The translations under genes and the position numbers were made by a program. The notes below the pieces were generated by a model. That model saw nothing but the letters and a program-made list of their open reading frames with translations, was not told where the DNA came from and did not search any database. A DNA stretch of 64,000 nucleotides from Proales similis (lineage: Eukaryota; Rotifera; Eurotatoria; Ploima; Proalidae): the NCBI GenBank assembly GCA_019059635.1, contig JAGVRJ010000002.1, forward strand, positions 2,542,001 to 2,606,000, given 5' to 3'. Each line of letters starts with the position of its first letter. The stretch's first letter is position 1. Of this stretch, positions 1 to 64,000 are shown piece by piece.

Positions 1-518
1 ATGTAATTTCTCAATTTCAAATTTGTCTCAGAAGGAAAATTGATATTCTTTGAAAAGACGGCTGCGCAGATGGTTCACTAAATATCGATGACATCAATTC
101 TGAGCGCTCTTACGAACCTTGGCGAGCATATAAACAGTCGAAAATTTGTAATGTCTTGTTTAATCTTGGACTAGCTCATCGGCTAAGAGGCACCGGAGTG
201 ACTACGTACGCCCTTCACCCGGGCATCATCAACACAGAACTGAACCGATATTACGCCGAAGCATACGGTTACCCGCCTCTACTTATCAATATATTTATTG
301 CTTTGATGTATCCGTTGAACCTCTGGATGCTCAAGAGTAGCCGCGAGGGTGCACAAACCAGCATTTACTGCGCCGTTTCTGAACAGCTAGACGGCAAGAG
401 CGGCACGTATTACAGCGACTGCCACGAGAGACCACTCAGACCCGAAGTGAACAATCAAGAGCTGATAGAAAAACTGTGGACAATGAGCGAAAAATTTGTC
501 GGATTAAATGAGAAATGA
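1..518 (+). CDS. 3' part of a retinol-dehydrogenase-like short-chain dehydrogenase (SDR-1)
   Basis: The last exon of a classical SDR of the RDH11-14 type, which reduces or oxidises retinoids or other carbonyls with NADP(H) at a membrane. The frame opens after an acceptor near 57 (or 69) and ends at TGA 516-518. The catalytic YKQSK (YxxxK) lies at 129-143, followed by CNVLF and the AYALHPGII motif typical of the family. The Rossmann half and its TGxxxGxG motif must lie upstream of the window. Bases 3-57 look like a GT-AG intron of 55 nt. Two full paralogues follow at 4668 and 6038 on the same strand, so this is a tandem family. The substrate cannot be told from sequence. Confidence 0.85.
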
Positions 519-658
519 TTTTCTCTTCAGCTGAGTCAACAGCGGAGCAGACAAACTCATGCAACCAGTTGAGCAATTAGCATTAATAAAAATTTTATGC
601 CAAATAATGTTAAAAGTTAAGTGAAGTTGAGTGAAGCATTTTCTTTTCCAGATAAAAA

Positions 659-1257
659 ATGTCCCAAAATCGCTATCAGCTAGAAAAAAATGACGACAAA
701 AGAGATCGATCGTCTAGCCAATCTAACTCATCGAGCATATTCGGCTCTATATTGTCAGGAATCGCAACCGGAGTGGCATTAGGAGCAGCTGCCTACTTGG
801 GCTATCAAGTGAGTCCTGATTTGCGATGTTTGAAAAGTCTCTTTTTCAAATCTGACTCATTTTAAGATTTACAAAGTAAATAAAAGTCTTTTGTGAAGCT
901 TTTTGAAAAGCTGCTCGATTTGTAATAAATCAAGGAATTGACTCGCGAAGAATTGGACAGAATTCCAGAGCGAAGAGTCGACCGAAATCTTGACGGTAGG
1001 ATTACAGATGAATTGTTTCTATTTGCCTGCAGAGATAAAGAAATTTTATCAGCAACAAATGACCCTTGTCCAATTTGTTTGGGAAATTTCTCAATTAACG
1101 AATCATACAAACGCTTGCCATGCTCTCACATTTACCACACCGCCTGCATTAGTAAATGGGTCGAACAGGTACTCATTCTGCCGCTTAGTTGACCCAAGTC
1201 ATCCAAGATTTGCTTTAGAGCCCGACCTGTCCGATGTGTCGACGCAATGTTGATTAG
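659..1257 (+). CDS. small RING-H2 finger protein, putative E3 ubiquitin ligase
   Basis: Exons 659-808, 935-1168 and 1219-1257, with introns of 126 and 50 nt, give about 140 aa. The N-terminus is polar (Gln, Ser, Asp, Lys) and is followed by a Gly/Ala-rich hydrophobic stretch at residues 27-50 that may enter a membrane. The C-terminus is a complete RING-H2: CPIC, then CSHIYHTAC, then CPMC, which binds two zinc ions and recruits an E2. The last CPMC pair appears only when the 50-nt intron is removed, which supports that splice. The third exon is only 39 nt. RING fingers with a short hydrophobic segment are common membrane-bound ligases. No specific orthologue is recognised. Confidence 0.8.
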
Positions 1258-1468
1258 ATATCCAACCGGTTCGATAAATTTAGTTTTATTCCTCAAACTG
1301 TTCTAGTTCTTGTTTCGTTTTTTATCATAATAGGATGCATAAAATTGCTTATTGAACTAAAAATAAAACTTGTAGATTCTGATGTGCTCAGGCGAAAATT
1401 GGTGAAAGCAGGCCCTATTTATTGTGCATGTGCAGGTGAGAATGGGGAGGAGGGAAAAAAACAGGCGA

Positions 1469-1828
1469 CTACTGGGCGCCACCGAACTGTTGCTGAAATA
1501 GACCTTGAACCATTTGGACCGCATGGAGTGCTTCAGAAAGCTCGAGTACTCCACTTTGATCTCGATCGAACTGCTTGAATGCAAAACGGGCACCGTGTTC
1601 GCCAATCCCGCCCAGTCCTAGTTGATTAACCACTACGATAAAGTCTGAAAGACGGGCGGAGCGAAAAAAGTGTGTTCAAATCAAGTCAAATAAAATGGTG
1701 GACAGCATCTAACCGTCTTCAGTTATTTTGCCGTCTCCAGTGCGGTCGAATTGTGCAAGAACGTTGAATATTTGACCTGCGTTGCCTCCGCCCAGGAATT
1801 GGGCGCCCATGTTGAAAAGCTGGTCCAT
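1469..1828 (-). CDS. small two-EF-hand calcium-binding protein A
   Basis: Minus-strand gene with exons 1828-1714 and 1644-1469 and a 69-nt GT-AG intron, giving 96 aa. EF-hand loops are DRTGDGKITEDD (split by the intron) and DRDQSGVLELSE, both with acidic or oxygen ligands at positions 1, 3, 5, 9 and 12. The N-terminus is Gly/Asn-rich and the C-terminus ends in a Gln/Gly tail. It is a paralogue of the 104-aa protein at 2401-2715, which is transcribed the other way from the shared 570-bp spacer. It was found by reading the minus strand, because neither exon is long. Likely a cytosolic Ca2+ sensor or buffer; target unknown. Confidence 0.8.
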
Positions 1829-2400
1829 GCCGATCGAGTTTTATTCGTGCTCTTAATCTTTTGTCTACACGATGAATTAGAGAGATGACAAATGTGACAT
1901 CAGTAGATATGAGCTTATGTGAACAAATGAATGAATGTTTCGGAGGCGAATGTGTGCCAAAAGCCACACAGAGCCAACAAGAATTAAAACAAGAAAATCC
2001 GCTTTTGACGTTCAAATGCGCACCTTTTCTACGCGGCAAGGCACGTTATGCGTAGTTTGAATTATTCATGCTTGCTATTTGGCCAGCAAACATTCCACTG
2101 AGCGTTCTTCTCATCTTTTTTTTTTGGCTCAAAATAAAAGGAGAATTTTCTACTGAAGGCACACACAGATTCAGCCTCATTGCTTTTAACTATCAATGCG
2201 AGATTTTCATAATTTATACATTGCGAAGCTTCAATTCAACAAGTCTCACTTTGACTCTTCACTGGTTTTGAAAACTGGGCCATCAATCATCGTCGTCTAA
2301 TGTTGCCTCAGTGAAAAAGCAATTCCGTCGCGAGTGTCTGTCCTTTATCTTCTTTGATTCGCTTCTAGATTAGATCGAGAGAATTCAGGTTCGAGCAGCT
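1829..2400. promoter_or_regulatory. shared spacer between two divergent EF-hand genes
   Basis: 572 bp lie between the start codons of the two EF-hand paralogues. No coding exon is seen. The spacer must hold both promoters, so co-expression is possible. No clear TATA box was identified. Confidence 0.4.
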
Positions 2401-2715
2401 ATGGACCATTTATTGAGCATCGGCAAAAGTCTTCTAAAAGACAAGTCGTCACACAGCGACGGGTCAAGTTCACACGGGCGGCCCATGGACCCAATTTCAA
2501 TGTTTAAACAGCTCGATCACGACAAGAACGGGCAAATTACTGAAGAAGATTTCGTGCATGTCGTTCACCAGTATGGCCCAGGCTCTACAGGCGAAGAGAT
2601 GGCACGTCGCATATTCCGTGAGGTGGACAAGAACAAAAACGGCAAACTCGATTTCAAAGAGGCCATATCCGCCTTCGACTCTGTGAAAAAACTGTTCAAT
2701 CACGGTCACCAATGA
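2401..2715 (+). CDS. small two-EF-hand calcium-binding protein B
   Basis: Intronless, 104 aa. Loops are DHDKNGQITEED and DKNKNGKLDFKE, both canonical. The N-terminal 35 residues are Ser/His-rich and poorly conserved. The protein matches paralogue A (1469-1828) in length, loop spacing and the helix after each loop, but lacks the intron that splits loop 1 of A. A polyadenylation-like AATAAA series follows at about 2816-2835. Probably a cytosolic calcium sensor; no named orthologue. Confidence 0.88.
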   Translation: MDHLLSIGKSLLKDKSSHSDGSSSHGRPMDPISMFKQLDHDKNGQITEEDFVHVVHQYGPGSTGEEMARRIFREVDKNKNGKLDFKEAISAFDSVKKLFNHGHQ

Positions 2716-2928
2716 ACTTGAAAACAAATCAATGAAATCATTGAACTGAAAAACCGAATCAGAATGACTCTTTGTTGGAGAATGGAGGCACATAGAGAAT
2801 TAGTGTTCGTTTATGAATAAACTTTTGCACAATAAACTGTCTCTTTCTCTCTTTCTTTGTGCATTTGGCCTTCTCTCTGCGCAATATTCGCTCATTTCAA
2901 ACCGTGCTGTGCTATTTGGTACACAGAG

Positions 2929-4509
2929 ATGCATAGACAACGCCCATTAAAGTGCTTGAACGAAACGCTGTTTGCAGCAAGTGAGATTTGCCAAGCGTCT
3001 CTTCTTCTTCCTCATGTTTGCTCTGAATGTCTTCAAGGCCGGGTCCGTACTTATTACAGTTCAAGCTACATCGGGATGCCCAAGTTCCTCTACATTAGGC
3101 AAGCAGTCGAACGCACTCAAAGGGTCAATATTGGTAGGCAGGGTCAATCAGCCTGAGTTTATCTGGCTTGAAAAGGGCTCCTCATCTAGACCAGATAAAA
3201 GCCGATTTGAATCGAAAAATCGACGCAAACGAAACGATCGAAAAACAGCTTCTCTCTGACTACCTGCATTTGTGCGTGAACAACTCGGATATTGAGCTCT
3301 TGATTAAAGCGTTTAAAGTGTGAGTACTTCACATTGAATGCAAATGTACGCATGCACAAGAGGAAGCTTTGAACGCAAACTAAAACAGATCAGATGACTG
3401 TGGGAATGATCATCAGCTAGGCGAGCAGTTTGCTCGACTACTCTATGCATTGAACAAAATGGACTTGGCAGTCGACCTCCTCCAGAAGAAAGTATTCGAT
3501 TTTAGTTTGCAAAAAAGGAGCGTGCGCGCAACAAGTTTGAACTGACGCTCATTTATGCAAGGAGCTCTCGCGCTTGTTTGATAAGAACGATGTATTCTTG
3601 ATCGTTCTCAACAACTTGGTAATTAGAGAGCGCTATTCAACAGTGCTGCAGCTGTTTCGCGATCGCCTGCCTGTCTACCAGCAAGAGATGGCCGGAGAGA
3701 AAAAAGTGCCGCAACTGGTGCCGGTGAATCACATTTGCCTGGTTGTCGAGAGTCTACTCAGAATGGTTCGCTACTTCAACATTCTCGTCATTTGCTATTC
3801 TTAGTTTCGAATGTCGTGCGCAAAGAACAACGCCGAGTCTTATCAAGTGCTAAAAAACCTCGTCTCGTTCATAAGCAAAAACGGAATGCGAATGAACAAC
3901 AACACCATCGCGGCCAGTGTGATAATCTACCTGAAACACGTGAACGCTTTTAAAAATTCACTTTGAATGCGGCTCGACGATACTAACAAGGCTCTCGACG
4001 ATTAGAGCCCCAAAGCGGCCGTCAAACTACTCGAGCAGTTTCAAATCGAGAACAATTCAACCCTTCAGTTGAACTTGAAGGTAAAACTGTTTGATATTGA
4101 TGGACACATGAGCCAACTTTATACGAGCTTTTCTGTTCAGATGATTGTCAGTGCCGTGCAGAAAAACCCAGAAGAAGCGGTGCGCTCTCTTCAAGAAATA
4201 ATGAACATTCCGCTGGGCAAAGATAAATTCCAGGGCCGAGTGCTCACAACCGGGGTACGTGTTCTAGTCACTTGAAAGAGAAGCGTCGTGCCGTTGAAAT
4301 GTTCACCACATCACAACATAAAGATAAATCTTCTACGCAAACAGGCGGTCAAAAAGTCAGAAATGTTCGGTGGACTGCTACGAAAATTGAACAAAGAAGG
4401 ACGCTTGTTTAACCGAAATTTAATCGAGTACTGCGTCTTGCCCAGCGACTTTGTCTCTTCTCACAGAGCGTTTGCAATCAGCGATCGACATTTCATTCCT
4501 GGCCTTTGA
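2929..4509 (+). CDS. PTCD2-like pentatricopeptide protein, copy A (probably mitochondrial)
   Basis: Nine exons: 2929-2980, 3038-3133, 3190-3319, 3389-3491, 3562-3765, 3826-3939, 4006-4080, 4141-4254 and 4345-4509, about 350 aa. The protein is all-helical and follows PTCD2, a mitochondrial RNA-processing factor, through the LHLC, LFDKNDVFLIVLNNL and NNAESYQVL segments and the C-terminal part. The start at 2929 is the ATG that makes exon 1 join in phase; the N-terminus is basic, fitting mitochondrial import. The intron after 3765 could end at 3804 or 3825. The second choice gives a 114-nt exon exactly as in copy B (29049-30560) and is preferred. The stop lies 158 bp before the next SDR start. 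Confidence 0.75.
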
Positions 4510-4667
4510 GTAAACCAAAACCAAAAAGATTTGTTGAATATTTAACGCTGGCGGCCACTTGTTGTTTCTTGTGGATCGCTATTGATCATGAATATAACTT
4601 CCCTCGTACTCTTTCGCTCACTTTCTTTTCTGTCTTGTTTACATTTGATCGTGCACTATCAACTAAC

Positions 4668-5730
4668 ATGTTCAAAGCTATGTCGGTTTTAGAGATTCTT
4701 GCCCAACACCGGATCGGTTTGGCGACTGTTTTCACCGGATTAGGTGTTCTAGTATTTTTAAAGAAGTTCTACATTGTGGGCGGCCGGTGCAGATCAACAC
4801 GCCGCTTGGATGACAAGACCGCAATTGTGACCGGGGCCAACACCGGCATCGGGTATGAAACAGCTCTGGACCTGGCCAGACGCGGCGCCCGAGTCATTCT
4901 CGCCTGCCGCGACATGGGCCGGGCGAACGCGGCCGCCGACAAGATTCGCCGAGAGAGCGGCAACGGCAACGTGGTCGTCGAGCAGCTCGACCTCGCCTCG
5001 CTCGAGTCGGTGCGGCGCTTCTGCGAGCGCGTGAACGCGCGCGAAGAGCGACTCGACATCCTCGTCAACAACGCCGGCATCATGGCCTGTCCGCAGTGGA
5101 AGACCAAGGACGGCTTCGAGATGCAGTTTGGCGTCAACCATCTGGGACACTTTTTGCTCACCAATCTGCTGCTCGACAAGCTGAAAAAGTCCGCTCCAAG
5201 TCGAATAGTCAACGTCTCTTCTAGAGCTTATCTACGTAGGCTGTTTTTTTCTTGGTCGTCTGAACAAGTTCAACAATGAACTTACCCTTGAAGGCGGCCG
5301 TATGAATTGGAATGACTTGAATCACGAGAATGGCTATGTGCCACTAAAAGTCTATCAGCACTCAAAGTTGTGCAATGTTCTTTTCACTCGTGAGCTTGCA
5401 AAGCAACTTCAAGGCAGCGGAGTGAGAGCTTATGCACTTCACCCGGGCGTTGTTCGAACTGAGCTCATGAGATACATGCAAGAGACCGCAAGCGTCTTCT
5501 TTAAGGCCGTTTTTATCATTCTCTATCCGATATTGTTCTACCTTACCAAAAGCACAGAGCAAGGTGCGCAGACGTCGATTTACTGTTCAGTCTCTGAAGA
5601 ACTAGACAACGTTAGCGGTGTTTACTTGAGCGATTGTCAAATTCAAAAGTTGAACGAGTTCGGCGCCAATGACAATGACGCGAAGAAGCTTTGGCAGATT
5701 AGCCAGCAACTCACAGGTTTAAAAAGCTAA
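4668..5730 (+). CDS. retinol-dehydrogenase-like short-chain dehydrogenase (SDR-2)
   Basis: Exons 4668-5235 and 5294-5730 (58-nt intron, phase 1) encode 334 aa. An N-terminal hydrophobic segment (about residues 15-33) would anchor it in a membrane. Then come TGANTGIGYE (cofactor loop), NNAG, the serine in VNVSS and the catalytic YQHSK, so all classical SDR residues are present. Start 4668 is chosen over the open frame reaching back to 4506, which overlaps the previous gene's stop; ATG 4680 is also possible. The first exon from about 4790 to 5110 is visibly richer in G+C than anything around it, which makes long spurious frames appear on the other strand. Confidence 0.92.
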
Positions 5731-6037
5731 AGCAGTTCAGAAAACTCGAACATTCCTTCTCCTTTTACACTTTCTAGCGTTTTAGCCAATAGATTTATAA
5801 AATTAAAATTGGTCAGTTTTTATGTGGAGTTGGCTTCGCTCAGCCGGCCCCTCCTCTATGTTTCTTACTCTTCTCTAGTATAAATGAGAACGCATCCAGT
5901 CTAAAAGCAAACGATTTTAGCACATTTGGCATTAAAGTGTCAAACTTAGAAAAGACTTGAAAATCTTTTTCGAAATCTTTTGAAATCAATCTTAATATGT
6001 TTTCTGCAATTTTGAACAAAATTCGAACGAATAGAGA

Positions 6038-7106
6038 ATGCAATTGACACCTTCGAAAAGCGAATTGCTGTTGCTCGGCTCGCTGACTGCGGGAGCTGCA
6101 GCAGCCATGCTCGTCTACTTTTACAAAAGACGCAATTCAACCCGAGTGATCTGCAAGTCAATTGCGCGTCTGGACGGCAAGATCGTGATTGTGACCGGTG
6201 CAAATACCGGGATCGGCTACGAGGTCGCGCTCGATCTAGCTGGCCGTGGTGCCACAGTTGTCTTGGCTTGTCGCAACCTGGACCGAGGCGACTCGGCCGC
6301 TGTTCAGATCAGACGTCTCACTTCAAATTCGAATGTTTTTAGCTATCGGCTCGATTTGGCAAGCCTCGAGTCAGTTGTTCATTTTAGTAATCAATTTCGA
6401 TCAAAATTCGACCATCTCGACATCCTAATCAATAACGCAGGTGGGATTGAATTTTGTTTTAAATCGCTGACCATTCTTGTTTAATTAGAAGATTTCAGGC
6501 ATTTACGGCTGCCCCAGGTGGCTCACGAAAGACGGCTTCGAAATGCAATTTCAAGTCAATCATCTCGGCCACTACCTTCTCACTAGACTTCTTCTTGATC
6601 GATTAGTCGAATCTGCGCCTAGCCGAGTCATAAATGTCACTTCAAAATTGTATGAAAGCGCACGAATCAAGTGGGACGATCTCAAGTCAGAGAGTCAATA
6701 CGACCCTGTTGGCTGCTATAAGCAATCAAAACTCTGCAATGTGTTGTTCGGTATAGGACTTGAAGGCTATTTGGCCGCAAATGGCCACAGAGACAAAGTG
6801 AACGTGTACACAGTATCGCCCGGAATGGTACTCACTGGTCTGGCTCGCTACACAATCGCTCAACGCGGCCTTTTGTTCAGGCTTGCTTATATCACTTTCT
6901 ATCCCCTTCTCTGGTTCATTCTGCGCAATCCGAAACAAGGGGCTCAGACAGTAATCTACTGCGCCGTTGAGCCAGAGCTAGAGCAGGCCGAGCTTCACTA
7001 CTTCAGAAACTGTCGTCAGCAGTCACTGGTCCCTTACGGTTATTATCACAAAGACGCGCGGCGTTTATGGAATCTCAGCGAGGAACTTGTCAAAAAATGG
7101 ATGTGA
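6038..7106 (+). CDS. retinol-dehydrogenase-like short-chain dehydrogenase (SDR-3)
   Basis: Exons 6038-6440 and 6499-7106 (58-nt intron, phase 1) encode 336 aa. Order of motifs: N-terminal membrane segment (residues 8-26), TGANTGIGYE, NNAG, INVTS and catalytic YKQSK, then the C-terminal hydrophobic patch shared with SDR-1 and SDR-2. The intron interrupts the NNAG codons, whereas in SDR-2 it falls after the catalytic serine strand, so the copies differ in gene structure. Likely an NADP(H)-dependent oxidoreductase of the RDH11-14 group at the ER or another membrane. Confidence 0.93.
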
Positions 7107-7277
7107 ACCGTTTATATTTGTACGAGAGAAAGCGATTTAAACGCAAAATTATTCAAACTTTTAGTTTATTCTGAATCGTCAGGTTGTCGTCATTCACATT
7201 AATAAAAGCTGATTAGAGCAAAAACAAAGAAATGTTGAATGCTGAGCTCGCTTGAGAATGCAAATTTGATAGATGCG

Positions 7278-7775
7278 ATGGCGAGCTATTTCGACGAACA
7301 CGACTGTGAACCGATGGGCCAGGGCGAGGCTCCAGACCATCAGCTTATGCTTGCACGCTTGCTCATCGATTCAGGAATAGGCGCAGCGATGGGATTCGAC
7401 TACGAGCAGCTGATAAACGGCCTCAGTCGTCTGCCGCCGGCGACCAGTGAAAATTGGCTTCGAAACGAGATGCCCAAGTTCTGCTTCAGCCAAAGTATGA
7501 TGCCCAGTCATCAATGTCCCATTTGCTTGGTCAAATTCGCCACCGAACCAAGTGGCCCGAACTGTGCAGAGACCGCGGTCAGGCTGCCAACCTGCAACCA
7601 CGTCTTTCACACTGAGTGCCTGCGAACGTGGCTGAAGCACACCAGCAGTTGTCCAATGTGTAGAAGGGACTTGCCCACAGACGACGCCAACTACGAAGAG
7701 TACAAGCGGCAAAAGCGAAGAGAAAAAGAACGCGAACGAGATTTGGAGGTCCTGCACGATTCAATGTTTTCTTGA
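7278..7775 (+). CDS. RNF181: E3 ubiquitin-protein ligase RNF181 homologue
   Basis: Intronless, 165 aa. The N-terminus MASYFDEHDCEP is the same as I recall for vertebrate RNF181, which decides the start codon (an open frame extends 13 codons upstream). A RING-H2 follows: CPICL, then CNHVFHTEC, then CPMC. After it come LPTDD and a Lys/Arg/Glu-rich helix ending in LHDSMFS, also family features. RNF181 is a cytosolic E3 ligase. The gene converges on URI1 with about 100 bp between stops. Confidence 0.93.
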   Translation: MASYFDEHDCEPMGQGEAPDHQLMLARLLIDSGIGAAMGFDYEQLINGLSRLPPATSENWLRNEMPKFCFSQSMMPSHQCPICLVKFATEPSGPNCAETAVRLPTCNHVFHTECLRTWLKHTSSCPMCRRDLPTDDANYEEYKRQKRREKERERDLEVLHDSMFS

Positions 7776-7877
7776 CTCGCTTTCGATAATCTTTTAAAAA
7801 TTCTCGTATAAAATGCGCGCGTGAGATGAACTGCGTGAAAAGATGCGTTTTATTTAACATCAACCAAATAGAAATCT

Positions 7878-9522
7878 CTAAGTCGGATGAGCTTGATTTT
7901 TCATTTTGGCCGCCTTAAAGCGAGAGACGGGTTTGGCAGAGTTCAATTCTGACTCAGTCTTGCTGCTCATGGCCATTTCCTTCTCCACAATTTGTCCACT
8001 GAATGCTTTTTTCGGCTCAAACTTGCCCGCCTCTGCGTTCAGTGGCTCTTTTTTGACAAACTCAGCGGGCACATCCCCAAGCACTTCTATATCATGAGAG
8101 CTAGGTTTAAGGATTGACTTTGGCTTGTTGAAGACGTTGTAAATATCGGCCGGTGAGTTGATGAGCGGCTTGTCCCGCGACACCCGAATGTTGTAATCTT
8201 TCTCTTCTAACTGCCAGTTGTTCGTATGAGTTATCTTAAACACTGACGGCTTAGACTCAAGGTTTTCTTTTTCACCCTCCTCCTCGTCGTCAGTATCGTA
8301 GTCGTCATCGCTGTCTAGCACTTCCTCTTCATCTTGGCCGCGCTCTGTATCAAATTGGTCAGCAAATTTGACACTCTTCTTACTCGAGCCTACGTTGACC
8401 ATTTTGAACCTTTCGATTAGCTTGGACGCAACTTGCTCGTTGTTGACACGATCGATGTTATTTTCATATTGTTTCATCATTTGCACCAGCTGCTCTTGGT
8501 CTTGTGCAGACTCAGCTGAAGGGTCATAGGGTTGCCATGTATCATCAATCTGCAATACTTCTGCGCTCTTCCTTGCCTCTTCGACATAATCCGATCCAGC
8601 CTTGATCGGCTCCTCTAAATCTGGCATTTGCTCGCGTTCATCCGAGCTTTCTTCGAGTTCTTCTCCTTTAAGTAAATTTGCTGATCGGCTTTTCGCTTCG
8701 TCTAAACCCGACTCGATCTGCTTATTTATGTCCGACTGCATTTTTAGGACTTTTTCCTGTTGTTTTCTCCTCAGCTCTTGCTTTTCGGCTTCGGTCATTT
8801 GCTTGCGCCCTGTTTGCTTGTTTGGCTGTTGAACTGCTTCGTCAATCTTTTCCTCGATGTTCACAAACTCACGACTCTCCTTTAAACTCACAGTTCTAAT
8901 CACTCCATTCTATCGCATCCCAACGGCCAACCTGTTCACTTACTTGCATTATGTCCTTGGCAAGATTCAAATGGTTGCTCAGATTTTGGATGTCGTTCTC
9001 CAACTCTCTGACATTGTCGTCAATATTCTTGATTCGCCGATCGATGAGCTCACACGCTTGTTTGGCCGACTTTTCGGCGAACCAGTTGTCTCCGAGAAGA
9101 ACCAATATCTCGTTGGTGTGCACCAGTTTGCCAGGCATGAACGCCAGACGCGAAATTGGAACCTAAAAGTCTCCTCATTCAATCCATGTGTACTTCCTGG
9201 ATGGTCTACTATGCGAAGAGCATCTCAATTACCATTATGTCATATTTGAGCTGGTTAGGAAGAGTTTCGAGCCGCTCTCGTAGATCTTGATAGTCTTTTT
9301 TGAACTTTTGCCTTCCGAATGAAACGTTAAACGCGCCGCATGTATTTCTCTCTCAATTCATGCTACCATTGATTTTTCTTTTCCTCGCACGTTTCAATGT
9401 ACTTGATCATGAATGGTGAATCTAGCAGACGCCAGTTAGAGAAAAGGAGCCACTACCTTTCTATGCTCTTGAGTGAGACGTTCCAAGTTCTCTCGACTCG
9501 GCAGCAGGTTGACTTGGCTCAT
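7878..9522 (-). CDS. URI1: URI1 homologue, unconventional prefoldin RPB5 interactor
   Basis: Five exons: 9522-9457, 9401-9367, 9311-9233, 9162-8944 and 8909-7878, giving 476 aa. The N-terminal prefoldin alpha-type domain contains ERLETLPNQLKYDIM and FMPGKLVHTNE, followed by LLGDNWFAEKSAKQA, all diagnostic of URI. A long acidic linker and the C-terminal VSRFKAAKMK follow. URI1 is part of the R2TP/prefoldin-like complex that assembles RNA polymerases and PIKK kinases. Exon 2 is only 35 nt and the last intron only 34 nt (8910-8943). Both are needed to keep the frame and restore the family alignment. Confidence 0.9.
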
Positions 9523-9665
9523 TCTGGATTTCTGTTCTCTTTACAATTTCCACGCTTGTATTCGCTTTCTGTATTTTTAAAAATAGAAACACGTGACCCG
9601 CCGAACGATTCAATTCTGCCTTTCCAAACAGAAACTTATTTATTGCCAAAAAGAGAAATTTTTTT

Positions 9666-10978
9666 TTAAATCAGAATCAAGCAATCAGAATGAAGCTGAA
9701 GAGCCATTTGATCTTTAGATAGAAATTGGAGCGATTTTAAATGTTTTAGGCGCGAGTTTCTGATCATTGCCAACTCGGTGCCGTCCGAATGAAGCAAATG
9801 AAGTCTGCTGGTGGACTTGTCGACCAAAACAAGAAAACTGGTGAACGGGTCCAGTTTGATAAAGTTGAATCGAATCTGCTGACTGGGCAAAATGATAATT
9901 CGCTCCAGAAGACCTGACTTGCGCCTTATCACTTTGATGTAGTGCTTTTGCGAGTCGATGTTGAAGAAATAGGCGTAGAGACGATGTTCGGAGGTTTGAA
10001 TAAGGGAAGCGTCGCCGAAGTAAAACGGCTCGTGCTTCTCTCTGCTCTGTCCGAACTCGCCCGTCTTCTCCAGAGTATAGTCAAGCGTTATATAGCGATT
10101 CTGGTCCCTGCTCGTCAAGAGAACTATTTCGCGCTCGTTCATTGAATGCAAGCTCACTCGAGTGTAGATCGTTGTGCTGCCCAATAGGCGAAAGTCGGCG
10201 TGGCAGTCGAACAGGTTCAGCGTGAACAACAGATCTGTGTTAATGAGCAGCAGAGCGTAATGCTCAAAGGCCATGAACTGGTAATGCTGAAAAAAGCGAA
10301 GGTAGATTAGAGGAGACTTGTGCAAGACTTGACCCGACGAGGAGACCGATCGCATATAGCAGCGTCTAAACTCCAATTCGACGAGCTGAAGTCGAGCGCC
10401 ATTCGACATGACATAAGAAGCCGAAGCCTTGTGCTTGGCGTCGGTCTGTTCGCCCAACAGCTGCGAAGGTCCAGTTTCGTGACCAACGCAGCCGAGCTGG
10501 AACAGCTTTAACTTTCTCAAACGGTCGAGACGGTGCAGGCGCTTGTCGAACCATTCAATAAGAAATTGAGCATTCAATTGACGCGAGTCGGCTATAAACA
10601 CTGGATGCAAACCAGGCGGCTTGAGATCAAATGAGCGGGCTGCGTTTAGTCGCAGCAGCAATTGAACACGAGCCTCTTCAAGCCAGCTGCTTACCCTCTC
10701 GTCGACAAGTTGTTGGAAATTATCGATCAACTCAACATATTTATTATCTATCTGTCGTTTGGCCGAGTCCACCTGGCGATCAATTGAGTCTAATCGAAAC
10801 TCGAGTTGGGCGAAATGCATCTCGACAACCGAGCATAGCAGACAATTGAGGAAGTGAGCGAATTGGCCTCATTCAAGCTATTCATTGTCTTGTTCACTTC
10901 ATCGGGCAGAGCACTTGCCGATCGCTTTGTTTCATTCACGATCAACAATTCATCATTTTGTGGCAAAATCTCGCTCAT
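9666..10978 (-). CDS. coiled-coil protein with C-terminal beta-rich region, TRIM-like, unassigned
   Basis: The main frame 10820-9666 is certain as an open reading frame. The best full model adds exon 10978-10915 and starts exon 2 at 10867 (47-nt intron, phase 1), giving 421 aa. Residues about 30-95 form a heptad-patterned coiled coil (FAQLEFRLDSIDRQV onward) preceded by a CLLC pair. The remaining 300 residues are rich in short hydrophobic strands and could fold as a propeller, a layout seen in TRIM/NHL proteins, but no RING or B-box is present. I do not recognise the family. The 5' exon is tentative. Confidence 0.6.
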
Positions 10979-11814
10979 CCCTGCTTCACCTGAAGCACTC
11001 CCCTTGTCTTCGCCCTTTCGACTTTTTTCTCTCTCTCTCTCTTTCTCTCAGTCTATCCCTGCTTTCTTCGTTTCTTTTATTTTGGAACGCATAACAAACT
11101 CGAGAATTCTTTCTATTTTTGTTTTGGTGCCTTTCACTTTATTCACGCGCCATTAAGCAACTGCTGATGGTGAAAAAGCTAAAATTCTTTGCCAGCGAAT
11201 CAAGTTCTGAATCCAGTAATCAGCTGCTGGCCAAAAAAGGAGGTTGGCCACTACGGGCACGTTGACAAACTTAAACTTGGGGCTGGAGAGGCGTCAAACA
11301 GCGGCTGGATTCAAACGCACATGAACATGCATTTCAGTTTCTTGAGAGAAACTGCTCGGCAAAGGAAATTGAGAAGCTTTAGAAATGAAAAGTGTTCAAC
11401 TTGCACGCTAATAGCGGAGAGATGAATTTAATCGTTTGTTTACTGTGCCGAACATATTGATGTTTTTCGCTCTAGCTCTGTGGCGCATAGTGGCAAAAAA
11501 ACCAGTTGTGTCGGGCACCAAGTTACCAAAGTTGGCATGGAAGCCCTTCGTGTTCGATTGTGTTTTATATTTTCGTGCGGTGTCATTTAATTGAACGAGA
11601 GAGAATTTTTTTTCTCTTATTTCAAGGAGATTATGCTGGCCAAATATTGCTTGTCTTGTGCATTATGATAGAACTCTGAACACATTCCGAGCAAAATATA
11701 AACCGTTTAACGTCTCTTGTGGTGAGGTAGAATTGCGTTATTAAATGTTGCTTGAACTTGAATGAAGAATAAAAGAAATTTATTTTCGAGCAGGACACAA
11801 AGCAGCATTGTACA
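10979..11814. other. intergenic spacer, no gene seen
   Basis: 836 bp between two divergent genes. It contains a CT-rich tract near 11030-11050 and AT-rich stretches. No coding signal with splice support was found on either strand. Confidence 0.5.
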
Positions 11815-12708
11815 ATGAGTCGGCCAGTGATCAGTGTAGTGACCGCCAACAGCAACACAGGATCGGCATGTGTTCACGAGCTCTACAATCGCTATTCAAA
11901 TCAAGTTTGTGTAAGAGGTGTGTTTCGAAGCGAGGATAAAGCGCAGCCATTTCGCGCATATTATCCGAATATGCAGATCGTGGTCGGAGTTGACGCCACT
12001 CGGCCACAGACACTGGCAGCAGCATTTCAAGGTGCTCATGGAGCTTTGATTGTGACCACTCATTCGAGCAGCGGATCTTTTGCAGCTGACGCTCAGCTCA
12101 CTTCAAACCTCATCAATGCGGCTGTTCAGAACGGAGTGCAATACATAGTTCTTGTCGCTTCTTGGACAGTCAAAGATGTCCATTCGATGCCAATACTCTC
12201 TTCGCGATTCAAGCCGTGCGAACAACTTCTAGAGCAACTGTCCTATCAAGTTGGCCTCAAGTGGACGATCCTACGCGGCGGCTGGTTCATGGAGAATTCC
12301 TCAATGCTGTTCAGAGATTCCATACGCAACGAGTCCACAATTCGATTTCCCGACATTTACGTGCCAATGGTCCACACCCGCGACATTGGTCGGGCTGCTG
12401 CTGTTTGCTTGGCGACCGGACCAAATGCTCATCATCGGCAAAAGTACGAGATTTGCGGCCCGAGCCTGCTAAGTGGCCATGACGTGGCTCGAGCATTCAC
12501 AGGCGTTCTTGGCCGCAAAATCACATTCACGCCTGTGCCAATAGACGCCGCTCGAACCTCTTATCCACCCGCTTTGGTCGAAATATTCGAGTATATTCAT
12601 CGAAATGGTAAATATGCGGTGCCATTTACAGAGGATTGCCAGCGACTGATTGGACAGCAGACAAAATTTGAAGAATACGTCCTTGAAAATCGAGAGCGAT
12701 TCGTGTGA
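11815..12708 (+). CDS. NmrA-like atypical short-chain dehydrogenase
   Basis: Intronless, 297 aa. The N-terminal beta-alpha-beta of a Rossmann fold has VTANSNTGSA where NmrA-like proteins usually have a GATGxxG loop. Further family signs are GAHGALIVTT, the VQYIVLVAS strand, the ILRGGWFMEN segment and HTRDIGRAAAVCL. NmrA-like proteins bind NAD(P) and act as redox sensors or quinone reductases. There is no catalytic Tyr-x3-Lys at the classical place, so a sensor role is possible. The lack of any intron stands out among spliced neighbours. The start is the first ATG of the frame and lies directly before the first strand. Confidence 0.85.
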   Translation: MSRPVISVVTANSNTGSACVHELYNRYSNQVCVRGVFRSEDKAQPFRAYYPNMQIVVGVDATRPQTLAAAFQGAHGALIVTTHSSSGSFAADAQLTSNLINAAVQNGVQYIVLVASWTVKDVHSMPILSSRFKPCEQLLEQLSYQVGLKWTILRGGWFMENSSMLFRDSIRNESTIRFPDIYVPMVHTRDIGRAAAVCLATGPNAHHRQKYEICGPSLLSGHDVARAFTGVLGRKITFTPVPIDAARTSYPPALVEIFEYIHRNGKYAVPFTEDCQRLIGQQTKFEEYVLENRERFV

Positions 12709-13084
12709 GCTCGACTTCCTTCTGCACATTTTCGGTCCGCTTTGAATAGATAGAGAATAATGAAAATAAGTCGAAAAACGAAAACATTTTTTGCCGATGA
12801 TTGAATGCGGTCGAATGAGAAAATTCGGACAGATTAGGGGTCGCATTGGGGAAAGTGCTCGAATGCTGATGAGAATGTTTGAGGCTTGGGGTTGTAATTA
12901 TGGGCATGATTAGCATTTTTGACACATAAAAGCCGACTCTGCAAATGAATTAGGGCATTTGAAAGAAGGACGAGAAAGTTTGGCAAGTAGCCCTAATCGG
13001 AACGGCGCCCACCACCAACCGGATAATTGTTCGGATCGTTTCGGGTCATTTAGGCGCCTAGGGCGCATCAGCCAGCTTTGCGAC
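12709..13084. other. intergenic spacer, no gene seen
   Basis: 376 bp before the EEIG1-like gene. The frame of its first exon stays open upstream to 12959, so a longer N-terminus cannot be excluded. Nothing else is recognised. Confidence 0.4.
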
Positions 13085-14426
<1,342 letters not shown>

Positions 14427-14848
14427 ACCGTGGTCAAGGCGGCAACCGGCCGGCTAAATTTGGCCATTCTTAATGAATTATTGATCTATTTAAACTCATG
14501 CGAATTGCGTATTGCTCAAAAGCAAGCAAGAGGCAAGAAGCACTCATTTGGGTTTTGTTCTTTTCTTATATTCACGTCGCCTACTCTTCTATTGATCTGA
14601 ACGTCGAATATGCTCCAATCGGACATTAGTAGACAATATGTAAATTGCGAATCAATAAAATAAAATATAAACTCACAAACGAGTTATTCTCTGAATTAAA
14701 AAAGGAGACAATCAACTTGCAAGAGAATTTCATAACTCAAGATTCGTCTCACACAAGCTCGCTAGCCCAGACAGAGGAATCAAAAGCCGAGTTCAACCCG
14801 TCGCTCCATCGCCGAACGTAATTTGTACTACATGAATAATTAAGAAAA
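14427..14848. other. intergenic spacer, possible upstream exon of the small membrane protein
   Basis: The 3' end of the EEIG1-like gene with an AATAAAATAAAAT tract at about 14654. A stretch ending at a donor near 14819 could splice to the acceptor TTTTCAG at about 14881 and extend the next gene, but no start codon was found for it. Confidence 0.35.
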
Positions 14849-15019
14849 ATGATTGACGATTTAACACTTGAGGAAATTTTCAGACCGAAATGGAAAAAAG
14901 TGTTGAATAAACAGACTGTGGCTTGCCTGATCGTTTTCTTCATCGCCTTCATGCTTGTTCTTCTTGGCTACTCGATTGCATATTTCATCCTGAATGCCAC
15001 TCGTCGCAGGTCTCTTTAG
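14849..15019 (+). CDS. 56-aa single-pass membrane protein
   Basis: A short intact frame from ATG 14849 to TAG 15019. Residues 1-22 are polar and end in basic PKWKKVLNK, residues 24-47 are a strongly hydrophobic membrane helix, and the tail is TRRRSL. The charge pattern suggests basic residues on both sides of the helix. Alternatively the real first exon ends at about 14819 and joins at 14882, replacing the first 12 residues. No family recognised. It is short enough to be missed by gene finders. Confidence 0.5.
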   Translation: MIDDLTLEEIFRPKWKKVLNKQTVACLIVFFIAFMLVLLGYSIAYFILNATRRRSL

Positions 15020-15256
15020 CTCAGTTTGACTGCAGTCTGATTGCAGAAGAGAAAATAAAGCGGGAGAAAACGCTTCTGAAAAAAAAGTGTTTCATGTTTG
15101 GCTTTATTTGCACTGTGCACAGCCAAGTGGCGTATACGCGCAAGCCAGTGTCGGGAAGCGAATAATTTTCGGTGCGCTTAGTAACAAAATAAGTGGCTCG
15201 TTTGTTTGAAGTAACAAAAAAAAAAAAAGTTGTGCCCCAGTCTATCCTGATCAGAA

Positions 15257-15646
15257 ATGGCCACCAAAGCTCAACTTCATCCCCAAGTCGACATGGAGCT
15301 CAAGAAAGCGTTTGAGGAACTTCAAGTGAAAATGATTACCAACAAAGCACAGCAAAGAATGATCGCAACCCAAGTTGAACAGCTCAAACGGCAAATTCAA
15401 CATGCCAAACTGACCGAGGGTGAGCTCGAAAAGCACGAGGCCGACGTGAGAATGTACGAAGGTGTGGGTCGAATGTTTGTGCTTGGCGAGAAGGCCAAGA
15501 TCATGCAGAATTTAGCCGAAAAGGTGAAGCAGAATGAAAGCAAAATTGGCGCGCTTGATAAGACCAGAGAGCACTTGGAGCAAAGTTTAAAGGACAGCGA
15601 GAACAGTTTACGTGAAATGATCAGCGCCAAGCAGGGAAAGAAGTGA
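15257..15646 (+). CDS. PFDN1: prefoldin subunit 1 (beta-type)
   Basis: Intronless, 129 aa, close to the usual 122. VDMELKKAFEELQVKMI opens the first coiled-coil helix, the MYEGVGRMFVLG hairpin is the family signature, and EHLEQSLKDSENSLREM closes the second helix. PFDN1 is one of four beta subunits of the hexameric prefoldin that hands unfolded actin and tubulin to the CCT chaperonin. The second prefoldin-family gene in the window is URI1. Confidence 0.96.
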   Translation: MATKAQLHPQVDMELKKAFEELQVKMITNKAQQRMIATQVEQLKRQIQHAKLTEGELEKHEADVRMYEGVGRMFVLGEKAKIMQNLAEKVKQNESKIGALDKTREHLEQSLKDSENSLREMISAKQGKK

Positions 15647-15895
15647 ACTGACCTCTTCACTCTGGTCCATTTTGTCTGCTTTCCAGCCGACTTGTTCTCA
15701 TAACCAAAAATTTTTACTCACTAATAAACGCATCTAATTCGAGTTCGAATCGAAAAGGGCGTGTTTTCTCAATTTTTGCTTAACATTCACCTTGAGCTTC
15801 AACTTGAGCTGAGAGGAATCAAAATTTGATACAGTGATGGTTTGGCAAAAAAAAGATAAGAATAGGCGAAGACAAGCGGGAGGGAAAAAAAACTT

Positions 15896-15968
15896 TGACC
15901 CCGACGTGACTCGAACACGCAACCTTCTGATCTGGAGTCAGACGCGCTACCAGTTGCGCCACGGAGTC
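15896..15968 (-). tRNA. tRNA-Trp, anticodon CCA
   Basis: Read on the minus strand, 73 nt fold as a cloverleaf. The acceptor stem GACTCCG pairs with CGGGGTC with one G-T pair, and the discriminator base is A. The anticodon stem TCTGA/TCAGA encloses loop CTCCAGA, giving CCA. The T arm carries the conserved GTTCGAG loop. No intron; the 3' CCA is not encoded, as in eukaryotes. Internal A and B boxes for RNA polymerase III are present. Confidence 0.97.
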
Positions 15969-16089
15969 CTACATTTTAGCTCTTACTTCAGAGCGATTTT
16001 TTCATCAAAAATGCCGCCGTTGGTTGCTTAGTTTTTTTTTTATTTCACAACAAATCTTGTGCATTAGAATTAGTCATCACTTATTTAAT

Positions 16090-16326
16090 CTAGGACTTTT
16101 TCACAAACAAGCGAAGCATGAGATAAAGTACACTGTTTTCCTTGACGCCACACTCAGATAGAGTGGCTGCGTCGTCATCCAGAGGTTCTCGGAGCAGAAC
16201 TAAGCGCTGAATTGCTGGCTCAATTCCTTTGGCTTTTTTAATTGAGTTTTTTACGTCGCCGATCGTGTCTGAGGGCGAGTGCTCGACTTGTATCCGTTCG
16301 CCGAAAAGCTTCACAGTGAACTTCAT
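16090..16326 (-). CDS. divergent ubiquitin-like single-domain protein without C-terminal GG
   Basis: 78 aa, one exon. It follows the ubiquitin fold from MKFTVKLFGERI through SPSDTIGDVK and QRLVLLREPL to LYLMLRLF. The end is VKKS instead of the di-glycine needed for conjugation, and most ubiquitin lysine positions are changed. It is therefore unlikely to be a conjugated modifier; it may be a free ubiquitin-like domain protein. No orthologue named. Confidence 0.75.
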   Translation of the reverse strand: MKFTVKLFGERIQVEHSPSDTIGDVKNSIKKAKGIEPAIQRLVLLREPLDDDAATLSECGVKENSVLYLMLRLFVKKS

Positions 16327-17339
16327 TCTGTGAACAAAGAATCAATTTGAAATTAAATCTTAGAACAATTCAAGTTTGAGGAGGAAAAGCTTCTAGAAAG
16401 GCCTTTCCAGTTCGCCCAATGCAAGATTAAGACGTGAAGGGATAGACATGCAACAACACTTTAAAGCGCCTAAACGTGTTGGCCTGTTTGTGTTATAACA
16501 TTTCAAGCACATTGACAAACAGAGCGAGCGCTTTAATTGCGATAAGAGAAATCTAAAAGATTAAGGCGCGTGTCGCTGCACTGCACGGGCCCATTGCGCC
16601 GCACCTGATTCAGCGTAGTAGATTTAAAAACATATCGTGATTCGTCAACGTTAATTAAATGAACCATTTTAAGCGTATTCAGCCATTGAGTTGTGTGTTA
16701 ATTAAAACTCGAAATTCGACCCCGGCGAAGACCCTGCTGCGTTAGAGAAATTGTTTCACTTCTAAACTTGAACGTCTTGTTCGCTATCAAATAGCGAGCT
16801 GGCTTGCTTGTTTGAGAAAGCCTTTTCCTTTCTTGTGGTCTTGGAGTGCCAAAATTGACTTAATCGGCACATGTCTACGTCGAGAACCGAAAAGAATTCG
16901 ATTAGCACTATTCAACGCTTTATTACAGCCTCCTCATTTTTATCTTTGACCAAAGTTCACTTTGGACATTGAATAAGTTAATAATTTATTTCGACTGAGA
17001 AACACAAAGAAATACAATCGTCGCTAATTGTCGTGGCTGCTGTTATGTTGGGTCCGTTTCCAAGCTTCTAAATGCGTGTGTCGTTTTGAATTTTGCTTTT
17101 AATCGGCGTAGAAACAAGAGGACGCCTGAATGTATTGAGAAACTTGAGAAACCAACACCCACACAAGCACACACGTCGACGCAAATGGGCTAACAACTCT
17201 GGGCTGCGTAGTGATGAGCAAACAATTCAGTAAAAGCGCGAGGCATGACCAGTACTGGACTGAACAAGTCGAGCGAAAAGAAAAATCGGAAAATAAAATT
17301 TCAGCAAAAGGAAAAAGAATGGTCTCAATTTGAAATTCG
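16327..17339. other. intergenic spacer, no gene seen
   Basis: About 1 kb between two minus-strand genes. It must include the 3'UTR of the protocadherin-like gene and the promoter of the ubiquitin-like gene. No repeat or RNA gene was recognised. Confidence 0.4.
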
Positions 17340-20189
17340 TCACACACAGGATATTTGGCCCAGCTCGTGAGGATCCAACTGCAAGACCTCTTGTTCGCTC
17401 ATTGTGTCATCCAGTTTCACTCTTATTGATGTTATGGTGCTCATTCGATTCGGATTAGGAGCCAGTGGATTGAAGTGTGCATTGTTGTATGCTGCTGCTG
17501 CTGCTTTGGGCGTGACGTACGCTTGTTTACTGTTTGCTTGTTCAAAAGTTAAAGTTGAATACGAATCTGAAGGAGATGTTCGATTTAACTGATCCTCTCT
17601 ACAGGCCTCTGTCCGAACGGGTCTCGCCTCGTACAAGCTGCTAGCGGCCAGGTCGTGTCTTAGCTCTTCGCTCAAGTAGCTCGAATAAAAGTCCGGCTGG
17701 TGTGGAGCCATTTGATGATTGGGCGCCATTTTGTTATTTTTGTATAGCAAATTGGACTGTTTGCTAATCTGATGCTTGTACTGGCTCACCTCATCAGCGC
17801 CTCGATAGAATTCGGCGCCGTGCTGGTGTTGCGCGTTGTTGCGCTGAGCCCAATCTAGTTCACATCGATCGAGATTTGTATCAAATAAAGGTCCGGCCGA
17901 AGACGGCGACGCAGAATATGCCGGAAGTATCACTGTAGTGTTGGCGTTGCTCAACGAGGTGGTGGCCGTCGTCACAGGAGAGATGTTGTTTGGCGATTGA
18001 CCGCTCGAATTCGAAGAGTTCGAGTTGGCTCTGGCATAGAGCAACGAGTCGTGCTTGACTGAGCGCTCAATGTGAGAAAAGCCACCTGGGCGGGCACCGT
18101 CGCTGGCATTCATACACGACATTGGATCTCGCTGAACCATTTCGCTTATATGAGTGGGCGCAAACACATTCGCGTATTGGTCGTGCGAAGGGTAGTTGAC
18201 TCGAGACGAAGAGTAAACTGACGACTCTGTCGAGTCCTGAGATGATTCGCTACTTCCACCGCCGCTGCTCGAAATGAATTTCAGCTGATTAGCTCGAGCG
18301 GCGTTTGTGTTTTTCACAATCAGCATTCGATCGTTGCGCTTGCGGCATTTGCTTGTCAAGTACAATGACAAAGAAACGATGAGACAAGCGAGCGCGAATA
18401 GAATCAGAATGATACTGGCAGTGGTGACAATTATGACCGAATTGAACATGTCTATGGAGGTGAAGCTCGCTTGCGGCTTAATTTCGAATGATTCAAGAGT
18501 AACCTGTTGAGTGCTGGACACTGCCTGGCTGCTCTCTTCTCTTCTCATGAGCTGCTTGGCCAGACTCGAGGGCAGCCGCATTCTCAAATACTTGTGTGAG
18601 ACCGATCCGGGCCGGCTCTTCTCCGACACTCCAATTTTGAGCTCGTAGATTAAATAGGGCTCTTCAATGCCGTTTATAATCGCCTGGTAGTGACCATTGC
18701 GTAATCTGACCGCGTATAAGCCGTTGCGCATTTCGCTTATCTGAAACAGACTCAGGTGCCTGTCTGAGTCGATATTCTGAAAGCGCTGCTCTTCAACTAG
18801 CTCAAGAGGCTTCTCTTCGTTGGTGTTCACAATCAAATAGGCCACTGTTAAATATGCGTCCTGCTCGACCTCGACTGAATCCTTAATCTTCTCCGGATGG
18901 ATACGAAGTTCGTTCGAGTTGAATACTTCAAGTTCGTTGAGGGCCGAGACCAGATTTAGCTGGAATTTGTTCTCTTTTTCAAAGTTTAGTCTGACTGTGT
19001 CAAACAGGCGCTTTGCGTTTGTCTTGCAAGTGGCCACCAGACTCAAATGGCCGCCGTCAGCGATCAAAAGCTTTGGCCACGCAAAGCTTATTCTTAATCG
19101 TTCATGTTCAACTTTTATCTCAGCATTCTGCATCTTAGGTCGCAGGAAAAAATCAAACGACTCGATCGGGTATTCAGATTTAAGCAGATCTGGCTTGATT
19201 TCAACCACTGCAGTCTGATTGGGTTCGGTTAGAATTAACGATAAATTCGACCGGGCAAATAACTCAATTCGCTGCCAGTCGGCGTTGTCAAATCCCAATT
19301 CTGAGTCTTCAAGGAGACCGACTCTTTCGCTCTTCGACTTGGGCAGGCTGAATCTGAGCGTCAGGTTCTGCACGGCCTCGTGGAAGCCATCGAAGGCGAT
19401 TAGCTGATAATTTTCGATTAAGTAGTCGTTGACGGAGTCACTCTGCTCAAATTGATTTGCGATTTGACGATCGCGAAGTGTTTGCTTCACTGACTCGCTG
19501 ATGTTTAAGAATAGAACAACTGACTCGGGCTCTTCTCTTTTGTGCTGAATACTAGCGAAGTTTTGCGCGGAGAAAACCGTCGGCCCAACTGCCTGCAGGC
19601 GATAGGATTGCACTCGATTATCGACCGTTGAGTCTAAATCAGTAGCGAGTCGCAGTGGGATTTCTTCTATGCCCGGCGGCTTGTTCCCATTGATCTCGAG
19701 TGAGACATGGTCCCTGTAGAAAAATGGCTCATTGTCATTCATATCGTCAATGACGAGCGGAAGAGTAAAGGCGAGCTTCACATCGCTTCTGTTGGTCGAC
19801 TCCTTGAGGTCGGCGCTAAGGTTAAGCGTCAGTTCGCAGACGCTCTCGCAGGCGCAGACTTGAATGGTTCGACACAAGTGCTCGCGATCAAGCCGCTTGG
19901 TGGCACTGCTTTTTAGCATAACAATGCTATTTTGAGCGGTTCTTCCGCGTATTTTGATGAGGTCAACGCTGAAATAGTCATTGAGTCGTTCGTCGAGCAA
20001 CAGATCAACGGTGTCCAGGGTGAGATTTTGACTTTGCTTGTCGAGCTTATCAAGGACAAGCTTGGTCAAGTTGGCTATCTGCGTTCCACCTGGCAACTCC
20101 TCGCCCACTCGAATTTGTTTGAGCGGAATTGACTCGGCGCCAAATGCGGCCGCAATTAAAAGCGTCACAACAAAAACACGTGAATACAT
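17340..20189 (-). CDS. protocadherin-like single-pass receptor with few cadherin repeats
   Basis: One exon, 949 aa from ATG 20189 (an open frame reaches 20234, but 20189 begins a signal peptide ending near AAAFGA). Residues 20-150 resemble a protocadherin first repeat with RLDREHLC. The calcium linker DMNDNEPFF follows at about 150, then ATDLDSTVDNRVQSYRL. Later repeats are hardly recognisable. A membrane helix lies at about residues 580-608, followed by a basic stop and a cytoplasmic tail of roughly 340 residues rich in Ser, Asn and Gln. The short ectodomain is unusual. A role in cell adhesion is inferred from the domain. Almost 9 kb of non-coding DNA lies upstream. Confidence 0.8.
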   Translation of the reverse strand: MYSRVFVVTLLIAAAFGAESIPLKQIRVGEELPGGTQIANLTKLVLDKLDKQSQNLTLDTVDLLLDERLNDYFSVDLIKIRGRTAQNSIVMLKSSATKRLDREHLCRTIQVCACESVCELTLNLSADLKESTNRSDVKLAFTLPLVIDDMNDNEPFFYRDHVSLEINGNKPPGIEEIPLRLATDLDSTVDNRVQSYRLQAVGPTVFSAQNFASIQHKREEPESVVLFLNISESVKQTLRDRQIANQFEQSDSVNDYLIENYQLIAFDGFHEAVQNLTLRFSLPKSKSERVGLLEDSELGFDNADWQRIELFARSNLSLILTEPNQTAVVEIKPDLLKSEYPIESFDFFLRPKMQNAEIKVEHERLRISFAWPKLLIADGGHLSLVATCKTNAKRLFDTVRLNFEKENKFQLNLVSALNELEVFNSNELRIHPEKIKDSVEVEQDAYLTVAYLIVNTNEEKPLELVEEQRFQNIDSDRHLSLFQISEMRNGLYAVRLRNGHYQAIINGIEEPYLIYELKIGVSEKSRPGSVSHKYLRMRLPSSLAKQLMRREESSQAVSSTQQVTLESFEIKPQASFTSIDMFNSVIIVTTASIILILFALACLIVSLSLYLTSKCRKRNDRMLIVKNTNAARANQLKFISSSGGGSSESSQDSTESSVYSSSRVNYPSHDQYANVFAPTHISEMVQRDPMSCMNASDGARPGGFSHIERSVKHDSLLYARANSNSSNSSGQSPNNISPVTTATTSLSNANTTVILPAYSASPSSAGPLFDTNLDRCELDWAQRNNAQHQHGAEFYRGADEVSQYKHQISKQSNLLYKNNKMAPNHQMAPHQPDFYSSYLSEELRHDLAASSLYEARPVRTEACREDQLNRTSPSDSYSTLTFEQANSKQAYVTPKAAAAAYNNAHFNPLAPNPNRMSTITSIRVKLDDTMSEQEVLQLDPHELGQISCV

Positions 20190-22230
20190 CGTTTGGCTGG
20201 TTGTCAATTGTTTTAGCTCTATTCTAGGTAACATGAGTCCAAGTGCATTCTTCGACTGGCCAGCACGACGATCTAACTGAATTCTAAATAAAAAGTAAAT
20301 GGAGATGTGAGCGAGAAGGAAGAGACGCGGCAGAGAGAGAGAGAGAAGTTAATTAAAATTTCATGTTGATTGATGACAAGGTGAGCGCTCGGTCAGATAA
20401 GGTTTCACATTTGGACACTCGGCGGCCGCTAGTCGGAGAAACAAATTGACCATTCAACAAAAAAAAAATTCTTTTTTTCAAGATGAACATGCGCGTCCCA
20501 CTCATGTCCAGTTCGTTCTCATTGAAATCCCCGCGGAGCATTCTATTATTCGAGCACGAAATTAAATTTGTGCTGAGTGAGCGAGAGCGCCAGAAAGAGA
20601 ACGAGAGAGAATGAGAGATTAATTGTGTTGAACATGCGGATGAAAGCCCAGAGGAGAAATGAAAGGATGGGGCGGTGCGAGAAGGACGACGCGATGCAGG
20701 AAGGTAATGAGAGTACGCAGCATGTTACGGGCCTCTCGAACTAGTTCCCGTGCGCTCATAAAAGCACTTGAAGAAAGTGTTTTAAATTCGATTCGAAACA
20801 AAAACAGCATCAGCAACTCTAAAACAGAGAAATAGTGTGAAGCGGAGCGCGCGCGAAAGGGAAAAGAGCACGAACAGCAACAACAACAAAAAAAAGAGGC
20901 GAAAAAGAATAGGCACAGACGAGGCCGCTCACGGAACCCAGCAGCGCCGCGCGGTTCGCGTGAACGAATCGGAAAGCCTGAATTTCCTGCACTCACCTTT
21001 CACCCCTTAGAAATCTAAATTATAAATTCATCAACAACAAGCTGTCCCAATCTGACCGTTTTAATCGCGTCTAATCACCGTGCTTCCTCATACGGTGGCC
21101 AGCTTTGCGTGCGCATGTGTTTGACCACTTCTTCAACAAAAACGAACAAATAATCTACTAAATGAGACTTGTCCTCTCTCTCTCTCTCTCAGAGTCGAAT
21201 GTGTACTCTCCTTGAACAAATAGGACACAATATTTGAGCGTTTACCTAATAACTCACTGAACTAACAACAGAATTGGCGAGCAGAATGAGAATTGACGCC
21301 GACGAGTGCGCTCCGCCAAGCGTTTGTTCACCTTGCTTGTAAGGTCTCTCTGTCATCATCATCATCACCATAGTCATTGTGAGCGTGGTTGCCAAATCAG
21401 TGGACTCTCATGATCGCTCTGCCCATTATTGTTCGATACGCCAATGAAATCTAATAATTAGAGTGTCGCCCACTCGCTTGCTAGCTCCAAGACTCGAAGA
21501 GTTTTCCCAAGTCCGAAGCCGAACAAGCCGATTTTCGAAATTGAGTGGAACCATATAGAGTAACAAAAACAGCTATTTAAAATAGAACACACACATACAC
21601 AGAGGGTGGAACGAGAAAAAAGAAAGAGCGAACTGGGTGGAGAAAAATCAAATGAATGAGTAAATTGAAGGCATCCAGGTGAAGATTAGAGGGTTTGTGA
21701 TCGATACTCGGCCTCTCTAGCGCTACCTCTACTGTTTGTGGCTAGGACGCTCGTCAAATCTCGTGTGGCATGTTGATTTTAGAACTAAGGGCGAAATTCG
21801 CTTTTCTCATCTTACGGCTTTTATTGTTCTGCTTGTTTTGGTCGTTGTTGTGATCGCCTTTGACCGAGAGCCGAGTTAATTAGACGCTCTAGACCATAAC
21901 AGTCAGAACGACAATGACTAAGAAACGAAACCTAAAACGTTCATGACCACACAAATAGAGGCGCGCGCAACTCTCCTTGAAAATAAGCAACGTGAAGCCG
22001 AAGCGGCGGACGCGATTCGTTCGTTTCGCATCTAATTCCAAGAAGCCGAACGTGCGATCACAATTGAGCTCTTGAAAAACTCAGGCAAATGAGATTAATC
22101 AGTACAGCCGCTTCCCGACAGCCGGCAAGCTGTCCGGTCATCAATTGGACATTCCCAAATATTGAATCTGCCTTTAAATCACCTTTGCATGCCCAAATTA
22201 ATTATTTACTCTGTGGACTGTCCACGAACA

Positions 22231-22267
22231 AACTAACTAACTAACGAACTAACTGACTGACTGGCTA
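22231..22267. repeat. imperfect ACTA/ACTG tetranucleotide repeat
   Basis: About nine copies of a four-base unit alternating between CTAA and CTGA, followed by related degenerate copies to about 22310. Confidence 0.8.
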
Positions 22268-23980
22268 AATCATTGAGCGAGTAAGTGACCGACTGACTGG
22301 CTGACGACAGGCGCGAGTGAGCGACTCATCAAAAACGCGCACAAAAGCATGCAGGCTGATGAGGAGCGGCTGCAATTAGCGGCCTCTGCGGCTGTTGCTG
22401 CTTCTACCGCTACTGTTGCTGCAACATCATCATCAGCAGCAGCAGCGCCAGAAATTTAATAAGCAAATAATTTCCTGCCTTCCGTTAAAAATAAGCCGCT
22501 TAAGTCGATGTGAAATGGATAGGCGCGAAATGAATGAATCTGGGCACCGCATCGAGCGGCCAAGACGCAAATCATAATGCCAGCTTGACTAGCCGCCACA
22601 TCGCTCGACCATGAATATTAATCGAGCCAAATCACAGAGGGAGAGAGAGAGAGAAAGAATGAGTCCCTCTTGAATATTTGATGAACTCGAACGGTCGTGA
22701 ATGAAAACAGAGACGCACCGCCAGTCCATCGCCAAACAACGGCCGTGTTGGCCGGTTTAGTCTACAGCCGAAAGAACAGCAAAAGAAAAGAAAGCAAGAA
22801 AAACTCGCTCCGAGCAAAAGAAAGAGATCTGATCTGACTCGCTCGGCTTGCTTTCTAAGTCAACATCTCGTCGCTTGAACACTCAAAACAATCGAGACAC
22901 TTGTGGTCACCAGCTTTCGGTCGCCGTCCTCGTCGTGCTCGGTTGTATTTGGTTGCCACTTCACTTTGCAACGTCTGATTTGCATGCAACCGCGTTAAAT
23001 CGGGTTAAAAGATACCTTACATGCTCGTTAGCAATCTCAAGTGAGCTCATGCAAATTGTTCGCTCGGCGCCCAATGTTTTTAACCAAACTCCGAGAGCCA
23101 ATTAGTAAATAAGTGAATCTGACTGGCACTCGCAGCAGATTAGTGCTTTCTCGTCTAAGTGATTGAATCGATTGAGACCGACTGGCTTTGCAAAAAGCGA
23201 AATGAATATGGCTGCGTTGATGAGAGTTGGAATTGAATGAAGAGAGAGAAAAAAAAAAGTCGGCAGATTTAGAAATAGAACGAAACTGGGCCTTCCAGCT
23301 GGACATCATTTGATTAGCTCGAAAGAAAAAGAATTGAAATGGGGCGCCTATCGAATATAGGCGACATCTGAGCAAATAAAAAAATGTACGCGATGACCCT
23401 AAAGTAAAGAACAGCCACAAAGTGGAAATGAGAAGAGCAGAGCTGGCGCACCGTCAGCATAGCGGATACGGACATCGCGCACGAATTGGCGGGTAATTGT
23501 GACCAATGACATGGAAAATTCCTGATTAAATAATGAACGAGCGGGCAAGAGCCGAGCTGAATTCTGAGGTGCAATGCGCTCCAATAAGCCGAGTCGGGGC
23601 CAACGAAATGAATTGAAAAATGCGGAGCTCAATTGAAACGACCCGTTGCGTTGGCACTCATTCATTCCAAAGTCCACAAGAGAGGCGCACAGCAAGTAGT
23701 CGTCGTCATCGTCTCTTTCTCTCTCTGTCTGGACGAATAGAAGAAAAATAACGTCCGTCCGTCAATGTGAGGCTGTTGTATGCGCGCGCGCGCTTGTGTG
23801 TGCGTTGAAGAGATTTTTTCGCATCTGCCTGAAATACTTCAATGTCACACTGGCGCCAAATCCGCCCAGTCAAGTGTAAAAGAGAACGAGAAATCAAACC
23901 AATCGACCACATCGATTTATTTGCACATTATTTCAGGCATCCAAATTTAGAATTCAATAAACAGACGCGCTCACACTCTC

Positions 23981-24049
23981 TCACACACACGCGCGCGCAC
24001 ACACATACACGTAGACTGGCACACGACGGTCATGATGATGATGATGATG
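23981..24049. repeat. compound AC/GC dinucleotide and ATG trinucleotide microsatellite
   Basis: An AC tract passing into GCGCGCGC and back to AC (23981-24010), then six ATG units at 24032-24049. Alternating purine-pyrimidine sequence of this kind can adopt Z-DNA. Confidence 0.8.
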
Positions 24050-24948
24050 GCGCAGACGATGATGTTGTTGATGGCGATGGTGGACAACTTGATCTTCCTG
24101 AACAAATTTACTCTTAAATTTGGTCAAACAGAAAAAGTAATTAAGAAGCGATGGGGATCCATTCGATTCGAATTAATGGTCACATATAAGCAGTCGCCGA
24201 CCGAACGCTGCTGAATATTATCGATGAACGTGTTGACTGCGACAAGGCAAATGAGGCGTTAAAGATAGATCTGTCTAAGCGGGCAGATCGCACACAGAAC
24301 GAGTCTCACTCGATTTTGTTCTTTTTGGAGTTCGCCGAAGCGTGCACTCTACGCTCACGTATCGGCGACCAATCTTAACAAGAAATTAATTTTCAATCGA
24401 ACCACAGCCGTTCTGATGTTGAGCGGGCAGTGATTGAGAGATTAACTCGCTGGATGCCCAACTCAGACGATTTAGAAGCAATTAAGGTGCAGGATTATGA
24501 TCATTAGTTTTGTTTAAGAGGCCGAGACAAGCCCCCGGCTGCGTTCAAATGCTGCGTCGTCGAGCCAGGTGTAACGTCAGACTCAACTCGTTGTTTACTC
24601 GCACTTGACTCGACAAGAAAAGAAAACGGTCAAGCGATGGAAGCGAGCGACAAAAAATAAAAGAGAAGCCAAACAGCAGAAATCGATCGACAATGCTTGC
24701 TCAACGCCTTAGAAGTGAAGCGCAAACAGAACGCAAAAAGAAAAGAGACGAACTCGTTTGGCTTGGTCAAGTGGACAGGAAAGTCTTTCTAATGTGATGT
24801 AATTTCAATTGACTCAATAATAACGAGAGGGCGTTTACAAATCAAAAGCCCCACTTGCCCAGGCGTTTCTGGCATGGGTGTGTGCGTGTTTGTAAACAGA
24901 AGCGGACGCCATTTGTCTCCGTTGTTGATTTGTTGTTTTCAATTGCAT

Positions 24949-24970
24949 AGAGAGAGAGAGAGAGAGAGAG
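24949..24970. repeat. AG dinucleotide microsatellite
   Basis: Eleven AG units. Similar GA/CT tracts recur at 21174, 49101, 50161, 51316, 57689 and 58987. Confidence 0.85.
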
Positions 24971-25813
24971 TTAGTGAAAGAGAGAGAGAAAGGTAGGGAG
25001 AAAGTGAGGAATCGAAATATTGAACAACAAGATGGCTTCGGATATGAAATGAACGAAAACAAGGCGGGCCTCTGACTGATTGAAAAAATCCGGACTGATT
25101 TAATCCGAAATTTAGAGCAAAATTCGCTTCCTGAGCGCCGCCCACGCCCGCTGCTAGAAATTACTCAATCAATTTTTTTTGGCGTCGTAATCATGATCGT
25201 GGTCGTCGTATTTGTTATTATTGTGACTGGGCTAGTAGTTGGCATTTCTAAGCCGTCAATGGACACGAAATATGAAATATGAGAAGCTATTAAGGCGGTC
25301 GTTTAGAGCAGAGTGGACACGGGCGACGGGAAGAAAGGAAGAGAGAGTAGGACTAAAGGTAGCGCTGTTGGCTGCCGCCAAACACGAGAATATAAATCAC
25401 TCTCGATTAACTGACTGGCCATATCGAATTAAATGAAAGTTACGTGCGCTCGCTTTGCCGCCTTCCATTCGCCTATTCTGACGCGTTGGCTGCTCGGGCT
25501 ACGGAAATTTAATTTCCTTAGTTTGGCACCAGTCTAGTACGGAACCAAGCAGCTCTTGCTTCGGTTAAATAAATCACACAAACTCAAATGATGTCATCAA
25601 ACTGAAATAAGAAAAAAATCTACCGACGGCGTTTGTTGACCACCAGTCGCTCGTGATTATCACACGACCAGTACGATGCGAACACCCTCGCACTCAAATA
25701 TACAATCGCTATTAAAGACGCGATTGAGAGATCCGATAGCCGCAACTCACATGCTCGTTTTCTAAATCGCTCTTATAACAACAAAAACAACAACACCAAC
25801 AACCAATACCATT

Positions 25814-25856
25814 AACAACAACAACAACAACACCGATGACGACGACGACGACGACG
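25814..25856. repeat. AAC and GAC trinucleotide repeats
   Basis: Six or seven AAC units followed after a few bases by about six GAC units. Confidence 0.85.
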
Positions 25857-26121
25857 GTGAAGAGTAATAGGCATTAGAGCAGTTGAATGAGAGGTCTTGG
25901 TTAAAGAGCGGCGGCGGCTAGGAGGCGTCGCCAGTGATGCCGAGTGTGGTACTCGGCGGCTGATAGGGAGCTCGTTCATTCATTTGAAAAATAGTAAAAT
26001 AAAAAGCAAAACAATCGAGCAACTTGACACGTTCCACTCAAAAGCACCGTCTGATGGTGCGAGCCGATAAGGGTGCGAGATAAGACGAAGATCAGAAGGT
26101 GTTCCCACACTGTCCACACTT

Positions 26122-26142
26122 ACTCACTCACTCACTCACTCA
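26122..26142. repeat. ACTC tetranucleotide repeat
   Basis: Five near-perfect copies of a four-base unit. Confidence 0.8.
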
Positions 26143-27398
26143 TCCGCTTAGGCGGCTTACTTCTGCGGTGGCCAGCGCAGATAAGCGCACAAATATGCGT
26201 GGCCTAGGCTGAGCGTGATTGTTTGATTAGAATTAAATTACAGGCATTTCTAATTATCGACTTAAATTCTTCTCGTTCGCTCGATAAACTACTACTCGTC
26301 GGCTTGCCTCACAATTCGAAACAATTAAATCGAGACGACCAATGCGAGAGGGAGAGGACGAGCGAGGGCAGGGAAAGGAAAGAAAAAATTTAAATCAAGA
26401 AACGGCCATTAATAATCGCGAGCTGTGATAAGCAAATATTGACCATTTGAGACTAGAATAGATTGACTCAACTGCAATTAGCTGGATGAGCGTGAGAGAG
26501 GCATTTGAGTGCAGCTGCACAAGATAAGTGTGCTGGCCAAGGATCTCGTGCGCACAAGGAAAATTGAAGGCCAGGGGGCGATTGGTTCCGAGTCATTGAG
26601 CTCAAGACATCATCTCAGTCGAGTGCTCAGCTGGACGCTCCACTTCTTGCAACGGCCGTTCAGCTCCTATTATTCGTTTCTCTTGCTCGTTTAGACTTGA
26701 ACTGAGTCATCAATGTCCTAAATATGTAAACACACAGGCTGGCGTGAATGGAAAAGACGAGTCTATTGACTAGAAGCGTCTGCCATACTGAACAACCCCT
26801 CTGTCTCCGTTCGGTGTCCCTTTCGAGCGGAGACAATTGAAAAGTAAAAGAAGAAGAAGAAAAAGGAGGAGAAGAATTAGGGGATGGAGAAGAGCTGAAT
26901 GAATGTGCGGTGCAAACAAATTAGACGCCCTCTTGCGAGATGAATTGCTCGAGTAAGTCAATTAAATAAAAGCTGGCCACAGGATTAGAACGTAGGCAGC
27001 GGAGTGAACTGCCTATTTATTTGAACTTGATTTAAACGAGATATAAATGCGCAATGAATGAAAGAGGCAGCCTCTCCCCGCAAGCGGCCAGTGAATGGGC
27101 GAGTGAATAGTGGCAAGTGATTAGGTTCGAACGTTTAGACCGCGACTTGCAACTGATGCTAAACACTTTTCAGCTTAAAATATTAAGGCAAATATTGGCT
27201 AGAGCCGTTCTTTGCCATCCTATGCTCTACTTCTTCCTGAGCGCCGTTTTTGTTTCTTAATTTTTCATTATTAAGTTATAATTTAGCCCTAGAATGAAAT
27301 AGAATCAAGTAAAAGAAAGAAACTGCTTGCCGCTGGCTTTAGGGCAGCAAACAAATAAATAATTGAGTAAATCTCGGCCACTGATTGTTTACTTAAAT

Positions 27399-27422
27399 AC
27401 ACACTCACACACACACACACAC
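27399..27422. repeat. AC dinucleotide microsatellite
   Basis: AC repeat with one interruption; a GT tract follows at 27957-27973. Confidence 0.85.
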
Positions 27423-29048
27423 GCTCATAGAACATAGAGTCCACACAGGTTCAGGAGAGCACACGAGCCGGACGGATAGAGCACAAGTAAGACGAAGCGA
27501 GAAAAGCACTTGTAGCTCGACGAGCACACTTCATCCCTGATCAGCAATCTTCACGACACTCGTCTCACTATCTCCTCCAAGTCGCCGCACGAGTCTCAAG
27601 CATCTCGGCCCATATCCGTGTCTCTTCTAGAAAAGGTCCGCATCTATGCCCTTCGTCGGCTCGTCCTCTACGAGTGAGCGCATAGAAAACCAATACTTGA
27701 ATGAAAATCGAACGTGAGACTAATGGCCCAGGTCGTGTTAAGGTCGCGCCGTTCATTTTAATGCTTGATTGCCTCAAGTTTGTTTTCTGCCGAAATAAAA
27801 CGGAAGCAAACTAAACAGCGAACTGGAGCCATCAGCTCAATTTTTCCATCGAACTGTGAGCCGGAAGTTAAGGGGTGAGCGGCCGATTAATTTCTTGTCC
27901 TCTCCACCGGCAAGGATCCAAGTGAGTGAGCGCTTCCGGTGCTTAATAAACAGAGAGTGTGTGTGTGTGTGTGCTCTATTAGTAGAAATGCGGCCGGCAC
28001 TCAGGAGACGAACGTGAATTTATGAGAAAGCAAAACGTGAATAATTCTCGGATTACAAAGAAAAGTCGCGCGGCTTATCGACGTTGGACAGCGGCGGTGG
28101 CGGCATCGTCATCTCGCTGAACTTGTTGTTAGCATTTAGCTTTTTTTTCTCCTTCTCTCACTCTATGGGCCCAACGATGTGTCCGCTCTCTGTTTGCACA
28201 GTTGGTCAATATTTAGGCTCATCTAGGCCGTGCGGTTATCTGCTTTGGACGAAGCCTTCAAAGAAAATGTTCAGGCCCTGTTTGGACATTTCCTTAACTC
28301 CTTAATCCCTTACTCACCGCTCGTTGGCTTCATTTTTTCCCTCAGCGCGGCCGCCTCAGCTTATTAAGCGCGCGACTGTCGGCATTCGGCTCCTTTTCTT
28401 CTCGCTGCAACGCCCATTAGCCAACAACAAATTCAATTCCAAATTTTAGACGCCAATACGAACGTCTCCTCTGTCCAGATAAACCATCTTTGCTCTATGC
28501 TCTCTAAACGGCCGACCAGTTCGGTCCTTTATTCCCTAGTCACTTTTCAATTCAAGACAAAGTGGACAAGTCAGTTGGCTAAAACAGTGCAGTTAAGAAT
28601 TTATATTCTCTTCGAACGTGTTTCGTCTGACCAAAATTTGAACCCAAAACTCAAACATCTGATTTGATGAAGCCGAGCTTATAAAAGATTAGGCATTTTT
28701 GCGACATTCTCACTAATCAGTGGCTGCTAAATCTGTTGTTCAAACAATTCAAAGTTCACCTCTGTTCTTAGGAGCGGCAGATGTGCGCTAATACTCGACA
28801 AGCGAGACAAGAAAAACAAGTGAAACAACAGTCAGATCTAAGATTGGCGTGAACTTTTCTCGTCTCGACTTGAATTACCGAGCACCTGGTCTAAATGCCA
28901 GGCCGATGAGTGTTGCTCAAGTTAGATGACCACCAGTGGGCTTGATTAACTGCTCTGCGATAAGCAGGTGTTTGATTTGCAATGTACTTGTTGTTGAGCA
29001 TTTGATTGATGTGTGAGCGCCACTTTAACGCATCCATTCCGTTTGAGG

Positions 29049-30560
29049 ATGAATTATCGAGGAAGTTCGAAGCTCGTTCTGATCGCTCTCAATTCATTCG
29101 CCGGTAGAGGTAGACAAGTCTTTTTCCGCGAGTTGTTGCCTTTTATTTAAAGCAAAAATGAAAACCGCATGAGCTAGCCCAGGCCAGATCTGCTTACGGT
29201 CTGTCTGCGTACTCCAATGAGTCTTTTGCGAAGTACAGAGACAAAGTGCGAAAAGAAAGCGACCGAGGTAAATACTCTCGACTCGACTCGCTTGACACTT
29301 TTTGAAGGAAACAAATGTTTCAAGGCCAAGTTAAGAGCAAGCTTGAACAGTCGAGCTCCGAGCCAAGCGATATTCAGACTTTTCTATTGCTTTGCGACTC
29401 GGAAAATGAGTTCAAGTTGGCTATTGATTCTTTTAAACGGTTGGTTGCTGACTCTGAGGCAGAAACTTGAGCAAGACGAGTTGATTTTAAATGAAAATGA
29501 TTCAAGTGCCAACAACGAGTTCAAGTTGAGCGAAAAGTTCAAATTTGGCGAGCGACTGGTCCGCTCTTGTTTGCTAACAAACAATCAAAGCATTTTGTTT
29601 GAATGCCTTCAAGACGAGGTAATGCTCCAGCTGACTCTCGAAACGTTTCGATTGCTTTCAAACTGTCTTTTTCGCGCCGAAAGCAAATCTCATTCTCTCT
29701 GCTCAATCAGTTCAACTCGTTTGTGCTCATGAACTATCTGCTGAAAGAAAAGCGCTACGATGACGTGCTGATGGTCTTTAGGAAATTCGTTCGGCAGCTG
29801 GAGACTCGCTACCAAACCGAGCTTATAAGCCAAGCCTATTACACGCGAAATCAATCACAAGCGATACCGTTCGGCAATCTCAGAGTTGCTCTGGAAGCCC
29901 TACTCCGAATTGTAAAAAAAGTCAGACACGCTCAAGTTGAATAGTTTATCCAACTCAGTCTAAAGAACACAGCAGGGTCGCTCGACGAGCTGAAGCAGAT
30001 TCTGAAATTGGCCGACAAGTTCAATTCTTCGCTCAACAACACATCGATCTGCATTTGTTTCCTTTTAGCCATCAATCAGGTAGCTTCGAATGTTGAGCTG
30101 ATCAGCTAGAGCAACTTGACAAATCTGCTGGTGCTTAAGAACGATGCACAGTTTGCATTCGAACTGGTGCACAGGCTGAAGAAATGGAATCCCACACTCC
30201 TCAACAATTTGAAGGCCATTGCACTCTCTAAACTGGACCGCTTAAGCGAGGCCTACTTCTACATTGAGACGCTTATCAATGAGCTTCACGTGCTGCCCAA
30301 CAAAGACGAGTACAACGCTCGTCTCTTCCCGCTCACCGTAAGTGCCAAGCCAGTCTTTTGATCCTTGACTGTGCAGGTGACCATCGACGCTTACTTCATT
30401 CAAGTATAAAGCATTCAGCTCGGCTCTGGACGCCAGTGATCTTGATCAGGTTGATAGGCGCAGATTCGTCAAGTTGCGCGAAGTGATGAGGTCACGATTA
30501 GCTCCGAAAGACCTGATGGAATACTGCACTTTCGAGGAGGAAGAAAAACTCGAAAATTGA
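29049..30560 (+). CDS. PTCD2-like pentatricopeptide protein, copy B (probably mitochondrial)
   Basis: Eight exons: 29049-29103, 29178-29267, 29325-29439, 29507-29618, 29684-29911, 29966-30079, 30110-30337 and 30405-30560, 365 aa. The N-terminus MNYRGSSKLVLIALNSF is a good mitochondrial presequence. The helical body carries FLLLCDSENEFKLAI, KFKFGERLV and LKEKRYDDVLMVFRKF, matching copy A (2929-4509) and PTCD2. The first five junctions lie at the same places and phases as in copy A, and exon 6 is 114 nt in both; copy B lacks one later intron. Its stop is 66 bp from that of eRF1 on the other strand. Confidence 0.75.
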
Positions 30561-30626
30561 ATTTTAGACCAATTTATTCAACTGAATTTAATTGAATGAA
30601 TGAATTCACTTCTCAGATGAAAGTCT

Positions 30627-32030
30627 TTAATAGTCAATCTCTTCGTCTTGAAAGTCAATTTGGTCGTCGACATCAATGGGACATTCAAATCTTAGAAAGG
30701 CGCCAAGTCCGCCAAATCCTCGACAGAATTGACTGCCCTCTGGCGTCTGTTCGCCGACCATCTCTAGTCTGGACCCGAATGCAGCATGCTGTTCTGTAAG
30801 CCACTCGAGCAAATCTTGATTACTTTCCACTTTTTCGGTTTTCGGCTTTTGAGGAAAAATTCAACTTTTTGAAAAGAGCTGGCATTTCATGGTTCTTACA
30901 TCGATCGAAGAGTTCGGATCTTGATTCTGGTTGAACAGGAGTTCTCTAGTTGATCCGTCGCCGTTCGATTTGGCCACAATTCTTGTAGCTCTCAAATTTT
31001 CCCAAACGAGCAGAACTTCGACTGCGCCTTGTTTCAGAGCAGCAAGGGTCTGTCGGTGGCCGAATATGACTAGACGCGAGTCCTTGGCGATTTCTTCGAA
31101 GTATTGCGCCAGAATTCGCCTCTCCTCAATTAAGCGAATACTCTGCATGCAGTCAGAGGCCAAGTCGATGGCTTGGTAAAGGCCTTGCTCGCCGCCATAT
31201 GCGACATCGACCTGCTTGAGAATGCTCTTTCTCAGCCTTTCGTCGAGCAGGTCCGATTTGCTCAGCTCCGTTTTAAAGTCGGCACTGCCGGCCAATATGA
31301 TTCCTTGTACGTTGACCTTGTCCTCGCTAATGAAGCAGCAAACTGCTTGTTCAGCCACTTTTCGTACGTAATTGTGACGTTTTTCGCTTCGAATGTGAGC
31401 GAAACGAGTTGCCGACTGGCCACCGGCACGGTGCTTGCAGGGTAGGTCCACCTGAATTTTGTGCAGCGTTTGACTGGCATTGCCTTGCACCAATGCGAAC
31501 AAGGCGCCTTTGCCGTCGACTACAATGAAGCCGTATTTTCTCTCGTCTTGAATAAGCGACTTTAATATTTCGGTGTGAAATCGCTTGTCACAATTGTAGA
31601 GCAATTTGCTCAACGGCTTAGGAGGCTCCAAGTCGAGTACCAAGCGTTTTTCCTTTTCGGCTTCGGTGCTCGCGTAGCCGGCAAATATGATGAGACCGTT
31701 TGGCGGCGTAGCATTGTAAAGTCTCAATCGAGACTGAATCGACTTGAGCGCCGCAATCACCGACTGTCTGTTCTCGCGTGATTTTATGTTGGTGGCCGTG
31801 CCTAGCTCTTCGTTCACTCGTTTAGCTATTAGTCAGAGCTGGTAGCCTCGGGGAACATACAAAGTCACAAGACTCGTTGCCTGTCTGTTGAATTCGATTA
31901 TTAAATAGAAGAAAGCGATCGTCCAAAATGCCTCTCACCCTTCGAACTCATCTAGCTCAGCAATAAGCTTTTTCATGCTTGACACACTCAAGCGTCCATT
32001 CTCAACTGTTTCTTTATTCGCTGCTGTCAT
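30627..32030 (-). CDS. ETF1: translation termination factor eRF1 with an in-frame TGA
   Basis: Exons 32030-31939, 31884-30900 and 30845-30627, with two 54-nt introns; 431 codons including the internal TGA (437 aa in human). All functional motifs are present: TATNIKS for stop recognition, YNCDKRF (the YxCxxxF motif), RAGGQSA for peptide release, the RHNYVRK-type central helix and the acidic C-terminus. The frame contains TGA at 31835-31833 between LYVPRGYQL and LIAKRVNEELG; both sides align to eRF1 without a gap. Termination there would leave 47 residues and no activity. The next codon is CTA, so readthrough is plausible. The protein is more divergent than eRF1 usually is. Confidence 0.85.
31830..31835 (-). 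promoter_or_regulatory. in-frame UGA-CUA, possible programmed readthrough site in eRF1
   Basis: On the minus strand the codons read CAG CTC TGA CTA ATA GCT. UGA followed by CUA is the established leaky stop context in animals, used for example by LDHB, MDH1 and AQP4. The aligned residue in human eRF1 is serine, and TCA is one base from TGA. No GT-AG pair removes the TGA while keeping the conserved residues. Confidence 0.5.
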
Positions 32031-32267
32031 TTTTCAACGATAAATAAAATCAAAGTTTGAATAGAGCCCCGCTCGTTTTGGCCTTTAAGTATCAGTTAAT
32101 TGCGCGAATGATTGCAAAAGATTGTGTAACATTCTCTGCGCTCATATAATTGGCCAATTCCAAATTCATAATTAAAGCAGCTTTTGAAATATTTATTTTC
32201 TTGGGAATTAATTTTTTCAAAAACTTTGGTGAAAAATTCTGATGATTTTGATGATGGTCTTGACGAT

Positions 32268-33371
32268 CTAGACGTTTTGATTGCAGCCCAGAGCCATGCC
32301 GTTCGATTGAAGCCAATCGAGATAGTTGGAAACTCGTGTGTAGATGCTTTTGAATAAAAATCAAATTTTTTGGGGGGTTTAAATGAAATGCAAACAAAAT
32401 TGAACCACGCTTACGATGGTTTGCCCGGCCTGGCACAACCTTCGCCGTACGAAGTTAAGCCAACGACCATGAAATCGTTTTCCGCGCTCAAACCCGGCTT
32501 TTGACTGTAAAGGCCTCCTCCCGAGTCGCCTTTAGTGATAGCGGCTTTAATAAACAACTCTTCGCTTAACGAGTTCTAAAGCTTCTTACCCATACACGTG
32601 TCCTTGTGACCGTCAAGGTCACCAGCACAAATTTGCTTCTTCCAGTTCTTGACCATGCTCGGATAAGTCAGCTCGCATAGTTGGCTGTGATAGGTTTCGA
32701 TATCCACATATTGAAGCTCATTGGCTGGTCGGCTATTTTCGGACTCTAAGCCCCAGCCAACGGCAAAAACTGTTTCGCCTTGCCATGGCCTCACACCGTC
32801 TTCAACTGACGGCAAACAAGCGAACTGAATTCCTCCTCTAGCAATCACAAACTCGTTCAACTCGACGATGGCAATGTCATTGAGGAGATTTTTTGAATCA
32901 AAGTTGGGATGCTGGAGAAAACCTTATCAGGAGACCGATAGGATTAGAAAGCAGTCGATTTAAAGCTTACTGAAATCACGGTCTTGGGTGCCAGCTTGAG
33001 AATGTTTGCAGAAGGATTATGAGCTTGGTTGATTTGACTTAGCTGGCGGACACCAATGTGAATTGTGTGCGACTGGATTGGTTCTTCGCCAATGCAAGAA
33101 GCGGCTGTTAAGACATTCTTTTCATTTATCAGCACTCCGGCACATTTAAATGACCCTCGCCACGTGATCATGACTGCAGAGCCAAAGGATCCGTTGGGAG
33201 CCCGAGTGCCACCAACTATCTTCGACCCGGGTTCATACGGACGACCATGGACGTTCGCTTTTGAGTTGATTTAAATTTAAAAGAAACAAACAGCGACCGA
33301 AGAAGAGAGGTGTTACCTTGAATCGACAAGATAGCAATTACAATCGACTTGAGAAAATAGAATGGCAACAT
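32268..33371 (-). CDS. secreted trypsin-fold protein, catalytic His replaced by Ser (serine protease homologue 1)
   Basis: Exons 33371-33317, 33257-32971, 32911-32590, 32529-32415 and 32346-32268, 285 aa. A signal peptide (FYFLKSIVIAILS) is encoded by exon 1. The mature start IVGGT follows. The catalytic triad reads LTAASC (His lost), NDIA (Asp kept) and GDSGG (Ser kept); Asp189 in KDTCMGDSGG would give trypsin specificity. Without the histidine it should not cleave peptides. The signal exon ends in phase 1, as in the other three genes of the cluster. A TATAAATA lies at 33428-33435, about 57 bp upstream of the ATG. Confidence 0.88.
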
Positions 33372-33746
33372 TTCTTATTCTTGGTTTCACTTGAGTTGGA
33401 CTGAAATTACTTAAATTGCGCGAGCGCTATTTATAGGCGGAGAGAGAATGTTTAATTCTTTTTTAAAACCACCTGAGCAACCAAGCGCACACATTTGTAC
33501 GCTTCGAACAAAAGAACTAATGGCACTACAAATCCAGCTGAGTTGCGCAATCTTAAACATCAGCTGTAGAAAAAAAACCTGAACCAAATAATTTCAAAAG
33601 TTCAGCTCTTAAGATCGGAACTTTGTTAAAAAGTCCTCACTCGAGAGTGATCGCAACAGCCGTTGCATAAGCGAAATGGAATTGTTCTTAAATCTTCTTT
33701 TATTTAAATTAAAGTAGAATTTGAAAGCAATCAGTGTCTCGGTGGA
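33372..33746. promoter_or_regulatory. spacer with TATA box of serine protease homologue 1
   Basis: On the minus strand TATAAATA at 33428-33435 stands about 57-64 bp before the start codon of the gene at 32268-33371. The rest is AT-rich without a gene. Confidence 0.55.
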
Positions 33747-34940
33747 TTAGAACAAAGCAGAGAAAAGCAGCGAAAAGCAAAGGAGAATTAGAAATGAATC
33801 AACTCTGGGGACATGTGAAGAGCTCTGTGGCAAATCGAAGCCCATGTCAAGGGCAGTACTTCTTTTCCAGCATGAACTGCGGTAGCCTTTCGATTGGAGC
33901 CAGTTTATATACGATCCGATTCGAGTGTAGATTCTAAGATCGAAGATTTTGACGAATGCTTCGATCCAAATTTAAGAGCCCAAACTCACCCAGGCATTCC
34001 TTTTCTTGCGCAACCGTATCCATAGGAGGTTACGCCGGCACTCACCAGGGTCTCAAGTCTTCCAACTCTTTCCATTACATAAAGACTGCCGCCCGAGTCT
34101 CCTTGGCAGGTGTCTCGGCCACCAGTTATTTGACCCGCGCATATCTGATTGCCCCAGTTCTTTTTCATTTCGGGATTCACCGTTCGGCAAGAGGTCGGAT
34201 GATAAACTTTGAGTCTAACGAACTGAAGAGTAGAGGAGGTTGGACCGTCTTCTCGCAGCGAGCCCCAGCCAACAGCGATCGACGACTGCTGGGTGCGAGG
34301 AAAAATGCTCGAAGCGGACGGTAGACATGCAACCTTAATTGTTGTGCTCTGCTTTACGCTGGTGCCCAAACGAAATAAAGCGATGTCGTTGATTAAATTG
34401 AACGGATCGTAGTCTTCATGCTTTAGATGAACGGCAAATTAAAATTCGCTCGATTTGACCGGAAAATATAAACAGTGCACTCTTACCAGAATAACTTGAG
34501 AAGGCACATATTGAAGAACGCCAGGTGAGTCCAAATTTCGCCGGTCGTGCGCTCCCAAATAAATTGTGTAGACTCTTGGATTACTAGTGCTGCCTTCGAC
34601 ACAATGACCAGCCGTTAGGATGAGATCTTCTTGGATGAGAGTTCCTCCGCAAATGAATGAGCCCGATCGGTAGATCAATGCTGACGCCGGAAAACTTCCC
34701 GGACTTGCTTGGCTCCCACCGACAATCTTATTCAAATCGTCGTCGAAAAGCATTTTTAAAAAAGCTTAAGATAGTCTGATTGTTGAACTTTGCCTTAGAG
34801 TGTGAGACAGACAGAGTCTACTTACGAGCAATTGTTGAATTTGCTATTTCAACTGGCGCGTCATCGGAACAGCTAGCTCCAGCAATAAGCATCGATATGA
34901 TTAAAAGAGAATATTTTCGAAATTTCGATCTGTCGAACAT
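33747..34940 (-). CDS. trypsin-like serine protease with complete triad and hydrophobic C-terminus
   Basis: Exons 34940-34826, 34764-34487, 34420-33990 and 33933-33747, 336 aa. Signal region KYSLLIISMLIAGASC, then IVGGS, LTAGHC (His), NDIA (Asp), RDTCQGDSGG (Asp189 and Ser195). This is the only one of the four cluster genes with an intact triad, so it should be an active trypsin-type enzyme. After the last protease helix the chain continues for about 40 residues and ends in FLILLCFSLLFSALF, which looks like a GPI-attachment signal or membrane anchor as in prostasin-type proteases. A TATAAATT stands at 34992-34999, 52 bp before the ATG. Confidence 0.88.
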
Positions 34941-35766
34941 GGTGCCTTTTTATTTTGCAACTGCCGCCGTGAGAGTTCAACAAGGGCGATGAATTTATAG
35001 TCGATGAATAGGCTTAGAAACAGAGCCCTTGAAGGCTAGAAACTTGAGAAATTCTACATTTGTCAGCTTTCGGTCTTTTTTAGGTATGCAATCAGCGTCT
35101 ACTCTTAGCATTTCTACTTGTAGAACAATACCTCAAGTCACGCTCGCACAGCATGTCCCATTCTTTTAGACATTCGCATGGCACCGCTGTCTCTTGCGTA
35201 ACAATACAAACGAATCAAATGAATCCAAATGAAAACAATAAACAACTAGTCGTTTCTATTTCTTTTTTTCCTTTTCTCCTCTACCTCTCTCTCTCTCTCT
35301 CTTTCTCTGCACTTTTTTTTTTTTTTTGATGTTTGTCAATTCTGCTCATTACACAAGCTCTAAATTGAAACAGAACAAACAGAAGCTGAGGCAAATAATG
35401 AACGGTTACGTAATTAGAGTTAATTACTGTTGGACATGCCTGCTTATGCTGCCGTTTCAGCTGTTGAATTAATTATAGAAAAAAGATTTAAGAATTTAAA
35501 AACGCAATTGTCAAAAAATCAAATCAACACCCAGTCAACCGCTGAGTCGGAGTAAGCCTAACAAATACCAACCAGCTGTTTCTTCCGATTCCAAAATTGA
35601 ATGCAAATTTTTTTTATTTATTTTTATTCATTTTTAAGCTTAATAACCTAGGCTGTCGAATAGAGCGGCTTGAAATCGATTGTACTAAATTGATTTGAAA
35701 AAAATCACTTTGCCGATGATTTATTTCTATTATTCTCTTGGTAATGGTCGGATGGTTGAATACCTG
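34941..35766. other. spacer with TATA box and a CT/poly-T tract
   Basis: TATAAATT on the minus strand at 34992-34999 serves the protease at 33747-34940. A CT tract passing into about 15 T lies near 35283-35328. No gene seen. Confidence 0.5.
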
Positions 35767-37005
35767 TTAGACCTTGGCGTTTTCCAAACCGGTAAACAGA
35801 GGGCCAGAGTTTTCTTGTTGATTTGAACTTGTTGTTGGCTCGATTGTCTGTGCTTTGGATCGATCGAATGCACCGCGACAAATAGTTCGGTAGCCGGCGA
35901 AGGTGAGCACCTTTAAGAGCGAAAAGCAGATTGAAGCCACAAGGAGGCCCAGACTGATTAGGTTGTTTCTAGTCGGCTGTTCGGTGTTCCAGTTTTGAAA
36001 CACACTTCCGATCAAAGCGAAAACGACCACTGGCCATTGAATGAACACATATGTCAAATATTTTGGGATGATGAAGTTTTCCATTATTGAAAGCACGATT
36101 AGAACAAATCCGAGAATGGCCAGTGCCACAGTGCCGGCAATCGACACTTGAAATCCGAAAGAGTAGATGAGCACCGTTGCCAAGCTGAGCAGAGAAGCGA
36201 TTGTTCCCCAAGTGGCGATTATGGCCACACCATTTTGAACAACTACTCGAATGAGCCACAGGTCCACTGATCTAATTCATTAAACTAGTAAATTCAGTTC
36301 GAGTGAAATGCAAATAAATAGGGCCGCATTTACAGATCATTGTTTTCAAACTGATCACGAGCCAGGTAGACCTGACGAGCGAGGACAGCGGTGGCCGAAA
36401 TCAGGAAAAAGGCGAATATGAAGAGAATTATATCGGCGGCCTATAAATCAATCAATTAGACTTTAGAATCTGAGTTGAGCCATCGTTTCGGGTCATCCGG
36501 TCGTTTACTTACCAATATGTACTTGTTGGTCCACACTGGCAGCCAGATAAGAAGCATGAGACAGGCGACGATGTAGCAAAAGAGAAAGCCGTGATTCAGC
36601 AAGTCAATTTTCCTATAGAGCAACTCGCCGTTCAATGTTCGTCTGAATAGGAATATGAAAGAATACAGCAGCCAGATAAACTTGAATGAGCAATTCTATG
36701 AAAGTGTGACACAATGTCATCTAGAGCGTTAAATCACCTGCCAAATGTAGATTGAGCTCCAGACGACAAAGAAAACCAGCGGAACAGGCGTTATGTCATT
36801 CGTGAACAGAGCAGTCACGTTCACCAGTGTGGTCGGATTGAGAACTTGGATTAAGTGAAATGAACGCTAGATAGCATTGATGGCAGCGAATATACTCACT
36901 CTCTGCCGGTATCACATTAGTGATGAAAGCGATCGTGTAAAGTAGAGCGGCGACAATGAAAAGCGATATTTTCGCCTTGTCATGAAGAGCTAGATCGGAA
37001 ACCAT
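35767..37005 (-). CDS. uncharacterised multipass membrane protein
   Basis: Exons 37005-36900, 36844-36738, 36695-36513, 36440-36334 and 36271-35767, 335 aa. About nine hydrophobic helices are visible: FIVAALLYTIAFITNVI, VPLVFFVVWSSIYIWQ, FIWLLYSFIFLF, FLFCYIVACLMLLIWL and IILFIFAFFLISATAV, then four in the last exon. NGVAIIATWGTIASLLSLA and the WxxIYIWQ pattern recall a family of unstudied metazoan multipass proteins, perhaps distantly TspO-like. The loop between helices 1 and 2 has NxT sites. The C-terminal 45 residues are polar. It interrupts the protease cluster. Function unknown. Confidence 0.75.
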
Positions 37006-37405
37006 GATTTCTGCGTCTTTTTCCTCTGTCTGCCTCTTGCAATCAATGCGCTTTTCTTTCTTGCTTGGACCGGTTGTCTAAACTAAATCTGAACTTGTGT
37101 CTTTATATAAAAATGTGATATCTCTTAGGTAAGCATTTACATAAGCTGACTCGTGTGGCGTTGTTCAATTTCAAACCCTATAATCAAATAATTCGACTCT
37201 CGCTATCTGAATAGGAGGTAAACTAAACCAATAACAAGCGCACCGTCCTTCGGCTACCCACATGCAAATACTAATCTATTATGCTCTACGTGCACGGGCT
37301 AAGTTGGTAAATACCAACGTTTGCCTCTTTCTCAATCTCTTCTTTTTCGCTCTCTAGAAACTGAACAAATGCCTCAAATCAGCTAAATTTAGTTTAACGT
37401 CGCCG
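37006..37405. other. spacer upstream of the multipass membrane protein gene
   Basis: 400 bp with no gene seen. It must hold the promoter of the minus-strand gene starting at 37005. Confidence 0.4.
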
Positions 37406-37666
37406 ATGCTTCGCCTGCATGCGAGCCGGTCTTTCTTACGATTTGAAATGAACTCCGGCCTCAAGCTCTTCTCTTATTATTCCTCAGCCCCACGTCAATT
37501 TGCCGCTAAAGCCATAATAATAAGTTTAAAGTGCAAATATGAGTCGCCATTCAAGAGTTCTAATGGTCAGAGCATTTGTCGCGCCCTGAACAAGCGATTA
37601 AGTTCACTCATCAAGAGTGTGTCTCGTAAGCTCGATGGCATCGGTCAAATCTGGCGCACAACTTAA
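37406..37666 (+). CDS. possible small basic protein, 86 aa
   Basis: An intact frame from ATG to TAA, no intron. The protein is rich in Arg, Lys and Ser and starts MLRLHASRSFLRF, which resembles a mitochondrial import signal. No family is recognised and no paralogue is seen. The frame may be chance; it is listed because it lies outside any other gene. Confidence 0.25.
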   Translation: MLRLHASRSFLRFEMNSGLKLFSYYSSAPRQFAAKAIIISLKCKYESPFKSSNGQSICRALNKRLSSLIKSVSRKLDGIGQIWRTT

Positions 37667-37805
37667 AAGTATTCGGTTACCCAAACTGCCCCCAAAAAAC
37701 GCTCATTCTTGATTGATTGATTTTTATTTCAATTTTTGCTTCTAATCACTGCTTGCGCATGAGCCATATTAAGAAGAGCGAGGCTTGGAGCTTTGTAGCT
37801 TTTGT

Positions 37806-38920
37806 TTAGAGGACGCAGAATCGATGCACTCCCACTGATCTGAGCCAATTGACATATCCGCTTACTCTGGTGAAGACGCTTGAAGTTTACTCTTTGATTA
37901 AATTTTGCTTCGATTTGTGGGGCGATTTTCAAGACGCTTACGATCCGACTTCGGGACTGGCACAGCCGTCCTCAGTGAAATAAGAAGTAAATCCGATTAA
38001 TCTCTCACCATCAATAAAAGTTTCGCCATCTAGGTATCCATACAATGGGCTACCACCGTCGCCTGAAGGTGAAAAAATCACATTTTTGATTAGTTGATTT
38101 CTGTGAAGGTTGAATGGTCAAATCGTTCTACTATACCCACGCAAATTCCAGTTTCAACACCCAAGCTACCAGCACACAGCTGACGGCGCCAGTCCTTTCT
38201 CAAGTTTTTTCTCACACTCTCACAAGCCTTTGGGTTAAGTATATTAAGCCAAGTTGATTTAAGGATGTCAGATAACTCCTCGGTTTCGTCCAATCCCCAG
38301 CCAACTGCAAGAACGCTATCTGAAGCAACGTCAACATTTGAATCTTTTGGTAAACACGCGAATCCTATTTGACCGTTTTCCTCCAAGTCCGTATCAAGAC
38401 GAATTACGGCAATGTCGTTCATGAGCGTTCTCGGATTGTAATCTGGGTGCTAGAGAAACATTATTTGTTCAAAAGTCCATATCTGTGTTTGCTTATTTCC
38501 AAGATAACTTACAATAATAACTTGCGAAACTCCGACACTAGCAGCGCCCGAGCTCGGATTGTCGGTCAAATGGAGTTTAGAGCGATCTTTAAGGCCGGCA
38601 ACCACAGTTATGTCCTCTTGCTCAAAACCATCCACACATTGAGCCGCTGTTAGAACCAGGTCCGATTGAATCAAAGTGCCTCCGCAGTTGAACTCATCGT
38701 TGATAAATATCATCACCGCCGAATAGGCGTTTGAGAAAACTGGAGAGCCGTTTACGATTCGCTTATCTAACGGCTTTTCCTGCGGCATTGTCACAGCTTC
38801 AAGGTTCGAGTTTTACTTTTCGAGCTAGTCACTCAGAAAACCAGACCAAAAATCCTTACCTGAATTGATCAGCCAGAAAAACAGGAAAAACTTTGAAAAC
38901 TTATAAGAACTGGTTTTCAT
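37806..38920 (-). CDS. secreted trypsin-fold protein, catalytic His and Ser both replaced (serine protease homologue 3)
   Basis: Exons 38920-38860, 38796-38513, 38449-38137, 38062-37942 and 37878-37806, 283 aa. Signal peptide FFLFFWLINS, then RIVNG. The triad reads LTAAQC (His to Gln), NDIA (Asp kept) and GDGGS in place of GDSGG (Ser195 to Gly). Asp189 is also lost (ETGICVG). Cysteines of the fold are kept and the frame is intact through five exons, so it is a maintained non-enzyme rather than debris. A TATAAATA element stands at 38965-38972, 45 bp before the ATG. Confidence 0.88.
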
Positions 38921-38964
38921 GGTTAATGCAAGTGCAAATGATCAAGTTTTAGACCTTTAAGCCT

Positions 38965-38972
38965 TATTTATA
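38965..38972 (-). promoter_or_regulatory. TATA box of serine protease homologue 3
   Basis: TATAAATA on the minus strand, 45 bp upstream of ATG 38920. The same element at a similar distance precedes the genes starting at 33371 and 34940. Confidence 0.55.
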
Positions 38973-39212
38973 GTGGCCGACACGCTTGGAATTTTCCCTT
39001 CGGCCAACTAATCATTGACGACTTTGGCCATACTCATTCAAATTTTCATGGTACCAACCAAGTTTGAACTCTTTTGAGTGCAAATTGGTTAAGGCCAATC
39101 AGAGTGAGAAAAATTTGTTTCTTGTTGCGTAACATTACGAGGCTCTTTATTGGAAAAAAATTTGGGAAGGAATTTTATTTTAAAATTATGAGATAGAATG
39201 ATGGCTGAGCGG

Positions 39213-40360
39213 CTATGCGCAGTCGTGCATGAATCCGTTCGAGCGTAGCCAACCAAGATAACTTGCCACTCGTGTGTAGATGCTTGAGGGGAACAAAGAA
39301 ATAGAAAAAGAATTGCTTTGCTCGGTTCCACTTAAAACCTACCTTGGCATATTTGGTCTTGCACAACCCTCTCCATACGAGGTGATTCCTTCGAGGATCC
39401 ACAATCCATTGCTTTCGTTATCAGGCGCATACAAAGGGCCGCCGCTGTCACCTTTTCAAAGGAGCAAAGTTATTTGATGAATCTGCATTCAATTGAAAGG
39501 AACGCGGGCATTACCGAAGCAAGTGTCTCGTCCTCCATCTAGGTGGCCCGCGCATATTTGCCTGCTCCAATTTTTTGCAAGATTGGGTGCCAGTCGACTG
39601 CACTTTTCCGGCCCATAGATTGTCAGTTCAACGTAGTGAAGCTTCGAAACTGGCCACGAATGCTCGTCTGGCGAACCCCAGCCAGCAGCGATTGCTTCAA
39701 CTTGAGGCGAGTGAAATCGTTCTTTGGCCGATATGCAAGCGATGCTCGTCTTCTTTGGCAGTTGATTTTCGACTTTGAGTGACAAAAGTGCAATGTCGTT
39801 CAGTAAATTATTCGAATCGTACTCAGGATGCTTGCAAGAGATTTAGAAAAATCAGGGAAAGAACATAGCCACTTGACTTACAATCATAATCTGATGCACG
39901 CCTGAACGGAAAACTTGCGACTTGGCGCTCTTGAGAGCGTTTTTATCCAACAAGCCCATTACGATTTGAACCGAATCGGCTGAGTCGCCGTTTACACACG
40001 ACGCCGACGTTAGAACAAGATCGGATTGTATCAGAGTGCCGGCGCATTTGAAGCTGCCGTTTGCTTCAATCATGGCAATGTGTGGAATATCATCAGAGGT
40101 AGCCTCTGTTCCTCCCACAATTCTTTTCAGTCTGTCTAACGAGTCTTCATACAAATCGGCTTAAATAAATCTGAAAAGAGGCATTCAAGTGAATTACCTT
40201 TGGATGCTGTTTGCTTAACTGACATCGCATCTAAGCTCGCTTAAGTATTGGCCTTAAGTTTTTAAAAAAGAAGTCTACGGTTCATTATTGAAGACCTACA
40301 TGAGCTCAAGAGCCAGAGCAACAGTGGGGTAAACAGGAAGGATTTGAGTTGAGAGGCCAT
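39213..40360 (-). CDS. secreted trypsin-fold protein, catalytic His replaced by Ser (serine protease homologue 4)
   Basis: Exons 40360-40300, 40159-39882, 39830-39515, 39451-39343 and 39282-39213, 277 aa. Signal peptide [13 protein letters not shown] in a 61-nt first exon, the same size as in homologue 3. Mature start RIVGG. The triad reads LTSASC (His lost), NDIA (Asp) and GDSGG (Ser); RDTCFGDSGG keeps Asp189. The last exon encodes [12 protein letters not shown], the usual closing helix. Introns fall at the same positions and phases as in homologues 1 and 3. First intron 140 nt, the rest 51-60 nt. Confidence 0.85.
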
Positions 40361-40678
40361 CGATAGGGCGCTTGTTCACTTTTCGGCCGAATATAAATTG
40401 ACTGGTCAAAATGACCATCGCTTTTATGTGATGAGCAGTCAAGCGACAAGTTCACGGTTGAGAGATTGCTTTAGTTCAGGGTTAATCAGACTAGGTTGAG
40501 GCCAAATTAGTACTGGAGGGCTTTTCTGGCAAAATTTATTTGATAGAAGACGTGCTGGTTAGATTAGAGGGGTGATAATCGAGCCAAATTAAACTAAAAT
40601 GACACTTAATGCGATTTAAAATAATGATGATGAATGAAACATGTGTATGTATAGGTTCTATACATAGGTCAAAGAGCT
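40361..40678. other. spacer upstream of serine protease homologue 4
   Basis: 318 bp, AT-rich, with TTTATAT on the minus strand near 40391-40398 as a weak TATA candidate. It also includes the 3' end of the SRP receptor gene. Nothing else seen. Confidence 0.4.
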
Positions 40679-42846
40679 TTATTTGAGAAGGGCCTGAACC
40701 ACAGACTGGACATTCAAACTCTTAAGGTCAGAGTAGGTTTGTCCCGTGCCCACAAACACGATCGGCTGGCCAGTTGTATAGGTCATCGAGACGGCCGCTC
40801 CCACTTTGTCATCGATTGTGTCAAATTTGGTGAGTAAGATGCCGTCGATTGCTCGAATTTCTTCGCCACTCTTGGCGAAGCTGTTGTCAATCAGAGCCTG
40901 ATTGAACTTTCGTACTTGATCGACCGCCTCGTTGCCGACCAGAGCTTCGCCCACAAACAGAACCAGGTCTGGTTGGTTTATATTGATCAACTAGAAGAAT
41001 ACAAGTTAAGTTAGATCTAGATTGTTTGTTCAATCAATCCTATGGCTCTTACTTTGGCCAGAGCCTTCATCAGAGGCTCATTGTCCTGCATTCTTCCAGC
41101 TGTATCAATCAAAACAACGTCAAAATCATTCGACTTGGCTTTAAAAAGCAGATTCATGATCTTATGTCGCACGAAATGTCTTCTGTGAGCACTCACCAGT
41201 ATTAATGGCATCAAGGGCGATGGCGGCTGCGTCCTTGCCATAGCCCTTCTCAAAAAGTTCGACCATTGTGCGGCCATTGTGGCTCTCTGGCGGATGGAGA
41301 GCGTTCAAATGTCGCGCATGGGTTCGCAGCTGTTCAACTGCACCTGAACGGAAAGTATCGCAAGCAGCTATCATAACTCGGAATGAGTTTTCAATCAACC
41401 AAAATGTGACCTTGGCCAAGTTTGTTGACTTGCCAACTCCATTTACACCGCAAAACACAATCACATAGGGCCGCTTGGCACGTTTGGCGTCGTAGACCTC
41501 GCGGAGGATGTCCACTCGGCGCTTGGGCGTCAAAATCTTTACCATGGCTTCGAGCAGTGCCTGCTTAACAGTTGTGGTCACAAACTGAAAGCTGCTCAAC
41601 TGCTTGCCCTCCAGATTTTGAGCCACACTGTCGCAAACCTTTTGTGCAATTTCAGCCGCCACATTTTTGGCTACGAGATGCTCTTGCATCTTTTCCATCA
41701 CTGGAGCAATCATTTCTTTGGTCAGTGTCTTGGAGCCGACCAGGTTTTTTAGCGATGAGAATAGGCCTCCACCGGCGCTGGTGCTTTTTTTGGCTTGTTT
41801 GGCGCTGTTGTTGTTCGGCTCTTCTCTTGTTGAGAGTTCTTCGATTTCGTTGTCGTCTTCCTCAACCTCAATCGATCGTAAATCTCCTTTGAACTTGCCC
41901 ACATCGCTTGTGGTCGCGTACTGGGAATTGGCGAACTTTTCTCGGTCTGTCTCGTCTGCTTTGTCGCCGTAATCGAGCTCCTCGGGCTCAGCCGACCCTT
42001 CCCATTTGGTGCCTTGCTTGCCTTTCTTTGCTTGTGGTGAAGTCACCTTGGTTTTTCTGTAAAAATCATTATTTTCAATCGCGCTCAATGCAAAGGAAGG
42101 CGGTCTTTAGACTTACGACTTGGCACTCTTGTCGAATTTTCTCATGGTTCTTGGACCACCACTACCGGGAGCGCGTGGCAAAGCGCTGGGCGAAGATTCA
42201 GGGCCTGACTGGCCATTCTCTTCGTTAGAGGCGTGCGAAGGCTCGGCCACCGGCTTGCTTTTGGTCGATTTTGATTCTGACTCGGCAGGTGACGAGAGAA
42301 AGTTGCTAAGAAATCCTTTCTTGTTCTCAATCATCGAAGCAACTGTCTTGGTTGATTTGCTCGACTCATGATAACTGCGAGGCTTTTGCGCACTCTGGTT
42401 GGACAAGCGCGCTTCTTGTTCACACTCTTTGAGCAGTTCGTGAAAGTCTTGCTCAAAATCGGTGAAATCGTTGCCAAACTGGCCACTCTGAATCGCCTGT
42501 TTGTACTTGTCTCTGAATCGGAGCTGAATTTCATTTAGAAATTTATCAATGTAAGTGAGCCGCAGGATATTCTGATAGGCAACCACAAATATTAACTCAA
42601 ACTCGTTGTCAAGCTTGTATTGAAGCGAAAGTGTATTGTGGTTCCACGCACTTGTCAGGCCTCTTTCCTACGCAATCGGCAATGATTAGAGTCGAAGTAC
42701 GCTGGACTAGATCTAAAATGGGCAATAACCTGCAGGATGACGCTTTTGATGAGCTCGTTGACCGAATTGGTCAACAGCTGGCTGGTGCCCTGGAAATACC
42801 AGAGAACGATGCCACCTTTGCTCAATATGGTAAAAAGATCCAACAT
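40679..42846 (-). CDS. SRPRA: signal recognition particle receptor alpha subunit
   Basis: Exons 42846-42730, 42667-42117, 42056-41197, 41138-41053 and 40990-40679, 641 aa against 638 in human. The N-terminus [20 protein letters not shown] is the SRX longin domain that binds SRP receptor beta. A charged linker follows, then the N domain and the SRP GTPase G domain: [13 protein letters not shown] (G1), [20 protein letters not shown] (G3), [13 protein letters not shown] (G4) and GTGQTYSDL. It docks ribosome-SRP complexes at the ER. The intron at 41139-41196 is fixed by the [20 protein letters not shown] alignment. Confidence 0.96.
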
Positions 42847-43793
42847 TGTAAATAATCTAAAACAAAAGCCAACACCATTTATCAGTACTCGGTTGCAAGC
42901 ATCCAACAACTAGAGCGTATAACTAGAGCGTAAACGAGCCAACCAAGAAAGCTACTGCCCGATAGACATGAAGCGAATGTTCCGATTCTCAAACAAATTT
43001 GTGAGACGTCATCACAATGCGAAAGTATTGCCTTGCTTTGAAGGCAGCATGTGTATTGAGATTATGCGCACGTGCACAACCAAGTTCGCTTTTGTTGTGA
43101 CGATAGGACCCGGCCAATATCCGAATTAAGCTTCTCTTGTCAAAATTCAATCTACCAGCCGCGCTTTACCAACATGAGAACAGAAATCAACAAATTCATC
43201 GATTGATTGCAGTAAATTCTCTCAAATTTATGAGATTCAATGTTAAACGAAAAACAAGCAGCTTGCAAGAAACAGAGGTCCCTGAATTGTTCCAAAAATT
43301 TTACTTTTTCACCTCTCAACTCATGGCTTTTCTCTTTTATTAGCTTTCAAATCGGTTCGGCCCGGTAGGCTCGCTCAAGTGAACTAGCGTCATTTGAAAA
43401 ATGCTCTCCTGCCTCGTAACTAGCTCCCTTCTTGTATGTAGAAGCAGGCTCATTTGAATTTTCAAACTGGTCGGATCAGACCGCAAAGTGGCACTTTCAA
43501 TTGAGAGGCAGCGCATCTGGCTACTGATATTAAAAGATTGAATGTCGCCAAATTGAGGTGGCTGTCGAGCATCTTGCGCCCCCTAATGTTCAATTGAACA
43601 GACAGATCAAAACAAGCTTCGCATTTTGCAACGCCCCCTCAGACAACAAGATGAATACTAAATTATAAATTCTTGAAGATCATCGTCATTGCTTCAGGCC
43701 TCTAATTTATATTCACGTCGACGGCCGCCAAGTCGCACGCAGCGTGGCAGTGGCTCATATTTGGAATCAGAAATTAAGAAAACTCGCGTCAAT
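42847..43793. other. intergenic region between divergent SRPRA and QSOX
   Basis: 947 bp holding both promoters. The frame of QSOX stays open upstream to 43689 but without signal-peptide features. No other gene seen. Confidence 0.4.
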
Positions 43794-46348
43794 ATGAAAT
43801 GGTTCAAGTTCTTGCTGGCCTTGCTCATCTTACAGCTTACCTTGACGGATCTGGCTGAAGCCGAACTTGTAGGACTTTACGACTCGTCAAGAGATGACGT
43901 AGAAATTTTAAACAAGACAACGTTCGATTCGGTTGTTTACAACTCAGATCGCGCCTCGTTTGTCGAGTTTTACGCGCACTGGTGCGGCGCGTGTCAACGC
44001 TACGCTCAGCACTGGCGCGAGTTGGCCAAGTCTACCAAACCGTGGCACTCAAAAGTCATTCGTGTTGCGGTCATAAACTGTGCTGATCCGTTCAACGAGC
44101 CAAAATGTAAAGAGCATTCGATTGAATACTTTCCGACGCTGAAGCTGTTTGCTCCGACGGCGACCAGCAGCAAAGACGCCAAGCTCATCAAACAGGACCG
44201 AACCGAAGTATTATTAAAGCAAATGATTGAATTTTTGGAAGAGCAGCCCGTAAAACCGAGCCACTGGCCCGATCTAGAGCCGTTTGCATCCAAGCGGTTG
44301 AACACGTTGTTTATTCCGAATCGCGAGGCTAGATTTGCCTTTTTGATATTTGAAAACGCCGAATCGACGCTAGGACGCAAACTAATCCTCGACTTCTCAG
44401 CTTACTCGGATCGAATTGTGATTAGACGAACTGATCCGGACACGAACCCGTCGCTGTTCAGCAAGCTCGAAGTAGACACAAGACGCTTGCCGGTCATATT
44501 TTTAGTCAACAATACTCAGAGTGCTGGCAGTCAAAAAACGTACGAGTTATTTGACTCGAAACTGCTTGAGCGCTATGAGCATAATCTGCGGCTCCAGTAC
44601 GGCGAAGACTTCAAAGTAGATCCAGAGCAAGAGGGTCTATTCGACGACGACCACGTAGCGAACGATGAACGATTCCAACTAGGCAAAATGATTCGACAAT
44701 TTGTGCGCAATAACCAGTTGATAAGCTCACATGAGCTTGACAAGCTGAAGGATCACGTCAATGCTGGCAAGGAGCATGCGATCGAAGCCAAGAAGCAGGA
44801 GAACGAGGCCTATTTGCAAAGGTGCTCTTTGACTTGATCGAATTTCCCTTATTTTATTCTAATCGGCTCAATTTTGTAAAGTATGGAGAATCGCATTTTC
44901 ATGCAAGATATTGAATCTGGCCTGCATGTGATGTTCAGATCAGAGATTAGCCGTGTGCCTCTGATTACCGGTGAAAAGCTGACTGCGCTCAAGAATTGGC
45001 TGTCCGTTCTGATCAAGGTGAGTTCGATCAGAACTACTCAGCTCGAGAGAATAAATTTTTATTCTCAATTTCCCTTTGTGTTAAGTTTTTGCCCGCGCGT
45101 AAACCGGTTCGCAATTATCTCAAAGAGATCTACTCGGCTCTGAGCGCGCCGGGAGTGAACGAAATCACCCAAAATCGATGGAAAATGCTGGCCGACACGG
45201 AGAGCGATCAGACGTTCTTGCCGAAAAGTGTCGAATGGCGCCACTGTCTCGGCACAGAGTCCAAGTACCGAGGCTATCCTTGCTCTCTGTGGACTCTCTT
45301 TCACGTGCTTACGGTCAATCAGGTCGAAATTGAAAAGACCAAGCCCAAACGATGTGAGTGAATGCCGACACGTTTGCTCGTTTTCGCTTATTGAACAAGA
45401 ATTTTCAGTCGAGAGCGACTTCAATCTAAGAGAAGTTATCGAAGCGATTCGAGAATTTGTGAAATACTTTTTCAGCTGTCGCGAATGCTCTGAGAATTTC
45501 GATAAAGAGACCGAAGACTACAAACGGAGACTTTCGAAGCCCTACGACGCCGTCAAGTTCATGTGGGAAGGTAAGATCGGCAAGCAGTAACTTGAACCGC
45601 TTCATCATTTAGATTAAATCGAAAATTTTCAAATTTAGTGCACAACAGCGTGAATCGGCGTCTTGCCAACGATCAGCTGTCCGAGCATGATCCCAATTAT
45701 CCGAAAATTCAATTTCCGTCGAAAAAGCAATGCCCCAGCTGCTATTTGCCGAGCGTGAAAAATCTCGAAGACTTGGAAGAGCACGAGTCTCCATGGGCTA
45801 CCAAAGAGGTGCTCCTGTTCTTGACATCGTTCTATTCAAAGTATCAAATTCAGGGTCTGGACGAACTGCCGCCAAGTGGAAAAGATATCGCTAATGCGAT
45901 TGACAGCAACAACAAGATTGACGACTCTCAAGAGAAGGCAGAGCTGCAAAACGAGCAGATTAAGCGAATTGAACCGCAGGAGCCGGAAGCTGTTGTGCAA
46001 AAAGGGCAAGGATCTGATTCAGGTGAAGCGGGCGGCGTTGACGCAGAGCAGGCGATTAAGCGTATGGACAGCAATATCGAAAACGAACTTAAACAGGAAA
46101 ACAGAGAAGAGAGCGACAAGTTGCGTTTCGGACAGAAACGCTTGACAGCCATGATGGACAACGCTGAGAAGGAGGCGATCGCCGTCCAGCAAAAGCTTGT
46201 AGATGATCAGCTTATTCAACAAAAGCACAATGATCTCGGTCTGAGTGTCTCGCTCATAGGTCTAATATTGATTTCATTCGGTATCATGTACTTCTACTTT
46301 AGACGTTTTACCTCGTCAAAAACCAAATTAAAAAAGCACATCATTTGA
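43794..46348 (+). CDS. quiescin sulfhydryl oxidase (QSOX)
   Basis: Exons 43794-44821, 44882-45017, 45086-45353, 45409-45570 and 45639-46348, 767 aa. ATG 43794 begins the signal peptide FLLALLILQLTLTDLAEA. Domains in order: thioredoxin domain with active site WCGAC (usual WCGHC), a second redox-inactive thioredoxin fold, then the FAD-binding ERV/ALR domain with RGYPCSLWTLFHVLT, the SCREC proximal disulphide, VHNSVNRRL and the CPSC pair. A helix GLILISFGIMYFYF near the end anchors it. QSOX oxidises thiols to disulphides in the Golgi and outside the cell, passing electrons to oxygen. Confidence 0.95.
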
Positions 46349-49300
46349 ACGCCTGCAAAAACATTAGCAGAGTAGTTTATTAACGCGGCTCCATTATTAA
46401 ATAAACCAATCGCGCTGAGATTTTTTTTTCCTTCTACCTGCTCACAGAGCACGTGCTCAAATGCTTATTGGGCTCATTCGAGTAAGAGAATAGAGAGTCA
46501 CTGGGGAGAAAGAAACCAGGCACAGAGGCAGCGAATGCTGCAATTACACTCAGCATGTTCACAAATCAGCAGCAGCAGCAGTGGTTCGTTCATGAAAAGT
46601 CACGAATGAGTTGAATCAAAAGCAAAACAGACTAAATGGTGCACCACGAAGGCTTCATCGTACGGGGACTTTGTTTAAAAGATGCCTCACTTGTTCTATT
46701 CCTGTTTTCTCTTTCGTTGGCTCGCTGCCTCGAGCTGGGCCGTTCTCTTCTCCTTTTCGATTTGCTAGTTCAGCTCCTAATTGAGAGTAGACCGTTCACT
46801 CGGCAAGACTTCATTAAACTGGTGGCATATTTGCGTTTGCACAAACGATTTCTCCCTTTTTCTTCTTCTCTTATTAAATGAGAGACTGGGCCTGCGACCG
46901 CTACAATGCTGTCTAGAGCGCGCCTCCGAGTTATTGCCTCGTCCAGCTGCCAAGTCAATTTCGCCGCTTATTTTCTTTTCAATTTCTCTGGCTTTTGCTA
47001 TATTAGTGGCAAGTTCATGCTTTGCAGTCATTCTGAAACGCTAATTCTGTTCGACAAAGAGAAACATAAAGAAAACAATCGCCGCAGAGGAGACGAGCTG
47101 GCGAGAAGAGGAACTTTTTCGCTAACAAAATTTTGTTGTTCCAGGGCATAAAGACAAATTAATTTAATTGGATCTACCAGCCTTAGGGGTGGGAACGGCC
47201 AAATCAGCAGGTATTGAACATGACTTGATAAATATTTAGAAGCGCCTCTAGGCCCCTTCTATCCACTATATGTGTGTGTGTGTGCGTACGAAGAGGCGGA
47301 ATATACAACTGCTGCGTTTGAGCGCTTTAAATACTTTGAAAGAGCTCCCAATACCTTGATTGAACTCACTGCTCTAATTGGGAGGGCCGATCAGTTGAAC
47401 GGCGAGCGAGAGAGGAGGCCTGTGCGGAAACTGCACCGCGCCGATTTTATTTATTTTTCATTAGGCTTGATCAATTGAACTTGAGCGATGAGCAAGCCAG
47501 CGATGGCGGCCGGCAAAGTGCTGAGCCTACCAAAGGACAGCTAGTTGCCAGTGGCCGGGACGGTGAATGTCGGAAGAGATGTGCGTTTGTTTATTTGTGT
47601 ATTTAACGGCAAGGTGTAATCCTTAGCCGCCCGCCTTAGAGAGCCAGTAAAAGTCGTCGGTTGGGTGTCGGGGACGGGCGTCCAACCGGCTGGGAGCGAT
47701 CAGCGCGAGTAAATCGCCTCGTATCGGAAACAAAATATTGAATTCAAGCAAAGCGGAAATACTTGCTGGACCTCTCGGGCCCTCTCTTGCTAATTAATCC
47801 GACGCGCGATCAAGTTGCTCGCAACTTTTCATTGGCTCTTGACGTTTTTATTTTCGCAGTCTCTTTACCTCTCTAGGTGAGGTGGCGGTATCAATTTTCT
47901 ATCGGTCCTTAGTCAAACTGGCTGGAGACGAAGAGAGTCGACTTAAATTGGCTACATTGACTGACTGGCATTTAGAGATTAGTGTAACGCAAAAAAAAAA
48001 GTCGAGTCACGATACGCCGCTTAAATGTCACTGCCTCAGCATTCGTGCCCGAAAAACAAACTAGCGTGAGTAAACCAACAACTTGATGTGTTGGAATAGT
48101 AGTGGCTTTGTGTGTGCGAGACGAGTCGAGCTAAGCTCGAGCTAGAGAGCAGCAGTGAGAAAGAGACTCATAGCCGAGTGTTGGATTGATTTGAGCGGCG
48201 GCAGCGCTGCGCTGGCGTGTGTGTTTGCTCAGCTCCGCCGCTTTGCTCTACTCTCGCTCTTGTTTTTATTAAGGGCAGCAGTAGCAGCAGCACAGAGTTT
48301 GAGAGCCATTGAATGAGCTCAACCAAGCAAGCGAACAATCAGGCGGCCAGCGCAAGAGTGTGAGCAACCAGTTGCGGTGTTGTCTGTTTCCAATTAGTTC
48401 AGAACCCTACTTTGCATCAGTGAAGTAGAAAAAAGAGAGAGAGAGACGCAGTTGGATGGGCGGCATGAAGCGTGCGGCCGCAGCTGAGGCCGGCTCGTGA
48501 TTTAACACAAAATAAGATCAAATTGACCACCACCCCGAAACTAATAAGTTCGCGCGCTCATTGTTTTCTTTGGTTGCAGCTCGTCCACACGAGCTCGATG
48601 CGCGAGTTGTAAAAGCCAATCGAAGAGTAATTGATTTACAATTGTGTTTGCCTAGGCGCTCTTCTCGCCGCTGCTCGCTGGATCACCACCATCATGGATA
48701 CCATCCACTCGGTATATTTTTCATGACCAGGCGTGGCACCAAACAACAAACTTGCACACACACACACACACACTCAAATACTGTGCTCATGCGTGCCCGT
48801 GCACATACACAAACATACATCGATTAATTAACTCAACTCTTGGTTTTCGCTCTTGTTTGACCAAGTCCACACAGGCTTGGTTCAGATCGATGGCTATGAG
48901 CTAAAAGGGCATTGGACTCGTTCAATCTAGATTTGCAAGCTGATTTATTGAGGCTTTGATTCTCTTTTGCAAAGATGAGCGTCACATGTGATGGACACAC
49001 ATATGCCGCCGCGTCCGTGTAACGGGCACAACATCGCCGAACTAATCGCAACTGCGTATTATGTCTTGTTCAGGAAAACGCTTCACAAATAAATATTGAG
49101 AGAGAGAGAGAGGAAGAGCAAGACAGATAGAGCGAGAGAACCAAAGAGAGAGAGAACGGGAAGAGGAATGCAAGGAATTGACGGAGATTAGACGAAGCCT
49201 AGTCAATGGGTTTAGGGCAACTGGGCGCTTACTTCCTTGCGTAAGTAAACACCCGAATAGACCGGATCCAACCTCATTAAGCGCAAACAAGCACCTGACA

Positions 49301-50499
49301 GTTGGAGCTGGCAATCCGAGAAGCGGTCCGAAGAGCCGTGCCTGAATGGCACTTGATAATGCCTGCTACACTGGCAGACATAACTGGGCTCCACCCGAAC
49401 TGAAAAACCATTGGCTCCTCAGGCCAGACGCCAGGGAGCCAATCAGATTTCAGTATTAGGAAGCAGAGCGCGCTGATTGGACGTCGCCGATCGACCTGCC
49501 ATTTCATGCGTGTTCGCTCTCTTATTACAGTTTCTGCTTTCTCGAGCAATTGAAAAAATAAATTTGCGCTCATGGTGAACAGCCAGAGCATCATGCGAGT
49601 GTGAGCTCTTGCAGCAAAAGCGATCAGCAGTACCGATAGCAACAAGACCGGGCGCCACAATATTTCTCGCATTCTATATTTGAAAGTGCAAGCATCTTTC
49701 TCTCTGAGCCAGAAAATGTATTCGTTCTCGGCGTCTCGATTGTCAATCGATTTCATTCTCCGCCCAGATCTGATGTCTCTCTCTCTCAATGATGAATCAG
49801 AGCGAATGCAGAGCAGCGATGTAGGAATGCACGATGCCGATTACAGGGCTTTAAATGAATGAGTGAGCGATGAGTCGGTGCGAGCTGTGTGATTGCTTCT
49901 GAGCACAGACATTTCTCTGTGTGTCTATTTAAGCAGCAATTTAACGAGTGTTCTACTTGTTCTCAGACTCTGTATGTGTGTGTGTGTGTTTTGTGTTGTG
50001 TGTGTGTTGCCGCTCGACTGGTCCTCAATTGCTTGCGAGTAGTTGCCGGCCCTTTGCGCCAAGATTTGAGGATGCCAACAATCGCAGTAAATAGGATAAG
50101 AAAAATAAAAAATAGATAAAAAACAAGAGCGCAAGTGCGATAGAACGAGAGAGCGCGTCAGAGAGAGAGAGAGAGAAAGCGAAAATATGAAAGGGTGAAA
50201 TTCAAGCAATGAATCAAATGGTCCATTAAATTAGAGAGAATTTAGGACGCATTCAAGCGAACGCCCAATTACATAGCCGACGTTGCTCGTTTTATTTCTT
50301 TAGATTTGATATGTTTTACACTTGTTAAGAGCTAAATAGCGAATTGCGTCCGCTCCCAGCTCAAATAAGCTAAAGGACTACAAGTCGAACAAGAGAAAAA
50401 CGAGAGATTATTTATTTGCAAGCGCCCAAGTCTGGACAAGCTAGCAAGCAAGCAAATAGGCGTCAGAAGTTGGAACAGAGCGCCTCGGCAAAAACAGAA
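46349..50499. promoter_or_regulatory. 4.2-kb gene-poor region upstream of the apterous-class gene
   Basis: No confident coding exon. It is rich in dinucleotide tracts: CA at 48752-48771, AG at 49101-49115, TG at 49975-50000 and GA at 50161-50175. A doubtful small secreted-protein frame lies at 49277-49672 on the minus strand. It probably contains the promoter, 5'UTR and enhancers of the LIM-homeobox gene. Confidence 0.45.
49277..49672 (-). CDS. doubtful secreted protein, 131 aa
   Basis: An open frame of 132 codons from ATG 49672. It starts with a textbook signal peptide (MREILWRPVLLLSVLLIAFA then ARA). The rest has no recognised domain. A splice from about 49526 to an acceptor TTTTTCAG near 49398 would shift to a Cys-rich frame resembling an Ig-like fragment, but the phases do not agree. 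It may be chance in a long non-coding region. Confidence 0.22.
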   Translation of the reverse strand: MREILWRPVLLLSVLLIAFAARAHTRMMLWLFTMSANLFFQLLEKAETVIRERTRMKWQVDRRRPISALCFLILKSDWLPGVWPEEPMVFQFGWSPVMSASVAGIIKCHSGTALRTASRIASSNCQVLVCA

Positions 50500-53400
50500 A
50501 TGCATCAGGCAGCGCACACCGAATTGTCGACTTCAGTCAACGCATCGTTCCAGGGCGGCGGCAATCAGTTCTTCTACGAGCCATCTCCCGACTTGGATAA
50601 CCTAAACAGTACAATGCAGTCGACAAGCGAAGGAGCAGCAGAGTTTCAAGCCAAACAAAACGTAAGCGCATTTGTGTGTGCGTGTGTGTGTTTGCTTGTG
50701 TGGGTAGTGATTTCTCGCCGATTTCATGCTGTCAAAAGCAAATATCGCTTTCTCGCCCTTCCTAACTCACAACCTGTTGCGCTTGATATTTGCCTAATAG
50801 CGGCGTAGAGCCAGATCGGCGGCTCAGGCCTCCATCACTCTATTGACAGTGAAGTTGAGGGGATACGTGTGTGCTCGAGTTGTCTGTGTGCGAACAGAGC
50901 AGTCAGAGCAAGCTAAATGCCAATAAGAAGTTTGAGGCCACTCCCATGTTGAGAACGAGTACGAAAATCGAACAGATTGCAAACATGTAAACACTCGATC
51001 GGGCGTGTGCCGTTGACTTGCAATGGCCGCAACGGGCAGGACTTTATTTGTGGTTTAATCTGGCCAGCAAACATCAACTGAACTCGTTTTGCAACGAGCG
51101 CCCATTAGTCGGGCCAATAAGTTGCCCCATACTCACGCTGCTTAATATTATTTAATCTGTTGCCTATTTGAATTGAAACGATTGAAAGAGAGGAGCAAGA
51201 AGAAGAAGAAGCAAGCCGCCTCGAAATCTCTATATTAACAATGAGCTGGCTCAAGGGTCCCCAACCGGGGATTAGCACACTAACTTTGTTCTTTCGCCTA
51301 TTTTTTCCTCCTCTTTCTCTCTCTCTCTCTCTTACGCCTCTGCGTATCGACCTATTCTCGTCCAGCGCGCGCGCTTTTTTCTTGTTGTTATCGAACAGTG
51401 TTTACACTGCAAATCCATTCAAAGAAGCCGGTTGTTGCAAGCGTTCTCTATCACTTTTGCCCACTAACTTACTTCACTCACAATCTTACGGGCGTCCACT
51501 CAGCAAATTCATAATGCTCGTTTATTCAAGTCTGATGTAATGGAGTCGATGAACAACCTGGCCGAGCAAGAGGCAAAAGCGCCCGAGTGCCAAGGCTGCA
51601 ACGCTCCCATACACGAACGATTCTATCTTCAAGTAATGGACAAAAGCTGGCATCTAAATTGCCTGCGATGCGTGGACTGTAAGCTCAGTCTTGACTCGCA
51701 GCAATCCTGCTTTGCCAAGGACGGATTCATTTATTGCAAAGACGACTACTACAGGTAAATAGGAGGAATTTCACTTATTCACGCCAAGAAAAAATGGGTC
51801 TACTGAGCAGCCGTCAAGAGAAGGGCGGCGATCAGCTCGCGAGCGATAAATCTCGCCGGCAATCAGATCGCGATTGAGATCTCTAATTACCTTTATCTTT
51901 CGGCTGCTCACATTCCTCTCAAAGTTGAATTGTTTTTCTTCAACTTGTAATTTGCTTGGCGCGTTCGTGCTCAACAACAATTTAAGTCTAACAAACCTTA
52001 TTCATTTTAATAGGCGTTTCCCACGTCACTGCCACGGCTGCTCTCAATCTATCAATCCAAACGAGCTGATCATGCGCGCACGACAGCACGTATTTCATAT
52101 GCATTGCTTTAAATGTTCGGCTTGTGACCATCAATTGAATACTGGCGACGAGTTTGGCATCGGCAAGGACGGCACCATATTCTGTCGAACGCATTACTTT
52201 TTCCATGTGCAGCCCTATCATCATCATCATAATCAACCACAACAGCCGCATCCACCACAACCAGCCAAACAAGACCAATTCCAACAAGAGAATTTTGCCT
52301 TCAGCAGTCCTTTCAAACACGAGCCATATTCGACGAGCTATTATGAAATGAACAAAATGCCGCCCGTGAGTCTGAGTCCTCCGGCAACTCTAAACAGTGT
52401 ATCGCCCAACATAAACAGCCCCACTCAAAAGGGTAGACCCAAGAAGCGAAAATTGAATTCGTCGACCGAGTCGAACAAGAAGTTTGGCTGCAAAACGAGC
52501 GTACCGGCAGGCGGCGCCGATGCCGCCGACCTGTCCAATTCGAATGCATTGAGCTCTGTCAGTCAATCAGGAGCTAATCCGTGCGAGACGTCGGCCAGCA
52601 TGTCGGATCAAATAAAAGGCAAGCACGAAATCGGTATGAAGAGCCACTCGATGCGCATCCATTCGCCAAACGCCAACAAGAACTGTGATGGTAAGTAAAC
52701 GAAACAAGCACGAAACGCACGACTCCATGACGCATGGCTAAGAACTTTGAACATGAAACAAATTCATGATCACATGCCCATTTCTACTTGATCGATACGT
52801 GCGTGAAGTGTGCATTCGAATATTTCGCTCTTGCCTTTCTGTCGCTTTAATCTGCGCCATCCGGGCATCTTGTTCTTGATGTCGCGACCGGCTTTATTTA
52901 TTTATTTCCTCTTCGTTTGGTGTGTGTGTGTGTGTGTGTGTTCGAGCGAGCGCTCTCTGAGTTCTCTCAGTTTAAATCGGAGAAACACGACACCAGGAAG
53001 CATCAGCTCGATCCAATGCGAATATTATCTCATATTTCAAGTCACGAGATTATTATAGGCCGCATACAAGCCAAGTACAAACTGTCCCTAATTTGGAAGC
53101 GAGTCACGCATTTGCTTCCTGCCCCATGAATTGTTCGAATCAGTTCCGCACGCATTTTTTGAATCCTGCCATCAATGCGTCACTTGGCACTCGCTTATGA
53201 AACTTAAGATTACATCTCACTCACACTCATTCTCGATTTGGCTCGCTAATCATTTCTATTTGAAACAAAGATTACTTTTCGGAAAACGATGACGACCTGC
53301 TCGACACGAGCAACGCCAATTCACAAGCGTCCGAAAACGGACAAATCATGCCAGGCTATGGCAGTTCGAACGGCAAGCTGACCAGCAGTGGAGGAGGTGC

Positions 53401-54109
53401 CTACTACGACTCGGTCGCTGCCGTTGCAGCCGCGGCCGCCGCTGCCGCTGCGGCAGCTCAAAGGCAAAAGCGAATGCGCACTTCGTTTAAGCATCACCAG
53501 CTGCGAATCATGAAGTCTTATTTTGAACTCAATCACAATCCAGACGCTAAAGATCTCAAGCAGCTATCGCAAAAGACCGGCCTTTCCAAACGAGTTCTTC
53601 AGGTCTGGTTTCAGAATGCCCGCGCCAAGTTCAGGCGAGGTCAGAACAACGTGGGCGATCAAGGCGAGCAGCATTCGCCTACCGGCACGCCCAACGCAGC
53701 AAATAACAGTCAAAACGTCTCATCTGCTTCGTCCACTTCATCTAATTCAACCATTTCGTCGGACTATAGCAGCGCTCTAATCTCGCACGGATCACATCTT
53801 CATCATCACCACAATCAAAACCACCAGTCTCTTTCTCTTGACATCATGGACGAAAACTCGTCTCAGTCTCTCAAAGATCACCTGTCCACAGGCATCAACT
53901 TGGATTCCTCTTACATGCTGCTGGGCGCGTCAAGTAACACTAGCTATCATTCAATGGGCCTTTACTCGTCATCCGCATCCAGCTCGTCAAATCAAATGCT
54001 CAACCAGTCGCAATATCACCTAATGATGCAAACGCCCAACCAACATCTAAATGGCCAAGGACCTGATGCCCTTGGTGCTGGCCTGATGGTCGACAATCTA
54101 TTGCTGTAA
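50500..54109 (+). CDS. ap: LIM-homeodomain transcription factor, apterous/LHX2-LHX9 class
   Basis: Exons 50500-50661, 51531-51754, 52014-52690 and 53271-54109, 633 aa. LIM1 (CQGC to CKDD) and LIM2 (CHGC to CRTH) are complete two-zinc domains, separated by an intron. A long Pro/Ser/His-rich linker with a basic GRPKKRKLN patch (likely nuclear import) follows. The homeodomain KRMRTSFKHHQLRIMKSYF continues through NPDAKDLKQL to KRVLQVWFQNARAKFRR, which is the LHX2/9 signature. A run of alanines lies just before it. The class controls limb, wing and neuronal identity with the cofactor LDB/Chip. Confidence 0.95.
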
Positions 54110-55601
54110 ATAGCTCTGCACCACGATTCGCACATCTAACCCTTGGCCCGTCTTCAAAGCAGTCTTGTTTATTGACTGCCTGTGATGCGATGTTCAGACC
54201 AAACGCAACACACGCCCCGAGCCCACCCACCGACTCTGGGCTCCGATCAAAATTGCCTTTTACATGGCCAGCAGAATTGTTATTTATTCGACTATCATCA
54301 ACATCATCGTCATTATCATCATCATCATCATTTCTATGTTTCAATTTGTGAGGTCCGACTCCTTATTTATTAAATGTCATTCGAGTTTCCATTATTTTTC
54401 TTTCCTATCGTTCTAAAAAAAGAAAGCTTTTCCTTCGCTTGGACTTATTTGCCACACAGATTCTCTATTTATTTTTAATTGTGTACCTCATGAGAGCGCT
54501 AGAAAGAATATCATAATAAACAAGCAAAAAAGCAAACTGGCAACGTGCATACATTGTAGCCTCAGTCGTTTTTGCAAATCAGACTTGATACAGGCAGAAA
54601 GCTGGCTTCTATTGGCTGGCTGCAGCCGCCTTCATGCGATTGGCCTCTTAAAGATTCGCGCATCAGCAAATGTTTTTACATGTGCGTTTCTACTCTGCCT
54701 CTTTTGGGCCTCCCATTTTCCTCACTTTTTATTGATCAGTGTCTCCAATATCGGATAGAAACAAATGGGCCGTTCATAACAAATTGTGTGCGAATACAAA
54801 TTTGCTTTGGATAGGATTAGTTGATAAGTTGGGTGAGATTGACCTTCGATCGGGCGTTAAAGCATGCCAAATAGGGCGTGACAGCTTGCGATAGTTGGTC
54901 TTCTGCCACACTTGCTGCGCTTTTAAGGTCGTTGGTTCCGTCCGAGCGGTAACCAAGTTACAATCACTATTTGTGAGACGCCGTCATTCAGCTTCGAGTT
55001 CCGTGTGAATAACGAGACGAGAATGCAACTTGGCTTCCTCCGCTAAGCTCATTTCTCGTTTGAGAAAACAACTGGCCGTTGAATTTGGGGGTCGAACAGA
55101 TTGTTTTAACAGTTGGTCCCGCTATCGGTCGCATCGACCTCCTCATGTGCAATTCAATATTTATTGTTGAGCCATTAAATGAAGGCAGTCCAAGCTAGAG
55201 GCAGGAGAACAATCTCAGGTCAAACTCAAGGGAATCTATCTCTTTAAAACATGAGCGTGTCTTGTCTGTTTGAATCGGTCTCTCGATCTTATAAATAAGA
55301 CATCAGAATGGCTTTCGTACTCTGACTTGGGCGTTGAGTTTATTAATGAATTTACTACGCGCTAAATGTACATTTTCTTAAACAACTCGAGCAAGTGATT
55401 GGTGAGAAAATAAATTTCAAAATGCCAATATTCAAGAAAGCGTTGGAAAGGAACAAAATAAGAAATAAAGCGAATAAAGCGAATAAAATAAAGCGAAAAG
55501 CGAATGTATGAATGAGGGTCGTGAACAAAGTCGAAATGCAAATGCGTAATGGAATCCGTTTGAAATTAAAAGCACGAAATATTACACTTTGGTGATGTCG
55601 C
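54110..55601. other. spacer between two convergent LIM-homeobox genes
   Basis: 1.5 kb containing both 3'UTRs. A TCA/TCG trinucleotide tract lies at 54293-54330 and AATAAA-like signals at about 54514 and 55480. No gene seen. Confidence 0.45.
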
Positions 55602-57093
55602 TCAAAAAGATCTAAAAGGCGCAGAAGCTGCCAAAGATTCGAAATGAAACGATTCCGGAATGAAGGAGCCGCCGGTTCCGATAAAGGATCTCATTTCGTG
55701 CGGTTTCAAATTTGTGTTGGCCATATGCTGCTGCTGCTGCTCCTGCTGTTGGTGATGGTGAGAATGATGGCTCTGATGTTGCACATTTCGGCCGAGATGA
55801 TCGTCAGGAAATTCGTCGCTCTGGTAATTGCTGCTATTTTCGTCTTCGTCGTTCAGGTCGAATTCGTCGTGCGTCGAGTGCGCCGATTTAGGGTCGAACA
55901 AAGGCCTGCTCGTGTTGAGCGCTAAATGACTCGACGACGATTTGCGCTGTTTGGCGCGCGAATTCTGAAACCAGACCTGAAGCACTCTTTTCTGTAGACC
56001 GGTTCGCTCGCTCAGCTCCTTGAGATCTTTTGAATCCGGATTCTGATTGATTTGAAAGTGCGCTTTCATTATACGCAGCTGCTGGTGCTTGAACGATGTT
56101 CGAACGCGTTTCTTCTTCTCGCCGCCGCCGCTGCCGCCCCTATTTTCGTATCGATTTGCACCTGTCTTTAACAAGACACTTGAAGCATTGCGCCTCTTGA
56201 AATCGACGCTGCCCGAATCGTCATCCGACGTTTCAGCCAGATCGATCGGCCTCTGATTTAGAGGCAGCTCTATCGAGCCATTTGTCTGGCACTTGTTCTC
56301 TACAGTGAACTCTAGACCTCTTGAAAGTTCGAGCTCTTGTTGACGCGCCACTGGGACGTTTGTGTTGTTGGTGATGATTGGTGTCCCGCTCGTCACCGTT
56401 GTCGGTGTTGTGCTGGCTGATTGTGTGTAGGGATCTGTGTCATAATAAGAAGAAAAAGCGATTAGAAACGGGCCCAAACAAAGCGAACGTAGACACTTGT
56501 GATGCTCGCGACGAGCTTTTCAAGGGCGCAATTGAAACGATTTAAACAAATAACCAGCTCAAGTGGACAGTGTTCAATCGCGCTCTTGATCGTCGCCCGT
56601 CATCTGACTGAAGTCTACTAAACAAATTGAGTTGAACAAATGTCTGATTTACCTGTTGGGGCCACGGATTGACAATAATGCTGACCGCACAGAATTCTGT
56701 CACCGTGAATGCCGTACGGCTGACCTGAGGCGATGAGGCATTGGCATAGTGAACACTTGAAGCAGTTGACGTGATAAATTCCGTCCTCAATTTTGAGAAC
56801 GTAATCGCTGGGCTCGATTTGAACTGCGCACGTCTTGCATTGATGAATAACGAGTGAAGTGGACGTTTTAGCGCAGACCGACCGAGCGCTAACGTAGTCT
56901 GACGGGCAGTAGAGTTGGCCGTTGAATGCAAAACATTTCGAGTGAAGATGAAGCGCCTCAGAGCACTGAGAACATCTGAGACATCCAGTGTGCCAGAACT
57001 GTTCATTACCGACCGAGAGGAAGTACTGATCGTTGATGAACCTCTCGCACCCGCGGCAAACCATTGACATGTTGCGAGGCCTGTCTAGACCGG
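55602..57093 (-). CDS. second, divergent apterous-class LIM-homeodomain gene (first exon not found)
   Basis: Exons 57093-56653 and 56434-55602 (218-nt intron, phase 1), about 424 codons. Both LIM domains sit in one exon: CRGC to CPSD and CKTC to CGQH. The homeodomain KKRVRTSFKHQQLRIMKAHF, NPDSKDLKEL and KRVLQVWFQNSRAKQRK keeps the LHX2/9 pattern but differs from the neighbour at many sites, notably NSRAKQRK at the recognition-helix end. A His/Gln-rich tail follows. The 5' end needs an upstream exon ending in phase 1, or translation from MSMVCRGC. It lies tail to tail with the gene at 50500. Confidence 0.88.
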
Positions 57094-59157
57094 CTTGAAA
57101 TGAGAGTTTAGAGAAAGGCAACTGAGAACGGTGCCAAATCAGAAAGTGAATATTGGCCTCAGAAGCCAATTAGACTTAATTAAACTCGACCTCAACTCCG
57201 ACTCTTTCCGACCACGAGCGCGAGCGTTTTGCTTTTCAAGCAACAATAACAAATAAGTCTGCTGTTGAGAACGACGACACAGGTTGGAAGTTCTCGGCAC
57301 AAAATATCAGACAAAGAAAACAATGAAAAAGTCGTTCGGATGCGCGCGTGCCGCCCCACCGCTACACCCGTCGAATGTGAATGGCTGCTGGCATTTCGTG
57401 CCTTATGTTTATATTTACAGAGATGCTTATCTACGAGCACACTATGAAACTTGAGCAAGCTTCACGCGGCCCATGCATTCGCAGTGCTTTGTCAGAGAAT
57501 AATAGACGCGCGCCTCATGATGCCCGCTTGACCATGCTCAATTGGTGGTGCTTCAAGAGTGGTCCACTGCCTTCACTTTCGTTCTGCGTCCAGATGTGGA
57601 CTTAATTAAAGAAGAATATGAGTGACGTCATGCGCTACGCTATCGCTGCACGCATCTCCTCCGTGTGTCCGGTTTCAGCGAATAGGCGTCAGGAGAGAGA
57701 GAGAGAGAATAAAACGCTGAATGAGGAAATATTCAAGAGAAGAATTCTTATTAAATCTGACTTCTTATCTGATTGCATAACGAACTGATTCTAAAATAAG
57801 AGAAAGAAAAAAACCAATCCGATCTTAGCAGATGCGTGCCACTCTCATTCTAGCTCACTAGAATGAAGGAAGGCTGCTCGAATTTATACTAACAAGTCGA
57901 TCAGCAATTAAAGCGAATCAATGTCAAGCAGCAGCTTGCATGCTCGATTCTGATTAGGAAGCGCGTGTTGTTGTTGTTGTTAAAGATATATGAGCAATAA
58001 TAGTGATGGAGAAGAAATCAGAAGAATTAGTCAATCAAACTAAGCTTTCAGTGAGAAAGTCGTTAATCGCCAAAATAAATCGAAACTGAATACAGAATGC
58101 GCGTTCGATTTCCGGTTGCCAGGACGGCATTTAAGTTCTCGCTCTGTTCGGTCGCAACGGGCCTTGAGTAGGAGCAAAGAAAGCGAGCGCGAGAGAGAGA
58201 GTAAACAAATCCGGACCGTGCAACTTGATCGAAAGCGGCTACTTGTTCTATCTGGTTTCGGTTCTTCTAATTCCAGATGAGAGGTAAGGCGGCAGAACGA
58301 GAGGCGCACCAATCAATCGACGAGTGGAGATGGCTCTCGAGCAGCGGCGGCTACCTGGTGGGTGGTTCGCTCCTACTAGTTCGTTTCATGAGGCTACTCG
58401 AATTAATGATTGGCACTGCGCTAGAGAACAAGGCAGGAGCGGTCGGAGGCGCTTGACTCGAACCAGTCTTAATTAGAGCTAATTGAGATACACCACTTCT
58501 CGTCGTTAGTGGCCGTTCATTGATCTTCAACCAAGCCGACATCTCTGTGCGCTCAAACACACACACACACACACCCACCCTGACCACAGAGACTTGGTCG
58601 AGGAGAAACAACCCGCAGTCCTTGATTTAATTAAGCTCTTTGAAAATGATCAAGATAATTATGAGCGAAATGTTTTCTTTAGCGACTACTTCAGTCTGAG
58701 CTTCAATCGGGTGCCTGCGTTTTCTTTTATTATTAACAAGGCCACCAACCGCCAAGATCGAAGTAGCAGCAGCGTCTTCATTATTGCGTTGCAGCAGACA
58801 TCAGACGCCAGTCATCGGCCACTTAGAACTTTCGCCTTTTTTCCGCTTATTATTACTCGATTGAATGCGCCGCTGAGCGCGCGCGAGTCTGGCGATCGTG
58901 AAGGCCGACAACCAAGTTGCCAAGTAACTTTTCTCTAATGGCGCTTAGTTAATCCCATCTTGGTCCAACTCTACTCGCTCTGAAGCTCTCTCTCTCTCTC
59001 TCTGATTGACTACTCGGCTTGATCCAATAATTTCGAGCTGTGAGTTTGATTAAATCTCGAATTTAATAATCTGAGTCGATAAAACAACACAAACACCATC
59101 ATCGGTATTGACTGGAAGAAATAACAAGCCAAACGAGCAGAGAAATAAGTCTAATAA
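57094..59157. promoter_or_regulatory. 2-kb region between the second apterous-class gene and a divergent membrane protein gene
   Basis: It should contain the missing first exon of the LIM gene, but no ATG with a phase-1 donor stood out. GA, CA and CT microsatellites lie at 57689, 58559 and 58987. No other gene is supported. Confidence 0.4.
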
Positions 59158-59836
59158 ATGAGAAAGAAAATGAAAGCAATCGATTGGTCGACAGACATTT
59201 GCTTTTTAGTTCTAATCCACACGGGCGCTTCGTTCGGCTTCAGCAATTTCACTCATCCCAGTAAAGGTAGTGTACGCAATATGAACGCCACACTAAGTGA
59301 CTAATCGGATTAAACGATGTGAAAATGCAGATCTGGGCTCGAGCGGAGTAGTTAAACTCAACTATTCGCCCGAATCTGTGAGAGCCACAGAGACGACTAA
59401 ACTTGAGTCACCGGTCACTCAACGCGTTGAATTCAACTTGACCAGCTTGTCTGATCGTAATAGCTCAGCTTGGCTGTTGGCGAATCGCTCGGCAGAGGAG
59501 ACATCTGTGGATAGAACGAAAAATTCCAGCGATGAGAAAACAAGCGCGAAGTCGATTGTTTTCACAACTAGAGCGATCGTGACCACAACGTCGACTGCGG
59601 CCCGACCGGATAACAGAGAGCTGGCTGCTGATAGCCTCGAATTGGGCAATAAATCAAGCGAGAAGCGCGATGATAAAGCAAGAGGCAGCCAACTAGATAG
59701 CTCCAACAGACACGTCACGTTTCTCATTCCATGCGCGATCACATTCCTGATCATGCTGGCTTTGGCCGGCATTATTCTACGCCAGACTCAGGCGAACGCT
59801 CACAGATTCATTCTGATAGGAGCCGAGCACGTATGA
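59158..59836 (+). CDS. small type I membrane protein, Ser/Thr-rich
   Basis: Exons 59158-59260 and 59331-59836 (70-nt intron, phase 1), 202 aa. Signal peptide around CFLVLIHTGASFG. The ectodomain of about 120 residues is rich in Ser, Thr, Asn, Lys and Glu with several NxS/T sites (NFT, NLT, NSS, NRS, NKS), so it is likely glycosylated and disordered. A membrane helix FLIPCAITFLIMLALAGIIL and a tail of about 20 residues ending GAEHV follow. The final Val with a Glu at -2 could be a PDZ ligand. No family recognised. Confidence 0.6.
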
Positions 59837-60159
59837 TAATAGACTACGATTCGCTTCTCTCTAGTTCCTGACGTCCACATCTGTCCTCAGTCGTTTTATC
59901 AACGCTTGTTAGACATGCATACATGCATGCTCAGCTCTGCGAGCCAACTGATAGGCTGCAGCTTCACCTGTTGTCTATTGATGGCTGACCGATTAAATTT
60001 TACTTTCTTTCTTCAGTACGCGTTCTAATCAACTGTATAATTTATTGATAGAAGAAGAAGAACACGGGCAAAATGGAAGGGATGGAAGGCGTCGGAAAAG
60101 CGGGAAACAATCAGCTCGATCAGAAATGGATTAATAAACGGGAATGAAATGGAATAAAT
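59837..60159. other. convergent 3' spacer
   Basis: 323 bp between the small membrane protein and the transporter, which converge. A near-palindrome CATGCATACATGCATG lies at about 59914-59929. Confidence 0.4.
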
Positions 60160-63100
60160 TTAAAAGCGGTTCTCATATTCAGAGACACTTCGAATGAGAT
60201 TTCTCCTATCGTTGACATTCTCGTTCAATTCGAAGCCGTGATTTTCGATCGAAAATATGAACGCAGGCTGCGGCGATGGCGATTGACTAGGCAGCGAAGT
60301 GAAGCTATCATCGTGGCTGATAAACCTGAGCAATGTAACTGAGCTGTCTTTCTGTCGCTTGGGCAGCTTGGCTTCAATGTCATCACTGGCCATTGACTCG
60401 CTGTCGTCGTGCGAAGCGATCAACGAATCGATGCGGTACTTTTGCTTGGGCGAGAGAACCGAAGTCGGCTCATGGTTGAGTGTTGCCTTACTTCGGTACC
60501 GATGCTTTAATATGAACGATTTGTGTATAAGCATTGAGAACACGATTATCAAGATGGATGTCAAAATTTTAACTCCCACACTAGTGCCGAACAGAAAGTA
60601 GTGAAACTTGCTCGAGTCGTATTCAAGACAAGTGCCGCTCTCGCGGCCACAGTCGTTGTCTCGAAGTAAACACGCTCGGTCGATGACCATCGAGAAAATA
60701 ACCGGAGTCGGAATATAGGCTTCAAAACAGAGCGTCAATTAGCCAATGTTTTCGCTCCTAAGCCGAAATAGAATGAAAATTGAAAAAATATTTACCAAAC
60801 AAGATGTTGGAACATCGAAGCACTCCCAGAGCGAACGGTTGAAGGGGCTTCTCAATTAGCCGCAGAACGAGTATGGTCGCCGGCGTCAGGCACAGCGTTT
60901 CGGAGGCCACCACCACAAATATTATGATAAGAAACAGGATGAGATTGGTGTCGCAGTCGCGTTTGCACGCGCCCAGAGTCGCATCAATCGATGAGTTTGT
61001 CGAACCTTCTATGCAGCTGCATTCGAAAAACTCCTAATTCGACGAAACCGATTCATTTGAGCCGACTTGAGTCGAAAGCGGACAGAACTGACTGCTTACT
61101 TTGGAATCGTGCTTTTTACAGCCGGCGAAACATGCCGATGTGTAGGTGAGCTTGTTGGAAGCGCATATTGGGTTGTAGGTTGGATTGCAATCGCAAGCTC
61201 TATTACAGTCCATGTTCAAAGGCAGCAATCTATCGAAGAGACAAGATCAGTCTCTAAAAGTGGCCTCAAATACAAGCCAGAGGAAACTTGCCCGCTGTTC
61301 TGTTGGTTTATGCCCATTGAGACGTCGCCTTGGCAGCGAACAAACAAAAGTACAAAGAGACCACCGATAACCAGTATTGTGCTGATCATCAAGAGCCGCG
61401 TGCATCCTTCTAGACCGAGTTTGAGACGTTTGACTAGAATGCCGCCCAACAAAGAGCCTATGATTGCACTTGGCACGATCACCGATCCGACCCAAATGCT
61501 GGCTTGGGCGCTCGATATTCGGTATATGCTCTGGGTGTAGAGGACCAAGTAGTGAGTGAACGCAGCAATCAGAATGCATTCAAATGAGATTATCACAACG
61601 AGCAAGGAATAGCGAAAGTTGACAATCAGCTTGGCTAGACTTTTGAAAAAACCTTATTGTGGTGAATGGTGTTACCGAAAATGGAATATTCCATTTGCTA
61701 AAATCAGTCGAGGTCGTTTACCTTTGACTTTGAGTAAAACGGGTGACAAAAATGAGCAAAGTGATTTCAGGCATGAACACTTGCTCTCATCCGGTTCGGT
61801 TTGATTTTGCGCTAGGGAAGTGTCAGAGGTGGCTACCATCTGGTTGTAGAGTAAATTGCTCGATATCGGCTCTTCCAAGGGCATGAACGTCTCCGGAAGA
61901 GTGGCCGTATAAGAGGCAAACACTTGATCGGAATTGCGTCGCTCAGCCTCTTCTGCATCTTCGGTGTCCTCAGTGATTGTGTCGAGTCGCAGTCGTCGTT
62001 TTTGCTGTTGCTCAGTCGCTTGCACGGCTGGTTCGTCTTCGCCTACTTTAAGCACCTTCACTGCGGTCTGTTGTGTCTTGCTTTTTTTCTCGTTGCTTCT
62101 CTTTGCCTTCAGCTTTTCTAATTTGAGCCGCTGCTCACCAGTGACCAGTTTCTGCTTAATTATCTCCGGAAATGTGATCATGAGCAGAGAGACCACAAAC
62201 ACACTAATGGCCAGTATAATAAAACCCAGAAACCAACAGCCAACCTTAAGTTGAAGACGAGAGGAAAAAAGTTGAAAAATAAATTAAAGATAATTGTCCA
62301 GCGGCTTGACTTACCCATCGTGGATCGGAAGATTCAATTATTGGCGACTCACCCAAATTGATCCATATTCGCATGAGCAACGATGCCATAAGATAGCCAA
62401 GCGCAGGCCCTTTGAAAAGAGCAACATGAAGTTCGAGAATAGCGAACGTGTGTGTGCGAGAGAGCGTTTAACAATACCTAGTGCGACAGATCCGTAGACG
62501 AAGCCTTTAGAAGCGAAAGAGTAAGAAACTTGTTTGGCGTCAAATGGCAGAGAGAGAGAGAGAGTTGGAAGAAGAGCTAACGTGGCGTTTAAGAATGAGT
62601 TTAAAAAGCGACCGTCGACTCGACAAAATTCACTTCGAATCAGCACCCAGATAAATTAACTCAAATGAAAACAGCCGTTTTAGCACTGAGCGCCTTGGTC
62701 CTTCTTGCTGAAGGACTGGATCTAAATCAATATCGACCTTACGAATCGTTTGTCGAGCTCAAAGGTGGCACCTTCTTGATGGGCATAAACGATCGCAAAG
62801 GTGTGAACCATGAGTATCCGCCACGTAAAGCCGTGGTCAAGCCATTTCGGTAAGGCGTCCGACCCGGAAAGCTGAACAGCTCGTGCGAATTTGATTTCTT
62901 TGAAAGAATCATGCTCTATCCAGTCACGGTGGCATCGTTTAAAAAGTTCAAATCTGAAAAGTACAAATACCGAACCGACGCTGAGCGCAAAGGCTTCAGC
63001 TGGGTGTTCAAACCGCTCATAAACGAACATGCATCAGTGAGCCAAGTTGATTTGAGCATATCGGTTAGTAGATAGTCTGACTCAACTCAAGCTCATATTT

Positions 63101-64000
63101 AATCAATCAAATTCAGGACTACAGAGACGCTTACGACCAGTACATGATGCCGACCAAAGAAGCACGATGGAATCGGCCTGAAGGAGGCCGGTCCGAGGCC
63201 AAGCTCACTGATCCTGTGGTTCATGTATCGTTCAATGACGCGTTCGGCTACTGTGCGTGGAAAGGAATGAGACTGCCCACCGAGATCGAGTGGGAGTTTG
63301 CGGCTCGAGGCGGGCAGAAAGAGAAAAACTACCCGTGGGGCGATCGCTGGCAAGTCGGTCGCACCAACCTTTGGCAGGGCAAGTTTCCTGAGGAAAATCA
63401 GATCAGAGATGGCTTCTATGGCATCTCGCCCGTCGATGCATTCCAGGCCCAAAACGACTTTGAAATGCACGACGTGATCGGAAACGTATGGGAGTGGACT
63501 TCGACCAGGTGAGTGTGAGCTCAATTTGAACGAACCAGTCTCGTGCTAAATGAAGTGAAATGCAAACGAAGATTTCGCGACTTGCACAACGACGAATCAG
63601 ATAGAAACAAGGATGATTTCAGAGTGCTTAAAGGCGGCTCGTTCTTGGACAGCAGAGACGGCGAGGAAAAAGCAGATGGAATGAAAATTCGCCTATCGAC
63701 AAGAATCGGTCGACTCAAAGACTATTCAGCGCAGAACGTCGGCTTCAGATGCGCGCACAGCATCAAAGAAGGCGAACGCTTCATGAAATCAAATGACGCG
63801 TTCAAAGTCGTTCGTCTCCGAGCGCCGAGAATTCACACTGTTGAGCTTTAAGTTTTTTCAACATCTTCTCTCATTATGCAATAAACGCAGAATAACTGGC
63901 TCATGTGAATCACACAAATCCCAGGGTTTAGTGTCCTGCGCTCCTCTCGGGCGCTCTATTATGAAGTAGAATATTCGAGCATTCACTTACCCGTGTAGAC
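60160..64000 (-). CDS. organic anion transporter, OATP/SLCO family (5' part outside the window)
   Basis: Exons 60719-60160, 61033-60796, 61229-61100, 61652-61274, 62244-61722, 62409-62315, 62504-62478 and at least 64000-63991; about 650 codons seen. Membrane helices run from GPALGYLMASLL to the end. A large charged cytoplasmic loop follows TFPEIIKQK. The Cys-rich Kazal-like extracellular loop (CNRACDCNPTYN to CFAGCKKH) is diagnostic of OATPs, which exchange steroid conjugates, prostanoids and drugs at the plasma membrane. One exon is only 27 nt. The intron 62505-63990 contains another gene. The 44-nt intron 61230-61273 is the least certain. Confidence 0.85.
62665..63851 (+). CDS. SUMF2-like protein of the formylglycine-generating enzyme family, nested gene
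   Basis: Exons 62665-62849, 62907-63063, 63117-63508 and 63572-63851, 337 aa. Signal peptide MKTAVLALSALVLLAEG, then the FGE-sulfatase fold: LKGGTFLMGIND, WKGMRLPTEIEWEFAARGG, YPWGDRW, NLWQGKFP, GNVWEWTS and FRVLKGGSF to NVGFRCA. The two active-site cysteines of SUMF1 are absent, as in SUMF2, so it should lack catalytic activity and may modulate sulfatase maturation in the ER. It lies wholly inside an intron of the OATP gene on the opposite strand. Confidence 0.9.

Follow-up and report, generated by a model that had tools for sequence, protein, structure and literature searches.

Bacterial release factor 2 (RF2; prfB) is produced through a +1 frameshift, and its UGA is read by RF2's own product. 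We describe here an eRF1-type gene of the monogonont rotifer Proales similis, located in a 64,000-nucleotide stretch of DNA (contig JAGVRJ010000002.1; hereafter the window), that resembles prfB, a gene discussed in PMC3521657, in carrying an early in-frame UGA by which the capacity for termination could be sensed; it differs from prfB in that readthrough, not a frameshift, would be used and the UGA would be read by the product of another, intact eRF1 gene. The closest case that we found is that of Mimivirus R726 and Megavirus mg280, for which the accessible part of PMC3521657 proposes autoregulation and reports an experimental test of readthrough. Like the window gene, these genes are of the eRF1 type, carry a 5' in-frame UGA-C and keep a long downstream frame; unlike it, they are viral, also need a frameshift, and have the UGA in common between the two viruses (PMC3521657). 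The window gene, in contrast, is an animal paralogue without a frameshift, its UGA is absent from the relatives that cover the site, and its readthrough is predicted. With the bacterial and viral genes it shares an in-frame stop within its own coding region, but it is not the cell's working copy, as a separate intact eRF1 is present.

The plant eRF1-1 circuit (Nyiko et al. 2017, as summarized in the available portions of PMC9293766 and PMC6755094) is alike in having a leaky stop with a downstream intron and a long stretch behind it, and in coupling nonsense-mediated decay (NMD) to eRF1 as the regulated gene; in the window gene NMD would be the predicted outcome. In plants, however, the stop that leaks is the one at the normal end of a functional eRF1, whereas here the stop is codon 48 of a paralogue and termination would yield no factor. 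Human MDH1 and LDHB, as far as the text of PMC5133446 and PMC12233894 available to us goes, are similar in stop context and have Trp among the inserted residues, but there readthrough adds C-terminal extensions to complete proteins, while in the window gene almost all of the protein is encoded past the stop. In a literature search covering titles and the beginnings of abstracts, with most subscription journals outside its scope, we found, among the papers listed, no animal eRF1 whose coding region contains an internal stop, and we found nothing on rotifers together with readthrough and stop codons, and nothing on eRF1 in rotifers.

Gene structure and the in-frame TGA

The features of the window gene are given below in window coordinates, where "eRF1B" is a name coined here for a fast-evolving, rotifer-type eRF1 clade:

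32030-30627, minus strand: eRF1B-type gene with three exons, whose product aligns with eRF1 across almost its full length
31939..32030, minus strand: exon 1, with the start codon, 30 codons and two further bases
31885..31938, minus strand: intron 1, 54 nt, GT-AG (GTGAGA...CAACAG)
30900..31884, minus strand: exon 2, with the in-frame TGA, NIKS, YxCxxxF and GGQ
31833..31835, minus strand: in-frame TGA, codon 48 of 431, aligned with human eRF1 residue 46
31830..31832, minus strand: CTA directly after the TGA (UGA CUA), followed by A at +7, not the consensus G
30846..30899, minus strand: intron 2, 54 nt, GT-AG (GTAAGA...CAAAAG)
30627..30845, minus strand: exon 3, with the C-terminus and the terminal TAA
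30573..30578, minus strand: AATAAA polyadenylation-type signal 3' of the terminal stop, read by eye

The gene model spans 1296 nt (431 codons plus the terminal stop) with a single internal stop at codon 48, and this coding frame contains no further stop and no frame break. The start, the terminal stop, the splice dinucleotides and the polyadenylation-type signal are all intact. Intron 1 occupies the position of the single intron of the intact eRF1, intron 2 starts 933 nt past the TGA, and the base at -1 of the TGA is C. A first-pass annotation of this DNA had noted an in-frame UGA-CUA in a minus-strand eRF1 gene within 31827-31841, a 47-residue product upon termination, and a residue-for-residue alignment with human eRF1 that placed a serine at the site. 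These observations hold: the TGA lies at 31835-31833 and the CTA at 31832-31830, the stop is codon 48, and the solved human protein, aligned without gaps, has Ser46 opposite it. The later motifs that the annotation listed (NIKS, YxCxxxF and GGQ) and the C-terminus are present as well.

The exon-2 read-through product matches Pfam eRF1_1, eRF1_2 and eRF1_3, in order and above cut-off, and the window copy contains NIKS, YNCDKRF and GGQ, with altered residues flanking GGQ. By its domains and motifs the window gene is of the eukaryotic class-1 release factor type, for which peptide release is the predicted activity. An AlphaFold model of the exon-2 product was of moderate quality (pLDDT 74.4, pTM 0.52), and a Foldseek search with this model ranked eRF1 chains first at low whole-chain TM-scores (0.37-0.43, top 16); the predicted structure adds little to the sequence evidence.

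Directly upstream of the gene lie two trypsin-like serine protease genes (window ~32290-34920, minus strand), members of a family that is clustered in this genome (87 matched stretches). Elsewhere in the window (51874-57169), two adjacent LIM-homeodomain-type genes, named from ORF translations alone, face each other on the plus and minus strands.

An intact eRF1 and the eRF1B clade

We searched the genome (15 contigs; 32,716,893 bases) with exon 2 as query and obtained two loci, the window gene and an eRF1 on contig C1. A family search with eRF1 domain 1 gave three frames, the third of which, on contig 7, is probably a Pelota gene, a putative name. The C1 eRF1 has 439 residues and one intron, is uninterrupted, and contains no internal TGA. 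Among the best 120 of 3694 database matches, canonical proteins are at most about 93% identical to this intact copy, and none is an identical match. The two P. similis copies are identical at 210 of 418 residues in their best local alignment (~50%). The presence of an intact canonical eRF1 bears directly on the autoregulatory loop that the first-pass annotation had proposed, in which low eRF1 would raise readthrough and thereby restore eRF1: as written, the loop is unsupported, and what could be left of it is, at most, control of a divergent paralogue by canonical eRF1. What survives of the overall reading is a leaky stop in a long-selected eRF1-type gene; what does not is the premise that this gene is the animal's sole eRF1.

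Two UPF1-type zinc-binding domains were also observed in the genome, at G000:C8:506086-506538 and, as a weaker match, at G000:C9:1375311-1375745; the latter is perhaps a divergent UPF1 paralogue.

A database search with part of exon 2 (120 of 505 matches listed) yielded P0125, P0159, P0207, P0239 and P0237, the first four of which have the unusual residues E68, K156 and A161 in common with the window copy. A profile search built from six sequences (120 of 6608 matches listed) added P0256, P0259, P0268 and P0270. Together with the window copy, these nine database rows make up a 10-row clade supported at 100/100, and an 8-row clade without P0207 and P0239 again received 100/100, although these values may be inflated, as most of the branches are long and the tree program warned of long-branch joining. 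In a first tree, built without eRF1B rows, the place of the window copy among rotifer-type rows was unsettled and its branch was at the program's limit. Forcing the window copy to pair with its own genome's eRF1 gave a borderline result in the AU test (p 0.047). Together with the signature residues described below, the trees place the window gene in the eRF1B clade and not with its own genome's eRF1, the rejection of that pairing being borderline. The clade adjoins canonical P. similis-like eRF1, and the group enclosing both includes bdelloid (Rotaria) and acanthocephalan (Pomphorhynchus) sequences; from this placement we infer that the eRF1B database rows come from rotifers.

A clade signature of 25 positions (W48, E68, K156, A161, I195 and others) was defined from five of the nine clade rows. 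The window copy keeps 13 of the 25, the intact copy 0 of 25, and any non-clade row at most 6 of 19; retention in the relatives is 75-96%, a range to be read with the fact that five of the nine themselves defined the signature. The signature position W48 is the stop in the window copy. A duplication specific to P. similis was also considered and rejected, as the tree and the signatures place the copy in a wider clade. No other clade member has so long a branch as the window copy (2.21 vs 0-1.15), and in each of two lists 0 of 120 rows lie nearer to this copy than to its intact counterpart, a count that misleads because the window copy evolves fast and that the clade-specific residues correct.

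Some database records drew attention in their own right. Judged by eye, the eRF1B protein P0239 (171 aa) seems to leave the frame of its close relative P0256 shortly before it ends; a contig error could account for this, as could a further copy in decay. An internal segment is repeated in two eRF1 records, P0243 (Adineta steineri, 642 aa) and P0003 (Culicoides sonorensis, 567 aa); both are probably assembly or gene-model artefacts, and their high search rank is perhaps due to the repeat.

The stop site in relatives and constraint on the frame

The residue at the stop site could be read in 243 of 313 aligned homologues. Ser (136) and Ala (81) are the most frequent, followed by Pro (11), Trp (4), Thr (3), Asn (3), Leu (2), and one each of Gln, Ile and Gly. 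Trp occurs in 4 of the 4 eRF1B rows that cover the site and in 0 of the 239 other homologues that do so, a comparison that spans four of the nine eRF1B rows, the remaining five not covering the site, and in which the relatives are known as proteins, not as DNA. No in-frame stop is seen among those four eRF1B rows, all of which have Trp. The ancestral codon 48 was therefore probably TGG, from which TGA would be derived via one transition, and Trp, rather than the Ser named in the first-pass annotation, is the probable clade residue that the stop replaced.

The frames of the eRF1B relatives open at different positions: P0259 and P0270, which come from different contigs, at 50, two codons past the site; P0268 and P0256 at 58, ten codons past it; P0125, P0159 and P0207 at 36; P0239 at 1; and P0237 at 113. 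The openings at 50 and 58 may reflect a stop at the site in those sequences, or equally an intron. By alignment, 26 non-clade ORFs open at position 53, which an intron may explain. On the other hand, position 36 is where all nine listed canonical ORFs that carry the P. similis-like QIAPV motif and open between 32 and 62 begin (by eye). Searches for DNA of the eRF1B relatives returned only six archaeal loci from genome contigs and nothing from viral contigs.

A comparison of the two P. similis copies over 428 codons showed that first, second and third positions differ at 40.7, 27.8 and 67.3%, respectively. Where both copies have the same residue in a four-fold codon, the third base differs in 49 of 66 cases, compared with a fraction of 0.756 expected at saturation. 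Since four-fold sites are near saturation while only 27.8% of second positions differ, the frame has been long constrained as protein, beyond what synonymous sites can record. The claim that selection kept the downstream frame is thus upheld as long-term constraint with no further lesion; the signal covers the gene's whole history and not specifically the time since the TGA arose.

Conservation was also scored by column, using only columns with at least five of the nine clade rows. Of 54 columns that do not vary in eRF1B and reach at least 98% conservation elsewhere, the window copy retains 52; of the 36 invariant in eRF1B only, it retains 25; and at 98 of 219 variable columns it has the residue of the eRF1B majority. 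Conversely, among 189 columns with 99% conservation in the best 120 of 3694 homologues, it is altered at 58, including G183R and R184A beside GGQ; all 8 of the other eRF1B rows that span the segment retain R184.

In neutral simulations without indels, the share of runs in which the frame gained no further lesion was 34% when divergence was 2%, 9% (8.6%) at 5%, and 0.6% at 10%; with one indel per ten substitutions, the corresponding values were 21% at 1% and 4.5% at 2%. Under these models, neutral divergence since any death of the gene would be limited to about 2% with indels, or to a value between 5 and 10% without. A pseudogene would be expected to show more than one disabling lesion or a decayed frame, and the window gene has one stop in 1296 nt; as there is no second lesion, the death of the gene, if any, was recent. 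The first-pass annotation had held that a separate intact eRF1 together with decay of this copy would refute it. The intact gene does exist; the copy has no second lesion, though it is the fastest-evolving member of its clade.

Explanations for the stop at codon 48

UGA-CUA is a high-readthrough motif, and the human MDH1 context gives 4.34% readthrough in HeLa cells, according to the available text of PMC5133446 and PMC12233894. The window gene has this context (TGA-CTA at 31835-31830), with A, not G, at +7. As far as the same partial sources report, the residues inserted at a UGA by readthrough are mostly Trp, Arg and Cys, both in yeast and in vitro, and for human MDH1 they are Trp and Arg (PMC5133446), readthrough is highest with A or G at -1, and UGA-CUA-G readthrough differs more than 15-fold between the human genes MDH1 and LDHB (PMC12233894), so that the motif by itself does not set the rate.

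The context is rarer than chance expectation. The window and 20 stretches of 10 kb together supplied 105 open frames with a length of 150 codons or more, and TGA-CTA accounts for 0.2% of the 12,007 single-base nonsense changes possible in them; its share is 1.1% in the intact eRF1 and 2/181 (1.1%) in the window gene with codon 48 taken as Trp, and CTA is used at 9 per 1000 codons. The 105 frames end in TGA (51), TAA (38) and TAG (16), none of them in TGA-CTA, although some of these ends may be intronic. Neither the frame ends nor the intact eRF1, which lacks an internal TGA, give a hint of an altered genetic code.

Our best, if tentative, explanation of the locus is that full-length eRF1B would come only from those few ribosomes that read through UGA-CUA. 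At the codon-48 UGA, canonical eRF1 would compete with near-cognate tRNA-Trp. As UGA readthrough commonly inserts Trp, decoding by this tRNA would often restore the family residue. Termination would leave a 47-residue peptide and no release factor, and would mark the eRF1B mRNA for NMD, to which it is likely open because an intron lies 933 nt downstream of the stop; UPF1 and UPF3 domain matches were found in the genome. Owing to the competition between canonical eRF1 and tRNA-Trp, eRF1B output would be inverse to canonical eRF1, rising as termination capacity falls. The mode of control would be at most cross-control of a paralogue by canonical eRF1, not a self-loop. Several observations speak against readthrough gating: the TGA is seen in no relative, the four that cover the site having Trp; the intact eRF1 makes the window copy dispensable in principle; the copy exceeds the other clade members in branch length, with 13/25 signature residues, 58/189 conserved columns altered and changes flanking GGQ; and the stop has A instead of G at +7 and C at -1, amid flanking folds no better than shuffles.

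A recent nonsense allele is a close, near-equal rival to readthrough gating and quite possibly the right account. The stop would then be a young loss of function in a fast-evolving, dispensable paralogue whose decay is starting, either fixed species-wide or confined to the sequenced strain, and any readthrough would be incidental. The canonical eRF1 is intact, the Trp of the relatives makes the stop probably derived with one transition enough, and the window copy is the fastest-evolving member of its clade and altered beside GGQ, all of which suits such an allele. It is less easily reconciled with the lack of a second lesion in 1296 nt, which bounds the neutral divergence since death, with the undamaged start, terminal stop, splice dinucleotides and polyadenylation-type signal, and with TGA-CTA itself, which a random nonsense change seldom produces.

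An assembly or sequencing error, with a true codon TGG and an ordinary sense eRF1B, is improbable. A single base separates TGG from TGA and the relatives have Trp, but a substitution, as opposed to an indel, at exactly codon 48 is in our judgement rare a priori, and the remainder of the gene is open.

Sense decoding by another route, through A-to-I editing, splicing round the stop, or selenocysteine, is more improbable still. Editing (UGA to UGI, read as Trp) would yield the family Trp, but the edited adenosine is preceded by G, a poor neighbour context for ADAR, and folding gave no strong duplex; there are 26 frame-keeping GT/GC-AG pairs inside exon 2 (over the range scanned) and others from exon 1, but the exon-2 pairs delete 10 to 49 N-domain codons, the exon-1 pairs delete more, and a 35-nt look-alike intron (GTATGT...CTAATAG) shifts the frame into a stop; and the genome has a tRNA-Sec match (79.2 bits), but the family residue is Trp. 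No SECIS element or any other Rfam match was found in 29500-33000 at E up to 1. RNA folds flanking the stop, at and past the site, are no stabler than those of shuffled sequences (z -0.4 to -1.2, four stretches). A scan for bacterial-type promoters and terminators returned nothing, and its models, being bacterial, are not meaningful for an animal.

If readthrough gating does operate, the wider proposal is that eRF1B in P. similis became a termination-capacity sensor by the change of a Trp codon to UGA-CUA, with NMD as the fate of the mRNA otherwise, and that such a gate may recur in other species; taken as a whole, this proposal is rather unlikely. If true, it would make eRF1B the first release factor that we know of in an animal to be gated by a stop within its own coding region, and would add a fourth setting, after bacteria, giant viruses and plants, for recoding-based self-control of release factors. 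It would also exemplify a one-base route by which a Trp codon becomes a near-cognate stop that readthrough can restore. Should the TGA instead mark a dead allele, rotifers would still have a second eRF1 that is old and evolves fast; this gene is new to us and poses the question of what role a second termination factor has in these animals.
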